A DNA stretch of 64,000 bases, from assembly GCF_000017545.1 (NCBI RefSeq), contig NC_009718.1, positions 62,001 through 126,000 on the forward strand. The letters are read 5' to 3'. Source of the DNA: Fervidobacterium nodosum Rt17-B1. GTDB lineage: Bacteria > Thermotogota > Thermotogae > Thermotogales > Fervidobacteriaceae. Below the pieces are notes generated by a model. That model saw only the letters and a program-made list of their open reading frames with translations. It ran no database searches and was not told the origin of the DNA. How positions within the stretch are numbered: the first letter of the stretch is position 1; every line of letters begins with the position of its first letter. Position numbers and translations under genes: made by a program. This document shows, piece after piece, positions 1 to 64,000 of the stretch.

Positions 1-525
1 CACTTTATACATACGATAAGAAAAAATCCAAATATAACTAATATTGTACACGATAACCAGATATATGGTTTAACGAAAGGTCAAGCCTCACCGACGACTG
101 CACGTGGTCAGGTGACAACACTCCAATTTGAAGGTACATACGTTGACCCATTTAATCCCATAGCAGTTGCAGTGGCTTTAGACGCGTCTTTTGTTGCACG
201 AAGTTTTTCTGGGAATTTTAATTTGACAGTTGAACTAATAAAAATGGCGATACAACACAAAGGGTACGCACTTGTAGATATACTCCAACCGTGTGTTACG
301 TTTAATAAAGTCAATACTTATCAATGGTACAGAGAAAATACATATTTACTGCCGGATAATTACGATCCAACAGACAGAGATGCTGCGTTCAAAATAGCTA
401 CGGATACAAGTAAATTAGCGCTTGGCGTTATATACAAAAATCCGAATAAACCTGTTTTTGAAGAACAATTAGCACCTTACAAAAATGATAAGACACCGGT
501 AGCTTATAGGGGGGTTGAATTATGA
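1..525 (+). CDS. 2-oxoacid:ferredoxin oxidoreductase beta subunit, C-terminal part
   Basis: This is the 3' part of a gene that begins before the window; frame 1 is open from base 1 to the TGA at 523-525. The visible protein starts inside the thiamine-diphosphate/Mg2+ site: DNQIYGLTKGQASPT is characteristic of KorB/PorB-type beta subunits. These cytoplasmic enzymes oxidatively decarboxylate 2-oxoacids to acyl-CoA and reduce ferredoxin. The upstream Cys cluster and GDGD motif are outside the window. The C-terminal part (TYQWYRENTYLLP) resembles the short two-subunit 2-oxoglutarate-type enzymes. It is a different paralogue from the beta subunit at 52972-53727. The stop codon overlaps the ATG of the next gene (ATGA), so the two are translationally coupled. 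Substrate is not deducible. Confidence 0.88.
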   Translation, partial: HFIHTIRKNPNITNIVHDNQIYGLTKGQASPTTARGQVTTLQFEGTYVDPFNPIAVAVALDASFVARSFSGNFNLTVELIKMAIQHKGYALVDILQPCVTFNKVNTYQWYRENTYLLPDNYDPTDRDAAFKIATDTSKLALGVIYKNPNKPVFEEQLAPYKNDKTPVAYRGVEL

Positions 526-1514
526 GTAACATGGTGAAAGTTGATAGCAATTACAAAACAGTGCCCGAATTTGTCCTAAAAGATGAGGATGGAAATGAAT
601 TTTCCTCAGTGAATCTTCTTGGTAAATACACCGTTGTGTATTTCTATCCAAAAGCGGATACCCCTGGTTGTACAATGGAAGGTATCGATTTTACACATCT
701 AATAGATGAGTTTGAGGGAAACGTTATTGGTATATCGCCAGATAGCTGCAATGCGATTTCTAAATTCAAATCTAAGAGAGGGTTAAAGGTAAAATTGCTA
801 TCCGACCCGGATAAAAAAGTTGCTGAGCAATTTGGTGTTGTTAAAGATGGTAAATTAATACGCTCAACCTTCATTATTGACCCATGGGGAAGAATCAGGC
901 GAGAATGGATTAAAGTTAGTGTTCAAGGTCATGCGAAAGAAGTTTTAGAAGAGTATAAGAAATTAGTTGAAGAGGACAAAAAGATTTCAGACAATATAAA
1001 AGTTAGGCGGGCATTTAGAGGTATAAGACCTCTTCCGCTGAGTGATGAAGATTTGAAAAAACTTGTTGAGGCGGCGCATCTTGCGCCTTCTTGTATGAAT
1101 AAACAACCATGGAGATTTGTAATAGTGAGAACTCAAGAAAAACTTCAACAAATTCATAGTGCATTAAGCGAAGGAAATTATTGGATGAAACATGCACCTG
1201 CGTTAATAGTGGTATATACTAAGAATGATTTTGGTTGCCAGTTAAGTGATGGAAGAAATTACGCACTTTTTGATACAGGTATGGCCGTAGGATTTTTACT
1301 CGCTCAAGCAACGCAAATGGGTTTAGTTGCACACCCGGTAGCTGGATACGACCCGTTGAAAGTCAAGGAAATTTTAGGAATAGATGGTATAGTTATAACC
1401 ATAATCGCAGTTGGATACTGGGGAAATTTTGAGATGCTTAACGAAAAACATACTCAAGCGGAACAAAGTGAAAGAAACAGACAGCCTTTAGAAAATATTT
1501 TAAAAATAATATAA
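522..1514 (+). CDS. peroxiredoxin (Bcp type)-nitroreductase fusion protein
   Basis: A 330-residue two-domain enzyme. Residues 1-150 are a Bcp/PrxQ-type peroxiredoxin with the peroxidatic cysteine at Cys50 in the TPGCT motif. The usual PrxQ resolving cysteine five residues on is replaced by Ile55; the next cysteine is Cys76. Residues about 160-330 are an FMN nitroreductase (VRRAFRGI, then LAPSCMNKQPWRF). Such fusions are known in Thermotoga, where the flavin domain is thought to reduce the peroxiredoxin domain in organisms poor in thioredoxin. Likely role: cytoplasmic peroxide detoxification using NAD(P)H. It starts at the ATGA overlap with the 2-oxoacid oxidoreductase gene, which suggests protection of oxygen-sensitive enzymes. 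Its last third is duplicated at 12722-13013. Confidence 0.9.
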   Translation: MSNMVKVDSNYKTVPEFVLKDEDGNEFSSVNLLGKYTVVYFYPKADTPGCTMEGIDFTHLIDEFEGNVIGISPDSCNAISKFKSKRGLKVKLLSDPDKKVAEQFGVVKDGKLIRSTFIIDPWGRIRREWIKVSVQGHAKEVLEEYKKLVEEDKKISDNIKVRRAFRGIRPLPLSDEDLKKLVEAAHLAPSCMNKQPWRFVIVRTQEKLQQIHSALSEGNYWMKHAPALIVVYTKNDFGCQLSDGRNYALFDTGMAVGFLLAQATQMGLVAHPVAGYDPLKVKEILGIDGIVITIIAVGYWGNFEMLNEKHTQAEQSERNRQPLENILKII

Positions 1515-1558
1515 ACTCACCCTCCACTCACCCTGCAACTCCGAGCATTTAGTATTTT

Positions 1559-1580
1559 CCGCCCGAAAGGGCGGTTTTTT
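1559..1580 (+). terminator. rho-independent terminator
   Basis: A 6-bp GC-only stem CCGCCC/GGGCGG with a GAAA tetraloop is followed by six T residues. It ends transcription of the peroxiredoxin-nitroreductase gene. The same terminator is present in the duplicated copy at 13072-13093. Confidence 0.9.
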
Positions 1581-1586
1581 ATTCTT

Positions 1587-1820
1587 TCAATCTCTATAGA
1601 CGGTAACAAGATAAAATTCTCGACCAGACCATCTGACTATCGCTGACAATTTTCCATTTGTTATCCTTATATTTCCATTCTTTTGAAAGATTACCTGTGA
1701 ATCTTTTGACTCTAAAAGCTCTTTTAGCTCCTCGAAGTTTATTTGCCTTTCTAACATTCTTTCAAACGAATGTGGTGTTAGAAGCAAATCTTTGTCTAGT
1801 AACTTTATATGTATAATCAA
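1587..1820 (-). CDS. DUF4258-like small protein, promoterless copy
   Basis: A 77-residue protein with the HSFERMLERQI motif and a C-terminal strand-rich part (ITNGKLSAIVRW), resembling DUF4258 proteins, whose role is not settled. It is nearly identical to the copy at 13100-13333. The frame starts with TTG. In this copy the sequence upstream of the TTG is foreign (beginning of the iorA fragment) and shows no Shine-Dalgarno sequence, whereas the other copy keeps an AAGGAGG. So this copy is probably not translated efficiently. The family assignment rests on motif memory only. Confidence 0.6.
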   Translation of the reverse strand: MIIHIKLLDKDLLLTPHSFERMLERQINFEELKELLESKDSQVIFQKNGNIRITNGKLSAIVRWSGREFYLVTVYRD

Positions 1821-1823
1821 TAT

Positions 1824-2372
1824 ATACCAATAGGCAACAACGTACCTGTAATGAAGCGAAGAGCTTTAGAAAAATTAAGCGAGTGGGGAAAGATTTCCGA
1901 AGAGTTTGTTTATATGTCAAAAAAACACTCCAATCGGGGGATTATAACTGCTGGGCTCCCTTATCTTTCACTTTTAGATGTACTTGGTGATAGCGTTGAA
2001 AAAGTAGATGTTTTAAGACTTGGTATGGTTTATCCTTTGCCAAGAAAAGCTGTAATTGAATTTCTAAAATCACACGAAGAAGTTAAGATTTTAGAAGAGC
2101 TTGATGGTTTTATTGAGCAATACGTTAAATCAATGGCCTACGAAGAGGGCATAAATACAAAAATAATTGGGAAGATAGATTTAGAAGATTGGATTGGTGA
2201 ATATACACCTGAGAAGGTGAGAGATGTTCTGAAAAAAGTGTGGCCTGATTTAGTTTACGAATTTCCCAAAAAAGTTGGAAACATCCGCGTTATACAAAGG
2301 CCACCACAACTTTGTCCAGGATGCGGACACAGACCAGTTTTTTATGTACTTTATTTGCACTACATAGGATAG
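1824..2372 (+). pseudogene. iorA: indolepyruvate ferredoxin oxidoreductase alpha subunit, internal fragment
   Basis: An open frame of about 180 codons matches the middle of IorA, the large subunit that converts aryl pyruvates to aryl-acetyl-CoA with ferredoxin reduction. Recognisable parts are GIITAGLPYLSLLDVLG, LRLGMVYPLP and the thiamine-site region RPPQLCPGCGHRPVFY. IorA is normally about 600 residues. Here both ends are missing: the 5' edge coincides with the end of the direct repeat, and after HRPVFY the sequence runs into unrelated DNA and stops. No start signal belongs to it. It is a relic left by recombination, not a functional gene. Confidence 0.85.
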
Positions 2373-2381
2373 GGGGGTTGT

Positions 2382-2486
2382 AAAATTTCCTGTCAAAATA
2401 TTAACAAATTCAGAGTAATCATTTGATTTGGATTCAAACGGTATGAAATCCTCAAGCTTTTTCCGGAGTTTGTTTATTTCCTTCAT
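2382..2486 (-). pseudogene. truncated ORF of unknown function
   Basis: A start codon at 2486 with a weak GGAAG upstream opens a frame of about 35 lysine- and glutamate-rich codons (MKEINKLRKKLEDFIPFES). It then runs into the antisense of the iorA fragment, so its natural 3' end has been lost. I do not recognise the protein. It lies directly downstream of the decayed muramidase on the same strand and may belong to the same phage-derived group. Low confidence that it was ever a gene. Confidence 0.3.
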
Positions 2487-2523
2487 TCAATATAACTTCC
2501 AGTACAACTTCACTCAACGTTTG

Positions 2524-2588
2524 GCGGGTATCTGAAGTCGCCAAAGGCGATTTGGGTGAGGGCTGAAAGACCAGAACCAGATACCCGC
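2524..2588. repeat. perfect 11-bp inverted repeat enclosing a second hairpin
   Basis: GCGGGTATCTG at 2524-2534 pairs perfectly with CAGATACCCGC at 2578-2588. Inside, AGTCGCC-AAA-GGCGATT forms another 7-bp hairpin, leaving an arm containing GGGTGAGGGCTGAAAGACC, which gives a possible three-way junction. It abuts the truncated 3' end of the muramidase relic. There is no T-tract on either strand, so it is not a standard terminator. It could be a structured RNA or the end of a small mobile element; its identity is unknown. Confidence 0.6.
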
Positions 2589-2591
2589 TTT

Positions 2592-2885
2592 TCATCGGAA
2601 GGACTTTTGGAAAAATTTCTTTGCTGTTGATATTCCCATATTTACTGCGGTATCAAATGTTATTACATCCACAGGATATAGGAGCTTATCACATTCCATC
2701 TTTTTCCAAAAATTTTCTCTGTATATTTCTTTTGCTTTTTTAAGGTTAAATTCTTTATGTCAAGATTTGGAAAGCTTTTTTTGCTTATTCCATATTTTGT
2801 CTCTCCCCAGGATCATCTTTATCATTTGTATATAATCTTCCCATTTCAATACAAAGGAAAATGCCTTTTCAAAGTTTTCTTTCAT
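2592..2885 (-). pseudogene. phage-type GH108 muramidase (endolysin) relic
   Basis: Starting at the ATG at 2885, the frame gives MKENFEKAFSFVLKWE, the typical beginning of glycosyl hydrolase family 108 N-acetylmuramidases, including the catalytic Glu. After a frameshift the next frame continues as GETKYGISKKSFPNLDIKNL, the family's GG-TKYGIS motif. After another shift it reads VDVITFDTAVNMGISTAKKFF, which matches the C-terminal helical part. At least two frameshifts and a truncated 3' end make it non-functional. Such enzymes degrade peptidoglycan at phage lysis. A small membrane peptide gene lies just upstream, in holin-like position. Confidence 0.75.
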
Positions 2886-2919
2886 ATCTTCTTTCCTTTC
2901 CTCATTTACCAAAGTTTTA

Positions 2920-3018
2920 TTAAAATAACTCCAATTCCTTCATTGTTTTGTAAATTGTAAATCCCAATACCAAAAGGAATAAGAGAAAAATATATTTTAA
3001 TCTTTTTTGGATCATCAT
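2920..3018 (-). CDS. 32-residue single-span membrane peptide, holin-like position
   Basis: A short ORF with a good ribosome binding site (CAGGAGG, 6 bases before the ATG). It encodes a basic N-terminus followed by one hydrophobic helix (YIFLLFLLVLGFTI) and a short polar tail. It overlaps the preceding 40-codon ORF by ATGA and is followed by the muramidase relic, an arrangement typical of phage lysis cassettes (holin or spanin before endolysin). Function is inferred from position only. It may also be a truncated remnant. Confidence 0.45.
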   Translation of the reverse strand: MMIQKRLKYIFLLFLLVLGFTIYKTMKELELF

Positions 3019-3137
3019 TTAAAACCTCCTGAAGTTTTTCTATATCTCCTGAAAAAGATAAAAAAATAACTATCTTTTTCGTCAAAAAAGATTAATTCTT
3101 CATTTTTAAATTTTATCTTGAAAATTCCTAAATTCAT
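3015..3137 (-). CDS. 40-residue hypothetical ORF
   Basis: A small basic and aromatic-rich ORF (MNLGIFKIKFKNEELIFF at its start) whose stop overlaps the start of the membrane peptide gene. It has no clear ribosome binding site and follows a strong hairpin. I do not recognise it. The overlap with the next ORF, which includes that gene's own Shine-Dalgarno sequence, is the only argument that it is real. Confidence 0.3.
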   Translation of the reverse strand: MNLGIFKIKFKNEELIFFDEKDSYFFIFFRRYRKTSGGFK

Positions 3138-3143
3138 TTTTTT

Positions 3144-3187
3144 GTGGCTTGCGCTCGGCTACTTTTTAACAGCCTCGCACAAGCCAC
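3144..3187 (-). other. strong hairpin with internal tandem G-A mismatches
   Basis: GTGGCTTG and CAAGCCAC (8 bp) continue through three more pairs, a GA/GA tandem mismatch and a GGCT/AGCC stem to a ten-base loop. Read on the minus strand the mismatch is tandem sheared-type G-A, which is stabilising; on the plus strand it would be C-T. The sequence after the hairpin on the minus strand is A-rich, so it is not a terminator. It lies in the 3' region of the nuclease gene. Confidence 0.55.
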
Positions 3188-3238
3188 CTTGAATTATTCA
3201 CACCTTTACAGGGATAATAAATTTTGTAATATCTTTAA

Positions 3239-4315
3239 TTATGGATTACATACTTTACAGGGTCTGTATCCTGAGTCAATGGCTTCTTCCCTCGTTTTAA
3301 AATATACTTTATTTTCCTCGTCCATTTCTTTTACATATCTACACGAAGAATTGTGAAAGACTTTTGTCTTAACATTTCCCACGTAAGGTGCTTTTTCCGC
3401 AAAAACCTTTTTATAATCTACTTTTATTCCATTTATATAGATTATGCACTTAGACAAAAAGTCTATCTTGTTTATCTTTTCTTTAACGTAGTCATAAATA
3501 GCTCCTATAGGGACTTTAACTATCAATGAATAATCCTCAGGAATTTGGACGTAAACATTTAGCATAATCTCAAGGGGATAGTTTGCAGAAACAAAAGCAT
3601 CGCATAATTTATCCAAGAATAGATCCAAATTTTCTTCAGAAAAGACACTTTCAAATCCGCCTATTAATATTATTATTATACCTTCTGGTTCCACAAAAGA
3701 GGCCAAACTGTATAATGCTCCATTTTGAGAGAAAGTATATGTTTTTCTTATTAATTCTTTTCTTTCTTCAAGATCTTTTCTTATCCTTTTAATTTCTTCA
3801 GAAGCAAGGTTTGTATGTTCTAATTCCTCTTTACTTTCTTCTTGAACAACTTCTATGCCCCACAGTCCTTTGTTTTTCTCTCTTGCTTCTTTTTGAAACT
3901 TAACAAAATAGTCTACATATTTTACATTAGGAGGGATAGTCATTGTTTGAGCATAACCATTAAGGAGTACCATGGCATTAAACATTTTATTCCTTATTTC
4001 TTCTTCACTTATTTCCTTGGGCTGTGTAAGCCATGCATAAGCAAGCACTCTTTCATATTTATCAAGATATTCAACATCAAATTCTAAAAATACTTCTTTA
4101 TTCAAAAGTATACTTTTAGCAAAATCAGAGGCTTCAGTTCCAAAAGGTTCAACTGTTGTAGTACTTTCTGGACAATTTACTCCTATAAGTCTTATCTTTT
4201 CAGTTTTATTTCCAATTTGAGCTTCAAAAGTATCTCCATCAATTACTCTAATTACTTTCGCTGGAGTTAATTTAGGGAGCTCCTGTGCAAAAATTAAAGA
4301 AGAAAGAAAAGGACC
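3239..4315 (-). pseudogene. thermonuclease (SNase) family protein with C-terminal metal-binding domain, start lost
   Basis: The open frame reads a signal-peptide tail (FLSSLIFAQ), then a staphylococcal-nuclease fold: VIRVIDGDTF, IRLIGVNCPE, and RVLAYAWL, which supply the usual Asp, Arg, Glu and Arg catalytic residues. The far C-terminus has the CR...GYRPCKVCNP zinc module seen in secreted nucleases and Ada-like proteins. The reading frame has no ATG, GTG or TTG before the signal-peptide tail, because the upstream DNA there belongs to the glycosyltransferase frame. A TTG at 4105 would give only a truncated domain. So the gene lost its start and half of its signal peptide at a junction near 4315. 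An extracellular nuclease is the likely ancestral role. Confidence 0.75.
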
Positions 4316-5730
4316 GGCCCGTCTAAAACTACTGGAGTAACATTGATACCCTTTCTTTCTTTACTGTTAAATTCGTTCTTAAGCATGCAGCTAATTTCTA
4401 GAATTTGTTTTTCAAGTGAGCAATTGTCTTCAACAAATGCTCTGTATCTTTCAGAATCATATTTCTCAGAAACAATAATACTTTCGAGTGCCTCATCAAG
4501 AGTATTGAACAACAAATCATTTGGCCATTGTTCTTTCGCTCCTCGGTAATTCAAAATCACAGCTTTTATACCTCGTGCTAAGGCTTCACCTATGTTGTAG
4601 CCAAAACTTTCATGTATACTTGTTGATATGACATAGTTCTTATCTTCCAGAAATTTGTCTACGTTATTAATCCAACCATGCAAAACAACGTTTTCATTCA
4701 GTTTGAGCTCTTTAATAGCATGTTCAAAGTACACCTTGTATCGCAAATCCTGAAAATCTCCTGCTATGTGAAGCTTATACCTATTGTCTATTTCTTTCAA
4801 TTTCGCAATCAACTGAATCCACATGGTAGGATCTTTTTTATAATTAATATGGGCAACAACCGCTAGATTGTACCCAGGAATATGCGATAAAAATTTAAAT
4901 TTCTCTAAATTCACACCATTACTTATAACTATCTCATCCAATTCTTTAGTATCTACCGAAGGATGCAATTCGTGAAACAGTTCCTTAATGTGTTTAGCGA
5001 CAAAGATTAGAGTATGAATTTTAGACCAATTTATTTGTTCAGGAAGATTAGTGAAAACCTCATAACTGTGAAGTCTACATATCACTTTTTTACTTTCAAT
5101 CTCTGGCACCTGTTTGGTTACAAACACCGCCATCTCATTCGCCCATTCAATCCAGACTATATCAGCCCACTTTACCGCTTCGTCTATTGTCTTTCCATCC
5201 GTAGTTACGACAAGCTTGGTATCGTACACAAAAGATAATGTCTCAACAATATCCTTCAAAAAATTGTCCAATTCCGGTAGGCATAAAAAGGCTATTTTCG
5301 TATCCTTTTTCTCTTTTTTGTACATTTCTAAAAACTTCTTTTTCATTTCTTCATTGTCTGTAATCTGTGCTGCTTTCGAATAATATTTTAAGGCCATAGG
5401 GATATTTCCTTGGTTGAATTGCGTATCACCAAGTAAGTCGTAGACTGCCCAATCTTTATCATGAATTCTCATCAAGTATCTCCAGGCCTCTTTGTCATTT
5501 CCAAACTGTTTCAGGACATACCCATAGTTAAATAGTAAATCAGAATCTATGGGATTATATTTAAGTCCCTTTTCAAATGCTTCTTTTGCTTCATTTAGTT
5601 TTCCCTGGTTGAAGTATATCATCCCAAGAAAGTTATGCTTTTTTGGATCATCATCTTCAAGCTTATCAATCATTTCAAAAGCTTTTAAATAATTACCCGA
5701 CTCTATTAGTTTTAGAATTTGATCATTCAT
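4294..5730 (-). CDS. TPR-repeat glycosyltransferase (GT4-like)
   Basis: A 478-residue protein starting at the ATG at 5730, preceded by GGGAGG. Residues 1-150 hold tetratricopeptide repeats (FLGMIYFNQGKLNEAKEAFE and similar units). The rest is a GT-B glycosyltransferase of family 4 type: VISNGVNLEKF, HGWINNV and STSIHESFGYNIGEALARG, the last carrying the conserved E-x7-E. Likely role: transfer of sugars to a cell-surface or glycan acceptor. The last dozen codons (VVLDGPVLFFLL) are read across the signal-peptide region of the neighbouring nuclease in another frame, so the natural C-terminus may be altered by the same junction. It stands alone on the minus strand, divergent from a lipoprotein gene. 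Confidence 0.75.
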   Translation of the reverse strand: MNDQILKLIESGNYLKAFEMIDKLEDDDPKKHNFLGMIYFNQGKLNEAKEAFEKGLKYNPIDSDLLFNYGYVLKQFGNDKEAWRYLMRIHDKDWAVYDLLGDTQFNQGNIPMALKYYSKAAQITDNEEMKKKFLEMYKKEKKDTKIAFLCLPELDNFLKDIVETLSFVYDTKLVVTTDGKTIDEAVKWADIVWIEWANEMAVFVTKQVPEIESKKVICRLHSYEVFTNLPEQINWSKIHTLIFVAKHIKELFHELHPSVDTKELDEIVISNGVNLEKFKFLSHIPGYNLAVVAHINYKKDPTMWIQLIAKLKEIDNRYKLHIAGDFQDLRYKVYFEHAIKELKLNENVVLHGWINNVDKFLEDKNYVISTSIHESFGYNIGEALARGIKAVILNYRGAKEQWPNDLLFNTLDEALESIIVSEKYDSERYRAFVEDNCSLEKQILEISCMLKNEFNSKERKGINVTPVVLDGPVLFFLL

Positions 5731-5872
5731 ACTGTAACCTCCCTCGCTTCTTTCAAATATATTTTTCCCCAAGTGGTTCTCTTTATCCTACATTCCATGA
5801 ACGTTTCATATCTCCAGCAGTCTAAATATATATCCGGGGCAAAACCCCCATCCTACTTTTGGAGGTGAGAGT

Positions 5873-7141
5873 ATGAGAGTTAAAGGAAGTTATTTCCACG
5901 GAATTTTAGTTTTAGCTTTTGTTATCACGGTTTTGGTTTCTTGTATACCCCTAACACCGGCTGAAAATCCTAAGGAAGTTGTTATCCAAACATCGCGACA
6001 TGGGCATATTACGAATGCAACTTTGGTTTTCGTAAGGGACGGTTTAAATGGCACTTGGAATAAGTTGACTGGAACAGGCGGTGTTTATAAATTCACCGTC
6101 AACGATCCAAGTGGTCTTTATTCCGTGGCTGTTGCTGAACCAAGTGATACTTATTCAGCAACAAAGGTGTTTTTTATACATTACAAGCTCTTGGAAACGA
6201 ATTTTGTACCGGTGGATGTTGGAAATGCAACCGACGAAGATGAAGCGACGCTGACAATCAACCTGCCAAGTGATTTTGCTACAAATACGCAACTCGGAAT
6301 ATTCTTCTTGATTGAACACCGCTTTCCATCGATTGACGATGTTAGTGGCAACAAAGTCGCGGTCGCTGAACATCTGCCAAAAGGCAAAGGTGATTTGGTA
6401 ATTTATTATCCATCATTGTGGTCTGAAGAAGGCGTTCAGAAAGTTGCTATATTAAGAAATTTCGAGTTATACACCGATAAAACAATTAACTTGAGCACAT
6501 CTGATTTTAAAGATAGTGAAAGAATAAATCGTTTTGAAGACATTTTCTTAGACTGGTTGGTAGGTGGAAAGACTGCTGCATTTGGTGTAGCTTCACATGA
6601 CCAGGACCACAAAATTCCAAGTTCGTTGAAGAACGATACAGATTTGTACGTGTTTGATTACTTCAATTGGAAAGAAGGATTCACATATTCAGAATATAGA
6701 AAAGCATATCCAACAACTACGCCATTTGCTACAAGTTCTATCACTCCTGCCGAACTTCCTGAAACATTGGTAGCAACAGAGGTAATGGATGGAACACTGA
6801 AAGCAACAATTACTCCGTACAATCCAGGTCTGTCAGGAATGTCTGATATTCTGTATTTGTTCCGTGTTACCTCGTATTATGAGCTTTCTGAAGGGGGTTA
6901 CCCAAATCTAGATACAGACTACTATGTTAAAATATCAAAGGGCTACTTACAAGCTTTAGAAAACGATGTTTACACATTCCCTGTAATCAGCTCAACTGAA
7001 TTTCAACCTTACAACATTGACCTTGATGCAAACATAATCGCAGGAGATGAAGACGTCATTTCAGCAAATATGACATTGAAGGATTTCTTCGTTCCAAAGG
7101 ATGGATTAAAGATATTGAAGTGGTTCTACGCTGTTTTCTAA
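5873..7141 (+). CDS. secreted lipoprotein of unknown function
   Basis: A 422-residue protein with a signal peptide and lipobox (TVLVSC, acylated Cys24), preceded by TTTTGGAGGTGAGAGT. It is predicted to be anchored at the outer face of the cytoplasmic membrane or under the toga. The mature part is rich in Thr, Asp and Asn with alternating hydrophobic residues (ATLTINLPSDF), suggesting beta-sandwich domains, and contains no catalytic motif I recognise. It sits alone and ends in a terminator shared with the convergent aminotransferase. Codon use resembles the core genes, so it may be native rather than imported. Confidence 0.7.
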   Translation: MRVKGSYFHGILVLAFVITVLVSCIPLTPAENPKEVVIQTSRHGHITNATLVFVRDGLNGTWNKLTGTGGVYKFTVNDPSGLYSVAVAEPSDTYSATKVFFIHYKLLETNFVPVDVGNATDEDEATLTINLPSDFATNTQLGIFFLIEHRFPSIDDVSGNKVAVAEHLPKGKGDLVIYYPSLWSEEGVQKVAILRNFELYTDKTINLSTSDFKDSERINRFEDIFLDWLVGGKTAAFGVASHDQDHKIPSSLKNDTDLYVFDYFNWKEGFTYSEYRKAYPTTTPFATSSITPAELPETLVATEVMDGTLKATITPYNPGLSGMSDILYLFRVTSYYELSEGGYPNLDTDYYVKISKGYLQALENDVYTFPVISSTEFQPYNIDLDANIIAGDEDVISANMTLKDFFVPKDGLKILKWFYAVF

Positions 7142-7156
7142 TTTCTAAGAAAAACA

Positions 7157-7187
7157 AACAGGGGCATTTCACAAATGCCCCTGTTTT
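7157..7187. terminator. bidirectional terminator
   Basis: A 12-bp perfect stem ACAGGGGCATTT/AAATGCCCCTGT with a three-base loop is followed by a short T-tract on the plus strand and by A-rich sequence on the other side. It separates the convergent lipoprotein and aminotransferase genes. Confidence 0.85.
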
Positions 7188-7204
7188 ATTTCTTCTACCC
7201 TTTG

Positions 7205-8395
7205 TTATTTTCTTTTATTATATTCCCTTATCCCTTCCCCAAGTATCCTCACGGCGTCTGCGAGCTTTTCGGCTTCAAGTACGTACGCTATCCTTATTTC
7301 ACTCATTCCTGCTCCTGGCGTTGCGTAGAATCCGCTGAGCGGTGATACCATCGTCGTTTTTCCGTCAACGTTGAATTCTTTGAGCATCCAGATTATAAAG
7401 TCTTCCGCATTGTCAACTGGAAGCTTTGCAGAGAGGTAGAACGCTCCCTCAGGTTTGTGTACAACTACCCCAGGGATTTCTTTCATCGCTTCGTATGTTG
7501 CGTCTCTTCTTTTTTGGTATTCATCCCTCACTGAATTTGTGTATTCCTCGCCAAGTGTAAGCAATCCAATAGCACCGAATTGTGTTGTCTCCGCTGGACA
7601 AAGCCTTGCCTGTGCAAATTTGAGAGCGCTTTTGTAAAATTCTTTGTTCTTGGTTACCAACGTTCCTATCCTTGCGCCGCAGGCGCTGTACCTTTTCGAT
7701 ATACTGTCAACCATTATCGTCTGTTCTTCGATTCCTTCGAAATGAAATACTGATATGTGTTTCCTGCCGTCGAATGTGAATTCCCTGTACACTTCGTCCG
7801 AGATTATCACAAGATTATGCTTCTTTGCGAATTCAACAATTTGCTTCATCTCTTCGTAGGTGTAGACTGTGCCCGTTGGATTCGACGGGTTTGAGAAGAG
7901 AATAGCTTTCGTTTTTGGGCTGACAACCTTTTCAAATTCACTCATCGGCGGCAGTCGATAGCCGTCTTCAGTGTGGGCAGTCACGGGAACAAGTTTGACA
8001 TTTAGATAGGAAGCAAATCCAAGGTAATTTGCGTAGAATGGTTCTATTGTGATAACCTCATCACCTGGGTCGCATACGACACCAAGAGCAAACATTATCG
8101 CTTCGCTTCCACCGTTTGTTACCATTATTTCGTCGGCGCTCACGTGTATGTTATGCCTTGCGTAGTATTTTGAAAAAGCTTCCCTGAGTTCTAAAAGACC
8201 CTGAGAATGAGTGTATGCAACGACTTCTGGTTTGTATTTATCGATATATTCGTACCACACGCTTGGAGTCTTTATATCCGGCTGTCCTATGTTGAGATAG
8301 TAAATATTTATACCTCTTTTTTTAGCTTCGTCTGCGTACGGGACCAATCTTCTTATTGGACTTGCGGGTGTTTCAACTGCCCTTTTTGATACCAT
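7205..8395 (-). CDS. class I/II aminotransferase (aspartate aminotransferase-like)
   Basis: A complete 396-residue fold-type I PLP enzyme. Visible residues are the PLP-contacting Asn and Asp-Tyr pair (SNPSNPTGT, then SDEVYREF with Asp200 and Tyr203), the Schiff-base Lys234 in DSISKRYSACGARIG and the substrate Arg region near the C-terminus (EIRIAY). It transfers amino groups between an amino acid and 2-oxoglutarate; aspartate or another dicarboxylic amino acid is the best guess, but specificity cannot be read from sequence. The ATG has a GCCTCCTC-complementary ribosome site. It is intact although surrounded by fragments and mobile elements. Confidence 0.85.
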   Translation of the reverse strand: MVSKRAVETPASPIRRLVPYADEAKKRGINIYYLNIGQPDIKTPSVWYEYIDKYKPEVVAYTHSQGLLELREAFSKYYARHNIHVSADEIMVTNGGSEAIMFALGVVCDPGDEVITIEPFYANYLGFASYLNVKLVPVTAHTEDGYRLPPMSEFEKVVSPKTKAILFSNPSNPTGTVYTYEEMKQIVEFAKKHNLVIISDEVYREFTFDGRKHISVFHFEGIEEQTIMVDSISKRYSACGARIGTLVTKNKEFYKSALKFAQARLCPAETTQFGAIGLLTLGEEYTNSVRDEYQKRRDATYEAMKEIPGVVVHKPEGAFYLSAKLPVDNAEDFIIWMLKEFNVDGKTTMVSPLSGFYATPGAGMSEIRIAYVLEAEKLADAVRILGEGIREYNKRK

Positions 8396-8722
8396 TTCTC
8401 TTGCCTCCTCTTCAAAGAAATATTTTTGATTAGCCTCCTGAAATACGTTTTTTCTTATTTTTTCAAAAAATTCTTACTTCCCTTTCTTTTCCAAAAGAGT
8501 TTATCTAAAATCTTAATAATTTTAATTTTTTATCTTTAATGAATTAATTCATTATTTTTATGTCGCTTTATTCCTTCTTAGATTATTTTTTTTAACTACT
8601 TCCCCACCATTTTCCCTCAAACTAACCCTCTTATGCCCACCTGGTTTGTTCCACACTCTCACATTCCTTCGTCCTATTTGAGCGGTTAAACCCCCTGTTT
8701 TTGGAGAATAATTAAGCGAGTC
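8396..8722. other. intergenic region, nothing recognised
   Basis: This T-rich stretch holds the ribosome site and presumably the promoter of the minus-strand aminotransferase. Its other end must contain the end of the IS3-type element. I looked for terminal inverted repeats matching the DNA upstream of orfA (10132-10265) and found none I could defend. Confidence 0.5.
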
Positions 8723-9685
8723 TCATTTTTTCACAACCACCACTCTGTTAATTGCGCCTTTCCTACTTTCTTGCTCGTTTAATAGTTCATCATATTCGCT
8801 CGGTGTCATATATCCTAATGATCCGTGCGGCCTTATCTCTTGGTAGAAGTATATGTATGCTTTGTATGCATTGTATACGTCTTCTATGTACTCAAATTCA
8901 TTCATTTGTACGAATTCTCTCTCTACTACTGAATGATGTGACTCTATGTATGCTTGGCTGTTTGGATTGTTCTTGTATCCAAATTCATGCTCTATTCCCA
9001 TTTCTTCCAGGTATCCTTCCGTTGCTTTTGATTTGAATTGTGGCCCATTGTCTGTCCTTATCGTCAGTTTCTTCGTATCTACTTTCCTGTATTCTATCGC
9101 TCTTTCTATGCATTCTATGAAGTTCTTCGATTTGCTCTTCTGTCCCAAATGTGTCCCTACTATCGTTTTGTCTCTCACGTCTATTATGTCAAGCATCGGT
9201 ACGTATCCGTCTTTCTTTGTCGGTATGAATTTAATGTCTGCTTCCCAATATCTATTTGTCTCTCCTATTTCATGATCCTTTGGCCTTTTCTTTGGATGTT
9301 TTGCATGTTTCTTGTACTTACGTATTAGTCCGAGTTCTTTCCTCATTCTGTATATTTTCTTGTGATTTACTATTATTCCGTATCTTCTCTTCAGTACTTT
9401 CGAGAGCTTCTTGTCTCCAAGTGTCTTGATGTAGTATTCTGGATCATTACAGTTCTCATTCTCGTATATCGTAACTAAAAGTCCCTCTATTTCTTCGTCG
9501 CTGATTGTTTCCCCTGTTACCTTTGTTGAGTAGCCTTTGCATCTTCTTTTGCTCTTTCCCTTTATCCAATCTATTGAAAAGAACGTTCGTGTTGTTGCGT
9601 AAAATGTGCTTGAACTCATTTGAAACTTCCCTAAAAGATATCTTAGGCATACTCCAATTCTCTTGTACTTCAAACTTATTAACAA
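8723..9685 (-). CDS. IS3-family transposase OrfB (DDE catalytic part)
   Basis: A 320-codon frame with the retroviral-integrase fold. The catalytic triad is visible: Asp in YWEADIKF, Asp in RTDNGPQF, and Glu in AYIESHH 36 residues later, the D-35-E spacing of the IS3 group. An HTH_21-like part precedes it. The nominal TTG start has no ribosome site, and the frame continues upstream to overlap the end of orfA, so it is most likely made as an OrfAB fusion by -1 frameshifting. It catalyses copy-out/paste-in transposition. Confidence 0.88.
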   Translation of the reverse strand: MLISLKYKRIGVCLRYLLGKFQMSSSTFYATTRTFFSIDWIKGKSKRRCKGYSTKVTGETISDEEIEGLLVTIYENENCNDPEYYIKTLGDKKLSKVLKRRYGIIVNHKKIYRMRKELGLIRKYKKHAKHPKKRPKDHEIGETNRYWEADIKFIPTKKDGYVPMLDIIDVRDKTIVGTHLGQKSKSKNFIECIERAIEYRKVDTKKLTIRTDNGPQFKSKATEGYLEEMGIEHEFGYKNNPNSQAYIESHHSVVEREFVQMNEFEYIEDVYNAYKAYIYFYQEIRPHGSLGYMTPSEYDELLNEQESRKGAINRVVVVKK

Positions 9686-9705
9686 TTCTCCAACATTTGT
9701 CGATT

Positions 9706-10131
9706 TTACTTTTGTTGATTCTCTTTCTTGCTGTTTGTTTTTTTTAATAACTCTATTTGGTCTAATGCTATCCTCAATTGTACTTCCTTCTCGAGCAGTA
9801 TCTTCTCGTAGTATTCAAGTTTCCGTTTCAAGGCAATTGTGTCGTTCGGATTGGTTGAATCGTCTCTCCGAACACCTGCCGATTCAAAGATGAATGGCGG
9901 TATCTTTGAATAATCTGATATGATTGATCCCGGCCTTCCTCTGCTGACATTGAATACTGAATCATCGTATCCTGATTCCTTGTAATTCTTCAACCATCTG
10001 AAGAATATGCTGGGAGAGATTGAATATTTCTCACAAATCTGCGCTTGTGACTTATCACCGTTAAGATATTCCTTGACGACAGTAAGTTTGAACTCTGGAG
10101 AATACTCTTTCCTGCTCTGCATACGACTCAC
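9706..10131 (-). CDS. IS3-family transposase OrfA (DNA-binding part)
   Basis: A 141-residue protein with an N-terminal helix-turn-helix (YSPEFKLTVVKEYLNGDKSQAQICEKYSIS is its span, residues 10-39) and a C-terminal leucine-zipper-like coiled coil (LKRKLEYYEKILLEKEVQL). It binds element ends and mediates dimerisation. It starts at an ATG after GAGGGGTGAGTCGT. It ends 20 bases before the nominal OrfB start but overlaps the true open OrfB frame. Confidence 0.85.
   Translation of the reverse strand: MSRMQSRKEYSPEFKLTVVKEYLNGDKSQAQICEKYSISPSIFFRWLKNYKESGYDDSVFNVSRGRPGSIISDYSKIPPFIFESAGVRRDDSTNPNDTIALKRKLEYYEKILLEKEVQLRIALDQIELLKKTNSKKENQQK
9738..9745 (-). other. A8 slippery site for -1 frameshifting in IS3 element
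   Basis: On the coding strand an A8 run followed by C lies near the end of orfA, upstream of its stop and inside the stretch where the -1 frame is already open. A slip here would join OrfA to OrfB without a stop codon between them. This matches the programmed frameshift of IS3-family elements. Confidence 0.7.
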
Positions 10132-10265
10132 CCCTCTAAGATGAATTTTATCACTCTCCTAATTTCCCTCCAAATCCTTCATGGGGTGAATATGTTGAGG
10201 TATGGTGAGTTTGCTTATTCTCGTATCCTGGTTACTTTCCTAATGGAGGTGACCGGCTTTCTCAC
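10132..10265. other. spacer between IS3 and IS110 elements
   Basis: This interval contains the upstream end of the IS3 element and the downstream end of the IS110 element. A small hairpin AGGTGA-TCACCT is present near 10246-10268. No terminal repeats or target duplications could be defined, so the junction between the two elements is not located. Confidence 0.4.
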
Positions 10266-11525
10266 CTATACATATACTCTCTCCGGTTCATATCTTGTCT
10301 TGCTTTTCACTAACTTGAATATTATCCTTATCATTTTCAATCCTATTGCTATCAATGCTTGTGTCTCTTTTAATGGATTTTTTTCTCTTTTCCTCAGTTT
10401 TAAATATTTTTCCATTATTTCACGGTTATGTCTTATCACCGTTTTTGCCATCAAGTATATTATTTTCCTCAGTAACGGCCGCCCTCTTTTTGTTATCCGC
10501 GTTTTTCCTTTGTGTTCTCCAGAACTTTCTTCGTACAGGTTCAATCCAGCTAATTTCCTTATTTGTTTCCAGCTTTTAAACCTGCTTAACCCTCCTGTCT
10601 CTCCTAATATCGTGGCTGTCATTACCGTTCCTATCCCTGGCACACTTTCTATATATTCCCCTTCTTCTGTTTCTTCTATCATTTTTTTCATCTCTTCTTC
10701 TAGCTCTTGAATTTGTCTTGTTAATAGCTCTATTTCTTCCAATAGCATCCTTAATTTCATTTTCGCACTTTTTTGCCCTGCTCTTACTCCTACCGATTCT
10801 CTCGCTGCTTCGTATATCTTCCGCGCCCTACTTTTCCAGTCTTTCCCCTTTGTCGATTCTTTCAATACACTTTCTATTTCTTCTACTCCAACTCTTAATA
10901 TCTCTTCCGGAAATGGATAGGTCTTTAATAATTTCATCGAACCTTCCGAAAATATGTTTTTGTATATCTTCTCATACTCAGGAAAGTATTCGTCTATTAT
11001 AGCTATTACAATATTTTTTGAATTTTTTCTCTTACTTACTAATTGTTCCCTTGTCGTGGTTAATACTTTTAACTCACTATACACATCATTTGATAAATGC
11101 ATATCGAAATATCTTCCATCTTTGATTAATTTGGCTATTAATCCTGCATCTTTCTTGTCATTTTTACTAGGTGAGTTATCATCAAATTCTTTGCTTTTCT
11201 TCACATGATATGGATTTACTCCAACAAGATAATTTACTTGCTCGTTAGATTTCATTTGCCAAGCTAAAACCTTCCAATAATGCCCTGATGGTTCCATGCC
11301 TAAGATTACGTTGTTTAACCCTTCCTTTTGCTTAATAATTCTTATTTTTTCCTCTAACATTTTAATACCATCTATGGTATTATTAATCTTGAAAGGGCTA
11401 ATCAAATCAATTCCACGATAATCAGTCATCCTAACCCAATGATTTCTTTTAGCAACATCAATACCGACAATTAGAGTGTCTTGAGAAATTCTTGAAACTT
11501 TTGGATTAACATACTTTTGTTCCAT
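10266..11525 (-). CDS. IS110-family transposase (DEDD recombinase)
   Basis: A 419-residue protein. The N-terminal RuvC-like DEDD domain shows GIDVAKRNHW (first Asp), LGMEPSGHYW (Glu) and DKKDAGLIA (two Asp). A coiled-coil linker lies around residues 250-290. The C-terminal Tnp_20 domain has VPGIGTVMTATILGE and the serine-bearing YEESSGEHKG...ITKRG. IS110 enzymes use a bridge RNA encoded in the element to choose target and donor. The ATG at 11525 is preceded by AGGAGGCGATACC, which lies in one arm of a 15-bp inverted repeat. Confidence 0.93.
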   Translation of the reverse strand: MEQKYVNPKVSRISQDTLIVGIDVAKRNHWVRMTDYRGIDLISPFKINNTIDGIKMLEEKIRIIKQKEGLNNVILGMEPSGHYWKVLAWQMKSNEQVNYLVGVNPYHVKKSKEFDDNSPSKNDKKDAGLIAKLIKDGRYFDMHLSNDVYSELKVLTTTREQLVSKRKNSKNIVIAIIDEYFPEYEKIYKNIFSEGSMKLLKTYPFPEEILRVGVEEIESVLKESTKGKDWKSRARKIYEAARESVGVRAGQKSAKMKLRMLLEEIELLTRQIQELEEEMKKMIEETEEGEYIESVPGIGTVMTATILGETGGLSRFKSWKQIRKLAGLNLYEESSGEHKGKTRITKRGRPLLRKIIYLMAKTVIRHNREIMEKYLKLRKREKNPLKETQALIAIGLKMIRIIFKLVKSKTRYEPERVYV

Positions 11526-11526
11526 G

Positions 11527-11583
11527 GTATCGCCTCCTGATTTTAGTGTGATGGGGTAATTATATATTATCAGGAGGCGATAC
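11527..11583. repeat. 15-bp perfect inverted repeat covering the IS110 transposase ribosome site
   Basis: GTATCGCCTCCTGAT (11527-11541) and ATCAGGAGGCGATAC (11569-11583) are perfect inverted copies with a 27-base spacer. In a transcript entering from outside on the minus strand, the first arm would pair with the AGGAGG ribosome binding site and block translation. On the plus strand the same hairpin is followed by six T residues (11584-11589) and can act as a terminator. Confidence 0.8.
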
Positions 11584-11605
11584 TTTTTTCAAAATCTATT
11601 TTTCC

Positions 11606-11788
11606 TTACAGGAATGCTTTCCTAATCTCATAAACTCTCATTCCCCCTATTATTAACTTACTAAAATCTCTTTTTTCTAAATCACTTCTAATCTCTTTAA
11701 CGCTCATCTGTGCAAAACCTAAAGAAATTAGAAATGTTAAGATGATCGCTATTGCTAAGCCGATATTAATGATTTTTTTAAGTATAAT
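11606..11788 (-). pseudogene. short secreted-protein fragment with signal peptide, start lost
   Basis: An open frame of 60 codons encodes a clear signal peptide (KKIINIGLAIAIILTFLISL, then GFAQ) and about 35 further residues ending in RKAFL. Upstream in frame there is a stop immediately before ATT-ATA, so no normal start codon exists. It ends 20-30 bp from the IS110-associated inverted repeat, which suggests that insertion cut off the rest. I do not recognise the protein. Confidence 0.4.
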
Positions 11789-11857
11789 TTACTCTTTCCT
11801 AAAATGAGGCTAAAAATTATACAAATCTTTTTCTTTCCTTAAAATTATATCACATTT

Positions 11858-12067
11858 TTAATTTTCTTTTCTATATTTCTCCATAAAAATTACAGGTATT
11901 ATTCTTTTTTCTTTTTCAAATTCATTCCTCAGCTTGCAAGTGAAAAAGTCTCTGTCGTAGCCTGCTTGCTCTACCTTTTTCATGAATTCATCCACTATCT
12001 CTTTGAACTCTTTATACTATTCTTCAAGATTAAAAAGCTCAATTATCTCTTTTGCCTTTACTTCCAT
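11858..12067 (-). pseudogene. small acidic protein gene with in-frame TAG
   Basis: Starting at the ATG at 12067 right behind the helicase-loader relic, the frame reads about 70 codons of a helical, charged protein (MEVKAKEIIELFNLEE, then YKEFKEIVDEFMKKVEQ). A TAG at 12019-12017 interrupts it after 16 codons. The continuation is well conserved in character (CKLRNEFEKEKRIIPVIF), so this is a recently inactivated gene. Its function is unknown; it was probably part of the same replication module. Confidence 0.5.
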
Positions 12068-12069
12068 GA

Positions 12070-12717
12070 TCACCAGTTTTGCTCTCTCTTTCTTTTGTCA
12101 AGAGATACTACAAGAACTGACTTTGAAAGTCCAACTACTCTTGAATATATCCTTTCTCCTATTTTTTCCTTTATGTCATTTAGTTTTAAATTTGAAGTGA
12201 TTATTGTGGCAAGTTTATTTCTGTAGCGATAGTCTAAAAGCTGGACTATCTGCCCTTGTACCCATTCAGTGTATCTTTCTGCTCCAAGAGCATCCACAAG
12301 TAAAATTGGTATTCTTGCAATTTCATTTATGGGATATATCTCTATATCTTCGCTTGAGTAAAAATCTCTTATCTTTATGTATAAATTTTGGGACAAATAT
12401 GGCAAATGCATAATATTCGGGCTTTTGGTTTATTTCGTTTAGTATGGCAAAGGATAAATGGATTTTTCCTGATCCTGCTGATCCATAAAAGTAAATTCCA
12501 TATCCCTTTTTGTAAAGCTCTTTTTTCAAGTACAGGTTTGCCATATTTATTTCTGGCTCAAGGCTTTCAGCTATTTCAATGTTTGAGAAGTTTTTTTATA
12601 GGGAATTTCAATTATGAATTCTTTTAGTCTTTCCTTTGTTCTTATGCAGTAATACATTTTGAAAGGGTCATATGTGGGGTATATCTTCTTTCGACCTTTA
12701 TTAGGTTTGGCACGATT
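12070..12717 (-). pseudogene. DnaC/IstB-like helicase-loader ATPase, frameshifted
   Basis: Three frames together encode a DnaC-type AAA+ ATPase. The first has TKERLKEFIIEIPYKK, the second carries Walker A as YGSAGSGKIHL (the usual Thr is Ile), and the third has the Walker B region PILLVDALGAERYTEW and sensor TIITSNLKL. Frameshifts fall at an A-run near 12595 and again near 12400. Its 5' part is replaced at 12720 by the duplicated nitroreductase segment. Such proteins load replicative helicase in phages and plasmids. In this state it cannot be functional. Confidence 0.8.
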
Positions 12718-12721
12718 CCAT

Positions 12722-13013
12722 GAATGATTTTGGTTGCCAATTAAGCGATGGAAGAAATTACGCACTTTTTGATACAGGTACGGCTGTTGGATTTTTACTC
12801 GCTCAAGCGACGCAAATGGGTTTAGTTGCACACCCGGTAGCTGGATACGACCCGTTGAAAGTCAAGGAAATTTTAGAAATAGATGGTATAGTTATAACCA
12901 TAATCGCAGTTGGATACTGGGGAAATTTTGAGATGCTTAACGAAAAACATACTCAAGCTGAACAAAGTGAAAGAAACAGACAGCCTTTAGAAAATATTTT
13001 AAAGTTTGAATAA
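12722..13013 (+). pseudogene. nitroreductase-domain fragment (duplicate of fusion-gene 3' end)
   Basis: The frame matches residues 234-330 of the peroxiredoxin-nitroreductase fusion with a few silent and two or three amino-acid changes and a slightly different C-terminus (KFE instead of KII). It lacks the peroxiredoxin domain and the FMN-binding N-terminal part, so it cannot be active. An ATG occurs by chance at 12720, without a ribosome site. Confidence 0.9.
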
Positions 13014-13071
13014 TATAAATAATATAAACTCACCCTCCACTCACCCTGCAACTCCGAGCATTTAGTATTTT

Positions 13072-13093
13072 CCGCCCGAAAGGGCGGTTTTTT
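13072..13093 (+). terminator. rho-independent terminator (duplicate)
   Basis: CCGCCC-GAAA-GGGCGG followed by six T residues, identical to the terminator at 1559-1580. Confidence 0.88.
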
Positions 13094-13099
13094 ATTCTT

Positions 13100-13333
13100 T
13101 CAATCTCTATAGACGGTAACAAGATAAAATTCTCGACCGGACCATCTGACTATCGCTGACAATTTTCCATTTGTTATCCTTATGTTTCCATTCTTTTGAA
13201 AGATTACCTGTGAATCTTTTGACTCTAAAAGCTCTTTTAGCTCCTCAAAGTTTATTTGCCTTTCTAACATTCTTTCAAACGAATGTGGTGTTAAAAGCAA
13301 ATCTTTGTCTAGTAATTCTATATGTATAATCAA
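13100..13333 (-). CDS. DUF4258-like small protein, intact copy
   Basis: A 77-residue protein almost identical to the copy at 1587-1820 (HSFERMLERQINFEEL, then IRITNGKLSAIVRW). It starts with TTG at 13333 and, unlike the left copy, has a good ribosome site (AAGGAGG about nine bases upstream), so this is the likely functional copy. It is divergent from the diguanylate cyclase gene and convergent with the nitroreductase fragment. Role unknown; some DUF4258 proteins are linked to toxin-like or RNA-binding families, which I cannot test here. Confidence 0.65.
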   Translation of the reverse strand: MIIHIELLDKDLLLTPHSFERMLERQINFEELKELLESKDSQVIFQKNGNIRITNGKLSAIVRWSGREFYLVTVYRD

Positions 13334-13431
13334 TTCAGTAGACCTCCTTAAAAAAGTCTTTCGTTTCTTCTGTTTTGTTGTGATATAATTATAAAGATAT
13401 TATTCATTGATGCTTATTTGGGAGGATAAGA

Positions 13432-15036
13432 ATGAGAACAAAGGAACAATTCTTTAAATTTATTTCGATCATTAGATTCTCTTTTATATATTATTTTATA
13501 GCATTTTTAGCATTTTTGCTTTTAGTTATAATTATGAGATATTCGATATCAGTCCAAGGTTACAAGATTCAAGATTGGACAATGATACGTGAGAACAATG
13601 TTGGTAGTATAGAAATTAAGCAAATAAAAGTTCCGTATTACGAGATATTAAGAAAGCCAACAACAGCAATATTTTTCTCGAAACTTGAAAAAAATTATTT
13701 TGGTGATAAGGTTTATTATCTTTATTTACCACAGGTTGATGGAAGTTATTTGGCGGTTTACTCAAATAACAGGTTAATTGGAAGTTATGGGTTTTCTGAG
13801 AGTCGTAATGGGCATTTTTGGTACCAACCTTTTCTTTTTCAAATCCCGTTAGATACAAGTGAGATAGCAATAGAGATTTCCGGCGTCTATGAAATAGGTA
13901 TAGACTTTGTACCTACTATTATACCTGAGAATGAGAAGTATAAATATTTGATTTCATACTTAATGACAAATATACTTTTATTGACAAGTATTGGACTTGC
14001 TATGACATTATCTATCATATTGTACCTTATCTCCCGCAGCCTTTTGAAAGAGAAAAAAAGTGCATACCTTCATTTATCAATGTCAAGTTTGCTAGGAGCA
14101 ATTTGGATGCTTGATCTTCTTCCAATACCAACTACGGGAAGTTATACGATAATACTTATACTTAGAAAGATATTTGTTTCATCTGCTTATTTGGCTTTCG
14201 CTGCTTTGATTTACGGAATTTTTAAGCTATTTAGTGGAAAGATATCCATTGGTGCAAAGATATTCATTTTTATTAATTTCCTATCGGCAGCAATATTGTT
14301 GTTGTCTCCAAGTCATTATTTTTTAAAAACGTTTACAAATAACATCGCTGTTATGTTGTTTTTAAATGCAATATATCTAGTTATAGTAATTTTCAAAACA
14401 TATTCACCTGCACAAATTGCTTTTTCATTTTTCTTTGCTTTAACAGTTATCCATGATGGTTTTGTAATGTTTCTTTCAAGAAATCAAAAATTACTGTCTA
14501 TGTATGGCATCATAGCTCTATTCGGTGGTTTTGCGTACAGTCTTGTTAACGAGTACAGAGATATGGTTGTTGGTATTTCTTTAGCACATATGAAAAGTAT
14601 TACAGATAGTCTGACAGGTGCGTATACAAGGGGCGCACTTTCGGAGATTAAAATTTCTGAAAACGATGCTCTGGCCTATATAGATTTAAATAGATTCAAA
14701 CAGATTAACGATAATTATGGGCACGATGTTGGTGATCAGATACTCAAATTGTTAGTTAATACTTTAAGGTCGGTTATAAGAAAATCTGATTCGATAGTTC
14801 GAATGGGTGGAGATGAGTTTTTGGTTGTTTTAAAAGATTGCCCTGTTGAAAAAGCGAAGGAAATAATGGACAATGCAAAAGAGAAGTTTAACTCATCTCA
14901 CAAATTGAAACCAGATTTCTCTTACGGTGTTGTCTCAGGTTCCTCAAATTTACAAGAGGCATTATTTAAAGCAGATAAATTGATGTATGAGATGAAAGAT
15001 AATTTTTACAAAAAAATAGAAAATAAAGATATATGA
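13432..15036 (+). CDS. membrane-bound diguanylate cyclase (GGDEF)
   Basis: A 534-residue protein starting after GGGAGGATAAGA. One N-terminal membrane helix (residues about 12-35) is followed by an outside domain of about 140 residues, then about seven helices (residues 180-375), a 7TMR-DISM-like layout. The cytoplasmic GGDEF domain (from LTGAYTRGAL) carries the intact GGDEF signature at about 459 and an RxxD inhibitory site (RKSD) five residues before it. It should make cyclic di-GMP in response to an extracellular signal and be subject to product inhibition. It stands alone, just outside the right direct repeat. Confidence 0.88.
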   Translation: MRTKEQFFKFISIIRFSFIYYFIAFLAFLLLVIIMRYSISVQGYKIQDWTMIRENNVGSIEIKQIKVPYYEILRKPTTAIFFSKLEKNYFGDKVYYLYLPQVDGSYLAVYSNNRLIGSYGFSESRNGHFWYQPFLFQIPLDTSEIAIEISGVYEIGIDFVPTIIPENEKYKYLISYLMTNILLLTSIGLAMTLSIILYLISRSLLKEKKSAYLHLSMSSLLGAIWMLDLLPIPTTGSYTIILILRKIFVSSAYLAFAALIYGIFKLFSGKISIGAKIFIFINFLSAAILLLSPSHYFLKTFTNNIAVMLFLNAIYLVIVIFKTYSPAQIAFSFFFALTVIHDGFVMFLSRNQKLLSMYGIIALFGGFAYSLVNEYRDMVVGISLAHMKSITDSLTGAYTRGALSEIKISENDALAYIDLNRFKQINDNYGHDVGDQILKLLVNTLRSVIRKSDSIVRMGGDEFLVVLKDCPVEKAKEIMDNAKEKFNSSHKLKPDFSYGVVSGSSNLQEALFKADKLMYEMKDNFYKKIENKDI

Positions 15037-15083
15037 ATCATTATAGAGATTAAGTAAGATTTTCGATTTTTTTCAAATTTATC

Positions 15084-15113
15084 TTGACAAATATGGGAGT
15101 TTTTTTGTATAAT
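15084..15113 (+). promoter_or_regulatory. consensus promoter of the lysine operon
   Basis: TTGACA at 15084-15089 and TATAAT at 15108-15113, both perfect, are separated by 18 bp. Transcription would start near 15120, about 38 bases before the leader ORF. Confidence 0.88.
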
Positions 15114-15157
15114 TTATCCAAAAGATTTAACACTTTTTGATAGGGAGTATTGAAGGT

Positions 15158-15271
15158 ATGGAATTAAAAAGTCAAGCAGACCTTTTAAACAATAATTTCA
15201 GCAAAATGAATAAGAAAGCTAAACGCAGCTGCCCGCTGGAAGGTGGTCAGCTTGCGTTTGGCATGGAATAA
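15158..15271 (+). CDS. candidate 37-residue leader peptide of the lysine operon
   Basis: A short ORF with AGGGAG ten bases before the ATG. It encodes five lysines, four of them in a cluster of seven codons (Lys codons at 15203, 15212, 15215 and 15221). The cluster ends eight bases before a segment (15231-15237) that can pair with the terminator's 5' arm. The stop codon at 15269-15271 lies in the loop of the inner hairpin. This is the geometry of amino-acid-specific transcription attenuation, here for lysine. It is a hypothesis from sequence; a ligand-binding leader without translation remains possible. Confidence 0.5.
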   Translation: MELKSQADLLNNNFSKMNKKAKRSCPLEGGQLAFGME

Positions 15272-15301
15272 ATAAACGCAAGTAAATCACCTAAAGCGGG
15301 C
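15231..15301 (+). promoter_or_regulatory. anti-terminator structure in lysine operon leader
   Basis: GCCCGCT (15231-15237) pairs with AGCGGGC (15295-15301), AGGTG (15241-15245) with CACCT (15288-15292), and CTTGCGTTT (15251-15259) with AAACGCAAG (15274-15282). The nested stems form one long hairpin that uses the same AGCGGGC as the terminator's 5' arm, so the two structures are mutually exclusive. Confidence 0.7.
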
Positions 15302-15330
15302 TACAGTTAAATCTGTAGCCCGCTTTTTTT
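15295..15330 (+). terminator. attenuator terminator before asd
   Basis: A perfect 12-bp stem AGCGGGCTACAG/CTGTAGCCCGCT with a six-base loop, followed by seven T residues. It lies between the promoter and asd, so it must be bypassed for expression of the operon. Confidence 0.9.
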
Positions 15331-15378
15331 ATAGATTTCATAAATTTTACAATTTAGGTTTAAAGGGAGGTTGGAGTT

Positions 15379-16371
15379 ATGTTGAAGGTAGGTATTGTTG
15401 GTGCAACAGGTGCGGTTGGTAGAAACATGGTGGAAGTTTTGGAGAATTCCAAAGTGGAAATTTCAGAGATTAGGTTATTTGCTTCTGAAAGATCGTCTGG
15501 GCAGGTTATGAAATTTAGGGGTATGGAAGTTTTAGTTGAAAGGCTTACTCCAGATGCTATGAAAGAAGGCTTTGATTATTTACTATTTTCCGCTGGTTCA
15601 GATGTTTCGAAAGAATTCGCACCTATTGCGGCTGAAGCTGGGACAGTAGTTATCGATAATTCTTCGGCATTTAGGATGGTACCTGAGATTCCATTGGTTG
15701 TTCCTGAAATCAACGGTCATTTATTGAAAAATTACCAGGGAATAGTTGCAAATCCGAATTGTTCAACTATCCAGATGGTCCTGGCACTTTACAGAGTACA
15801 CGATAGATACCAACTCCACGAGATTTTTGTTTCTACGTACCAAGCAGTTTCAGGTGCAGGGTATAAGGCTATAAGAGAATACGAAGAACAACTTGCTGGT
15901 AGTAACCGTTATTCTGTTTTTGCGAGACAAATTGCGCATAATGTTATCCCACTTATTGGGAGTATAGTAGACGATATAACTCAAGAAGAATGGAAGATGA
16001 TAAATGAAACTAAAAAGATTTTAAACTCTCGTTCTGTGAATGTTTATCCTACAACGGTTAGAGTGCCTGTTAGGATAGGTCATTCTGAAAGTATTATTGC
16101 CAGAACCCTCTTTCCAATCATGTCAAAAGAAGATTTAATCGATACTATTTCAAGTGGTGAAGATGTCGTTGTTCACGAAGACATAGTTACACCAATCGAG
16201 GTTGAAAAGGATGATTACGTGCATGTAAGTAGAATAAGATTATTCGATGCTCATACATTTGGTGTATGGGTTGTCGCTGATAATCTTCGCGTTGGTGCTG
16301 CGACAAATGCCGTTAGAATTATGGAAAAGCATATTGAATTGAATAAAATATCCGTCAAGTCAGGCGAGTGA
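15379..16371 (+). CDS. asd: aspartate-semialdehyde dehydrogenase
   Basis: A 330-residue enzyme that reduces aspartyl phosphate to aspartate semialdehyde with NADPH, the branch point to lysine, threonine and methionine. The N-terminal nucleotide motif is GIVGATGAVGRNMVEVL. The catalytic cysteine is in VANPNCSTIQM and the substrate histidine in RIGHSES. It starts at the ATG after GGGAGGTTGGAGTT and is the first gene of the lysine operon, directly behind the attenuator. It overlaps the following gene region closely (stop at 16369-16371, next ATG at 16377). Confidence 0.95.
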   Translation: MLKVGIVGATGAVGRNMVEVLENSKVEISEIRLFASERSSGQVMKFRGMEVLVERLTPDAMKEGFDYLLFSAGSDVSKEFAPIAAEAGTVVIDNSSAFRMVPEIPLVVPEINGHLLKNYQGIVANPNCSTIQMVLALYRVHDRYQLHEIFVSTYQAVSGAGYKAIREYEEQLAGSNRYSVFARQIAHNVIPLIGSIVDDITQEEWKMINETKKILNSRSVNVYPTTVRVPVRIGHSESIIARTLFPIMSKEDLIDTISSGEDVVVHEDIVTPIEVEKDDYVHVSRIRLFDAHTFGVWVVADNLRVGAATNAVRIMEKHIELNKISVKSGE

Positions 16372-16376
16372 TTTTG

Positions 16377-17114
16377 ATGGATAAAAAATTAAAAATTTAC
16401 AAGTACAACGCTAACGGTAACACGTTTATATTAATAGATTGTCTGGATAACACTCTAGATGATTCTGAAAAGTCTGAAATAGTACTCAAAAGTGTTGAAA
16501 ATCGTGATGGGGCGATATTCGTTGAAAGGAATAACAATTTGTTTCATATGGATTATTTCAACAGAGATGGTAAAAGGGCGGCATTTTGCGGTAACGGTGC
16601 AAGAACGTTTGTTAATTATTTGAAGGAATACTATGGTTTAAGTGGAGAAGTTTTATTTTCAACAACTTCAGGGATGTTAAAGGCATTAGTTGATGAGGAT
16701 GTATCTGTTCAAATGCCCAATCCAAAATATGTAAAACAAATATCTTACGAAAGTTTTCAAGGAGCTCTTATCGAAACAGGTGTTCCACACATCGTGATAC
16801 GAGTTGAAAATGTAGATTTTATAGATATTGAAAATGTGGCACCTGAAATTCGAAGGATTTTTGATGCAAATGTTAATTTTTACGATGTAGTTCAAGAGAA
16901 ATTTCTTAGGGTAAGAACTTTTGAACGCGGTGTAGAGCGCGAGACAAAATCTTGTGGTTCTGGAATTACTTCAACGTCGTTTTATTATAAGTATTACATT
17001 TTAAAAGATGGTAAACAGCCTGATGAAATCAAAGTTTTGTCACTTGGTGGTGTGTTGCATGTTTTGTTTAAAGAGAATGAGGTTTATCTTGAAGGGAGGG
17101 TCGAACATGAGTGA
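16377..17114 (+). CDS. dapF: diaminopimelate epimerase
   Basis: A 245-residue enzyme converting LL- to meso-diaminopimelate by a two-base cysteine mechanism. Both active-site cysteines are visible, in FCGNGARTF and KSCGSGITS, along with the N-terminal NGNTF motif. I chose the ATG at 16377, eight bases after AGGCGAG; a GTG at 16368 is in frame but has a poorer ribosome site. The enzyme is slightly shorter than typical (about 270). Its 3' end overlaps dapA by eight bases. It supplies meso-DAP for peptidoglycan and lysine. Confidence 0.93.
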   Translation: MDKKLKIYKYNANGNTFILIDCLDNTLDDSEKSEIVLKSVENRDGAIFVERNNNLFHMDYFNRDGKRAAFCGNGARTFVNYLKEYYGLSGEVLFSTTSGMLKALVDEDVSVQMPNPKYVKQISYESFQGALIETGVPHIVIRVENVDFIDIENVAPEIRRIFDANVNFYDVVQEKFLRVRTFERGVERETKSCGSGITSTSFYYKYYILKDGKQPDEIKVLSLGGVLHVLFKENEVYLEGRVEHE

Positions 17115-18021
17115 AAATGGATTAAAGATTCGTGGTTTTGATATGTTTACAGGCGTAGGCACAGCAATTGTGACACCGTTTAGTAATGGTGAGGTTGATT
17201 ATGGTTCGTACGAAAAGTTAGTCCGATGGCAGATTGAATCGGGGGTTAAAGCTATCGTTGTTGCAGGGACAACCGGTGAAGGAGTAACATTGACTGTTGA
17301 GGAACGTGAAAAACTTGTGGCTTTGACAAAGCAAATCTGTGAGGGAAAAGCGCAAGTTATAGTTGGTACGGGAACAAACGATACTCGTAAGACGTTAGAA
17401 CTTTCCTTGAGTGCTGAGAAATCGGGAGCAGATGCACTGTTAATTGTTACACCGTATTACAACAAACCAACACAGGAGGGGTTATACGCACATTATAAAT
17501 ACTTATCTGAACGTTTATCTAAGCCAATAATAATTTACAATGTTCCAAGTAGAACAGGTGTAAACATCTCACCCGAGACGGTTGCAAGACTCGCAAGTGA
17601 CTGTAAAAACATAGTGGCGATAAAAGAGGCAAACACTGATGTCAATCAAGCCGATGAAATATACAGACTAACCAATGGTGATTTTTACATATACTCTGGG
17701 AATGATGATAGAGCTTTTCATATGATATGCGCCGGTGCAAAAGGTGTTATTTCAGTGGCTTCAAACATTATTCCAGAACAGATGGTAGAATTAGCAAATA
17801 AAACTCTTCAAAATGACGTTGTCACAGCTAGGAATATTCATTTCAAATACTTAGAACTTATGAAGGTTCTCTTCGTAGAGACTAATCCAATTCCGGTAAA
17901 AGCTGCTTTAAATTTGCTTGGAATAATTAAAAATGAACTCAGATTACCACTTGTTCCAGCAAAACAATCAACTGTAGAGCTTTTGGAAAAAGTTATGAAG
18001 AAAGTTGGTGTATTATCATGA
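17107..18021 (+). CDS. dapA: 4-hydroxy-tetrahydrodipicolinate synthase
   Basis: A 304-residue TIM-barrel aldolase that condenses pyruvate with aspartate semialdehyde, the first committed lysine step. Visible motifs are AGTTGEG, TPYYNKPTQEG with the catalytic Tyr, and the Schiff-base Lys in IVAIKEANTD. The ATG at 17107 follows GGGAGGG; a frame extension to 17008 exists but lies inside dapF and has no ribosome site. Often feedback-inhibited by lysine, though this cannot be judged from sequence alone. Confidence 0.95.
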   Translation: MSENGLKIRGFDMFTGVGTAIVTPFSNGEVDYGSYEKLVRWQIESGVKAIVVAGTTGEGVTLTVEEREKLVALTKQICEGKAQVIVGTGTNDTRKTLELSLSAEKSGADALLIVTPYYNKPTQEGLYAHYKYLSERLSKPIIIYNVPSRTGVNISPETVARLASDCKNIVAIKEANTDVNQADEIYRLTNGDFYIYSGNDDRAFHMICAGAKGVISVASNIIPEQMVELANKTLQNDVVTARNIHFKYLELMKVLFVETNPIPVKAALNLLGIIKNELRLPLVPAKQSTVELLEKVMKKVGVLS

Positions 18022-18665
18022 AATACGGAGTTATTGGTGCCAACGGGAAGATGGGAAGAGAGATAATAGATTATTTTTCAAGTATAGGTGATGAGCTGGT
18101 CATGAAAATAGATATTGGTTTAGAAGAAATAGTAGATAGACCAGATGTAATAATAGATTTTTCAAATAGGTCAGCGCTTGATAAAACTATTGAACTATGC
18201 CAGAAATTTTCATGCCCACTTGTGATAGGTACAACTGCTTTAACAGGCGAAGATTTCGATAGGTTAAGAGAGTTATCAAATATTGTTCCTGTCGTTCAAA
18301 GTTATAACTTTTCGCAAGGTATAGCTATTTTGAAATCTATTTTGGAAAGTTTTGGTAAATACTTTTCAGATTGGGATGGTGCTATAGTCGAGATTCATCA
18401 CAATCAAAAGAAAGACGCACCTTCAGGAACAGCGATAATGCTAAAGAACTCTCTGAGTCGTGAAATACCTATAAGCTCTCTAAGAATAGGTGGTGTTTTT
18501 GGTGAACATGTAGTTATATTTTCAAACGCTGGAGAAGTTATAGAAATAAAGCACACAGCTTTATCAAGGAGGGCATTTTCTTTAGGTGTTAGAAAAGCAG
18601 CATTGTTTGCCTTGGAAAAAAATAAGGGTTTTTATTCATACTCAGATGTTTTAAATGAATTTTAG
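18018..18665 (+). CDS. dapB: 4-hydroxy-tetrahydrodipicolinate reductase
   Basis: A 215-residue NAD(P)H-dependent reductase of the lysine pathway. It has the Rossmann motif GVIGANGKMGREI and the substrate-binding signature EIHHNQKKDAPSGTA. The protein is compact, shorter than the roughly 270 residues of the E. coli enzyme but usual for Thermotogales. Its start overlaps the dapA stop by ATGA, indicating translational coupling. Confidence 0.94.
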   Translation: MKYGVIGANGKMGREIIDYFSSIGDELVMKIDIGLEEIVDRPDVIIDFSNRSALDKTIELCQKFSCPLVIGTTALTGEDFDRLRELSNIVPVVQSYNFSQGIAILKSILESFGKYFSDWDGAIVEIHHNQKKDAPSGTAIMLKNSLSREIPISSLRIGGVFGEHVVIFSNAGEVIEIKHTALSRRAFSLGVRKAALFALEKNKGFYSYSDVLNEF

Positions 18666-18686
18666 ACAAAAAATGGGGGAATGAAT

Positions 18687-19436
18687 ATGGCTGATATATC
18701 CAATAAGAAGGTAAGTGAATTAACCAGTGAAGAGATAATACAACTCATAGCTAACAGTAAGAAGAAAACCATAGTTAGAGTTTACGTAAGTGGTAACTTA
18801 AAGGCTTTGGATATTCGTGATTTCGAAGGATACGGTAAAGAATTTGAGTTTGTTGGTGGTCAAGATTTTGGTGTGCTTTTTGGAAATTACGAATATATAA
18901 AAGAAATACTCCGAAACAATTCAATCACTTCTTTTAAAGTTGAATACATAGCACATAATTCGGCTATACCACTTTCCGATATTTCAAAATTTAACGCTCG
19001 AATAGAGCCTGGCGCGATAATTCGTGAATATGTTGAAATAGGTAATAACGCAGTTATTATGATGGGTGCGGTAATTAATTTGGGAGCTATCATTGGTGAA
19101 GGTACAATGATTGACATGAATACTGTTATTGGTGCAAGAGCAAGGATTGGAAAATATTGTCACATTGGTGCTGGGAGTGTTATCGCCGGGGTTGTTGAAC
19201 CACCAAGTGCTCAACCAGTGATTATAGAAGATAACGTTGTAATAGGTGCAAATGCGGTCATTTTAGAAGGTGTAAGGGTTGGTGAACACTCCGTTGTTGC
19301 GGCTGGTGCGGTCGTTGTTGAAGATGTTCCACCTTACACGGTGGTTGCGGGTGTTCCAGCAAAAGTAATTAAAAAAGTTGATGAAAAAACTATAAGTAAA
19401 ACACAGCTCATCGAAGAATTAAGAAAATTGAGGTGA
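18687..19436 (+). CDS. dapH: tetrahydrodipicolinate N-acetyltransferase
   Basis: A 249-residue protein with an alpha/beta N-terminal domain and a left-handed beta-helix built from hexapeptide repeats ([19 protein letters not shown] and following turns), ending in [16 protein letters not shown]. It N-acetylates tetrahydrodipicolinate using acetyl-CoA, which defines the acetylase variant of the DAP pathway. I took the second ATG (18687), six bases after GGGGGA; the first ATG at 18681 would sit directly on the ribosome site. Confidence 0.92.
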
Positions 19437-19442
19437 GGAATA

Positions 19443-20645
19443 GTGAGGGTAGTTGTACAAAAATATGGAGGTTCTTCGGTTGCTGATACGGATAGAATAA
19501 AGAATGTTGCTAATAGAATTGCCAAAAAAGTTCAAGAAGGGTACAAAGTTGTGTCAGTTATTTCAGCTATGGGGAAGACAACAGACCAGCTTATAAACCT
19601 TGCCAAATCACTTTCGCAAAGGCCTGATGAAAGAGAATTAGATATGCTCCTTGTAACTGGTGAACAAGTTTCGTGTGCCCTTGTTGCAATTACTTTAAAA
19701 GATATTGGTATAAACGCAATATCACTAAACGCATTCCAAGCGAAGATATTAACCACAAAACACCATACAAACGCAAGGATAATGGATATAAGTGTTTCTC
19801 ATTTAAGAGAATATTTGAAAGAATACGACGTAATTGTTGTTACCGGATTTCAGGGGGTTACAGAAGATGGTCACTTCACAACACTCGGTCGCGGTGGATC
19901 GGATACTTCTGCAGTTGCTCTAGCTGCGAAATTAAAGTGCGATTGTGAGATTTACAGTGATGTTGTTGGTGTCTATTCGTGTGACCCAAGGTTATATCCG
20001 AATGCAAAGAAATGGGATTATATAACCTATGATGATATGCTTGAACTTGCCGCGACTGGCGCAAAAGTCCTTCACTCAAGGTCTGTTGAAATAGCAAAAA
20101 AGTATAATGTAAAAATTTACTGTGCTTCTTCATTTTCACAGGAGGAGGGAACGTGGGTGGTTGACAGATTACCAGAATGGCTTGAAGAGCCTGTTGTAAC
20201 GGGTGTAAGTTTGGATAGAAATCAGATGAAAGTTTCAATTATGGATTTACCAAACGAAGCCACGGTTATCGCCGATATATTCAAAAGAGTTGCCGATAAA
20301 GGCATAAATGTAGATATGATTTCACTTGTTAAGAACGGTTCATCAACACATGTTTCTTTTACGGTTGTGCCCGATGGTGTTGGAAAGATTGAAGAGCTAT
20401 TGAACGAAACACTTTCGGTCTATGGTGCGAAGTATCATTTTTACGGACAATTTGCAAAGATAACGGTTGTTGGTACTGGTATGAGGTCAAGTTACGGTGT
20501 TGCATCAAAACTTTTGGAAGTATTGCAAAGTGAGCAAGTAGAACCAGAATTAATAACGACATCCGAGATAAAGATATCAGTTCTTGTTCCGGAAGATAAA
20601 GCTGAGATGCTCGTTAAAAAAATCTGTGAGGCGTTTGAATTGTAA
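19443..20645 (+). CDS. lysC: aspartate kinase
   Basis: A 400-residue enzyme phosphorylating aspartate, the first step of the aspartate family. It carries KYGGSSVAD, the nucleotide/aspartate site GRGGSDTSAVAL, and two C-terminal ACT domains (from about residue 265) that normally bind lysine or threonine as feedback inhibitors. The start is GTG after GAGGTGAGGAATA. It lies in the lysine operon between dapH and an aminotransferase. Confidence 0.95.
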   Translation: MRVVVQKYGGSSVADTDRIKNVANRIAKKVQEGYKVVSVISAMGKTTDQLINLAKSLSQRPDERELDMLLVTGEQVSCALVAITLKDIGINAISLNAFQAKILTTKHHTNARIMDISVSHLREYLKEYDVIVVTGFQGVTEDGHFTTLGRGGSDTSAVALAAKLKCDCEIYSDVVGVYSCDPRLYPNAKKWDYITYDDMLELAATGAKVLHSRSVEIAKKYNVKIYCASSFSQEEGTWVVDRLPEWLEEPVVTGVSLDRNQMKVSIMDLPNEATVIADIFKRVADKGINVDMISLVKNGSSTHVSFTVVPDGVGKIEELLNETLSVYGAKYHFYGQFAKITVVGTGMRSSYGVASKLLEVLQSEQVEPELITTSEIKISVLVPEDKAEMLVKKICEAFEL

Positions 20646-20677
20646 AATTTAACATAAAATGACAGGGAGTGAGTTAC

Positions 20678-21811
20678 GTGAGCTATATCGCCAATACTTA
20701 CAATCGCTATCCGATGAAAATATCACGAGGAAAAGGCATATACCTTTGGGATGATAGAGGGAATCAATACATCGACACATTTATGGGCATTGGTGTTCTG
20801 CTCTTTGGACATAACCATGAGAAGGTAATAGATGCAATGAAACGTAAAATGGAAAGGTATGTCCATTTATCAAACTTTTTCTTAGACGAAGATGCGGAGT
20901 TTATCGCTGAAAGATTAGTAAAAGAGACCAAAAAAGATGGAAGAGTTTTTTTCACAAATTCTGGAGCAGAGAGTACAGAATGTGCTTTAAAAATTATAAG
21001 AAAAGTTCGTAAAAGTGGGAAAATAGTTTCATTTGATAAGAATTTTCACGGTAGGACGATGAAAGCTTTGAGTGTAACAGGTTTCCCGAACATAAGAGAA
21101 CAGTTTGTCAATGACCAAGATGTTGTATTCTTGCCATATGATAATGATACCGTTACCAATTTTTTTGAAAGAGAAAGTGACATCGCAGCGGTATTTGTAG
21201 AAGTTATTCACGGTAGCGGAGGTCTTGATGTGATACCTAACGATATTTTAAATATCATATCTCGATACAAAAAAGAGAAAGGATTTATACTTGTAGTAGA
21301 CGAAGTCCAGAGCGGTTTAGGAAGAACTGGGAAATTCTATGCATACCAGCATTTTGACGTAGAACCGGATATCGTAACTTTGGCAAAGGGAATTGGTGGT
21401 GGGGTACCTTTAGGTGCATGTATTATGCTTGGTGAGTACGCGGATGTACTAAATAAAGGTGAACACGGTTCGACGTTTGCACCTAACCCTGTAGCTTTAG
21501 CTGGCGGAAGAGCTGTACTTGAGATGATTGATGAAAAGTTATTGGCACATGTTGAAAAAATGGGAGAGTTATTCGAAGAAAAATTCAAAAGTTTAAGTTT
21601 TGTTAGCTCAGTGAAAGGAATGGGACTTATGAGAGGTATTTCATTAGCCAAAAACAATGTATTAAAAGCGGAGGTATTTTTAGAACATGGACTTTTAGTA
21701 AATATACTTGGAAATGGGACTATAAGATTTCTATTACCATTGAATATAAATGAGGAAGAAATTGAAGAAGTATCTTTAAAATTCAAAAAAGCCTTATCGC
21801 AATTACAATAG
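20678..21811 (+). CDS. class III aminotransferase, probable N-acetyl-LL-diaminopimelate aminotransferase
   Basis: A 377-residue fold-type I PLP enzyme of the ArgD group: TNSGAESTECALK, VDEVQSGLGRTG, and the Schiff-base Lys in TLAKGIGGGVPLGA. ArgD-type enzymes act on N-acetylornithine and often on N-acyl-DAP precursors. Its place at the end of the lysine operon, between an acetyltransferase and an M20 deacetylase on the facing operon, suggests it makes N-acetyl-LL-DAP. I chose the GTG at 20678, eight bases after AGGGAG. Its 3' end overlaps the convergent ecfT by 29 bp. Confidence 0.82.
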   Translation: MSYIANTYNRYPMKISRGKGIYLWDDRGNQYIDTFMGIGVLLFGHNHEKVIDAMKRKMERYVHLSNFFLDEDAEFIAERLVKETKKDGRVFFTNSGAESTECALKIIRKVRKSGKIVSFDKNFHGRTMKALSVTGFPNIREQFVNDQDVVFLPYDNDTVTNFFERESDIAAVFVEVIHGSGGLDVIPNDILNIISRYKKEKGFILVVDEVQSGLGRTGKFYAYQHFDVEPDIVTLAKGIGGGVPLGACIMLGEYADVLNKGEHGSTFAPNPVALAGGRAVLEMIDEKLLAHVEKMGELFEEKFKSLSFVSSVKGMGLMRGISLAKNNVLKAEVFLEHGLLVNILGNGTIRFLLPLNINEEEIEEVSLKFKKALSQLQ

Positions 21812-22523
21812 CAAGTACGGTTATATTGGATAATAAAAACACAGTATCTGAAATGTTCCATTTGAGTGAGTAATAGTGCGTTCGTTTACCAAGACCATAT
21901 TTTCTTGCTTGAAGTGCAAGAGAAAGCTCCTCTGCTTTCCTTAAAGATGAAACGAGCAACGGAATTATTATGCTTGTAACAGCAGAGAGTTTGTTTCTTA
22001 TACCCTTTTCAGAATACTTAGCACCTCTTGAAAGTTGTGCTTTAATTATTCGATCAGTTTCGTCTAATAGTACAGGGATAAATCTTATCGATATAGCTAA
22101 CATCATACCAAAATCTTCGCGAGCTTCTTCTTTGACCTTTACATATTTTAACATTTCGACAATGCCTCTCGCTGTTAAAAGTGGTGGTGTTGTGTAAGTC
22201 AACATTGAGGCAAATAAAAATACCAATACTAATCTTAAAATTATATACAACGCGGAAACAACACCACCTTCAAAATATTGGACTAACCCTGCGAAAAGTA
22301 TTAAAAACCACATACTTTTCAAACTTCTTAAATAAGCTATTGGCTTTATTTTTGAAAGGTACATCAATATAATGAAAAGCGATACAGGAATTATATATTC
22401 AATTAAATTACTCACAAGCATAACTAAAGTAATTTGAATTATCACACTTATCAATTTTGCCCGTGGATCTATTTTATGAATCACAGAATCTTTTGGAATA
22501 TATTTTCCAATGGTAATGTTCAA
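21783..22523 (-). CDS. ecfT: energy-coupling factor transporter transmembrane protein EcfT
   Basis: A 246-residue membrane protein with five or so hydrophobic segments and the two cytoplasmic coupling helices of EcfT (AQLSRGAKY and ALQARKYG). EcfT joins two ABC ATPases to vitamin-binding S components. The real start is TTG at 22523, six bases after GGAGGTG; the longer frame begins inside the neighbouring insertion sequence and is artificial. No EcfA or S component is in view. The IS at 22548 separates it from any upstream promoter. It converges on and overlaps the lysine operon. Confidence 0.87.
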   Translation of the reverse strand: MNITIGKYIPKDSVIHKIDPRAKLISVIIQITLVMLVSNLIEYIIPVSLFIILMYLSKIKPIAYLRSLKSMWFLILFAGLVQYFEGGVVSALYIILRLVLVFLFASMLTYTTPPLLTARGIVEMLKYVKVKEEAREDFGMMLAISIRFIPVLLDETDRIIKAQLSRGAKYSEKGIRNKLSAVTSIIIPLLVSSLRKAEELSLALQARKYGLGKRTHYYSLKWNISDTVFLLSNITVLAIVIAIRLF

Positions 22524-22547
22524 AAAAACACCTCCGATTTTTTTCAA

Positions 22548-23593
22548 GATTTTGTTAACCAAAGGTATTGATAAATTTCAAAAACCATATTATCTTCTTA
22601 AATAGGGGACACCCCCCAATATACTCTCAATAAGGAGGTATCCCGATATGGTTAATGTCCAACTCAAATGCCCTCATTGTGGCTCTTCTAACTTCATCAA
22701 AAACGGTCATGATAAGTTCAAAAACCAAATCTTCTTTTGCAAAGACTGCAAGCGTTACTTTAAACTTTCTTTTACCAAAAAACACAAACTCTTCTCTTTC
22801 CCTTACCCTCGTTGTGTTCATTGTAACCATGTCATGGAAATTTACAAAATCCGCCGTTATTTCGTTCGTTTCAGATGCAGAAAGTGCAACTTCAAAACTT
22901 CTGTTCCGCTTTCTCTTCCTCAGCCTGTACCTTTCAACTTTCATCCCTTCAAATTCTTTCGTTTCCCTATCTATATCATTCTCAAAGCTTTCATCTTGTA
23001 CTTCAAATACAACCTTTCTCTTCGTGCTATTAAAGCTTGCTTGAATATCAATGTCTCTCATGTTGCTATTTACAAATGGATTATCAAGTTATCTTCTGTT
23101 ATTTCGCTTTTTGAGTTTGAGAATGTATTTAAAGTTCACGGTGATGAAACAGTTATTGTATTTCGAGACAAAAAGTACTATGTGTGGCTATTAGTTGAGC
23201 ATGGTACGAATTTAATAGTAGCTTGGCATGTATCAAGATATCGTGATATGTCACAAGTTAAGATATTGTTAGATAAATACTTTAGTCAAAGAAAACAAAA
23301 CACACAAATAGAGTTAATAACCGATGGACTAAAAGCGTACGAGATAGCAGTGAAACTAAATTTTGATAATGTTGAGCACAGAGAAGTAAGACTAGGTAAA
23401 AACAACGAATGTGAATCGAAATTTTCGTTATTTAAGATGTTTGTTAGAGCGAAAAGGAGCTTCAAGAAATTTAGCAACATACGGTACTATGTAAATGGTT
23501 TTTGTGTAGTAAGGAACCTATGCAAGTTATATGAGAACGAAAATGAGATGATTACAGCTTTAGCTTCCATCATCACTACTAGTTAACAGCATC
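22548..23593 (+). mobile_element. IS6-like insertion sequence, copy 1 (complete)
   Basis: A 1046-bp element bounded exactly by 8-bp target duplications TTTTTCAA (22540-22547 and 23594-23601). The ends are short imperfect inverted repeats beginning GAT..TGTTAAC. The 8-bp duplication agrees with the IS6 family. The element is about the same as copy 2 at 55710-56602 apart from an internal deletion there. It encodes one full-length transposase. Confidence 0.9.
22648..23586 (+). CDS. IS6/IS240-like DDE transposase
   Basis: A 312-residue protein starting after AAGGAGG. The N-terminus has two zinc-ribbon pairs (CPHCGSSN...CKDCKRY and CVHC...CRKCNF), then a helix-turn-helix (LSLRAIKACLNINVSHVAIY), then the DDE core: Asp in VHGDETV, Asp in ITDGLKAY, Glu in NNECESKF. 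The domain resembles the IS240 group. It is complete and probably active. A long antisense frame across the N-terminal part is a codon-composition artefact. Confidence 0.85.
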   Translation: MVNVQLKCPHCGSSNFIKNGHDKFKNQIFFCKDCKRYFKLSFTKKHKLFSFPYPRCVHCNHVMEIYKIRRYFVRFRCRKCNFKTSVPLSLPQPVPFNFHPFKFFRFPIYIILKAFILYFKYNLSLRAIKACLNINVSHVAIYKWIIKLSSVISLFEFENVFKVHGDETVIVFRDKKYYVWLLVEHGTNLIVAWHVSRYRDMSQVKILLDKYFSQRKQNTQIELITDGLKAYEIAVKLNFDNVEHREVRLGKNNECESKFSLFKMFVRAKRSFKKFSNIRYYVNGFCVVRNLCKLYENENEMITALASIITTS

Positions 23594-23626
23594 TTTTTCA
23601 AAAAAACTTTTACCGAATACTAATTT

Positions 23627-24187
23627 TCATTTTTTCGCTAAATAGCTTTTCGAAAATTGATAATATTCATTTATAACATCAGAATAATTTCTAAAAAATT
23701 TAATTGTGTATTCGTTGTATCTATCCTTACGGCCGTTGTATGCTGAAATTGCCATTGTAATATCCCATTTGTGGACGTTTTTAAGTGTTAAGTATAAATA
23801 CCTGTATGCAATTTTCAATTGCCAATCCGGATATCTTATTAACTCCGAATGTGAACTTAAGCTCTTTCTAAAAATTCTCACGTCTTCATAAAAATTTGCA
23901 ACATAGAAAAGAGCATTTTCGTGTATTTGGAAATACCCAACGGCTTTACCGTTGTCACCGAATGTGTTGACAAAGCCGGTTTCCGTGAGACCAAAAGCGA
24001 GTGCCAAAAGGGGATCAAGATTTGGTATTATCTTTGTTTCTTCTTCCAAGGTTTTAGCCATGACTATCGCGTGTTGTTCTGGAACTTTTCGGCTTTTTAG
24101 GAATTGATAAGTAAAATCGTACAAAATTCCAGAAAAAACAATTTGCGATAGAAAAACCGCAAGAATTATGATTGTTAACTTTTTCAT
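23627..24187 (-). CDS. secreted lytic transglycosylase-like protein (SLT fold)
   Basis: A 186-residue protein with a signal peptide (residues 1-19) and a goose-lysozyme/SLT-like domain: DPLLALAFGLTETGF with the likely catalytic Glu, AVGYFQIH, and the C-terminal AISAYNG motif. It would cleave peptidoglycan outside the cytoplasmic membrane. It starts at the ATG after GGAGGTGAATT. It follows the SAM hydrolase gene on the same strand and was probably cotranscribed with ecfT before the IS inserted. Confidence 0.8.
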   Translation of the reverse strand: MKKLTIIILAVFLSQIVFSGILYDFTYQFLKSRKVPEQHAIVMAKTLEEETKIIPNLDPLLALAFGLTETGFVNTFGDNGKAVGYFQIHENALFYVANFYEDVRIFRKSLSSHSELIRYPDWQLKIAYRYLYLTLKNVHKWDITMAISAYNGRKDRYNEYTIKFFRNYSDVINEYYQFSKSYLAKK

Positions 24188-24228
24188 AATTCACCTCCTA
24201 AATAATTCTACGATTCAATGGTTAAAAT

Positions 24229-24987
24229 TTAAATGTGAACTTCTATTTCACATCCTTCAATACAACGTAATTTTTCACGTGCAATTCCTTTGTTTATGGC
24301 TATTTCTACATACCCTGTGCTATCTTCGTGCACTAAAAGTTCGCCTTCATCAACATCCGCATACGTTTCAACGACAGGAATTTGATATGTTTTATTTCCT
24401 ATTTTTAGATTTACGGAATCTTTTTCAGCTATCCAGGAGAATGGTATGTTAGTTTCAACGTTTCCAAATCTGTCAAAATACGCAATTTCACCGTGTATTA
24501 CATTGTTTGATTTATGGGCTTTCCTATATGGTATCGTTGCGTAATTAGGTAATCTTGTGCCTAGTTCGTTAAAAATACCTTTTGTTATATACGCAGCAGC
24601 AGGAGAGAATATATCTCTTCCATGGAATGTTTTCGAGCTTCCAAGATGATATTTTTTATTAACCAAATCGATTATGCTTTTCGGTTGGTAACGTTCAAGT
24701 ACGAGTGTCAAAACTCCGTTATCAGGAGCCACGAAATAATATTTGTCGGTTTCCACTGCAATTGCTTTTCTGGCTGTTCCAACACCGTAGTCGACGACTA
24801 CTAAAAAAACACTCTTTTCGGGGAACCAATCTGCACTTCTATCTAAAATATACATAGCTTCTCTAACGTTGTACGGCGTAATTGAGTGAGTTAAATCAAC
24901 TATTTCATCATTTGTTATACTTCTCATTACTCCTTTGCATATACCAACATAATGAGAACTGCCCCAATCAGTCATGAATACTATCAT
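24229..24987 (-). CDS. S-adenosylmethionine hydrolase, DUF62 (adenosine-forming)
   Basis: A 252-residue member of the SAM hydroxide adenosyltransferase/chlorinase-fluorinase family. Seen are FMTDWGSSHYVG, HSITPYNVREA, VVVDYGVGT, the SAM-binding FVAPDNGVLT and the FHGRDIFSPAAA signature. Family members hydrolyse SAM to adenosine and methionine; the halogenase members carry different residues. Archaeal and Thermotogales versions are usually single copy with unclear physiology. It is 28 bases downstream of the M20 peptidase gene. Confidence 0.87.
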   Translation of the reverse strand: MIVFMTDWGSSHYVGICKGVMRSITNDEIVDLTHSITPYNVREAMYILDRSADWFPEKSVFLVVVDYGVGTARKAIAVETDKYYFVAPDNGVLTLVLERYQPKSIIDLVNKKYHLGSSKTFHGRDIFSPAAAYITKGIFNELGTRLPNYATIPYRKAHKSNNVIHGEIAYFDRFGNVETNIPFSWIAEKDSVNLKIGNKTYQIPVVETYADVDEGELLVHEDSTGYVEIAINKGIAREKLRCIEGCEIEVHI

Positions 24988-25015
24988 TTATGTCCCCCCT
25001 TACAGGAATGCTTAG

Positions 25016-26125
25016 TTAATGAATGCTTACCTGAGATAATTCTATTAGCCATTTTACCATAAAATCAACCAAAAATGGAATAACCTCATCCGATGGGAGG
25101 AACTTGGGATTATGTAATCCGTATTGGATATCGTTAGTTCTCACTCCTGCCCAGAACATCAGTGATGGATATTTCATGGTGAAAAATCCAAAATCCTCCC
25201 CTGTGTATTTCATACCACAATCTATAAAGTTTAATCCAGATTTCGACACGAAATCGCGGAATTTCTCAACAAGTTTGCTATTGTTTACGACAGGTGGATA
25301 TAAGCTCCCTTTTTCTATCGTTCCATTATATTTTTGTGCATTTTGTGATATCTTTTCAAATGTTTGAAGGACTATTTCAAGTGTCTCGCCCCTAATGGAG
25401 CCTTGAACTTCTGAGTAATCTGCAACGGCGTTTCTTACATTTCCAGCAAACATTTTTCCAAAACCAGTCAAAACTCTTTTTCCATATTCGTTGGTATCGA
25501 TGTTTGAATGATAAAACTCATGTAGGAATTCTACAGCATGTTTTAACGCATCTATTCCTCTATGTTTTTGAGCAATATGTGCAGATAAACCTTTGAATTT
25601 TGCCGTAATTTCCATAGCACATGCGAACAGTGTACCTTCAGTTGAAGCGAACTCCCCAAGCTTGTACTCATCAGTTACATGGAGTGCTGTTGCGTATTTT
25701 ACTTTGTATTTTTCTCGCATCTCATCGATAACGTACTTTGCGCCACCTATTGTTTCTTCAGCAGGTTGAAAGACAAATACATAATTGCCTGGAATATCTT
25801 TTTCAACTATCTCCTTTATAACTCCATACATAATCGCCATGTGTATATCATGACCACATGCATGCATATTTCCATTTGTTGATGAAAACTCACATCCTGT
25901 TTCTTCAACTAGTGGAAGTGCGTCCATGTCAGCTCTGTACAATATCGAAGGTTTGGTTTTATCTTTCTCTATGTGGAGAATTAATCCCGTCTTTGCTATG
26001 ATAATAGGTCTTAACCCCAAAGATTCAAGAGACTGTATCAAGATGTTTTGTGTTTTATATTCATTAAAAGCTAATTCGGGATTGCTATGAAGCTTATGTC
26101 TGAGTTCGATAGGTGATATTGCCAT
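25016..26125 (-). CDS. M20-family amidohydrolase, probable N-acetyldiaminopimelate deacetylase
   Basis: A 369-residue zinc amidohydrolase. Metal and catalytic motifs: YRADMDALP, MHACGHDIHMA, and VFQPAEETIGGAK, with the later AHIAQKHRGIDA dimerisation region. The family includes N-acetyl-DAP deacetylase, hippurate hydrolase and IAA-amino acid hydrolase. Because the neighbouring facing operon has dapH and an ArgD-like aminotransferase but no deacetylase, I infer that this enzyme releases LL-DAP from N-acetyl-LL-DAP. Confidence 0.82.
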   Translation of the reverse strand: MAISPIELRHKLHSNPELAFNEYKTQNILIQSLESLGLRPIIIAKTGLILHIEKDKTKPSILYRADMDALPLVEETGCEFSSTNGNMHACGHDIHMAIMYGVIKEIVEKDIPGNYVFVFQPAEETIGGAKYVIDEMREKYKVKYATALHVTDEYKLGEFASTEGTLFACAMEITAKFKGLSAHIAQKHRGIDALKHAVEFLHEFYHSNIDTNEYGKRVLTGFGKMFAGNVRNAVADYSEVQGSIRGETLEIVLQTFEKISQNAQKYNGTIEKGSLYPPVVNNSKLVEKFRDFVSKSGLNFIDCGMKYTGEDFGFFTMKYPSLMFWAGVRTNDIQYGLHNPKFLPSDEVIPFLVDFMVKWLIELSQVSIH

Positions 26126-26195
26126 AAAATATTCTCTCCTTTTTCTCTAGTTTCTTGATAATATACTTGATGATATAAAATTATACCAAAATTTT

Positions 26196-26222
26196 AAAAA
26201 AAGTTCACCCTTTCGGGTGAAC
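26196..26222 (-). terminator. rho-independent terminator
   Basis: On the minus strand GTTCACCC-GAAA-GGGTGAAC is followed by seven T residues. It ends the EF-hand protein gene just before the M20 peptidase promoter region. Confidence 0.9.
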
Positions 26223-26274
26223 GAACTTATAAGGTGAGGTTACGCGGATTTCGTTTTTGCATTTTGAATTATTT

Positions 26275-27162
26275 TTAAACTTTTAAATCGATTTGTCTCA
26301 CAGTACCAACTTGCCCATCTTCCGTCAAGTATATTCCTGTACTCCTTACGACGTAGTTCTCATAGTCAAATGGCGTAGTAACGTTCCCAAGGAATATAGC
26401 ACCAACATTCAAATCAAGCAAACCAATGAGTTTTTCTTTACCATTTTCATCCGTTGTCCATATTTTGAGTTTTAAGAATTCCAAATCATCTTCATCGATC
26501 CAATTATCTTTGTCACTATCAAGCTTTGAAAGTTCTGAAAATCCGTCACCGGATATAGGTCCTAAGAGTTCTGTTGCGTCGTCAACTTTTCCGTTATTAT
26601 TTTTATCGTAAACAAGTAATCCTATGCCACCGCCTATGTAGAATTTATCTTTTTCACCATCGAAATTCAAATCAAGCTCAACTATTTTTTCATTTCCTGT
26701 TTTGGATTTTAAATCTATTACAAGTGGATCAACGACTTTTCCCGATGTTTTTTGATAAGAATAAGATAACTGAAATTCTTTTAATTCAATCGAAAAGTCT
26801 ATAGTTCTTCCGTCTTTTGTTTTGACACTTCCCAACGCTGAGAAATTAGAATATTGTATGTCGAGGTTTTCTTCTTCATTTTCAAACTCAACAACATCCT
26901 GTCCAGCTTGTTTATTAATTTGAATTTCGTAACTTGAACCTGGGAGATATATTTTTATCTTCTTTCCTGTTAATTTTTCGAGCATAGCTTTGATGATTTT
27001 TATCTTCTGCAAGGTTTTATCGTCTATTTGAGGCTTTTTTTCGTTTATTACAATTTCTATTTTGTCTGGTGTTCTGTATTTTCTAAAAGAAGATGAAACT
27101 TTTGAATAATTTAGTGAGAAATTTGTAGCTTCTAATTTAGCTTCATATTCGGCTATTCTCAT
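26275..27162 (-). CDS. EF-hand calcium-binding protein of unknown function
   Basis: A 295-residue protein without a signal peptide. The C-terminal half has two EF-hand/dockerin-like loops: YDKNNNGKVDDATE and LDSDKDNWIDEDDLEF, preceded by a LDLNFDGEKDKFY segment, as in bacterial proteins with calcium-dependent repeats. The N-terminal half is charged and lysine-rich, with no motif I know. I chose the second of two adjacent ATG codons (27162), four bases after GGAGGTGA. It is a single-gene unit with its own terminator. Confidence 0.65.
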   Translation of the reverse strand: MRIAEYEAKLEATNFSLNYSKVSSSFRKYRTPDKIEIVINEKKPQIDDKTLQKIKIIKAMLEKLTGKKIKIYLPGSSYEIQINKQAGQDVVEFENEEENLDIQYSNFSALGSVKTKDGRTIDFSIELKEFQLSYSYQKTSGKVVDPLVIDLKSKTGNEKIVELDLNFDGEKDKFYIGGGIGLLVYDKNNNGKVDDATELLGPISGDGFSELSKLDSDKDNWIDEDDLEFLKLKIWTTDENGKEKLIGLLDLNVGAIFLGNVTTPFDYENYVVRSTGIYLTEDGQVGTVRQIDLKV

Positions 27163-27337
27163 CATTTCACCTCCTGATGTATAACTCAGATTGACAATCT
27201 ATTCTTATCAAACTTATTATCGTCCATATTATGAACTCTTTCAGTTAAATTTTTGGAATTAAATATTTTGTGATAAAATAAGTATAAACTCGCGAAAAAA
27301 TTTGTAATTCAAAATAGATAAAGGGGGAATTTAAGGT

Positions 27338-28477
27338 ATGAAAAAATTTACTTTGGTTTTGATAATGACGGCTTTAAGTGTTTTTGCTTATTATGTAACG
27401 TTTATTGTTGAAGTCCCAGAATACACGCCAGAAGATGCAAAATTGTACATTGCGGGTAATTTCAATGGTTGGAATCCATCGGATAACAATTACGTTTTGA
27501 AACGCGAAAGCAACATCTTCAAAGGTACATTTGAGTTAAGCGGAAAAATCGAGTACAAAGTAACGCGGGGTTCATGGGAAAATGTTGAGAAGGGTGAAAA
27601 GGGTGAAGAAATACCGAATAGGGTTATTTTGGTAGATAAGGATATGGAAGTTAAAATAAAAGTTTACCATTGGAGGGATTTTGTGGAAAAGCAAAGTGCA
27701 GGATTAAAGTCAACTTATACGGGAAATATAAAACTTATAAAAGATTTTTATTCACCTGAACTTGGTAATAAACGCAATATAATTATCTACTTACCACCTA
27801 ACTATGAAAGTTCAAATGACAGATACCCTGTTTTGTATATGCACGATGGTCAGAATATTTTTGATGCATCTACTTCGTTCAGTGGTATCGAGTGGTCTGC
27901 TGATGAGACCGCAGAGAAGTTAATTAATGAAGGGGTTATAAAGCCAATCATAATAGTTGGTATTTATAATGCAGGTTCAGAAAGGATAAACGAATATTCA
28001 CCGTGGATTGATAAAAATTACGGTGGTGGAAAAGGTGAACTTTACGCACAATTTATAGTAAACACCCTTAAGCCTTTTATAGACAACAATTTTAGAACGT
28101 TATCAGACAGGGAAAATACCGCAATCCTTGGGTCTTCAATGGGTGGTTTGATTTCTCTATATATCGGTTTAAAATACAATAATGTATTTTCAAAAATTGG
28201 TGTTATGAGCCCATCATTTTGGTTTTCCGACAGAAAAGTATTTGAATTTATTAATTCTACAGAAGTTCCGAATGAAACGATAATATACATGGACATTGGA
28301 ACAATGGAAGGTTCAAATCCTGATGTTTATGTAAACGATACAAGAAATATGTATAAATTGCTTCAAAAAAAGAGTAATGTGGAAGTCCTTTACATGGAAG
28401 ATAGAGGTGCTATACATTCGGAAAGTGCTTGGGCAAAGAGATTTCCAGAAGTTTTAGTTTATTTTTTCGGTAATTGA
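27338..28477 (+). CDS. secreted esterase with N-terminal glycan-binding-like domain
   Basis: A 379-residue protein. A signal peptide is followed by an AMPK/CBM48-like beta-domain (residues 20-105, LYIAGNFNGWNPSDNNY) and an alpha/beta-hydrolase of the esterase D/CE1 group. The nucleophile Ser lies in LGSSMGGLIS near residue 267, with oxyanion region PVLYMHDGQNIFD and a late His (IHSESAW). Similar Thermotoga esterases act on acylated sugars or xylan side chains. Ribosome site AAGGGGGAATTTAAGGT precedes the ATG. It may be cotranscribed with the next gene. Confidence 0.85.
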   Translation: MKKFTLVLIMTALSVFAYYVTFIVEVPEYTPEDAKLYIAGNFNGWNPSDNNYVLKRESNIFKGTFELSGKIEYKVTRGSWENVEKGEKGEEIPNRVILVDKDMEVKIKVYHWRDFVEKQSAGLKSTYTGNIKLIKDFYSPELGNKRNIIIYLPPNYESSNDRYPVLYMHDGQNIFDASTSFSGIEWSADETAEKLINEGVIKPIIIVGIYNAGSERINEYSPWIDKNYGGGKGELYAQFIVNTLKPFIDNNFRTLSDRENTAILGSSMGGLISLYIGLKYNNVFSKIGVMSPSFWFSDRKVFEFINSTEVPNETIIYMDIGTMEGSNPDVYVNDTRNMYKLLQKKSNVEVLYMEDRGAIHSESAWAKRFPEVLVYFFGN

Positions 28478-28505
28478 TAAAACTTAATTATAAGGGGTGA
28501 GCGCT

Positions 28506-29516
28506 GTGAAACTCATAAAAAGTTACGAGAAAGTTATTGTTTTTGGTTTTGTGTTTTCAATACTGTTGATGACACAAGCGGTTATATTCGCATGGAGTGG
28601 TCACGAAGTTTACACGTATTTTTTGGCAAAATCGTTAAATGCACCTCTTGATAAATTGGTTGAGATAACTCCATACTCTTACAAAGAAACGAGGTTATAC
28701 AACACGAAATATTATTACACAGATGACTTTGCTGGACAAAGGAAATTTTTTGACCCATTAAACATAAGCGAATTTCCAGAAGACAAACCACCGGTGGATG
28801 GAAAAATACCTGCTTTCCAAATATTAAGCATTTATGCTCAATTCCCTGATTTTGGAATGGATGAGGGGCTCAACTTATCTCCTATGCAGGCATTGATTGG
28901 TAATAGCCAAGGAGTAAGACACATGCGATACAAACTTGGAATTATTGAAGCATTCGAAGGGGATAAATCGTTCTTGTACTTTGTTGATATGTCAAAAAAG
29001 GCATTTGAAAAAAGAGATGAATACTGGGGGTACAGGTTCTTATCTTATGCGTTGCATTACATTGAAGATTTATTCCAACCTTATCATGAAAGTCCTGGCA
29101 CGTTTTGGGAGGTTTTAACATCACTTTTCGACAAAAAAGTTATGAAGATGCTTAACAATGCGCATTATACATACGATAACTATTTGGTATATTTGCTAGT
29201 GTACTCAAAAAACAGAGAAGAAGTTGTAAAGATAATAGAAAAAACCCCTGCTAGGTATGTTTCAAAGAATTACGAAAAATTAATAAACGAAGTCATGATG
29301 TACAGCTATTCCAAATTCCCGCAAGTGCATAGTGAGCTGAAAAAAGCTTTTGGAGACATGCTTTACGAGAGAATTCCGGAGATAGAAGATTTCAAAAAAC
29401 TTGAAGAAGAAGGAAAGCTTGATAAATTATATTCTGTGACAAAGGACATAATAGTTGTTATGACTGGTACTATAAAAGGATTTTTGGAAGAATATCTTAA
29501 GAGCTATCAAAAATAA
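28506..29516 (+). CDS. secreted zinc-dependent phospholipase C/P1 nuclease-like protein
   Basis: A 336-residue protein with a signal peptide ending near residue 25 (FAW-SGHEVYTYFLAKSL). Tryptophan at the mature N-terminus, the following His, and ALHYIEDLFQPYHESPG with its HxxxD/H pattern fit the all-helical zinc-dependent phospholipase C/S1-P1 nuclease fold. It likely hydrolyses phosphoesters outside the cell. I chose GTG at 28506, after AAGGGGTGAGCGCT; an in-frame GTG at 28497 lies inside that ribosome site. Confidence 0.65.
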   Translation: MKLIKSYEKVIVFGFVFSILLMTQAVIFAWSGHEVYTYFLAKSLNAPLDKLVEITPYSYKETRLYNTKYYYTDDFAGQRKFFDPLNISEFPEDKPPVDGKIPAFQILSIYAQFPDFGMDEGLNLSPMQALIGNSQGVRHMRYKLGIIEAFEGDKSFLYFVDMSKKAFEKRDEYWGYRFLSYALHYIEDLFQPYHESPGTFWEVLTSLFDKKVMKMLNNAHYTYDNYLVYLLVYSKNREEVVKIIEKTPARYVSKNYEKLINEVMMYSYSKFPQVHSELKKAFGDMLYERIPEIEDFKKLEEEGKLDKLYSVTKDIIVVMTGTIKGFLEEYLKSYQK

Positions 29517-29571
29517 GCATTCAAAAATTTTTATATGAAAAGCTCTTTAAAGTGAATAAATTTCAATGAAT

Positions 29572-29602
29572 CGTGGAATTTTTTAAATTCCACGGTTTTT
29601 TT
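29572..29602 (+). terminator. rho-independent terminator
   Basis: CGTGGAATTT (29572-29581) pairs with AAATTCCACG (29585-29594), followed by a run of seven T residues. It ends the esterase/phospholipase-like unit before glyA. Confidence 0.9.
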
Positions 29603-29669
29603 AAAAGTGTTTATAATTGATGTAGGTAATCATAAAAATTTATCACGAAATTAACTTGGAGGTGTTAGC

Positions 29670-30938
29670 ATGTGGGAATTTGTTAAGCAGACTGACCCAG
29701 AAATCTACGAAGTTATAATGAAAGAATGGGAGAGGCAGGAATATGGTTTAGAACTTATTGCATCTGAAAATTTTGTTTCGCCCGCGGTAATGGAAGCCAT
29801 GGGGAGTGTATTAACGAATAAGTACGCAGAGGGATATCCAAAGAAGAGGTATTACGGTGGCTGTGAATGGGTTGACGTTGCAGAAAATTTGGCACGCGAA
29901 AGAGCTAAAAAATTATTCAATGCAAAATATGCAAATGTCCAACCACATTCAGGTTCACAAGCAAATATGGGAGCTTATTTCGCACTTGCTGAACCAGGAA
30001 GTACGTTGATGGGTATGTCGCTTAGCCACGGTGGGCACCTTACGCACGGTGCAAGTGTGAATTTCTCAGGACAAATTTACAAAGTCGTTCAGTACGGTGT
30101 CAATCCACAGACTGAAACCATCGATTACGATGAAGTGAGAAAACTTGCTTTGGAGCATAAGCCAAAAATTATCGTTGCCGGTGGTAGTGCTTACTCAAGA
30201 ATTATCGATTTCAAAAAATTTAGGGAAATAGCAGATGAAGTTGGTGCATATCTTGTTGTTGATATGGCACATTTTGCAGGTCTTGTGGCAGCAGGAATAT
30301 ATCCAAATCCACTTGAATATGCGCACGTTGTGACGAGTACAACACATAAGACGTTAAGGGGACCTCGTGGTGGATTGATACTTACAAATGATGAGGAAAT
30401 ATATAAGGCGATAAATAAAGCAATATTCCCAGGTATACAAGGTGGACCTTTAATGCACGTAATAGCTGCTAAAGCTGTTTGCTTCAAAGAAGCACTCTCT
30501 GATGAATTTAAAGCTTATCAAAATCAAATTGTTAAGAACGCTAAAGCGCTTGCTAAAGCCCTCGAAAATAGAGGATTAAGAATTGTTTCTGGAGGTACTG
30601 ATACACACTTGATGCTTGTTGATTTGAATCCTCTCAATGTTACAGGTAAAGCAGCTGAAACAGCACTTGGATACTGTCATATTACAGTTAACAAAAACAC
30701 AATTCCAAATGAAACAAGGTCACCATTTGTGGCAAGTGGAATTAGACTTGGAACACCAGCGCTCACGACACGAGGTATGAAAGAAGAACAGATGGAAGAA
30801 ATTGCTGATCTCATCGTTACGGTGTTGAAAAATGTTAAGGATGAGGAAGGAAATGTCGATGAGGAAGTTGCTAAGAGAGTATCAGATAGGGTTATAGAGC
30901 TTTGTAAACAATTCCCATTGTACGTAGGAAAAATATAA
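29670..30938 (+). CDS. glyA: serine hydroxymethyltransferase
   Basis: A 422-residue PLP enzyme interconverting serine and glycine with tetrahydrofolate. It is full length, with [12 protein letters not shown], the [14 protein letters not shown] signature and the Schiff-base Lys in [14 protein letters not shown]. It starts after TTGGAGGTGTTAGC. It is followed by a DUF1015 gene in the same unit, and folP, for folate synthesis, lies elsewhere in the window. Confidence 0.97.
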
Positions 30939-30959
30939 GTTTAAGGGGAGGTTTCGTAT

Positions 30960-32195
30960 ATGATTGTTCGACCTTTTAAAGCATTAAGACCCACAAAAGA
31001 TATGGTAAGTAAAATAGCTGCCAAACCATACGACGTTGTTACGGAAGAACAAGCAAGGGAAGTTGCAAAGAACAATCCATACACGTTTTACAAAGTCTCA
31101 AGACCTGAGATAAACTTTGAGCACTCTGCAGATACACACGACCCAAAAGTTTTAGAAACAGGAAGAAAACACCTTGAGTGGCTTAAAGAACAAGGCTTTA
31201 TGTTTGTTGAAGATAAACCAGCATTTTATATCTATCAGCAGCAATGGAGAGACCATGTCCAGACTGGTATATTTGCGACTTTTTCTGTAGATGAATATAT
31301 TGAAAACAAAATTAAAAAGCACGAATTGACAAGAAAAGATAAAGAAGATGAAAGAGCACTCCATGTAAAGGTTGTAAAGGCACATACAGGACCTGTCTTC
31401 TTAATGTACAAATCCCAACCTGAAATAGATCATCTTATAATGAAACACGCAACAGGTGAACCAGAATATGATTACACTGATGAATCAGGTGTACGACACA
31501 TTGTTTGGGTATTAAAAGATGAAAATGAAATAAATAAAATCGCGGAAGCCTTCAAAAATGTGGAAGCTTTTTATATTGCAGACGGTCACCACAGGGCTGC
31601 TGCAGCGGTAAGAGCGGCTATAGATTTCAGAAACGAAAACCCGAATTATACTGGCGAGGAAGAGTTCAATTACTTCTTAGCAGCGCTATTTCCACATAAC
31701 CAATTAAAGATATTAGATTACAACCGTGTAGTGAAGGATTTAAACGGAAATAGTGAAGAGGAATTCATCAAAAAAGTATCCGAAAAATTTGATGTAACAC
31801 CAATTGATGGAGTTTACAAACCCGAGTCAAAGCATACAATTGGAATGTATTTAAACAAAAAATGGTACAAATTAGTCCCGAAAACTGGTACTTACGATGA
31901 AAATGATGTTATTGCATCTCTTGACGTATCGATATTACAAAATAACTTACTCGCACCAATTCTTGGAATTGAAAATCCAAGAACAGATAAGAGAATAGAT
32001 TTTGTAGGTGGAATTCTTGGAATCGAAGAGTTAATAAGGTTAGTTGATAGTGGCTCATTTAAAGTTGCGTTTGCAATGTATCCAACGTCTATAGATGACT
32101 TACTTAAGGTATCTGATGAAGGAAAGATAATGCCACCTAAATCTACTTGGTTTGAGCCGAAATTGAAGAGCGGAATTGTTGTGCATCTCATATAA
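30960..32195 (+). CDS. DUF1015 family protein
   Basis: A 411-residue cytoplasmic protein with the family hallmarks: MIVRPFKALRP at the start, AKPYDVVTEEQAR, the ParB/sulfiredoxin-like core VEAFYIADGHHRAAAAVRAA and the C-terminal KRIDFVGGI segment. The family is widespread in anaerobes next to glyA or serA. Related ParB-like proteins (SerK, SbnI) phosphorylate free serine, so a serine-kinase role is plausible, but this is inference from fold and neighbourhood. It sits 20 bases behind glyA with a good ribosome site (AAGGGGAGG). Confidence 0.85.
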   Translation: MIVRPFKALRPTKDMVSKIAAKPYDVVTEEQAREVAKNNPYTFYKVSRPEINFEHSADTHDPKVLETGRKHLEWLKEQGFMFVEDKPAFYIYQQQWRDHVQTGIFATFSVDEYIENKIKKHELTRKDKEDERALHVKVVKAHTGPVFLMYKSQPEIDHLIMKHATGEPEYDYTDESGVRHIVWVLKDENEINKIAEAFKNVEAFYIADGHHRAAAAVRAAIDFRNENPNYTGEEEFNYFLAALFPHNQLKILDYNRVVKDLNGNSEEEFIKKVSEKFDVTPIDGVYKPESKHTIGMYLNKKWYKLVPKTGTYDENDVIASLDVSILQNNLLAPILGIENPRTDKRIDFVGGILGIEELIRLVDSGSFKVAFAMYPTSIDDLLKVSDEGKIMPPKSTWFEPKLKSGIVVHLI

Positions 32196-32210
32196 TCTTA
32201 CAATATCAAT

Positions 32211-32244
32211 GAAAAGAGGGAGGACTCAGTCTCTCCCTCTTTTC
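32211..32244. terminator. bidirectional terminator between DUF1015 and disA
   Basis: GAAAAGAGGGAG (32211-32222) pairs perfectly with CTCCCTCTTTTC (32233-32244) across a ten-base loop. The 3' arm overlaps the last codons of disA, which arrives from the other strand. Confidence 0.8.
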
Positions 32245-33290
32245 ATTTGTCTTAGCGTTTTTATAATTGCTTTTGCGCGCTTCATACCAACGCCATCAAC
32301 TTTTTGTAAGTTATTTGCATCGGTTTTAACGATGTTAGATAGAGAATGAAATGATTTTACAAGATTTTGTGAAATATTGATTGGTATGTGAATTTCTCTT
32401 CTTAATACCCTGTATCCTCTCGGGTTAACAAATGTTTCAGATACTTGTTGCTGATTATTTAAATCATATCCAAGCGCTTTTGCGATATGTAATAATCTAT
32501 GCTCTAATTTTGTAATGCTTTCCAATACATTTTTAGCTTCTTCTTCACTTAAATCCCTTTTTGAATAATCCATTATCATCAAAGTTAGTATCTCATTCAA
32601 ATCTTTCAACACTTCGCGAAGCCTTAAAGAAGAAAGCCTTCCTTCGTTACCGAGCTCAATTATATTGACAGATATATTATTCGATATAACCTTTATTTCT
32701 ATTCCTCTCATCAATGTTTCACATACAAAATCCAATGGGACGTTACCTTCAACTTCTAATTTGTCTAAAGTTAATAGGTTTTTGTCAAATTCTTCCCTAA
32801 ATCTCTCTAAAGCATTTATTGTTTGACCGACTTTGGTTAGAACGAAATTTATATTTTCAAACACATATTTTTTGTCTTTGTAGTATAGTGTGACGACATT
32901 TCTTCTTTTTGAAACAGCTAAGACCATAATTCCAAGTTGTTTTGCGATTCTTTCAGCTGTCCTGTGGCGTGTACCTGTTTCGTTTGTTGGTATAGATGAA
33001 TCTGGTATTACGTGTACGTTGGCTGCAATTATTCTGCTAATCGATTCATCAATTATTATAGCTCCATCCATTTTTGAAAGTTCGTATAGTTTTTCAGGTG
33101 TGAATGGGCAATCTATTTTAAAACCAATTTGAAAAATACCGGGCTTATTTTTCATATCTTCTTCGTTTATAAACACAATTAATGCACCTGTTTGTGCTTG
33201 CATAATATCATCTAATGCCTTTCTCAATCTTGTTCCTGGAGATACCATACGTATTTTTTCCATTAATTCTTGGTCAAGAACGTCTGCCAC
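32226..33290 (-). CDS. disA: DNA integrity scanning protein, diadenylate cyclase
   Basis: A 354-residue protein. The DAC domain makes cyclic di-AMP from ATP and shows DGAIIIDES and the GTRHRTAERIA motif. A helical linker follows, then a C-terminal helix-hairpin-helix (LQKVDGVGMKRAKAIIKTL) that binds branched DNA. It senses recombination intermediates and adjusts c-di-AMP. The gene stands alone and is divergent from a ROK kinase gene. Confidence 0.96.
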   Translation of the reverse strand: MADVLDQELMEKIRMVSPGTRLRKALDDIMQAQTGALIVFINEEDMKNKPGIFQIGFKIDCPFTPEKLYELSKMDGAIIIDESISRIIAANVHVIPDSSIPTNETGTRHRTAERIAKQLGIMVLAVSKRRNVVTLYYKDKKYVFENINFVLTKVGQTINALERFREEFDKNLLTLDKLEVEGNVPLDFVCETLMRGIEIKVISNNISVNIIELGNEGRLSSLRLREVLKDLNEILTLMIMDYSKRDLSEEEAKNVLESITKLEHRLLHIAKALGYDLNNQQQVSETFVNPRGYRVLRREIHIPINISQNLVKSFHSLSNIVKTDANNLQKVDGVGMKRAKAIIKTLRQMKRGRD

Positions 33291-33421
33291 TTGTTATCAC
33301 TTCCTTGAACAAAAATTTCAAAATTGTTCATTTATATTATACACGAAAATTAGAAATTATGTTATAATGAATTAGTGAGTTATTTCGATTAGAATTTAGC
33401 ATTAGCTTAGGAGGCAAGGCT

Positions 33422-34363
33422 ATGTATGTAGTAGGTATAGATCTTGGTGGTACATTTTTCAAAGTAGGTCTTGTTGATGCTGAGAGTGGTAAGATATTAA
33501 GAAAATTGGAACGTGAAACAAAGGTTAACGAAGGTGGAGATAGTGTTATCCAAAGGATGGCGGAAGCGGTAGAAGAAATTACCGAAGGCATTGAATATAT
33601 TGGGGTTGGTATTGGTTCACCAGGTTCAATAGATCACGATAAAGGGATAGTAAGGTTTTCGCCGAATTTCCCAGGGTGGGTAAATTTTGAACTTGGGGGT
33701 TTACTTTCAAATAAATTAAATAAACCTGTATTCGTTGAAAACGATGCTAATGCATTTGTGCTTGGTGAAAAATGGTTTGGTGCGGGCAAAGGTTATAATC
33801 ATATAGTTGCGCTTACACTTGGTACAGGTGTCGGTGGTGGTGTCATATCCCATGGAATGCTTATAACAGGTCACAACGGTATAGGTACAGAATTAGGGCA
33901 TGTTATAATAGAACCAAATGGTCCACAATGTGGATGTGGTAATTACGGATGTCTCGAAGCACTCGCAAGTGCAACCGCTATCAGAAGGATGGCTTTAGAA
34001 GGACAGAAAAAATTTCCAGAATCTGTTATTTTTCAATCAGAAAATGTCGACGCCAAATCTGTTTTTGAAGCAGCGAAGATGGGAGATGGCTTGGGAAAAG
34101 CTATAGTCGATAGAGTTGTGAACGCACTTTCAATTGGCATTGCCAATTTTATACATATATTCAACCCTGAAATCATTGTTGTTGGTGGAGGAGTTTCCAG
34201 GGCGGGAGATATTTTATTTGAGCCTATAAGGGAAAAAGTGCAACATTTAGTTATGCCATCTTTTAAGGGAACTTACAAAATTGTTCAAAGTCCATTGGTA
34301 GAAGAAGCCGGCATTCTTGGTGCAGCATCGGTTATTTTGCAGAATGTAAATAAACCAAAATAA
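33422..34363 (+). CDS. ROK-family sugar kinase (probable glucokinase)
   Basis: A 313-residue kinase with the ATP motif GIDLGGTFFKVGLV, the substrate-binding ENDANAFVLGE, the catalytic-site ELGHVI and the ROK zinc motif CGCGNYGCLEALAS. The combination with EPNGPQCGCG matches bacterial ROK glucokinases, which make glucose-6-phosphate. It follows AGGAGGCAAGGCT. ROK members also include other hexose kinases, so glucose is probable rather than proven. Confidence 0.88.
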   Translation: MYVVGIDLGGTFFKVGLVDAESGKILRKLERETKVNEGGDSVIQRMAEAVEEITEGIEYIGVGIGSPGSIDHDKGIVRFSPNFPGWVNFELGGLLSNKLNKPVFVENDANAFVLGEKWFGAGKGYNHIVALTLGTGVGGGVISHGMLITGHNGIGTELGHVIIEPNGPQCGCGNYGCLEALASATAIRRMALEGQKKFPESVIFQSENVDAKSVFEAAKMGDGLGKAIVDRVVNALSIGIANFIHIFNPEIIVVGGGVSRAGDILFEPIREKVQHLVMPSFKGTYKIVQSPLVEEAGILGAASVILQNVNKPK

Positions 34364-34410
34364 CATAGTTTAAAAGTAGCCTATTATAAAAAACGGAGGT
34401 GTCTTCTATT

Positions 34411-34845
34411 ATGAAAAGGTATTTGTTTCCAGTTTTGTTTTTGGTTTTAACTATTTTAGCTGTTGTGGTTAGTACGGCTGCTGATTCAAAGTCAGGTCCT
34501 AAGCTTGCCTATATCGATCCAAACAAAGTGCTTCAAAGTTACGATAAGTGGATTAATTTCCAAAAACAGATGCAAGATGAAATAGCGAAATACCAAGCAG
34601 AACTCGACAAAATAAAGGATGCAAATCAAAAACAACAAAAATATTTGGAATATCAGCAAACGATAAACAACAAAATAGCTCAAACACAACAACAAATTGA
34701 GGCAGAGATACTTCAAAAAGTAAAAGAATACGCAGAAGTAATGGGTTATGATTTCATTTTCAATAGCACAACGATGGCGTACGGAAGTCAAACATACAAC
34801 ATCACAGATGCGTTTATAAAATACCTAAAAACAGCAAAGAAATAA
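34411..34845 (+). CDS. OmpH/Skp-like periplasmic chaperone
   Basis: A 144-residue protein with a signal peptide (residues 1-24) followed by LAYIDPNKVLQSYDKW and a long glutamine- and lysine-rich coiled coil (residues 50-115), the hallmark of Skp/OmpH. It probably holds outer-membrane (toga) proteins in transit. The ATG at 34411 lies nine bases after ACGGAGGTG; an upstream GTG is part of this ribosome site. It is followed by an LptB-like ATPase, which fits envelope assembly. Confidence 0.85.
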   Translation: MKRYLFPVLFLVLTILAVVVSTAADSKSGPKLAYIDPNKVLQSYDKWINFQKQMQDEIAKYQAELDKIKDANQKQQKYLEYQQTINNKIAQTQQQIEAEILQKVKEYAEVMGYDFIFNSTTMAYGSQTYNITDAFIKYLKTAKK

Positions 34846-34881
34846 AGTATTTTAATTTGCTGAAATAATTTAATAGCAGAT

Positions 34882-35607
34882 ATGGACGGTACTATGGAAA
34901 GTAAGATAATCTGTGAAAATATATTCAAAAAATTTGGTAGAAAAGTGGTTTTAAAAAATGTAAATATAGAGGCTAAATCTGGAGAGGTAGTTGGCTTGCT
35001 CGGTCCAAACGGATCGGGCAAGACCACTTTATTTAATATAATTCTTGGTGTTGTTATACCTAGCAAAGGCAAAGTTCTTTTCAATGATAGGGACATAACA
35101 AATATGCCTATTCATAAGAGAGCTCGCTTTGGAATCACTTATTTACAACAAGAAACATCGGTCTTTCGAGAACTGAAAGTTGAAGATAATGTAAAACTTG
35201 TACTTGAATTTCAGAAATTGAAAAAAAGGGAGAGAGAAATTTTAATAAACGATGTTTTAGATGAGTTTGGAATTCAAGATTTACGAAAGCAATATGCTTT
35301 TTCACTTTCTGGTGGTGAAAAGAGAAGGTTAGAGTTAGCAAGAATGATGATACTTAGACCACAGTTTGTTTTATTAGATGAACCTTTTATAGGTATCGAC
35401 CCGAAGACGGTTAAGGAAATTCAGAAAATAGTGATTGGATTAAAAGAAAAAGGTATAGGTGTAATTATTACAGATCATTCGGTTGAAGCACTTAAGCCAA
35501 TTGTCGATAGACTTTACGTAATTCATAAAGGTGAGGTACTTGCTTCAGGTTTACCTGGAGAAGTTTTTGAAAATGAACAAGTAAAGAAAGTTTACCTTGG
35601 AGATTAA
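34882..35607 (+). CDS. ABC transporter ATPase, LptB-like
   Basis: A 241-residue ATPase with Walker A GPNGSGKTTL, Q-loop YLQQETSVF, signature LSGGEKRRLELAR, Walker B FVLLDEPFIGIDP and H-loop TDHS. LSGGEKRR and GIDP are typical of LptB, which powers export of lipopolysaccharide-like molecules or other envelope lipids. No cognate permease is nearby. The start is either ATG 34882 or 34894; neither has a strong ribosome site. Confidence 0.87.
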   Translation: MDGTMESKIICENIFKKFGRKVVLKNVNIEAKSGEVVGLLGPNGSGKTTLFNIILGVVIPSKGKVLFNDRDITNMPIHKRARFGITYLQQETSVFRELKVEDNVKLVLEFQKLKKREREILINDVLDEFGIQDLRKQYAFSLSGGEKRRLELARMMILRPQFVLLDEPFIGIDPKTVKEIQKIVIGLKEKGIGVIITDHSVEALKPIVDRLYVIHKGEVLASGLPGEVFENEQVKKVYLGD

Positions 35608-35641
35608 ATTTGGAAATAATCTTGGAGAGAGGATATTAAAA

Positions 35642-36229
35642 ATGCAGATAATTGTTCTTTTTAAAAAGAAAGGACTTTTAAGACACCTTTCGGCGGTTGA
35701 AACATCCAATACAATATTGAGGACATTGAACCGTGCAGGATTAGATATGGAATTTTCTGAAGGATTTCACCCTTTGCCAAAGGTTTCTTTTCTTGATTCG
35801 ACACCAACTGGTATGGTTGATCTTGCTTTGTATGTAAGCGTTAAAATAAAAAAATTGCCTAATGGTGGCATAGCTGAGATAAAGGATAAAATAAAGCAAA
35901 ATTTGCCTTATGGCCTCGAAATACATAGGATTTTTCAAAGTGAAGTGAACCTTAACAAAATGGTCAACGGGTATGAGTACATTGCTTTTTTTAAAAAAGA
36001 ACCCGATTTCTCAAAATCATTTACCAAACATTCAGGTAAAACTTTCATACCACGTGAATTAATGAAAAGTCTAGAGGTTTCTTTGAAAAAAAATATGTTT
36101 GTGGTAAAATATACTGTTGATAGAAGTAATATTTTCAATCCGTATTTGTTAGAAGAGACATATTTGGCGATTAGAACGAAAGCTTTGATAAATGATGAAG
36201 ATGTTTCTAACATACTGGAGGGACAATAG
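35642..36229 (+). CDS. DUF2344 (radical-SAM-associated) protein
   Basis: A 195-residue protein with the family start [18 protein letters not shown], then [23 protein letters not shown] (residues 34-56). DUF2344 domains are usually fused to or beside a radical SAM protein (TIGR03960 type) near rRNA or ribosomal genes; here no partner is in view. Role unknown. I chose the ATG at 35642 after GGAGAGAGG rather than the longer frame reaching into the ABC gene. Confidence 0.82.
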
Positions 36230-36230
36230 T

Positions 36231-36593
36231 ATGAAAGTACTTGTTGTTGATGATTCGGATGTTCTAAGAAAAATAACAGTGTATAACCTCAGAAAATTGG
36301 GAATGGAGGTAGAGGAGGCTATTGATGGAATAGATGGGTTAGAAAAAATGCGTACTTGGCATCCAGATGTCGTTATACTGGATATAATGATGCCAAGAAT
36401 GGATGGTTTTACAGTTCTTAAAGAAATGAAAAAGGATGAATCGATAAAGGACATACCTGTAATCGTTCTTACAGCAAAAGGTGGACAAAATGATGAACAA
36501 ATAGCTCTTTCGCTTGGTGCAAAACAAGTTATGACAAAGCCGTTTAGCCCTACTCAGCTGATTGAGGAGGTTAAAAACGTTGTTGGAAAATGA
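36231..36593 (+). CDS. single-domain response regulator
   Basis: A 120-residue CheY-like receiver. VDDSD holds the acidic pair, ILDIMMP the phosphorylated Asp, and LTAK the conserved Lys; the switch Thr is at the TAKGGQ position. No output domain. It starts right behind the DUF2344 stop with GGAGGG, and its end overlaps the phosphatase gene by 14 bases. The pairing suggests that the receiver controls, or is read by, the PP2C phosphatase. Confidence 0.92.
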
Positions 36594-37974
36594 ATTAAAT
36601 GAGACGTTTGGTAAAATTGTTCAGACTTGTAAAAAAATAGCTGAAAATTTTGATATAGAGCTTGGAGATATAAATGATTTTGAAACATTAAATACGAAGT
36701 TAAATGAACTTTCTGAGTATATAAGTAAATGGGTGTATGACCAACGATCGAATTACGATGCTTTGCAACAACTTATAGATGCACAGTTAGAAGAATTAAC
36801 AGCCGCATATGAAGGTTTATCTGCGCTTTTTGAGATAAATAAGATCATATCTTCAGTTGACGAACCTTGGATGATTTTAAAAAGCGTTCTTAAGCTTCTA
36901 AAAAATGCGGTAAGTTATTCTTTTGGTATTATTAAATTAGAAATAAACAATAATATTTATACGGAATATTACGGTTTAGACCAGGAAAAGTGTGAAAATA
37001 TAATTGGACTATTTGAGGAAAAATACCTGCAAAATGAGGAAACAGTCTTTGTTGATTATGAAAAGGATATCGGTGGTTATATACTTATTCCACTTGTTTC
37101 GGAACTTGGAAGATATGGTTACTTTGGACTTTCAAATATAGGTTCAAAACGTACATTTACAGCTGGTGACAAAAAAATTGCTGAAGCAGTTGCGCAACAG
37201 ATATTAACCGCAGTCAGTCGATACATAATATTGCAGCGTGAAATAGAGAAGAAAAGATTGGAAGAACAGTTACAAATCGCAAGAAGTATCCAGCAAGGAT
37301 TACTTCCAAGCAAATTTCCTGTTAGCGAGAATTTTGACATAGGCGCAAAAAGTGTTTCTGCAGTCCAAGTTGGTGGAGATTATTACGATGTGATTCAAGG
37401 GAATGATGGTTCGATTATTTGCTGTGTGGCTGATGTTTCTGGTAAAGGTTTACCTGCAGCACTTATAATGTCTTCTTTTAGAAGTATGTTTAGGATTTCT
37501 GGAAAGGTATCAAACGACTTGAGAATGTTAGCCTCTCAATTTGATGCAATGATATATTCTGATTTTGAAACAGGAAGGTTTATAACAGCTATTATATTTA
37601 AAGTTTTTCCAGATGGCTCTGTAGAAATAATTAATGCAGGGCACGATCCCTTATATATAATTAGAGATAACAAAATAATCAAAATAGAATCTACCGGGAC
37701 ACCTTTTGGAATACTTGGTGATGGAATATACGAAGTTAAAAAATTACAAGCACAAAAGGGTGATGTCTTTATAGCGTTTACTGATGGTGTTGTTGAAGCT
37801 AGGAACATTAAAAACGAAGAATTTGGCTTTGATAGATTGGATGAACTTGTTTTAAGAACAAGATATTTAAGAGCGACAGATATAGTTGATAAGATTATGA
37901 ATGCTGTTTTTGAATTCTCGCAAGGTACTATGCAACATGATGATACAACTGTTCTTGTTTTAAAATTCGAATAA
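36580..37974 (+). CDS. GAF-PP2C serine phosphatase (SpoIIE/RsbU type)
   Basis: A 464-residue protein: N-terminal helical/coiled-coil part (1-85), GAF-like sensor (about 90-225), a second coiled coil with [20 protein letters not shown], and a SpoIIE/RsbU phosphatase domain. Its metal residues are in [31 protein letters not shown] and HDDTTVLVL. Such phosphatases dephosphorylate anti-anti-sigma or other STAS proteins. I take TTG at 36580 as start, nine bases after GAGGAGG; the longer frame begins within that ribosome site. Confidence 0.88.
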
Positions 37975-38017
37975 AAATTATTTTCTAAAAATATAAAAAT
38001 AAGTCGGAGGTGCGTTT

Positions 38018-38575
38018 ATGATTGAAGTAGGTGATCTTGAAAAAGGCATGTATATTAAATACGAAGGAGATATTTACAGGGTCGTTGATGTAAACAAACA
38101 TTTTAGAGCCAGAGGTTCTGGATTGATTAGAACAAAACTCAAGAGTCTTTCAACAGGTTTAATTAGAGACGCGAACTTTGCAAGTGGAGAAAAAGTTGAA
38201 GAAGCCGAGCTTTCTTTTAGAAAAGCAGAATATCTTTACAACGATGGAGAAAACTACTATTTCATGGACTTGCAAACATACGAACAATACGCAATTCCAG
38301 AGAGTGAAGTTGATGAAGCAAAATACTATCTGATTGAAAACACACAAGTTGACCTTGTGATGCATGATGAGAAACCCATAGGAATCAATCTCCCAACAAC
38401 AGTTGTACTTGAAGTTATCGAAACTGAACCCAATTTTAAGGGAGATACAGTTTCTGGTGGTGGAAAACCAGCTGTACTTCAAACAGGTTTGAAAATCTCT
38501 GTGCCTTTCTTTATTAATGTTGGTGATAAAATTAAGGTCGACACAAGAACAGGGGAGTACATCGAAAGAGCGTAA
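38018..38575 (+). CDS. efp: translation elongation factor P
   Basis: A 185-residue EF-P with KOW-like domain I and two OB domains. It rescues ribosomes stalled at proline runs. The domain I loop that enters the peptidyl-transferase centre reads [13 protein letters not shown], which aligns the tip residue (Lys34 in E. coli) with Arg32 here. The C-terminal signature [17 protein letters not shown] is present. It starts the efp-Asp23-nusB group after GTCGGAGGTGCGTTT. Confidence 0.96.
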
Positions 38576-38602
38576 TGAATCACAAAGAAAGAGGGGATAA
38601 AA

Positions 38603-38917
38603 ATGGGAAACATAACAGTTGCCGATAACGTTATAGTTGAGATAGCATATAGAGCTCTCTGTTCTGTTTATAATGTACCTCTGGAAGATAAGGAATTTAA
38701 AAAGCAGAAAAAAAACATTACTGTTGAAAGAACACCTCAGGATAATGTTATAATAAACGTCAAATTAGAAGTTCCATATGGTGAGAATATTTTAGAATTT
38801 TCTAAAAGTGTTATGAAAGCTATATCTGAGAATGTTTCCCAAATGACAGATAAAATTGTGGAAGCGGTCAATGTTTCTGTTTTAAATGTATTTGAAAAAA
38901 GTGAAGAGAATAATTAA
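38603..38917 (+). CDS. Asp23/Gls24-family protein
   Basis: A 104-residue protein starting with ITVADNVIVEIAYRALCSV and containing the family's amphipathic beta-alpha units (NVIINVKLEVPYGENILEF). Asp23-family proteins are often encoded between efp and nusB and associate with envelope stress or lipid-synthesis genes; their molecular role is unclear. Ribosome site GAGGGGATAAAA precedes the ATG. Confidence 0.8.
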   Translation: MGNITVADNVIVEIAYRALCSVYNVPLEDKEFKKQKKNITVERTPQDNVIINVKLEVPYGENILEFSKSVMKAISENVSQMTDKIVEAVNVSVLNVFEKSEENN

Positions 38918-38960
38918 ATTTTTAAATTAGAATTTTTCTCAAGACAGGAGTGAAAAAAAT

Positions 38961-39386
38961 TTGGTATCAAAGAGAAGAGTACTACGGGAAATGGTAGTAA
39001 AATTGTTTTTTCAACGTGAATTTAGACATAACGAATTTGAAGAGATTTTTAGTGAGACTTTAAATAAAATACGCGATAATACTATTAAAGCAGATTTCAA
39101 GCGTTATGTTGAAGGTGTTTTTCATAATTTATCGACGATTGACAATATTATCTCTAATCATTTGATAAATTGGAGTTTCGATAGATTATCTTATTTGGAG
39201 AGAAATGTACTGAGAGTAGGTACTTACGAATTAATTTACGAAGAAAACATTCCGATTGAAGTAACAATAAACGAAATGATTGAAATAGCAAAAAAGTATG
39301 GTTCTGAAGAAAGTGGAAAGTTTGTTAACGGAATTTTGGATAGAATAGCAAAAGAACACGCTCCAAAAGAAAAGTTTAATCTTTAG
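38961..39386 (+). CDS. nusB: transcription antitermination factor NusB
   Basis: A 141-residue all-helical protein that binds boxA RNA with NusE (S10) during rRNA antitermination. Recognisable are the start SKRRVLREMVVKLFFQREF and the C-terminal RNVLRVGTYELIYEENIPIEVTINE region (residues 88-112) with ESGKFVNGILDRI. The start codon is TTG after GACAGGAGTGAAAAAAA. It closes the efp-Asp23-nusB group. Confidence 0.93.
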   Translation: MVSKRRVLREMVVKLFFQREFRHNEFEEIFSETLNKIRDNTIKADFKRYVEGVFHNLSTIDNIISNHLINWSFDRLSYLERNVLRVGTYELIYEENIPIEVTINEMIEIAKKYGSEESGKFVNGILDRIAKEHAPKEKFNL

Positions 39387-39459
39387 TTTATATTCTTTCA
39401 TTTTTTATTTTGTTGTTTGTTGTTTGTCTTTGCTGTATCTCAAGGGGTGGGGGGTTCTC

Positions 39460-39975
39460 TTGAATTATATTGAATTACTTGTCGTACTTTTGATTGCCGG
39501 AATAATATTTTCCGTTGCTATCGATAGTCTTACGCAAGTTTTGTTTCATTTTAAAAGTGTGCTAAAATACAACAGTGAAACAATTTCTACTTTTCATATT
39601 CTTAATTACATAAGATTTGATTATGTAAATCATGCTACAGAAAGCCCTAATTTAAGTGTTGGGACTGTCTTAGGTTCACAACAATTTTTACGCTTTAGCG
39701 AATTTATCGAAGGCGATAAAAAAATAGTTAGATACAGAGTTGTTGGACCAACGCAAGGAAAATTTGCCTTGTATAGAGAAGTTTATCAAAGTTATGGCAA
39801 ATCAACAATTTTGCTTAATAGAAGAGATTTCACTTTAGAAAAAGCTATATCTTTTTCCTTAAGTCCTGATGGAAGATTTATACATATAAATAATGATTTA
39901 TACGGATGTGTGAAAATTCCATCAAATCCTCCAAACGTAAGAATTAGCGGAATCATCGTAATTAAAGAAAAATAA
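39460..39975 (+). CDS. pilin-like membrane protein lacking a prepilin leader
   Basis: A 171-residue protein with an N-terminal hydrophobic helix (MNYIELLVVLLIAGIIFSV) that closely resembles mature type IV pilins, including Glu at position 5. A processed Gly-Phe cleavage site in front is missing if translation starts at the TTG at 39460 (after GGGGTGGGGGG). The longer frame adds MSLLYLKGWG, but then Glu is not at +5. The rest is beta-rich with no other motif. Perhaps a minor pseudopilin-like protein or a diverged membrane protein. Confidence 0.6.
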   Translation: MNYIELLVVLLIAGIIFSVAIDSLTQVLFHFKSVLKYNSETISTFHILNYIRFDYVNHATESPNLSVGTVLGSQQFLRFSEFIEGDKKIVRYRVVGPTQGKFALYREVYQSYGKSTILLNRRDFTLEKAISFSLSPDGRFIHINNDLYGCVKIPSNPPNVRISGIIVIKEK

Positions 39976-40003
39976 AAGTTTAATCCAGAGAGGTAGAATT
40001 ATT

Positions 40004-40831
40004 ATGAAAGTAAATAAATTGAAGAATTTGCTCAGACCTAATCATACAAACGTAATGGGAATAATAAATGTTACGCCAGATTCTTTTTATGCTAACAGTA
40101 GAGTTAACGAGCTTGAATTGCTCAATAGAGTTGAGCAGATGATAAAGGATGGCGTGGAAATAATAGATATCGGTGGGGAAAGCACAAGACCGGGGGCCGA
40201 TCCTGTTCCATTGGAAGAAGAAATTAAAAGGGTTGTACCCGCTGTAAAGATGATAAGAAAACACTTCGATATACCGATATCGGTTGATACATATAAAGCA
40301 GAAGTTGCGAAATTGTCACTTGAAGAGGGAGCAGATATAATAAACGATATTAGTGCTTTAAGAATGGATGAACGAATGATTAATATTGTATCTTATTACA
40401 AATGCCCCATAATTATAATGCACATGAAAGGCACACCAAAAACTATGCAACAAAATCCTCAGTATGATAATGTTGTAGGTGAAATTATTGATTTCTTTAA
40501 AGAAAGAATAGAATACTTGAAAAGTTGTGGGATTGAAGAAATAATTATAGATCCAGGTATCGGTTTTGGAAAAACATTGCAGCACAATCTTGAAATATTA
40601 AATAAAATCGACGAATTTCGAGTTCTAGGCCAACCGATATTAATTGGTGCAAGCAGAAAATCAATGATTGGAATGATTTTAGATAAACCACCTGAAGAAA
40701 GGCTTAATGGTACATTAGCGATAACAGCTTATTGCACATTACATAATGTTGAGATAGTTAGAGTCCACGATGTTAGAGAAAACGTTGAAGTGGTAAAAGT
40801 AATAGAAGCTATAAAAGGGGTTAAACAATGA
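40004..40831 (+). CDS. folP: dihydropteroate synthase
   Basis: A 275-residue TIM-barrel enzyme that joins p-aminobenzoate to 6-hydroxymethyl-dihydropterin diphosphate in folate synthesis. It carries GIINVTPDSF, GGESTRPGA, IIDPGIGFGKT and GASRKSMIG with the final RVHDV. The ATG follows CAGAGAGGTAGAATT, and its stop overlaps the start of the pseudouridine synthase (ATGA). Confidence 0.95.
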   Translation: MKVNKLKNLLRPNHTNVMGIINVTPDSFYANSRVNELELLNRVEQMIKDGVEIIDIGGESTRPGADPVPLEEEIKRVVPAVKMIRKHFDIPISVDTYKAEVAKLSLEEGADIINDISALRMDERMINIVSYYKCPIIIMHMKGTPKTMQQNPQYDNVVGEIIDFFKERIEYLKSCGIEEIIIDPGIGFGKTLQHNLEILNKIDEFRVLGQPILIGASRKSMIGMILDKPPEERLNGTLAITAYCTLHNVEIVRVHDVRENVEVVKVIEAIKGVKQ

Positions 40832-41565
40832 GCAAAAAAATTTCTAAAAAAGAGTCTGAAATAAAATCGATTAGGTTAGATAAGTTCCTTTCGAATGCTC
40901 ACATTGGAACGAGAAATGAAGTAAAAAAGATTATAAAAGAGGGCAGAGTAAGTGTTAACTTTGAAATTATAAGAAATCCCGATTTTCACGTAAAACTTGA
41001 CGATATAATTGAATTAGATGGTAATAGAATAGAACCACATAAGAACGTTTATATAATATTTCATAAACCTTCCGGATTCGTTTCTACCACGTCCGATAGA
41101 GAACCAAGCGTGCTTAATTTAATTGACCATCCTTATCTAAATGAACTGCACATAGCCGGAAGACTTGATAAAGATGTTGAGGGCTTGCTTATCTTAACAA
41201 ACGATGGTGAATTTACACACAATTTAATTTCACCAAAGAAACATATAGAAAAAGAATATTGGATATATACAAAAGAAAACGTTGAAGTTACGCAAAACAT
41301 GGTTAAGATGGTCTCAGAAGGTATAGAACTAGAGAAAGGTACAAAAACTTTGCCAGGTAAGATAAGAAAAGTTTCTGAAAAAATAATTTCTCTAACTATT
41401 GTGGAAGGTAAATATCATCAGGTAAAGAAAATGTGTATATCTTTAGGCATTGAGTGGGAAAAAATCGTTCGTGTTAGAATTGGTAACTTGACACTTGAAG
41501 GTTTGGAAAAAGGTAAGTGGAAAGAACTCTCCAAAGAAGAGATTTCAAAATTTATATTTGGATAA
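40828..41565 (+). CDS. RNA pseudouridine synthase, RsuA/RluB/E/F type
   Basis: A 245-residue protein with an N-terminal S4 RNA-binding domain (IRLDKFLSNAHIGTRNEVKK) and the RsuA-type catalytic motif GRLDKDVEGLLILTNDG with the nucleophilic Asp. It isomerises a uridine in 16S or 23S rRNA; the exact site is not readable. Translationally coupled to folP by ATGA and ended by a strong terminator. Confidence 0.92.
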   Translation: MSKKISKKESEIKSIRLDKFLSNAHIGTRNEVKKIIKEGRVSVNFEIIRNPDFHVKLDDIIELDGNRIEPHKNVYIIFHKPSGFVSTTSDREPSVLNLIDHPYLNELHIAGRLDKDVEGLLILTNDGEFTHNLISPKKHIEKEYWIYTKENVEVTQNMVKMVSEGIELEKGTKTLPGKIRKVSEKIISLTIVEGKYHQVKKMCISLGIEWEKIVRVRIGNLTLEGLEKGKWKELSKEEISKFIFG

Positions 41566-41576
41566 ATAATGAAACA

Positions 41577-41618
41577 TAAAAAGAGTCAGGACTTTTAAAA
41601 TCCTGACTCTTTTATTTT
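41577..41618. terminator. bidirectional terminator
   Basis: AAGAGTCAGGA (41581-41591) pairs with TCCTGACTCTT (41601-41611), with T-rich sequence after it and A-rich before. It serves the pseudouridine synthase gene and the convergent VWA gene. Confidence 0.88.
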
Positions 41619-41632
41619 AAAAAGATAAAATT

Positions 41633-42685
41633 TTAATATTCAACATTTTCTAATTTTAAATATCTCTTTATTTCACCTTTTTCAAAGAACACTTCTATAG
41701 TATGCTTTTCAACTGAAGAATTACTTTCAAATGCAACAATCCAAGATGATTCAATGTATTCAATTATACCAAGTGCTGACAAATCAACGTTACCGGAATA
41801 ATCAGTATATTGGATTAATCCACCGGTAGTTGTTGATAATTCACGAACATCATCAGGACTTGAAAAGTCTGAGGTATCTGGGAAATACCGCCAAGATGGT
41901 ACAAGTACGCTATGGAGAGTAAAGTATCCTTTCAAAAGTGGCTTCAAATCATTTTTTGAATAGTGTGCATAGTCAGAATAATCATCTGGATAATGTGCAG
42001 GTGCATCTGTTATCAAAATCATGAATTTTTGAGCGTCTGATCTCCAAGTTAATTCTTTAGCTGCAACGTATATGGCGTCATATGGATTCTCCGGTCCATC
42101 TCCTCCACCACTTGCATATAATTTGTATTCAACATATTCTTTCGCATTTGCTGGTGTTGTAAGATTAAGATATGGTGGATCAAGTTCAGGTATAGTATCT
42201 GATGGAGGGTTCACATAGTCACCAAATGGAATAATTGCGATTTGAACGTCCATTCCACTTTCAGAGAGCGTATTTGCAAAGTCAATAATACTGTTTTTAA
42301 GACCATCTATAGCATTCTCCATACTTCCTGTCACATCTAATATGACTGCTATATCAATCTTTTTAGCTATGGAAGATTCTTTGTAAAGCATGAAACCTTG
42401 TTCTTTATTGTCTTCAAAAACTCTCAGATTGGCTGCTGAAATCTCTGAGATATCTGGTAAAGATATACGAAACTTAACATATTCAGGTACAGCTATTGGT
42501 AGCAATGAAGGATTTAAATCTATGCTACCGTATATTTCACCTTCAGAATAAGTTGCAATAGAAGGTTTTGTCGTGCCTATAGGATCCGGCGGTATTATAC
42601 TTGGTGCTGTTGATATATTTGAGCAGCTGTATAAAAATATTATTAAAAGTACTGCAAGTAAAATACCATTTAAGATTTTCTTCAT
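41633..42685 (-). CDS. VWA-domain lipoprotein
   Basis: A 350-residue lipoprotein with lipobox FLYSCS (Cys21). A beta-rich part is followed by a von Willebrand factor A domain with the MIDAS DVTGSMENA near residue 120, plus the later Asp/Thr metal residues (ILITDAPAHYPDD). MIDAS-type domains bind a protein partner through a divalent metal. It is predicted to be surface or periplasm anchored. It follows a small outer-membrane-type protein by 13 bases, so the two probably act together. Confidence 0.83.
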   Translation of the reverse strand: MKKILNGILLAVLLIIFLYSCSNISTAPSIIPPDPIGTTKPSIATYSEGEIYGSIDLNPSLLPIAVPEYVKFRISLPDISEISAANLRVFEDNKEQGFMLYKESSIAKKIDIAVILDVTGSMENAIDGLKNSIIDFANTLSESGMDVQIAIIPFGDYVNPPSDTIPELDPPYLNLTTPANAKEYVEYKLYASGGGDGPENPYDAIYVAAKELTWRSDAQKFMILITDAPAHYPDDYSDYAHYSKNDLKPLLKGYFTLHSVLVPSWRYFPDTSDFSSPDDVRELSTTTGGLIQYTDYSGNVDLSALGIIEYIESSWIVAFESNSSVEKHTIEVFFEKGEIKRYLKLENVEY

Positions 42686-42698
42686 GTCAGCTCACCTC

Positions 42699-43181
42699 CT
42701 AAAATCCAATGCCTATGCCAGCCGTTACAGCATAGATGCCAAGTGTTTGGAAAGAAGTAGTTAAAGTTGTCATACCTTCGATGAAGAAAACTATTCCACT
42801 GCCAAATCTAAGCCCCACTTTTGCATGGAAAAGTTCGTAAGAATAGATTGCAAAATCCGTTTTGACGATATCAAAAATAATAATTGGTGCGGTTCCTGCA
42901 TAGATTAAAGTTGTTCCTATCGGTATGCCAATGTACAGATATGGGTCTAGCTCTACAAACTGAATCTGTGTGAAATCAAGTTCTTGTACCTGTTCAAAAG
43001 TTGACAAAGGATAGTAAGCTTCCAACATTAGAGAGATTCCGGCTGAAAGTGTACCAACCCTTGCACCTATGTACGGTCTGTTCTTTCCACTCAGTTCCAT
43101 ACCACCTAACACTGATAGTTCAAAGCTCATTGCTAAAACAAATCCCAAGATCAAAAAACTAAGCACAAGTATCTTTTTCAT
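42699..43181 (-). CDS. small outer-membrane beta-barrel-like protein
   Basis: A 160-residue protein with a signal peptide ending near AMS-FELSVLGG. Alternating hydrophobic and glycine-rich strands (YIGARVGTLSAGISLMLEAYY) end in an aromatic C-terminal residue (AGIGIGF), typical of outer-membrane barrels. The ATG at 43181 lies after TGGAGGTGAAAAT; the longer frame starts upstream of this ribosome site. First gene of a pair with the VWA lipoprotein. Confidence 0.65.
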   Translation of the reverse strand: MKKILVLSFLILGFVLAMSFELSVLGGMELSGKNRPYIGARVGTLSAGISLMLEAYYPLSTFEQVQELDFTQIQFVELDPYLYIGIPIGTTLIYAGTAPIIIFDIVKTDFAIYSYELFHAKVGLRFGSGIVFFIEGMTTLTTSFQTLGIYAVTAGIGIGF

Positions 43182-43302
43182 ATTTTCACCTCCAGTGTGA
43201 CTCATAGATATATGTTTGACACTGTATGTAACTTCTTAGTTCATTTTTGTTTATGAATATTTAACTTCGTTTATTTCTTTTTTTTACATTAAGATATGTT
43301 AA

Positions 43303-43345
43303 GTAAAAAAAACAGGTTCCTGACAAAAGTCAGGAACCTGTTTTT
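43303..43345. terminator. bidirectional terminator
   Basis: A 14-bp perfect stem AACAGGTTCCTGAC/GTCAGGAACCTGTT with a four-base loop. On the minus strand it is followed by eight T residues, so its main role is to end hsp20 transcription. Confidence 0.9.
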
Positions 43346-43360
43346 GGGTATTTTGAATAT

Positions 43361-43789
43361 TTATTCAATTTTAATTTCCAATGCAGGTTTCTCTTCCTTT
43401 TTCTTTGGCATTTCTAATGTAAGGACACCGTCGTTGTATTTTGCCGAAATGTTTTTAACATCTACGTAATCTGGTATGATGAATGCCCTTTCGAATTTTC
43501 CAAAGCTTCTTTCAACGATTCTGTAGTTTCTACCTTTTTCGTCTCTTTCTGTTTTCTTTTCACCAGATATCTTAAGAACTCCATCTTCTACTGTAACTTT
43601 TAATTCATCCTTTTTGACGCCTGGTAGTTCTAATTCTAAAACTACTTTATCTTCTGTTTCATATGCATCTACACGTGGATAGAACTCGAAGTCAGTTTTC
43701 AATGGTCTCATAAATTCGTTGAAAAGTCTGTCAACTTCTTTTTGTAATTCCATAAATGGTTCGAAGAAGTAATCCCTTCTTGCTAACAT
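43361..43789 (-). CDS. small heat shock protein, Hsp20/alpha-crystallin family
   Basis: A 142-residue ATP-independent chaperone. The alpha-crystallin domain runs from about residue 40 to 130 with VELELPGVKKDELKVTVED and GVLTLEMPKK. The C-terminal tail ends in an I-x-I-like ALEIKIE used for oligomer assembly. The ATG has GGAGGTGGGATT upstream. The promoter overlaps a CIRCE element, so it should be repressed by HrcA until heat stress. Confidence 0.95.
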   Translation of the reverse strand: MLARRDYFFEPFMELQKEVDRLFNEFMRPLKTDFEFYPRVDAYETEDKVVLELELPGVKKDELKVTVEDGVLKISGEKKTERDEKGRNYRIVERSFGKFERAFIIPDYVDVKNISAKYNDGVLTLEMPKKKEEKPALEIKIE

Positions 43790-43892
43790 AATCCCACCTC
43801 CACAATCTTTTTGTTTTTTTTAATTTAAATTCTATTTATCAATATTCTTTGGTAGAGCTTCTGGTTTAATACTTTTTTCAATTTCCGATTAT

Positions 43893-43930
43893 ATTATACT
43901 TTTTTATCACTCAATTGTCAAGAGTGATAA
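43893..43930 (-). promoter_or_regulatory. hsp20 promoter overlapped by a CIRCE (HrcA) operator
   Basis: TTATCACTC (43904-43912), nine bases, GAGTGATAA (43922-43930) is the CIRCE layout, differing from the consensus TTAGCACTC-N9-GAGTGCTAA by one symmetric substitution per arm. The minus-strand -35 TTGACA (43916-43921) lies in the operator's spacer, and the -10 TATAAT (43893-43898) follows 17 bp later. HrcA bound here would block RNA polymerase. Confidence 0.85.
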
Positions 43931-44055
43931 AATTAAATTTGATTTTTGATTAGATAATTTTATGAAAAGTAATTCAAATAAATAAATTTTAATTTTACTA
44001 AAAATTTTATCAGTTGTAACTTAATAATGATAATAAGATGAAAACTGTTTTTGAA
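43931..44055. other. AT-rich spacer
   Basis: About 125 bp between the hsp20 promoter and the serA terminator. Apart from homopolymer A/T runs I see no gene, repeat or hairpin here. Confidence 0.5.
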
Positions 44056-44097
44056 CAAAAAAGCAGGTGCTATAATGAATAAGCACCTGCTTTTTTG
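44056..44097 (-). terminator. rho-independent terminator of the serA unit
   Basis: AAGCAGGTGCT (44061-44071) pairs with AGCACCTGCTT (44082-44092), followed on the minus strand by a T-rich tract. It has T residues on the other side as well. Confidence 0.88.
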
Positions 44098-44114
44098 TTT
44101 TGTTATTTAGCTTT

Positions 44115-45026
44115 TTACCCAGCTATTTCTTTTATTAATCTTTCGACTAGTAACATTCCAACTCTTTCTTGCGCTTCGAATGTTGATGCTCCAACGTGTG
44201 GTGTTGCAACAACATTTGGAAGGGAAAGAAGTTTTTGTCTAAGTTCGTCTGTTGGTGGCTCGACTTCGAATACGTCTAAACCCGCTGCGTAGATTTTCCC
44301 GCTTAAGAGAGCTTCGTAAAGTGCTGATTCGTCTACTATTCCTCCTCTAGCAGCGTTGATTATGATTACTCCATCTTTCATCTTTGAAATTGTGTCTTTG
44401 TTAATTAAGTTTTTTGTTTCTGGAGTAAGTGGTACGTGAATTGTTATGTAATCACTATTGGAAATTAATGTGTCGAGGTCAACAAGTTTTACGTTCATAT
44501 CAGTTTCTTTTACGATAGGATCGTATGCTAATACATTCATATCAAAGGCGAGCAATCTTTTTGCAACTTCTCTTCCAATGTTTCCAAAACCAATTATACC
44601 AACTGTTCTTTTGTATAGCTCATGACCTTCAAGTTCTTTCTTTGTCCATTTACCGTTCTTCAAGTCTATTGTTCCCCTTGCGATATGTCTTGAACATGCA
44701 ATCATCAACCCTATCGTGAGTTCTGCAACAGAAATACTGTTTGCACCTGGTGTGTTGATTACTTTTATTCCTTTGGCTTCAGCTACTTTGACATCAATGT
44801 TATCAAGACCTGTACCTGCTCTTCCTATTATTTTCAATTTTGTTCCAGCTTCGATTATATCCGCTGTAACTTTTGTGGCACTCCTTACAACAAGAATTTC
44901 GATTTCTGGCATAAGCTTTATAAGTTCTTCTTTTTCGTAGTGTTGAGATGTTAATTGAATATTAGGCAAAGACGCAAGTTTTTCTGTTGCTTGTTTGTCA
45001 AGAGGATCGTTTATATGTACTCTCAT
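44115..45026 (-). CDS. serA: D-3-phosphoglycerate dehydrogenase (short form)
   Basis: A 303-residue D-2-hydroxyacid dehydrogenase. RAGTGLDNIDV, the NAD motif GIIGFGNIGREVAKRL, the catalytic region NAARGGIVDESALYEAL and the C-terminal TPHVGASTFEAQERVG match SerA. No ACT or ASB domain, so no serine feedback through those domains. It oxidises 3-phosphoglycerate to 3-phosphohydroxypyruvate. It follows the class V aminotransferase almost without gap (TAATATG), consistent with a two-gene serine or glyoxylate unit. Confidence 0.9.
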   Translation of the reverse strand: MRVHINDPLDKQATEKLASLPNIQLTSQHYEKEELIKLMPEIEILVVRSATKVTADIIEAGTKLKIIGRAGTGLDNIDVKVAEAKGIKVINTPGANSISVAELTIGLMIACSRHIARGTIDLKNGKWTKKELEGHELYKRTVGIIGFGNIGREVAKRLLAFDMNVLAYDPIVKETDMNVKLVDLDTLISNSDYITIHVPLTPETKNLINKDTISKMKDGVIIINAARGGIVDESALYEALLSGKIYAAGLDVFEVEPPTDELRQKLLSLPNVVATPHVGASTFEAQERVGMLLVERLIKEIAG

Positions 45027-45027
45027 A

Positions 45028-46170
45028 TTATTTCACCAACCCTTTGAAGAGAACTTCTTCAGCGGCTAGGACTCCTTTTCCTATCTCGACTTTGTAACCA
45101 AGTTCACTAAGTGCGAATTCCAAGGCTGTTATACCTGTGATTATGTCGAATGGTGTAACGTATCCAAGGTGTGAAATCCTGAATAATTCATCTTTCATTG
45201 GTTCTTGACCTGCGGCTATTGTAACGCCGTATTTGTCCCTCATCAATTTCGTAATTTTACTTGCTGGAATACCTTCTGGTGAATTAACAGCGGTAAGGAC
45301 ATTACCTGGTCTTTCGGAGAAGAATGTTAATCCAAGAGCTTTAACGGCTGCTCTTGTCGCTTCACCGTATAGAGCGTGCCTTGCCCAAACGTTTTCAATG
45401 CCTTCTTCTTTAAGCATTTTAACGGCTTTGTTAAGCATGTAGATTAAGTTTACTGCTGTTGTCCATGGATTGTCTGGTGAGCTCTTCTTGTATTTCCTCA
45501 AGTCGAAATAGTATCTGCTGTTTGTACATTTTTCTACCTTGGCATATGCTTTGTCGTTGATAGCTATGAAAGCCAATCCTGGAGGGAGCATCCAACCTTT
45601 TTGAGCGCCTGAGACAACTACGTCAACTCCCCATTCATCCATTTTCAATGGTTCAGCTAGCAATCCACTGACAGCGTCTGTTACTAATATAACATCTGTG
45701 CCTTTTGTTAACTTCGCGATATTTTCAAGGTCAATAACTGTACCTGTTGATGTTTCACTGTACGTTGTAAAGACAACTTTTGCATCTGGGTTTTCTTTCA
45801 TTGCTTTTTCAATCATCTCTGGTGTTACTGCTTTACCCCATGGGAGTTTAATTTCCACTGGTACGATACCGTAAGCCTTTGCAATTTCAACCCATCTTTC
45901 ACCGAATTTACCGGCACTAACGATGATAGCCTTTTCGCCAGGATTTACGAGGTTTACCATCGCGGTTTCAAGTGCACCGGTTCCAGATGCGGTTAATACA
46001 TAAACAGGATACTGTGTTTGAAAAACATATTTTGTTAATTCAAGAGTCTCTTCCAATATTTTTACAAACTGTGGTGTTCTGTGATGAATTGTTTCTTTTG
46101 CACCTTCAAGGAGTATTTCGTGTGGTACCGGTGTTGGTCCTGGAGCAAGCAATAAGTTTTTCTTAACCAT
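45028..46170 (-). CDS. class V aminotransferase (serine-glyoxylate/phosphoserine type)
   Basis: A 380-residue PLP enzyme starting [15 protein letters not shown], with HHRTPQF, the [13 protein letters not shown] cofactor loop, VTDAVSGLL and the Schiff-base Lys in [16 protein letters not shown]. The fold fits alanine-glyoxylate or serine-pyruvate aminotransferases. In Thermotogales this gene beside serA is thought to serve as the phosphoserine aminotransferase step of serine synthesis, or its reverse; the direction cannot be told from sequence. First gene of the unit with serA. Confidence 0.87.
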
Positions 46171-46212
46171 GTTTTAAACCTCCCCTTGTTGTAATATAGA
46201 AATGGCAATATC

Positions 46213-46263
46213 AAGTGTAATAGTACCAATTACCATTTACACTTATTTTTTATCAATTGTCAA
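46213..46263 (-). promoter_or_regulatory. possible promoter and palindromic operator for the serA unit
   Basis: On the minus strand a TTGACA (46258-46263) is followed 17-18 bp later by a weak -10 (GTAAAT/TAAATG). Overlapping it and downstream, AAGTGTAA (46213-46220) and TTACACTT (46237-46244) form a perfect 8-bp dyad with a 16-bp spacer, which looks like a regulator-binding site. Confidence 0.5.
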
Positions 46264-46587
46264 ACCTGTTTAACGGTGGAATTTAGTTTTTAATTATAAC
46301 TTTATGAAGTTTTTTAAATTTAGCTTGTATTTTTTTCAATTATATTATTCAAAAAGCTTGAAAAATGAATATGTAATCACAAACATCAATCAATATTAGT
46401 GTTTGCAAAATTTTTCATGCAAAAAAATGCATAAATTTTATTGTAACTTTTTGAATAAAGCCTTATTTTCAAAATTTATTGAATGTTTTTTAAATTAGAT
46501 AATATGGCATAAATTTGCTAACAACTTTATGGACAAACTCAAAAAAGCAAATCAAAAATTCTATAAAAAGCAGGGGAGTGGTTAAAG
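46264..46587. other. AT-rich divergent intergenic region
   Basis: About 320 bp between the serA unit and the aminotransferase-Buk operon, very rich in A/T runs. It must carry the promoter of the large fermentation operon; TTGAAT followed by TAATAT about 46480-46506 is a candidate but not convincing. No ORF or RNA gene recognised. Confidence 0.45.
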
Positions 46588-47823
46588 ATGGATTTAGAAA
46601 GCAAACTTTCAGAAATAGGTAAAAACTTGAGATCCTCACTTATTAGGGAACTTTTAAAGTATGCTTCAGTACCAGGTTCTATATCTTTTGGCGGTGGAGT
46701 TCCCGATCCAGAAACGTTCCCAAGACACGAACTTGCTGAAATTGCCAAAGAAGTTATCGAAAAAGATTATAAATATACGTTACAATACAACACAACTGAA
46801 GGTGATGATGAACTTGCCAAACAAATGGTAAAACTCCTTGAAAAAGCGTATGGAATAACCGGAATTGAACGTGAAAATTTGCTTTTTACCACGGGTTCGC
46901 AACAAGCTCTTGACCTGATTGCAAGAATTTTCTTAGACAAAGATAGTATATGTATAGCCGAATTTCCTGTTTACCTTGGTGCTGCAAGTGCATTTAGAAT
47001 TAATTTCCCAAAATTCGAAACTATACCTTTACAAGATGATGGTATGGATGTCGATTATCTCGAAAAGAAGTTGAAGGAGCTAGATGAAAAAGGGTTGGTA
47101 AACCAAGTGAAGTTTATTTACACAGTCCCTACCTTCCATAATCCCGCCGGCGTGACGATGAGCTTAGAGAAGAGGAAGAGATTAATAGAACTTGCGGAGA
47201 AATACGATATATTGATTCTAGAAGATGATCCTTATGGAATGCTTAGGTTTGAAGGTGAAAATTTGCCATCACTTTACAAATTGGCAGGTCCGGATAGAGT
47301 TGTTCTTTTAAACACATTTAGCAAAATTCTTACACCAGGTCTCAGATTGGGAATAATCATTGGACGTGCTGATATTGTTAGAAAAGCAACCTTGGCAAAG
47401 CAAGCTGCAGATCTTTGTAGTCCAAGTTTGAATCAAAGAATTGCCGCAAGGTATTTAGAAAGATACGATTTATTCGAGCAGTTAAAACCTGGTATTGAAC
47501 TTTACAGAAAAAAGAAGAATACCATGATTAAAGCTCTCGAAGAGAATTTCTCAGATATCCCAGGTGCAAAATGGGTCAATCCACAAGGTGGATTGTTTGT
47601 GTGGATGACTCTTCCTGAAGGTTTCGATACTATGGATATGTTCGAAATAGCAAAAGAAAAGAAGATATACTACATACCCGGTCAAGCATTTACCGTTGAT
47701 GATAGTGTATCCACTTCTATGAGGTTATCTTTCTGCTTACCACCTGAAGAAAAGATCATTGAAGGTGTGAAAAGACTCAAAGAGGTTGTTGTAGAATACG
47801 GGAAGAAAAAGGGGTTGATTTGA
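46588..47823 (+). CDS. class I/II aminotransferase of the amino-acid fermentation operon
   Basis: A 411-residue PLP enzyme of the 2-aminoadipate/kynurenine aminotransferase group: SFGGGVPDPETFP, LLFTTGSQQALDLI, TVPTFHNPAGVTM, LEDDPYGMLRF and the Schiff-base Lys in LLNTFSKILTPGLRLG. Members accept branched-chain or aromatic amino acids. Placed first in an operon with Ptb, Buk and KOR genes, it should deaminate amino acids to 2-oxoacids. The ATG lies after GGGGAGTGGTTAAAG; the next ORF starts one base behind its stop. Confidence 0.88.
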   Translation: MDLESKLSEIGKNLRSSLIRELLKYASVPGSISFGGGVPDPETFPRHELAEIAKEVIEKDYKYTLQYNTTEGDDELAKQMVKLLEKAYGITGIERENLLFTTGSQQALDLIARIFLDKDSICIAEFPVYLGAASAFRINFPKFETIPLQDDGMDVDYLEKKLKELDEKGLVNQVKFIYTVPTFHNPAGVTMSLEKRKRLIELAEKYDILILEDDPYGMLRFEGENLPSLYKLAGPDRVVLLNTFSKILTPGLRLGIIIGRADIVRKATLAKQAADLCSPSLNQRIAARYLERYDLFEQLKPGIELYRKKKNTMIKALEENFSDIPGAKWVNPQGGLFVWMTLPEGFDTMDMFEIAKEKKIYYIPGQAFTVDDSVSTSMRLSFCLPPEEKIIEGVKRLKEVVVEYGKKKGLI

Positions 47824-47824
47824 T

Positions 47825-48898
47825 ATGAAGATTCTCGTTATAAACCCAGGCGCCACAAGCACAAAAGTCGCTATTTTTGAGGACAAAAACAAATTAGTCC
47901 AAGAAAACCTTCAGCATTCCGTCGAAGAGCTTGAAAGATTCCCAACAGTAATGGACCAAAAAAAATTAAGAGAAGAAGCTATAATCAAGTTTTTAGAAAA
48001 GAATAATCTCAAGGTAGAAGATTTAGATGCTATCGCAGCGCGCGGAGGGATACTTCCACCAGTCGAGAGTGGGACTTACAGAGTAGACGAAAAAATGGTT
48101 GATTATCTTTTAAACAAAACAAAAGTCCAACATGCTTCGAATCTCGCAGCTGTTATAGGATACGAACTTGCAAAAAAATGCAAAAAAGAAATTCCAGTTT
48201 ACATAACCGATCCAGTAAGTGTAGATGAGATGATTCCAGAGGCAAGGCTTTCCGGAATTAAAGATATTGAAAGAAAAAGCTTATCACATATTTCAAATAT
48301 GAGGGCAGTTGGCATAAGGATTGCTGAAGAACTTGGAAAGAGATTCGATGAGTTGAACATGGTAATTGCACATCTCGGGAGTGGAATTTCCGTTGCACCA
48401 TTTGAGAAAGGAAGAATGATAGATGTTAATAACGCAAACGATGAGGGACCATTTAGTGTAGAGAGAACCGGAGAATTGCCGGTTGGGGATATTGTAAAGC
48501 TTTGCTATTCTGGGAAACATACTAAAGAAGAAATAAAAAAGATGTTCATCGGACATGGTGGATTGGTTTCTTACCTTGGTACAAACGATTTGAGAGAAGC
48601 GTTTAAAATGGCTGAAACTGATAAAAAAGCGATGGAAGTTATCGAGGCTATGGCTTATCAAATTGCCCAAGAAGTTGGCGCGATGTGTGTAGCTTTGAAA
48701 GGTAAAGTAGATGCAATTGTTTTTACCGGTGGAATGGCTTACAGTGAAAAATTTATAAATATGATAAAAGATTACATCTACAAATTTGCCCCAATTTTCA
48801 TTGTACCTGGTGAGATGGAAATGGAAGCTCTCGCTTATGGCGCCTTAAGAGTATTAACAGGTGAAGAGAAAGAAAAGGTATGGGGTGATGAAAAATGA
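47825..48898 (+). CDS. buk: butyrate kinase (branched-chain fatty-acid kinase), paralogue 1
   Basis: A 357-residue ASKHA kinase starting [18 protein letters not shown], with LNMVIAHLGSGISVAPFEKGR and VFTGGMAYSEKFI. It converts acyl phosphate and ADP to a carboxylic acid and ATP. It shares the operon with a second Buk at 49813-50898, to which it is clearly related but far from identical, suggesting different acyl-chain preferences. The stop overlaps ptb by ATGA. Confidence 0.92.
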   Translation: MKILVINPGATSTKVAIFEDKNKLVQENLQHSVEELERFPTVMDQKKLREEAIIKFLEKNNLKVEDLDAIAARGGILPPVESGTYRVDEKMVDYLLNKTKVQHASNLAAVIGYELAKKCKKEIPVYITDPVSVDEMIPEARLSGIKDIERKSLSHISNMRAVGIRIAEELGKRFDELNMVIAHLGSGISVAPFEKGRMIDVNNANDEGPFSVERTGELPVGDIVKLCYSGKHTKEEIKKMFIGHGGLVSYLGTNDLREAFKMAETDKKAMEVIEAMAYQIAQEVGAMCVALKGKVDAIVFTGGMAYSEKFINMIKDYIYKFAPIFIVPGEMEMEALAYGALRVLTGEEKEKVWGDEK

Positions 48899-49785
48899 CA
48901 AAATTATTTGAATTGCTTGAAAAAGCAAAAAATAACGGTAAAAAAATCGTTGCGGTCGCGGCTGCGGATGATGATGTTGTTTTAAGAGCCGTAGAAATGG
49001 CAAGGAACGAGGGAATAGTTGATGGAATTCTTTTCGGGGATACTCAAAAGATAATAGCTGCTGCTGAAAAAGCTAGAGTCGATTTGAAAAATTACGAAAT
49101 AATCGATTCTAAGAATCCCGCTGACGATGCAGTGAAGGCAGTTGTTGATAAGAGAGCACACTTTGTTATGAAAGGGAATATCAAAACAGGTGACTTAATG
49201 AAGGCTGTTTTGAAAGATGAATATAATCTTAAGACAGGTAGAACCATGTCACTTGTTAGTATATTCGAAACACCTCTTTACCATAAGTTGTTAATAGTAA
49301 CGGATGCAGGTATGACAATTGCGCCAGATCTTGATCAAAAAGTTCACCTTATTGAAAATGCCGTCCTTGTTGCAAGAAAAGCTGTTGGTGTTGAAAAACC
49401 TAAAGTAGCTATATTGGGTGCTATAGAAGTTGTGAATCCAAAGATGGAGGCAACCGTTCATGCCGCATTACTTGCCAAAATGAACGATAGAGGCCAGATA
49501 AAGGGTTGCATTATCGATGGACCATTTGCTTTAGATAACGCTGTGTCTAAAGAAGCTGCCGAACATAAGGGAATTGTAAGTCCTGTGGCTGGAGATGCGG
49601 ATATTCTTGTCATGCCTGATATAGAAGCTGGTAACATTTTCTACAAAGCAATGGTTTTTCTTGCCGGTTCAAAGGTTGCTTCTGCGATTATTGGTGCAAA
49701 ATGCCCAGTTGCGTTAACGTCAAGGGCAGATAGCGATGAAACAAAATTGTTGTCTCTAGCACTTACATGTTTAATGACAGAATAA
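48895..49785 (+). CDS. ptb: phosphate butyryltransferase-like enzyme
   Basis: A 296-residue member of the PTA_PTB family (AAADDDVVLRAVEMAR, MKGNIKTGDLMKAVL, VVNPKMEATVHAALLAKM, GNIFYKAMVFLAGSK). It swaps CoA for phosphate on an acyl-CoA. Being between two butyrate kinases it should produce butyryl-, isobutyryl- or isovaleryl-phosphate. Translationally coupled to the first buk. Confidence 0.92.
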   Translation: MTKLFELLEKAKNNGKKIVAVAAADDDVVLRAVEMARNEGIVDGILFGDTQKIIAAAEKARVDLKNYEIIDSKNPADDAVKAVVDKRAHFVMKGNIKTGDLMKAVLKDEYNLKTGRTMSLVSIFETPLYHKLLIVTDAGMTIAPDLDQKVHLIENAVLVARKAVGVEKPKVAILGAIEVVNPKMEATVHAALLAKMNDRGQIKGCIIDGPFALDNAVSKEAAEHKGIVSPVAGDADILVMPDIEAGNIFYKAMVFLAGSKVASAIIGAKCPVALTSRADSDETKLLSLALTCLMTE

Positions 49786-50898
<1,113 letters not shown>

Positions 50899-50929
50899 AA
50901 ATTCAAAAATTAAGAATAAGGTGAAAAAT

Positions 50930-51589
50930 ATGGAAAATAAAATAGCAAAAAACTATGCTTTTATTGGACTTTTTGGAAGTGGAAAAACGGAAGTAGCTAT
51001 AAACTGGGCATTGAAATTGAAGGATGAATACGAAAAAGTTGCGATAATCGATGGTGACATAATCTCTCCATATTTTAGAACAAGAGACGTAGCTGAAGAT
51101 TTGGAAAAAATGGGATTAGTCACTGTGTATCCAAAAGGCGCTTTGAGAAATGCGGATTTACCCATAATAACTGGTGGAGCGATTGGTTACCTTGTTAATC
51201 AAGAGTATAAAACAGTTATCGATGTTGGTGGTGAAGAAAACGGTATAGTTGTCCTTGGTTATTTGAAGCCGTATCTTGGTAATGCAGAAATTAGTATGGT
51301 GGTTAACATAGCAAGGCCATTTTCATCAACCGTCGATGGAATTATAAAAGCTTACGAGCAGTTGAGAAGAGTAGCAAGAATAGAAGTTGATTATCTTATA
51401 AACAACGCAAATCTTTCATATGAAACAACCCCAGAGTTGATTAAAAAAGGAGAAGAAATAGTAAGTAAAGTGTCAGAGATAATAGAGGTGCCAGTGAAAT
51501 TTACCGTTGTGCCTGAATTTTTAAACGTAGACGACTTAAAATATCCCATTTTCAAAATCAAAAGATTTATGAAAATGGAAAATTATTGA
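50930..51589 (+). CDS. P-loop ATPase of unknown function in the fermentation operon
   Basis: A 219-residue protein of the ParA/CobQ-CbiA-like P-loop group: Walker A FIGLFGSGKTEVAINWAL, IIDGDIISPYFRTRDVA, a switch-II-like TVIDVGGEENGIVVLGYL. No DNA-binding part. It is sandwiched between Buk and the KOR subunits on the same strand, so it may be a maturation, assembly or regulatory factor for these enzymes; this is inference only. I prefer the ATG at 50930 (AAGGTG six bases upstream); ATG 50891 is also possible. Confidence 0.72.
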   Translation: MENKIAKNYAFIGLFGSGKTEVAINWALKLKDEYEKVAIIDGDIISPYFRTRDVAEDLEKMGLVTVYPKGALRNADLPIITGGAIGYLVNQEYKTVIDVGGEENGIVVLGYLKPYLGNAEISMVVNIARPFSSTVDGIIKAYEQLRRVARIEVDYLINNANLSYETTPELIKKGEEIVSKVSEIIEVPVKFTVVPEFLNVDDLKYPIFKIKRFMKMENY

Positions 51590-51656
51590 TTCGATATTAA
51601 TTCGGAATTATTTCATGAAGTTTTATAAAACTTGTTTGTTAGAAGGAGGAGATAAG

Positions 51657-51887
51657 ATGCCAAAAGTAAAAGGTAAGATTGAGATTGACCAAGAAAGGTG
51701 TAAAGGTTGCGGACTTTGTATCAGCGTATGCCCTATGAAAGTTATTGATTTTTCTGAAGGTTTTAATTCAAAAGGTTACCATCCCGCTGAAGCCAAGTAC
51801 GTTGATAAGTGTATTGCTTGTGGTTTTTGTTATAACATGTGTCCAGATACTTGTATAACTGTTTACAGAGAAGTAGAAAGCGCATAA
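51657..51887 (+). CDS. 2-oxoacid:ferredoxin oxidoreductase delta subunit (2[4Fe-4S] ferredoxin)
   Basis: A 76-residue ferredoxin-like subunit with two clusters, CKGCGLCISVCPMKV and CIACGFCYNMCPDTC. It relays electrons from the TPP subunit to ferredoxin. The ATG at 51657 follows AGAAGGAGGAGATAAG; the longer frame is spurious. First of the four oxidoreductase genes, about 65 bases after the P-loop ATPase gene. Confidence 0.93.
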   Translation: MPKVKGKIEIDQERCKGCGLCISVCPMKVIDFSEGFNSKGYHPAEAKYVDKCIACGFCYNMCPDTCITVYREVESA

Positions 51888-51904
51888 ATGGGGAGGGAAA
51901 ATAG

Positions 51905-52966
51905 ATGTCAGAAAGAGTGTTAGTAAAAGGTACTGAAGCGATAGGAGAAGCAGCTATCAGAGCTGGTTGTAGGTTGTTTTTTGGTTATCCAATCACACCG
52001 CAAAATGAATTACCAGAATATATGTCAAAAAGATTGCCTGAAGTTAATGGAACGTTCCTTCAATCTGAAAGTGAAGTTTCTGCCGTGAATATGGTTTACG
52101 GTGCTGCATGTACGGGCACAAGGATTATGACTTCTACGTCTTCTCCAGGTTTCAGTCTTATGCAAGAAGGTGTTTCTTACATGGCTTGTGCTGAATTACC
52201 GGCTGTTTTTGTTAATGTCGTTCGTGGTGGACCAGGTTTGGGTGACATACAACCATCGCAAGGTGATTATTGGCAGGCAACAAAAGGAGGCGGGCACGGA
52301 GATTACAAATTGATAGTACTTGCCCCTTCGACCGTCCAAGAGGCAGTAGATCTAACGGTTTTAGCTTTTGATTTAGCAGATAAGTACAGAAACCCCGTAT
52401 TAATCATTGCAGATGGTGTTATTGGGCAGATGATGGAGCCAGTTACATTCCCAGAATTTAGAGATTTAAGTACATTACCTTCACATGAAGACTGGGCGTT
52501 AACTGGTGCAAATGGTAGAGAAAAACATATTGTTGTATCGTTTGACATAGATCCATACGTTCTTGAAAAGATGAATTTGAGATTGGTGGAAAAATACAAA
52601 GTTATTGAAAAAACAGAAAAAAGATGGGAAGAATATAAATTAGAAGATGCGGATATAGTTATAACTGCGTTTGGTACAGTCGCAAGAATTGCCAAGAGTG
52701 TTGTTGAACAAGCAAGAAAAGAAGGTATAAAAGTTGGCTTGTTCAGACCAATAACCTTATGGCCATTCCCATACGAAAGACTCGAAGAAATTGCAAAAGG
52801 CAAGAAGTTAGTATTCGATGTTGAGATGAATATGGGACAGATGCTTGAAGATGTAAAAATGGCAGTTAAAGACCATGCGCCAGTTGAATACTACGGAAGA
52901 CTTGGCGGAGTTGTACCTACTCCAGAAGAAATACTTGAAGTTTTGAAATCGAAAATCGGGAGGTAA
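51905..52966 (+). CDS. 2-oxoacid:ferredoxin oxidoreductase alpha subunit
   Basis: A 353-residue subunit (KorA/VorA) with [35 protein letters not shown] and [17 protein letters not shown], the domain I region binding the substrate side of TPP. Four-subunit enzymes of this kind act on 2-oxoisovalerate or 2-oxoglutarate. With Ptb and Buk beside it, branched-chain 2-oxoacids are the better guess. Confidence 0.93.
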
Positions 52967-52971
52967 TAAAT

Positions 52972-53727
52972 ATGGCATTCCAAGTTATATATAAGAAACC
53001 AGAGAGTCTCACTCAAAGGGAATTTACATACTGTCCAGGTTGTACACACGGAATTATCCATAGACTTGTCGCTGAAGTTATAGATGAACTTGGTATTAGA
53101 GAAAAAACGATAGCAGTTGCCCCTATTGGTTGTTCTGTTTTTGCTTACCAATTTTTTTACACTGACGCAACCGTTGCTGCACACGGTAGAGCTCCGGCAG
53201 TTGCAACTGGTATTAAACGTGCAAGACCAGATCTCTATGTATTCACATACCAAGGTGACGGTGATCTTGCTGCGATTGGTACAGCTGAAATTGTTCATGC
53301 CGCAAACAGAGGTGAAAAAATAACAACAATATTTGTTAACAACGCAATATATGGTATGACTGGTGGACAAATGGCCCCGACAACACTACTTGGTATGAAA
53401 ACCACAACAACACCATATGGAAGAGATGCATCAAACGATGGTTATCCTCTACACGTAGCAGAAATTATAAAAGAGGCAAGAGGAGTTGCATTCTTGGCAA
53501 GAACAAAGGTAAATACACCGCAAGATGTTCAAAAGACAAAGAAAGCTATAAAGAAGGCATTTTTAGCGCAAGTTAATGGTATTGGTTTTGGTATGGTTGA
53601 GGTCCTCTCAACATGTCCAACAAACTGGGGTGTTGATCCTATATCTGCTTTAAAATGGCTTGAAGAACATATGGTTCCAGAATATCCTCTTGGAACATTT
53701 GTAGATAAAGTAGGTGATGAGAAATGA
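52972..53727 (+). CDS. 2-oxoacid:ferredoxin oxidoreductase beta subunit
   Basis: A 251-residue TPP-binding subunit: [32 protein letters not shown] and the Mg2+/TPP motif [16 protein letters not shown]. Six bases separate it from the alpha subunit and its stop overlaps the gamma subunit by ATGA. Paralogous to the partial gene at 1-525. Confidence 0.94.
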
Positions 53728-54263
53728 CAACAAGAATGATATTTGCTGGATTTGGTGGTCAAGGTGTAATGTTGATGGGACAAATAATCTCTCTTGCAAG
53801 TATGATTGAGGGTAAAAATGTTACATGGATGCCTTCTTATGGTCCGGAAATGAGGGGAGGTACAGCAAATTGTACAGTAGTGGTAAGTGACGAACCAGTC
53901 GCGTCACCAGTTACAGACAAGGCAGAAGTTGTTGTAGCTATGAATATCCCCTCTTTATTGAAGTTTGAACCATATGTTGTGGAAAATGGCTATCTTTTCC
54001 TTAATCAATCAGTTATCGATAGAGAATCAAAGAGAAATGATATCAACGTGTTAAAGATACCTTGTAACGAAATTGCTGATGAGATTGGTAATTTAAAAGT
54101 TGCCAACATGGTTATGCTTGGTGCCGTTGTTGGAGCGACAAATGTTGTTAGTACTGAAAGTATTTTCAAAGCCATTGAGAAAAAGTTAAGTGGCGGAAAA
54201 ACAGCGCTTATAGAAGTTAACAAACAAGCAATTATGAGAGGATATGAGTTAGCAAAGAAATAA
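53724..54263 (+). CDS. 2-oxoacid:ferredoxin oxidoreductase gamma subunit
   Basis: A 179-residue subunit of the KorC/PorC family: [38 protein letters not shown] and [15 protein letters not shown]. It contributes to CoA binding in these complexes. Last gene of the operon, followed by a terminator. Confidence 0.93.
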
Positions 54264-54309
54264 TTTCTTATGCTCTCAAAAAGGCGGATCAGATAAATTT
54301 TTGCATTAT

Positions 54310-54337
54310 GCTGGGGCTAAAAAGTCCCAGCTTTTTT
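54310..54337 (+). terminator. rho-independent terminator of the fermentation operon
   Basis: GCTGGGGC and GTCCCAGC form a hairpin with a short A-rich loop, followed by six T residues. Confidence 0.88.
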
Positions 54338-54469
54338 CTAATTTGAACAAATATGAGGTTCCTTTACTCTAAAATATCAGAGTATGATATAATAAAACAT
54401 ATAAATTTGGTAATACCATATAAGTTTTTCGTACATCAAATCAATCATCGAAAACTGGAGGTGTTTTTT

Positions 54470-55618
54470 GTGAGAAAAGTTATATATTTTTTGGTTTTGG
54501 TCCTTTTTTCTTCATTAGTTTTTTCCGAGTTTTATTTGAATGTTAGTACTGTTAAGATCGGTCAAGATAACTATATGGTTTATGAGTTTGGTCCAGAATT
54601 CACAGTTGGTCCATTAACACTTGGTGTTACATTGACAACTTACGCAACAGATCTAACAACTGGAAAGTTCTTCTTTGGTGCGCCAGGGATTTCAAGTAGT
54701 ACAAATATTATTGATGGACTTAATATCACAGCGCTTGGATTAGACCTTGGGACATTTTGGTTTAGGTATGGAAATATGAAACCCATTACATACGGAATGG
54801 GCTTTGTTTTCAGTGGTTACTATCTGCCAAGTGTTAGAACGTTAGACGCGGGTATAAGAATTGAATCTTTGAAATTAAGTGCCCATATACCATATGAGAT
54901 TAAACAACTAACTAATTTCACATTTGGACAATCAGATACGCTTTACACGGCTAATGCATCTATGAAACTTGCACTTTTTGATCTTTCAGTTTTTGGTGGT
55001 ATGGAGACAGTTGAAAGCAACGCTACGCCAGTTCAATATATAGCAGGCGGTGCTTTGACGCTTCCTATGCTTGGTTTTTCTGTGGGTGTAGAAGCAGATA
55101 CACAAATTTGGAAAGACGGAACAACAAGTTACGGTGCGTTTGGTGGAATATTTGGCGATTTTGGTATTTTCCAACTTGTTGCAGGTCCTTATTACGCTTC
55201 CAACGGCTTTGCACCATGGCTTTTGGGAAGAAGATATCCAGCTTTAAGGGGCTCAGATAGTTTTGGACCTGAAAATTATCAACAACAAATTGGATATATA
55301 GCTAAAGCTGGTCTAATTCTTGAACAATACGGGAAAGTTTTGGTTGGATTAAAGGGCGATTTTGAAGGTAAAATGACGTTTAGTGGAGAAGGAGTTGTTA
55401 ATATTCCTCCATTGGGAGGCACAAACGGACTTGTACTTTACGGCTATTTATACGATGATACACCTTTCGAGAACGGTAATTTATTCGATAGTAATACTGA
55501 TGCACACCTTACGTTAGCATACCCAGTCTTTAGTAATTTATACGCAGGTATAAAATACATTTGGAATGGCAGTGAATTTGTCCAAACCGCATTTGTTGGT
55601 GGAAGTGTTAATTTTTAA
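54470..55618 (+). CDS. outer-membrane (toga) beta-barrel-like protein
   Basis: A 382-residue protein with a signal peptide (KVIYFLVLVLFSSLVFS) and long series of amphipathic strands separated by Gly/Asn/Asp turns, ending in aromatic FVGGSVNF, the typical end of an outer-membrane barrel. Start GTG at 54470, preceded by CTGGAGGTG; the longer frame lacks support. No enzymatic motif. Function unknown; perhaps a porin of the toga. Confidence 0.75.
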   Translation: MRKVIYFLVLVLFSSLVFSEFYLNVSTVKIGQDNYMVYEFGPEFTVGPLTLGVTLTTYATDLTTGKFFFGAPGISSSTNIIDGLNITALGLDLGTFWFRYGNMKPITYGMGFVFSGYYLPSVRTLDAGIRIESLKLSAHIPYEIKQLTNFTFGQSDTLYTANASMKLALFDLSVFGGMETVESNATPVQYIAGGALTLPMLGFSVGVEADTQIWKDGTTSYGAFGGIFGDFGIFQLVAGPYYASNGFAPWLLGRRYPALRGSDSFGPENYQQQIGYIAKAGLILEQYGKVLVGLKGDFEGKMTFSGEGVVNIPPLGGTNGLVLYGYLYDDTPFENGNLFDSNTDAHLTLAYPVFSNLYAGIKYIWNGSEFVQTAFVGGSVNF

Positions 55619-55656
55619 TTTTGATTGTTCTATATACATGAGATATATTAAATATC

Positions 55657-55685
55657 TTGAAAATGAGGCCAACCTATGTTATAAT
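55657..55685 (+). promoter_or_regulatory. tRNA-Gly promoter stranded upstream of an IS
   Basis: TTGAAA (55657-55662) and TATAAT (55680-55685) with 17-bp spacing. Transcription would start near 55692, only 17 bases before the left end of the IS copy. Without the IS and one copy of the target duplication, the tRNA would begin about 20 bases from the start site, as usual for tRNA genes. Confidence 0.75.
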
Positions 55686-55709
55686 AAATATAGAAGATGA
55701 CCTTTAGTG

Positions 55710-56602
55710 GATGCTGTTAACTAGTAGTGATGATGGAAGCTAAAGCTATAATCATCTCATTTTCGTTCTCATATAACTTGCATAGGTTCCTTACTACGCA
55801 AAAACCATTTACATAGTACCGTATGTTGCTAAATTTCTTGAAGCTCTTTTTCGCTTTCACAAACACCTTAAATAACGAAAATTTCGATTCACATTCGTTG
55901 TTTTTACCTAGTCTTACTTCTCTGTGCTCAACATTATCAAAATTTAATTTTACTGCTATCTCGTACGCTTTTAGTCCATCAGTTATTAACTCTATTTGGA
56001 CTTCATCACCATGAACTTTAAATACATTCTCAAACTCAAAAAGCGAAATAACAGAAGATAACTTGATAATCCATTTGTAAATAGCAACATGAGAGACATT
56101 GATATTCAAGCAAGCTTTAATAGCACGAAGAGAAAGGTTGTATTTGAAGTACAAGATGAAAGCTTTGAGAATGATATAGATAGGGAAACGAAAGAATTTG
56201 AAGGGATGAAAGTTGAAAGGTACAGGCTGAGGAAGAGAAAGCGGAACAGAAGTTTTGAAGTTGCACTTTCTGCATCTGAAACGAACGAAATAACGGCGGA
56301 TTTTGTAAATTTCCATGACATGGTTACAATGAACACAACGAGGGTAAGGGAAAGAGAAAAGTTTGTGTTTTTTGGTGAAAGAAAGTTTAAAGTAACGTTT
56401 GCAGTCTTTGCAAAAGAAGATTTGGTTTTTGAATTTATCATGACCGTTTTTGATGAAGTTAGAAGAGCCACAATGAGGGCATTTGAGTTGGATATTAGTC
56501 ATGTCGGGATACCTCCTTATTGAGAGTATATTGGGGGGTGTCCCCTCTTTAAGAAGATAATATGATTTTTGAAATTTATCAATACCTTTGGTTAACAAAA
56601 TC
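55710..56602 (-). mobile_element. IS6-like insertion sequence, copy 2 (internally deleted)
   Basis: An 893-bp element in reverse orientation relative to copy 1, bounded by 8-bp target duplications CTTTAGTG (55702-55709 and 56603-56610). Its ends match copy 1 exactly in position. An internal net deletion of 153 bp removes the middle of the transposase gene. It lies between the tRNA-Gly promoter and gene. Confidence 0.92.
55717..56502 (-). pseudogene. IS6-like transposase with in-frame internal deletion
   Basis: A 261-codon frame nearly identical to the 312-residue transposase at 22648-23586, but 51 residues are missing between VHGDE and IELITDG. At the joint about 157 bp are replaced by four bases (GTCC), keeping the frame. 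The lost segment is the strand core between the first and second catalytic Asp, so the enzyme should be inactive, although the ends could be moved in trans. ATG at 56502 after AAGGAGGTATCCCGAC. Confidence 0.85.
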
Positions 56603-56611
56603 CTTTAGTGA

Positions 56612-56687
56612 GCGGGTGTAGCTCAGTTGGTAGAGCATCAGCTTCCCAAGCTGAGGGTCGCGGGTTCGAAGCCCGTCGCCCGCTCCA
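56612..56687 (+). tRNA. tRNA-Gly (anticodon CCC)
   Basis: A 76-nt cloverleaf: acceptor GCGGGTG/CGCCCGC, D arm GCTCAGTTGGTAGAGC, anticodon arm TCAGC-TTCCCAA-GCTGA (anticodon CCC, reads GGG), T arm GCGGG-TTCGAAG-CCCGT, discriminator T and encoded CCA. The 5' end is one base after the target duplication of the IS, so the natural promoter is about 0.9 kb away. A terminator follows at 56759. Confidence 0.96.
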
Positions 56688-56758
56688 GATTTTCTTAACT
56701 TTTCTACACCTACTAATACGTACTTAAGTGGGCTGAAAGAGTAGGTAAAATATGTAAG

Positions 56759-56785
56759 AATAGACCCAAAAGGGTCTATTTTATT
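56759..56785 (+). terminator. terminator after tRNA-Gly
   Basis: AATAGACCC-AAAA-GGGTCTATT followed by a T-rich tract, about 70 bases downstream of the tRNA and before guaB. Confidence 0.8.
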
Positions 56786-56840
56786 ATATAAAAAGAAGAT
56801 AACAGAAGAAACAAAAAAGCCGTGGGGAGATTGGAGGTAA

Positions 56841-58373
<1,533 letters not shown>

Positions 58374-58397
58374 TTAGTAATTTCTCAAAATTCATCG

Positions 58398-58431
58398 AAA
58401 AAATCAGCGGTTTTCAAACCGCTGATTTTTT
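58398..58431. terminator. terminator between guaB and the beta-solenoid operon
   Basis: AAATCAGCGGTTT (58401-58413) pairs with AAACCGCTGATTT (58416-58428), with T residues after it; the symmetric flanks let it serve both convergent units. Confidence 0.87.
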
Positions 58432-58432
58432 G

Positions 58433-58735
58433 TTAACTCCACCTATTTTTGTTGGATGAAACTATCAATTTCAATCCAATTTCGATAAGCCCGGCAGCTA
58501 TTATTGCAATTACAAATTCCCAAAATCCCATTTTTATATATCCTAACGCTTGAACAACGATTAAACCACCTAAGATAGATAAACCCAACCCATTTGGAAA
58601 GCTCTTTATCATGCTTATTACTCCTCCAACGAAAGCTACACTTCCAAGTACAAGCCAAACAGGTGATGTAACAGAAAGGACAATACTTAATAAAATAAAT
58701 ATACCAGCAGACAACAATATGATACCCCAAAACAT
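58433..58735 (-). CDS. small membrane protein, last gene of the DUF2089 operon
   Basis: A 100-residue protein with four hydrophobic segments (WGIILLSAGIFILLSIVL and three more) and a short basic tail, resembling the LiaI/DUF5668-type small membrane proteins. I take ATG at 58735, six bases after AAGGAGGTG; the frame also opens at a GTG inside that ribosome site. It may anchor the neighbouring solenoid proteins at the membrane. Confidence 0.65.
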   Translation of the reverse strand: MFWGIILLSAGIFILLSIVLSVTSPVWLVLGSVAFVGGVISMIKSFPNGLGLSILGGLIVVQALGYIKMGFWEFVIAIIAAGLIEIGLKLIVSSNKNRWS

Positions 58736-58752
58736 TTCAAGCACCTCCTTGA

Positions 58753-59730
58753 TTATATTTTATCGCGTTTTATTATAGTATTTCCAATAAGATTTTCACA
58801 TTCGAAAATCGTAGCATATATTTCACCATTGTTAGAAATTGTTTCGCAATCAATTTCTTCAGCAATTATTTTACCATTGTTATTTACACTTTCATTGGAA
58901 AGTTCTTCAACTTCGATTAATCCATGATTTGTTAAAACCTCGCAGTCAAATACTTCACATTTTACATTGCCTTTGTTAATGAAGCTTTCCGAAGATATCT
59001 TTTTTACGTTTATTGTCCCATTGTTTTTTGCTAATTCAACCTGAATTTTATTTGAAATTACATCTCCGTTATTTTCCAAGGATTCAGTGTATATTTTTTT
59101 AGATTTTACTTTAGCTTTTTCTGAGATAATCATATTCTCACAATTTATTTTCTCGGAAATGAGCTCTCCATTTACTATAAGTTCTTCACAATCAATAATA
59201 CCAACTTGGGCTTCTCCATCGATTACTATTTTTTCATTTTTTAAATACTCTTCTTTTCTTTTTCCAGATATAATAAGTACATCCATTCCAAATCCATTAA
59301 CAGAAATTTTATCTTTTACTATTTTGTCTAAAAACGGGATATTAAAGTCAACAATATTTTTTTTACCACCGATGTTAGCAATCCCTTCTTCCTTTGTGAG
59401 TACCAGATTTACATTTCCATCAACTCTTCCACCATTCCATACGATTTTCGAACGTACAGCGTTAATGTTACCATGGACTATACCAGAAATTTCAACTGTA
59501 CTGTTAACAACCGAGACATTACCATAGACTTCACCATAAATCTTAACATTTGCGTTTGTGGCTGATATATCATTCTTAAGTACAGAATTCTTATCAACTA
59601 TATATTCTTCACTTACAACACTTGTAGTTGCATTTTCATTACTTTCGAAGATAACATCTATTAATTTTTCAGCATCTTCTGGCGTAATTTCACCGTTTTC
59701 AACAGCCATCAGTATTTTTCTCAGTTCCAT
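58753..59730 (-). CDS. beta-solenoid (bactofilin-like) protein with N-terminal SHOCT-like module
   Basis: A 325-residue protein. Residues 1-28 (MELRKILMAVENGEITPEDA, then EKLIDVI) form a short helical module also present in the two upstream proteins. Residues 50-120 show bactofilin-type strands (VKIYGEVYGNVSVVNSTVEI, SGIVHGNINAV). The C-terminal part consists of six exact 16-residue repeats (from about 220 to 315) with consensus N-x-G-x-I-x5-I-x2-E-x3, for example NNGKIIAEEIDCETIS. No signal peptide. Likely a polymerising cytoplasmic scaffold; function unproven. Confidence 0.72.
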   Translation of the reverse strand: MELRKILMAVENGEITPEDAEKLIDVIFESNENATTSVVSEEYIVDKNSVLKNDISATNANVKIYGEVYGNVSVVNSTVEISGIVHGNINAVRSKIVWNGGRVDGNVNLVLTKEEGIANIGGKKNIVDFNIPFLDKIVKDKISVNGFGMDVLIISGKRKEEYLKNEKIVIDGEAQVGIIDCEELIVNGELISEKINCENMIISEKAKVKSKKIYTESLENNGDVISNKIQVELAKNNGTINVKKISSESFINKGNVKCEVFDCEVLTNHGLIEVEELSNESVNNNGKIIAEEIDCETISNNGEIYATIFECENLIGNTIIKRDKI

Positions 59731-59764
59731 TTTATCTCACCACCTTTTGCCATTTATAAAACAT

Positions 59765-60262
59765 TCATTCCTCGATTTTTATTCCAGCCATGAATGGTTT
59801 TACAACGAGGTATTTTACAGTATTGAGTATTCCATTTATAAAGAAATTGCTAATTTCACTAACATTTCCAACAACTTTTGGTTTCTCTCCTTTGTAATTA
59901 CAACCTACTAATTGGAGGTTTCCATTTATCTTTCCACCGTGCCAAGTTATTGAACTTCCAACAATTTCAACGTTACCATTTACTTCTCCAGAAAATACAA
60001 GTTCACCAAAGACTATTTCTAAATCTCCATTAATTTTTCCAGAAATAATGGCTTTTCCATTAACAATTTCAATATCTCCGCTAAACTCATCTCCTTCACT
60101 CAAAACAAATTCACGACCTATAATACTTTTCTTTTTTTTACTTTTTTCCGTATTCTTAGAAGATTTCAAAGTCAGTATCAATTTTTCAGCATCTTCCACT
60201 GATATCTCTTTTCTTGCAAGTGCTTCGAGAACAGCTCTAACATCATTTGGGAGTTCACCCAT
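59765..60262 (-). CDS. bactofilin-like protein with SHOCT-like module
   Basis: A 165-residue protein with the same N-terminal module (VRAVLEALARKEISVEDAEK), a lysine-rich linker, then bactofilin-like repeats: FSGDIEIVNGKAIISGKING, DLEIVFGELVFSGEVNG, NVEIVGSSITWHGGKINGNL. The C-terminus has a hydrophobic stretch (FFINGILNTVKYLVVKPF) that may contact the membrane. I chose ATG 60262, six bases after GGAGGT, instead of the frame start at 60286. Confidence 0.72.
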   Translation of the reverse strand: MGELPNDVRAVLEALARKEISVEDAEKLILTLKSSKNTEKSKKKKSIIGREFVLSEGDEFSGDIEIVNGKAIISGKINGDLEIVFGELVFSGEVNGNVEIVGSSITWHGGKINGNLQLVGCNYKGEKPKVVGNVSEISNFFINGILNTVKYLVVKPFMAGIKIEE

Positions 60263-60294
60263 AATATTACCTCCATTTACCTCCATTTATTGAT

Positions 60295-60678
60295 TTACTT
60301 TTCTCCCTTTTTCTTTAGTAATGATATCGCTTCTTCAACCGTTATTTTCTTTTCTTTAAGCAGTTTAAACACCTCTTCTTGGTCAACTTGCTCATCATCT
60401 GTTAATTCTTCAATAGGAGTTAACCCCATTTTTTCAAGTACCTTGTCTAATCTACCTCTCAGTGCAAAGTATCCAATTCCCGTAAGTCGTTCGAGTTCTT
60501 TTAAATTTCCCTTCGTTCTTAAAAACATTACTATAAATCTTGTGTCTTCTTCATCTAAAAAACAAAACTCTGGTACTTCAAAATATCCACTCACTGTTAT
60601 CGAATCTTCCTCACATTTTAGCTGCGTTACTTTCATAGGCTTACCGCAAACTGGACAGCGTGGTAACATCTTTGGCAT
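60295..60678 (-). CDS. DUF2089-family zinc-ribbon/HTH regulator
   Basis: A 127-residue protein: one CPVCGKPM zinc knuckle, a beta strand segment, then the helix-turn-helix RTKGNLKELERLTGIGYFALRG (residues 54-75), and a C-terminal helical module EEVFKLLKEKKITVEEAISL like those of the two downstream proteins. DUF2089 proteins are thought to be DNA-binding regulators. Being first in the operon, it may autoregulate it. ATG follows GGGGGTGATAAT. Confidence 0.82.
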   Translation of the reverse strand: MPKMLPRCPVCGKPMKVTQLKCEEDSITVSGYFEVPEFCFLDEEDTRFIVMFLRTKGNLKELERLTGIGYFALRGRLDKVLEKMGLTPIEELTDDEQVDQEEVFKLLKEKKITVEEAISLLKKKGEK

Positions 60679-60705
60679 ATTATCACCCCCATCTTTTTCA
60701 AAAAT

Positions 60706-60734
60706 ATTGTATCATATTCCAAAAAACTTGTCAA
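60706..60734 (-). promoter_or_regulatory. promoter of the DUF2089/beta-solenoid operon
   Basis: On the minus strand TTGACA (60729-60734) and TACAAT (60706-60711) have a 17-bp spacer, placing the start near 60699, about 20 bases before the DUF2089 ATG. Confidence 0.82.
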
Positions 60735-60820
60735 ATAAAACAAAAATATAAAAATGCTTTCCGTGTTTCAAAAAATATGCTGTTTATATCATAGAACATG
60801 AGGTAAAGTAAAATTGGTAT

Positions 60821-60848
60821 TTGAAAATCTCTATAAATATGGTATAAT
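60821..60848 (+). promoter_or_regulatory. promoter of hfq-hflX
   Basis: TTGAAA (60821-60826), 16 bp, TATAAT (60843-60848). The leader to the hfq ATG would be about 95 bases. Confidence 0.75.
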
Positions 60849-60949
60849 TTAAAAGCAATTAACTAAAAATATTTGATTAGTAGCATTTCATTCTTATAAC
60901 AATTAATAATTATAATCTCTTTAAATCTTAATTTCATGGGGGGATTTGT

Positions 60950-61216
60950 ATGGCAAAGGAGAAGTTCAACCTTCAAGATAGGTTTTTGAATATTCTTAGG
61001 ACCAAAAAAATTGAAGTAAAGGTTTATCTTGTCAATGGTTTTCAAACAAAGGGGATAGTAAGGTCGTTTGATAATTTTACAGTTCTTATTGAGAGTGGTA
61101 AACAGCAAACGCTTATTTACAAGCATGCTATAAGCACTATCCTTCCTGCGGAGTATATTATGCTTATGAAGACGGAGGAAGAACAACAAGAACAACAAGA
61201 AGCTGAACAAGAATAA
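60950..61216 (+). CDS. hfq: RNA chaperone Hfq
   Basis: An 88-residue Sm-like protein forming a hexamer that pairs small RNAs with mRNAs. Sm1 (NLQDRFLNILRTKKIEVKVYL and VNGFQTKGIVRSFDNFTVLIE) and Sm2 (QTLIYKHAISTILP) are intact; the proximal-face YKHA is present. The tail EEEQQEQQEAEQE is acidic and glutamine-rich. ATG after ATGGGGGGATTTGT. Cotranscribed with hflX, as in many bacteria. Confidence 0.95.
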   Translation: MAKEKFNLQDRFLNILRTKKIEVKVYLVNGFQTKGIVRSFDNFTVLIESGKQQTLIYKHAISTILPAEYIMLMKTEEEQQEQQEAEQE

Positions 61217-61237
61217 TTTTGGTTTTTGATGGATTAA

Positions 61238-62512
61238 GTGAAGGAGATGGAAAAATTCGGAAAAAAGGCAATATTATTAGGTGTTGAGAGTACATACAAT
61301 AAGGATTCTTTTGATTCTTTAGATGAACTTGAGACGCTTTGTAAAACTTTAGAAATAGAAGTTGTTGATAAAGTTATTCAAAGAAGAGTAAAGCCTGATT
61401 CCGTTACATACGTTGGTAGTGGTAAATTACATAAAATAAAAGATTATTGTTTAGCTAATAGTATAGACTTGATTGTAATCGATGATGAAATTACGCCTAT
61501 ACAATTGAGAAATATTGAAGAAATAACAGGTTTAAAGGTTGTGGATAGAACACAGATTATACTCGAAATATTTTCTAAACACGCTTCAACACACGAAGGA
61601 AAACTTCAAGTGGAAATGGCAAAACTTATTTACGATCTGCCAAGATTGAGGGGTAAAGGCTTAGAACTTTCAAATCCAGGTGGAGGTATAGGCACAAGAG
61701 GACCTGGAGAAACAATCCTCGAACTCGATAGAAGAAGGATTAAAGATAGAATAAGTCAATTAAAAAAAGAACTTGAAAAAATCAGAAAAAACAGACATAC
61801 AGTAAGAAAATCAAGACTGGAAAGCGGATATTATATTTTTTCTGTCGTTGGATATACAAATGCTGGTAAAAGCACTTTATTAAGTGCACTTTCTAAAGAA
61901 GAAGATATAATTATTTCAGATAAAATGTTTTCAACGCTTAATCCTACCGTTAGAAGAATTAAATTACCTGACGGTAGATTTGTTTTGTTAAGTGACACGG
62001 TTGGATTTATAAGGAAGTTACCTCACACCTTAGTTGAGGCGTTTCATTCAACTTTAGAAGAAATTCTTTACTCAGATGTAATTATCATACTTGTAGATGT
62101 TAGCGATACCAATTATAAGAAGAAACTCTCTGCTTCTTTTAGTGTGCTTGAGGAAATAAAAGCGAATGATAAACCTTATTTCATTGTTTTTAATAAGATA
62201 GACCTTGTACCAGAGGACTATTTAGATATGATAAGGTATGAGTATCCAAATTCTGTCTTTATATCGGCTAAATCCAAGTTGGGATTTGAAGTTTTATACA
62301 AAAAAATAAGAGAATATATTGATATTTTTGATATAAGAAAGAGGATTCATATAAAAGCTGAACAACTCAGTGTTATACTCAAATACGCTGATTTTATAGA
62401 GTGGAATGTAGTTGAATATCTGAACGATGGATATATATTGGATATAAAAGGACCAGAAAACATAGTTGAAAAAATTTCAAAGCAACTTAAAGACGATAAA
62501 CAAATGTTTTAA
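61238..62512 (+). CDS. hflX: ribosome-associated GTPase HflX
   Basis: A 424-residue GTPase that splits or rescues stalled ribosomes. N-terminal HflX domain (residues 1-190, with NPGGGIGTRGPGETILELDR) then a TRAFAC G domain: G1 GYTNAGKSTLL, G3 DTVGFIRKLPH, G4 NKIDLVP, G5 SAKS. The start is GTG at 61238; the in-frame ATG at 61247 is overlapped by AAGGAG and is less likely. Confidence 0.95.
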   Translation: MKEMEKFGKKAILLGVESTYNKDSFDSLDELETLCKTLEIEVVDKVIQRRVKPDSVTYVGSGKLHKIKDYCLANSIDLIVIDDEITPIQLRNIEEITGLKVVDRTQIILEIFSKHASTHEGKLQVEMAKLIYDLPRLRGKGLELSNPGGGIGTRGPGETILELDRRRIKDRISQLKKELEKIRKNRHTVRKSRLESGYYIFSVVGYTNAGKSTLLSALSKEEDIIISDKMFSTLNPTVRRIKLPDGRFVLLSDTVGFIRKLPHTLVEAFHSTLEEILYSDVIIILVDVSDTNYKKKLSASFSVLEEIKANDKPYFIVFNKIDLVPEDYLDMIRYEYPNSVFISAKSKLGFEVLYKKIREYIDIFDIRKRIHIKAEQLSVILKYADFIEWNVVEYLNDGYILDIKGPENIVEKISKQLKDDKQMF

Positions 62513-62529
62513 GGGAGTGTGAATATACA

Positions 62530-63519
62530 GTGTTAAGTAGAAAGTATGCTTTTTTGACTTCTATTTTTCTTTCTTTTATTTATTCTGTTTTTTTGTTTGC
62601 TCTTTATATGGTACCTGTTGATAACAGTTATATAACTGCTACTTTTATGGAATTTAGATCAACTGGTAATATTCCACATTTCCATTCAGGTATCGATTTT
62701 AGTACGTTTTTGAAAGAAGGTATACCAGTTAAAGCTGTCGAAGATGGATACTTAGTACGTCTTGAGATAGATGAAGGGGGCATTTATGGAAAGACTTTAG
62801 TTCTCCAACACGCTGATGGTTACAGAACTTTGTATGCTCACCTTTCAAAATTTTCTGAAAAGCTTGATAAATTGGTTTCAATGATGAATGAAGAATTTGG
62901 AAATCAAAGGGTTGTTGTAGAAATTTATTCTGATGAGTATAAATTTCAAAGAGGTGAAGTGATAGGATACTCTGGTAGTACAGGAGAAGCAACAAAACCG
63001 CATGCACACTTTGAAGTTAGAAGCAGCGACGAGAAGTTCTTTTACGATCCTCTAAAATTTATCGATAAAAACCTCTTGAGACCAGTAAGCATGAATATTC
63101 TCTTAAAGAGTGTAAGAATTGAAGGTAAAGAGTATCCATTCGTAGAAAATGGAGTTTACTATTTTAGTGAACGATATCCAAAAATTTCCATTGAAGCGTA
63201 CACAGAATTAGCAAAAAATTTACTTGGAGTTAAAGAAATAAAAGTGTACTTTTCAGAAAATTTGGTGTATCATATAATACTTGACGAGGTTCCAGAAGAA
63301 TATTGGAATAAGCCTTACGAAGTTTACGATGAAGAAGGAACAATCATGACTGGACTTATTTACCGTGGTTTTTATAAACTTTACAATAATAAAAATGTTT
63401 CATTTGTTAAAGAAAATAAAATCGAAAGTCAAACTGGAAATTTGTACAACGTAAGGATTGAAATTACTGATGAATTCGGAAATAACGGAGTTTTTAGATT
63501 TACTCTTCAAAGAAGATAA
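62530..63519 (+). CDS. M23-family metallopeptidase (LytM-like)
   Basis: A 329-residue protein with an N-terminal membrane segment or uncleaved signal (residues 8-28) and a LytM/M23 domain at about 35-185. The zinc ligands are in HFHSGIDF, and HAHFEVRS carries the HxH; YAHLSKF is also present. It should cut peptidoglycan cross-links or regulate other hydrolases. The C-terminal 140 residues are beta-rich and unknown. Start GTG at 62530; AAGGGAG is rather far upstream. Confidence 0.87.
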   Translation: MLSRKYAFLTSIFLSFIYSVFLFALYMVPVDNSYITATFMEFRSTGNIPHFHSGIDFSTFLKEGIPVKAVEDGYLVRLEIDEGGIYGKTLVLQHADGYRTLYAHLSKFSEKLDKLVSMMNEEFGNQRVVVEIYSDEYKFQRGEVIGYSGSTGEATKPHAHFEVRSSDEKFFYDPLKFIDKNLLRPVSMNILLKSVRIEGKEYPFVENGVYYFSERYPKISIEAYTELAKNLLGVKEIKVYFSENLVYHIILDEVPEEYWNKPYEVYDEEGTIMTGLIYRGFYKLYNNKNVSFVKENKIESQTGNLYNVRIEITDEFGNNGVFRFTLQRR

Positions 63520-63555
63520 AAAACTCTAATTTTTTTATTTTTGAAGGTGATTGCC

Positions 63556-63885
63556 ATGTTATTTTTCAAAAAAAGAGAAAAAACTGAAGCAGAACTTGAA
63601 AAGAATCCATTTTACAAAGACAAAAACGCACTTGTTGTTTATATTAAGTGCAATAAATGTGGTGAAGTTTTTAGAAGTCATCTGAGAATAGGATACGATT
63701 TTATAATAAATTACGATGATAGGTCATCGCCTTTTATGATTGAAAAAGTTTATGTTGGCTCGAAATGTCCTAATAAGATTGAGTTACACGCAAAATTCAC
63801 TGGTTCGTATAAACCAGTGAGTATCGATATAGATGGTGGTAAGTTTATCTCAAAAGAAACCTACGAAAGGGAGGCAGAGAGATGA
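63556..63885 (+). CDS. small CxxC zinc-ribbon-like protein
   Basis: A 109-residue protein. After a basic start it has [18 protein letters not shown] and later [14 protein letters not shown], giving three cysteines suited for one metal site. I do not recognise a named family. The ATG at 63556 follows GAAGGTGATTGCC, and the stop overlaps the metK start by ATGA, so the two are coupled. Confidence 0.7.
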
Positions 63886-64000
63886 GAAGACTTTTTACAA
63901 GTGAAAGTGTCACAGAAGGACACCCAGATAAGATGGCAGATCAAATTAGTGATGCCATCTTAGACGCGATTATTGAGCAAGATCCGAAAGCTCGTGTAGC
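63882..64000 (+). CDS. metK: S-adenosylmethionine synthetase, N-terminal part
   Basis: The gene runs off the window. The visible 39 residues include [20 protein letters not shown], the signature N-terminus with the catalytic HPDK loop. The enzyme makes SAM from methionine and ATP. The ribosome site GGGAGGCAGAG lies inside the previous gene. Confidence 0.95.

Follow-up and report, generated by a model that had tools for sequence, protein, structure and literature searches.

A probable lysine-specific leader-peptide attenuator ahead of the lysine operon of Fervidobacterium nodosum, and related leaders in Thermotogota

The lysine operon and its leader

The window analysed here is a stretch of 64,000 nucleotides of the Fervidobacterium nodosum Rt17-B1 genome (contig NC_009718.1, positions 62,001 to 126,000). 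Behind an intrinsic terminator it carries genes that, judged by their profile matches, make up a lysine/diaminopimelate (DAP) operon using the acetylase branch (Table 1). The true start of dapA lies inside the ORF listed, near 17100. The ArgD-like aminotransferase stays below the cut-off of its profile (373 vs 410 bits), which assigns it at family level only; it is probably the aminotransferase of the N-acetyl-DAP branch. An M20-type amidohydrolase encoded outside the operon (25016-26125, minus strand) is a candidate for the N-acetyl-DAP deacetylase that would complete the branch. Transposase-like ORFs of insertion sequences (IS110-like; zinc-ribbon DDE type) flank the operon at 10266-11525 and 22648-23586.

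Ahead of asd, the original prediction had described a perfect promoter and a 37-codon ORF with four Lys codons in a window of seven. Both are there: the promoter matches the consensus in all 12 positions, and the ORF runs to its stop at 15269. The Lys codons of this ORF are codons 4, 16, 19, 20 and 22, with four of the five falling among the seven codons from 16 to 22. At the Lys frequency of the neighbouring genes (7.1%), the probability of at least four Lys codons in a single window of this length is 7e-4.

Table 1. Features of the leader and of the operon behind it (positions in the window)
Feature	Position	Strand	Details
Promoter	15084..15113	+	-35 TTGACA 15084-15089, N18, -10 TATAAT 15108-15113; 12/12 consensus matches
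Shine-Dalgarno-like sequence of leader ORF	15143..15147	+	GGGAG
Leader peptide ORF	15158..15271	+	ATG 15158, TAA 15269-15271; 37 codons; MELKSQADLLNNNFSKMNKKAKRSCPLEGGQLAFGME
Control region	15203..15223	+	Lys codons 15203 (AAA), 15212 (AAG), 15215 (AAA), 15221 (AAA)
Hairpin 1:2 (anti-antiterminator/pause)	15218..15262	+	15218-15231 with 15248-15262; inner stem 15233-15237/15242-15246
Antiterminator 2:3	15231..15301	+	15231-15237/15295-15301, 15241-15247/15286-15292, 15250-15260/15273-15283
Intrinsic terminator 3:4	15293..15330	+	14 bp, 15293-15306/15313-15326; T7 run 15324-15330
asd, aspartate-semialdehyde dehydrogenase, first gene of operon	15379..16371	+	NF011456 above cut-off
dapF, diaminopimelate epimerase	16368..17114	+	TIGR00652 above cut-off
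dapA, 4-hydroxy-tetrahydrodipicolinate synthase	17008..18021	+	TIGR00674 above cut-off, match from residue 50
dapB, 4-hydroxy-tetrahydrodipicolinate reductase	18018..18665	+	TIGR00036 above cut-off
dapD-type tetrahydrodipicolinate N-acetyltransferase	18681..19436	+	TIGR03532 above cut-off
lysC, aspartate kinase	19443..20645	+	NF005154 above cut-off
ArgD-like aminotransferase	20669..21811	+	TIGR00707 below cut-off

Hairpins of the leader RNA

The leader RNA folds at -68.1 kcal/mol, compared with a mean of -44.4 kcal/mol for its dinucleotide shuffles (z -5.6), a stability reached by 0 of 200 shuffles. Two mutually exclusive hairpins sharing AGCGGGC had been predicted, and both exist: this heptamer can pair with GCCCGCT (15231-15237), and it lies in the 5' arm of the terminator as well. 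The count was nonetheless too low, since a third hairpin, 1:2, had been overlooked; with it, the element is a complete three-hairpin attenuator. Likewise, the antiterminator pairing at 15231-15237 is confirmed, but it is only the outer helix of a structure that extends far beyond 7 bp; in this, three helices are stacked, and the loop holds the stop codon of the leader. Hairpin 1:2 is a plain hairpin with no conserved unpaired pocket.

At equilibrium, the complete RNA is predicted to fold with the terminator whatever the state of the ribosome. Before segment 4 has been made, 2:3 is preferred over 1:2 even without a ribosome, and masking the bases covered by a ribosome does not separate the on and off states, so that readthrough is not predicted by equilibrium alone. 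Since equilibrium always favours the terminator, the switch must act kinetically, and the outcome would depend on which events come first while the RNA is being made, the usual view of such attenuators.

Conservation in Fervidobacterium and its sister genus

The original prediction had proposed an alignment of asd leaders as its check. Among 20 genomes of the family there are nine asd leaders of the Fervidobacterium type, seven from one genus (g1) and two from another (g2). All nine keep the ORF and its frame, the Shine-Dalgarno sequence and start, the Lys cluster, the stop and the pairing; a fold that is kept while the ORF or the Lys codons are lost was not seen. The spacing is conserved as well, with the stop codon 54 nt past the first AAA of the core and the Shine-Dalgarno-linked start 57-78 nt 5' of the core in every leader, and in all nine the leader frame is the only one in which such a start opens into the core. 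The cluster itself is thinned to just two Lys codons in the seven-codon window of one leader (G005). The record Fervidobacterium sp. UBA5837 bears the same leader.

All three hairpins fold in each of the nine leaders. The peptide upstream of the core varies freely, as does the four-base loop of 1:2. The core is almost invariant down to the wobble positions of its codons, as its bases have to pair in either of two structures. In genus g2, the changes AGC to GGC and CTT to CCT alter two residues (S to G, L to P) and preserve the base pair. In the 3' half of the antiterminator the sequence drifts while complementarity stays, and the pairing surpasses that of linker shuffles with z-scores of -1.9 to -6.5 across the nine leaders.

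A TTGACA -35 box with a TATAAT-like -10 box precedes eight of the nine leaders. The exception is the leader of genome G002 (L003), which has no TTGACA promoter at the usual distance upstream. About 350-450 bases upstream of asd in that genome, the opposite strand resembles the start of a transposase gene, and the leader promoter may have been lost or replaced through an insertion.

Lysine leaders in other families

Pattern searches added 13 Lys leaders that share this layout; they come from two other families and stand ahead of asd, dapA or dapD. In family f2, they precede dapA or dapD in 10 of 11 genomes. An asd leader from another family of the class (G021) has the same AAG AAA GCT AAA cluster, with most of its other sequence replaced and all three hairpins rebuilt, and this holds generally for the distant families: most of the RNA sequence has been exchanged, while the Lys cluster and the hairpin layout stay. 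When 103 Thermotogota genomes were searched for the terminator motif, 25 distinct palindromic places emerged, 22 of which are such leaders; the remaining three are ordinary gene-end terminators. Each Lys leader (22/22) has two to four Lys in seven codons, and a leader before hom (homoserine dehydrogenase) has Thr in four of seven. The Lys codons are 23 AAA and 5 AAG in the Fervidobacterium-type leaders and 2 AAA and 36 AAG in family f2; lysine has thus been kept through synonymous change.

The pairing was compared in a set of 23 leaders, namely the 22 from the motif search and one (G001) with an imperfect T-run; these leaders share ancestry, and counts across them are therefore not independent. 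The outer six pairs of hairpin 1:2 are paired in 94% of cells, and four of the six have changed on both sides. The outer seven pairs of the antiterminator are paired in 98% of cells (with a change from C-G to G-C in 10 leaders), and in this wider set, too, the structure scores better than linker shuffles. The eight pairs of the terminator are paired in 100%. At one position the bases of segments 2, 3 and 4 change together, a threefold covariation that reads C/G/C in 13 leaders and G/C/G in 10, without exception among the 23. Such a base, which has to fit first one partner and then another, gives direct evidence of alternative pairing.

A covariance model trained on these 23 leaders picked up two more Lys leaders in a fourth family (f8), before aspartokinase and with the peptide KKQVKYSPGG. 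A possible dapF leader in genome G082 has one Lys in the seven codons. Weak matches of the model in gene-end terminators (L275, L277, L279, L280, L285 and others) were rejected on inspection. A DNA-pattern scan of GTDB contigs returned two Thermotogota records and 19 matches in unrelated, mostly actinobacterial or proteobacterial contigs, and these 19 were judged to be chance.

Leaders with codons for other amino acids

Genome G076 contains three copies of the scaffold: before dapA (Lys), before dapD (Lys) and before homoserine dehydrogenase (Thr-Thr-Thr-Thr). The Thr and dapA leaders share 74% identity. Its arm reads ACAAGC/GCTTGT in place of the AAGCGC/GCGCTT of the Lys copy, so that the pairing has been compensated alongside the codons. 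Such paralogous Lys and Thr copies in one genome amount to a natural codon-swap experiment, in which the evolution and re-targeting of attenuators become directly testable. A simple scan found no leaders directly before ilvB, and none before hom outside G076.

A second group of leaders provides leads outside the main claim. In family f10, peptides ending in INWWWHL or RNWWWHL stand before trpE together with terminators (L235-L239), and by their sequence these are trp attenuators. An inspection of the DNA upstream of trpE and aspartokinase gave these leaders and the f7 ones below; the covariance model led to the others, among them a WWWW leader before trpB in genome G010. Leaders of the form RKGYMMMR..PPKLGG precede an aspartokinase(-asd) operon in family f7 (L293, L296), with a possible antiterminator, and perhaps represent a methionine attenuator. 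Aromatic clusters (YFYFYW, YYFWY, YGFWY, FSFF) occur before genes for TrpX-like ABC binding proteins in f7 and f10 (L278, L283, L284, L286). In family f2, K-H-Y-N-R or K-H-H-x-[KR] leaders (L271-L274) precede a family 3 binding protein whose nearest relatives are lysine/arginine/ornithine transporters, and these leaders possibly sense several basic residues at once. In the shuffle test, support for structure was good for the trpB leader, the f7 and f8 aspartokinase leaders and L286, and weak or absent for L273, L274, L283 and L284.

Taken together, it seems rather likely that ribosome-mediated attenuation is a general control mode of the phylum. The attenuators of Thermotogota would then form a modular family: a single scaffold would have been duplicated from operon to operon, and its target changed by joint exchange of the control codons and the opposite pairing arm (from Lys to Thr or the reverse in G076). 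The Lys version would replace the lysine riboswitch in Fervidobacterium and other families, and separate leaders with this layout would respond to Trp, Met, aromatic or basic codons ahead of the corresponding biosynthesis or transport genes.

Exchange with the lysine riboswitch

Does a known RNA family explain the leader? Rfam searches of the window at gathering and permissive thresholds returned only a tRNA and chance matches, and the T-box model gave no match above its gathering threshold in the window or in related leaders. The lysine riboswitch (RF00168) has no match in the window or anywhere in the genome; the same search finds that of T. maritima. It is found in 57 of the 103 Thermotogota genomes and in none of the 22 with a Lys leader. 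The hypergeometric probability of this exclusion is 5e-10, a figure overstated by the relatedness of the genomes; the pattern is clean at the level of families and genera. In nine genomes of Thermosipho-like relatives (genera g3-g5), RF00168 sits upstream of asd in the place of the Lys leader. On this comparison, the Lys leader appears to take the riboswitch's place in Fervidobacterium and in other families.

Proposed mechanism

The element is very probably a lysine-specific, ribosome-mediated transcription attenuator of the trp/his type. Between its promoter and its terminator lies a translatable short ORF with a cluster of cognate codons; the RNA has three mutually exclusive hairpins, of which 3:4 is an intrinsic terminator, and the geometry of stall and stop is a fitting one. 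The original prediction of a lysine leader-peptide attenuator is thus supported by the comparative data across families. From analogy with known attenuators and from the match between codons and genes, we infer translation of the leader, lysine as the signal, and the direction in which the operon responds.

A ribosome would follow RNA polymerase, translating the leader as it is transcribed. If charged Lys-tRNA runs short, the ribosome would stall at 15212/15215, covering the 5' arm of 1:2 and freeing segment 2 (15231-15260), which could then pair with 15273-15301 and sequester AGCGGGC, the 5' arm of the terminator. With the antiterminator formed, transcription would proceed into asd-dapF-dapA-dapB-dapD-lysC-aminotransferase. 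When lysine is plentiful, the ribosome would reach the stop at 15269 and block 2:3, the terminator would form, and transcription would end. In the absence of translation, hairpin 1:2 would form first, followed by the terminator. That the stop is placed to disrupt the antiterminator, as had been predicted, fits its position in the 2:3 loop. The companion claim, that a stall at the Lys cluster leaves 15231-15237 free, holds for stalls at 15212/15215 but not for the last Lys codon, 15221, where the ribosome (with the footprint that is generally assumed) would cover part of 15231-15234. An attenuator of this type requires the coupling of transcription and translation in a thermophile.

Alternative explanations

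The strong conservation of the peptide within Fervidobacterium could suggest a nascent-peptide sensor, in which KAKRSCPLxGGQLAF, inside the exit tunnel, binds lysine or some other metabolite and stalls the ribosome in the manner of TnaC and SpeFL. This is very unlikely, since what is conserved is the nucleotide sequence, even at wobble positions, and double pairing accounts for that. The two substitutions in genus g2 occur exactly where the RNA pair is thereby kept, and other families retain Lys codons and hairpins with different peptides (KKCNRPVICGG, KKAKHSRLVIFKGG, KKQVKYSPGG). In the Thr copy, Thr codons have taken over from the Lys codons altogether. A peptide conserved independently of codon pairing, as in an arrest leader, is not what is found. 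Slightly less credible again is a new ligand-binding riboswitch in which the ORF is incidental: a long, conserved and structured leader ending in a terminator, at a place that a riboswitch occupies in relatives, would suit it, but there is no Rfam match at the gathering threshold, and 1:2 does not have the conserved unpaired pocket. Nor would an incidental ORF be expected to conserve its Shine-Dalgarno sequence, start and Lys codons, or to exchange these for Thr codons before a threonine-pathway gene.

That a T-box sensing tRNA, or some other trans-acting factor such as r-protein L20, controls the terminator is more improbable still. The T-box has no match in the window or in related leaders. 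L20_leader is the best sub-threshold Rfam match (26 bits against a cut-off of 58.7), but this weak match rests on the terminator, and the genes downstream are lysine genes rather than rplT. Least probable of all is a chance Lys-rich ORF over an ordinary terminator. Lys codons are indeed frequent in AT-rich DNA; even so, the cluster is improbable at the local Lys frequency (the 7e-4 given above) and has been kept through AAA/AAG changes in several families, and 22 of the 25 terminators of this motif in the 103 genomes lie behind such leaders. By these comparisons the chance reading is already refuted, and a lysine-specific attenuator remains the preferred one.

Relation to known systems

The textbook examples of leader-peptide attenuation are mostly attenuators for Trp, His, Thr, Leu, Ile/Val and Phe from Proteobacteria and Actinobacteria, and lysine genes had been taken to rely on the L-box riboswitch, which is also how the open-access literature describes the control of lysine operons. 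The open-access papers searched gave neither a Lys leader nor a leader-peptide attenuator in Thermotogota; a survey of attenuators across bacteria (Lopatovskaya 2010) might list some of those described here. A survey of Actinobacteria found no lysine leader (PMC1262725), and the lysine riboswitch has been described as present in most Thermotogales (PMC3766115). A precedent for the exchange of sensors comes from Firmicutes, in which T-boxes are swapped for leader peptides (PMC2965389). A lysine attenuator that replaces a riboswitch in thermophiles suggests that the signal sensed at the same gene has shifted from the free amino acid to charged tRNA.

Compared with the lysine riboswitch (L-box, RF00168), the F. 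nodosum leader would control the same gene, asd, in the role that the riboswitch has in Thermosipho-like relatives. On the other hand, it contains no aptamer, and its signal would be charged tRNA-Lys read by the ribosome instead of free lysine. The trpL-type Trp leaders occur in the same phylum (WWW before trpE in family f10, WWWW before trpB in G010), but they read another residue and are built on another scaffold. With the trp, his, thr, leu, ilv and phe attenuators, the element shares the promoter, the short ORF with cognate codons, the 1:2, 2:3 and 3:4 hairpins, the T-run, a stop codon placed to block 2:3, and a biosynthetic operon behind. It differs from them in its residue, which is lysine, and in its phylum, which is Thermotogota.
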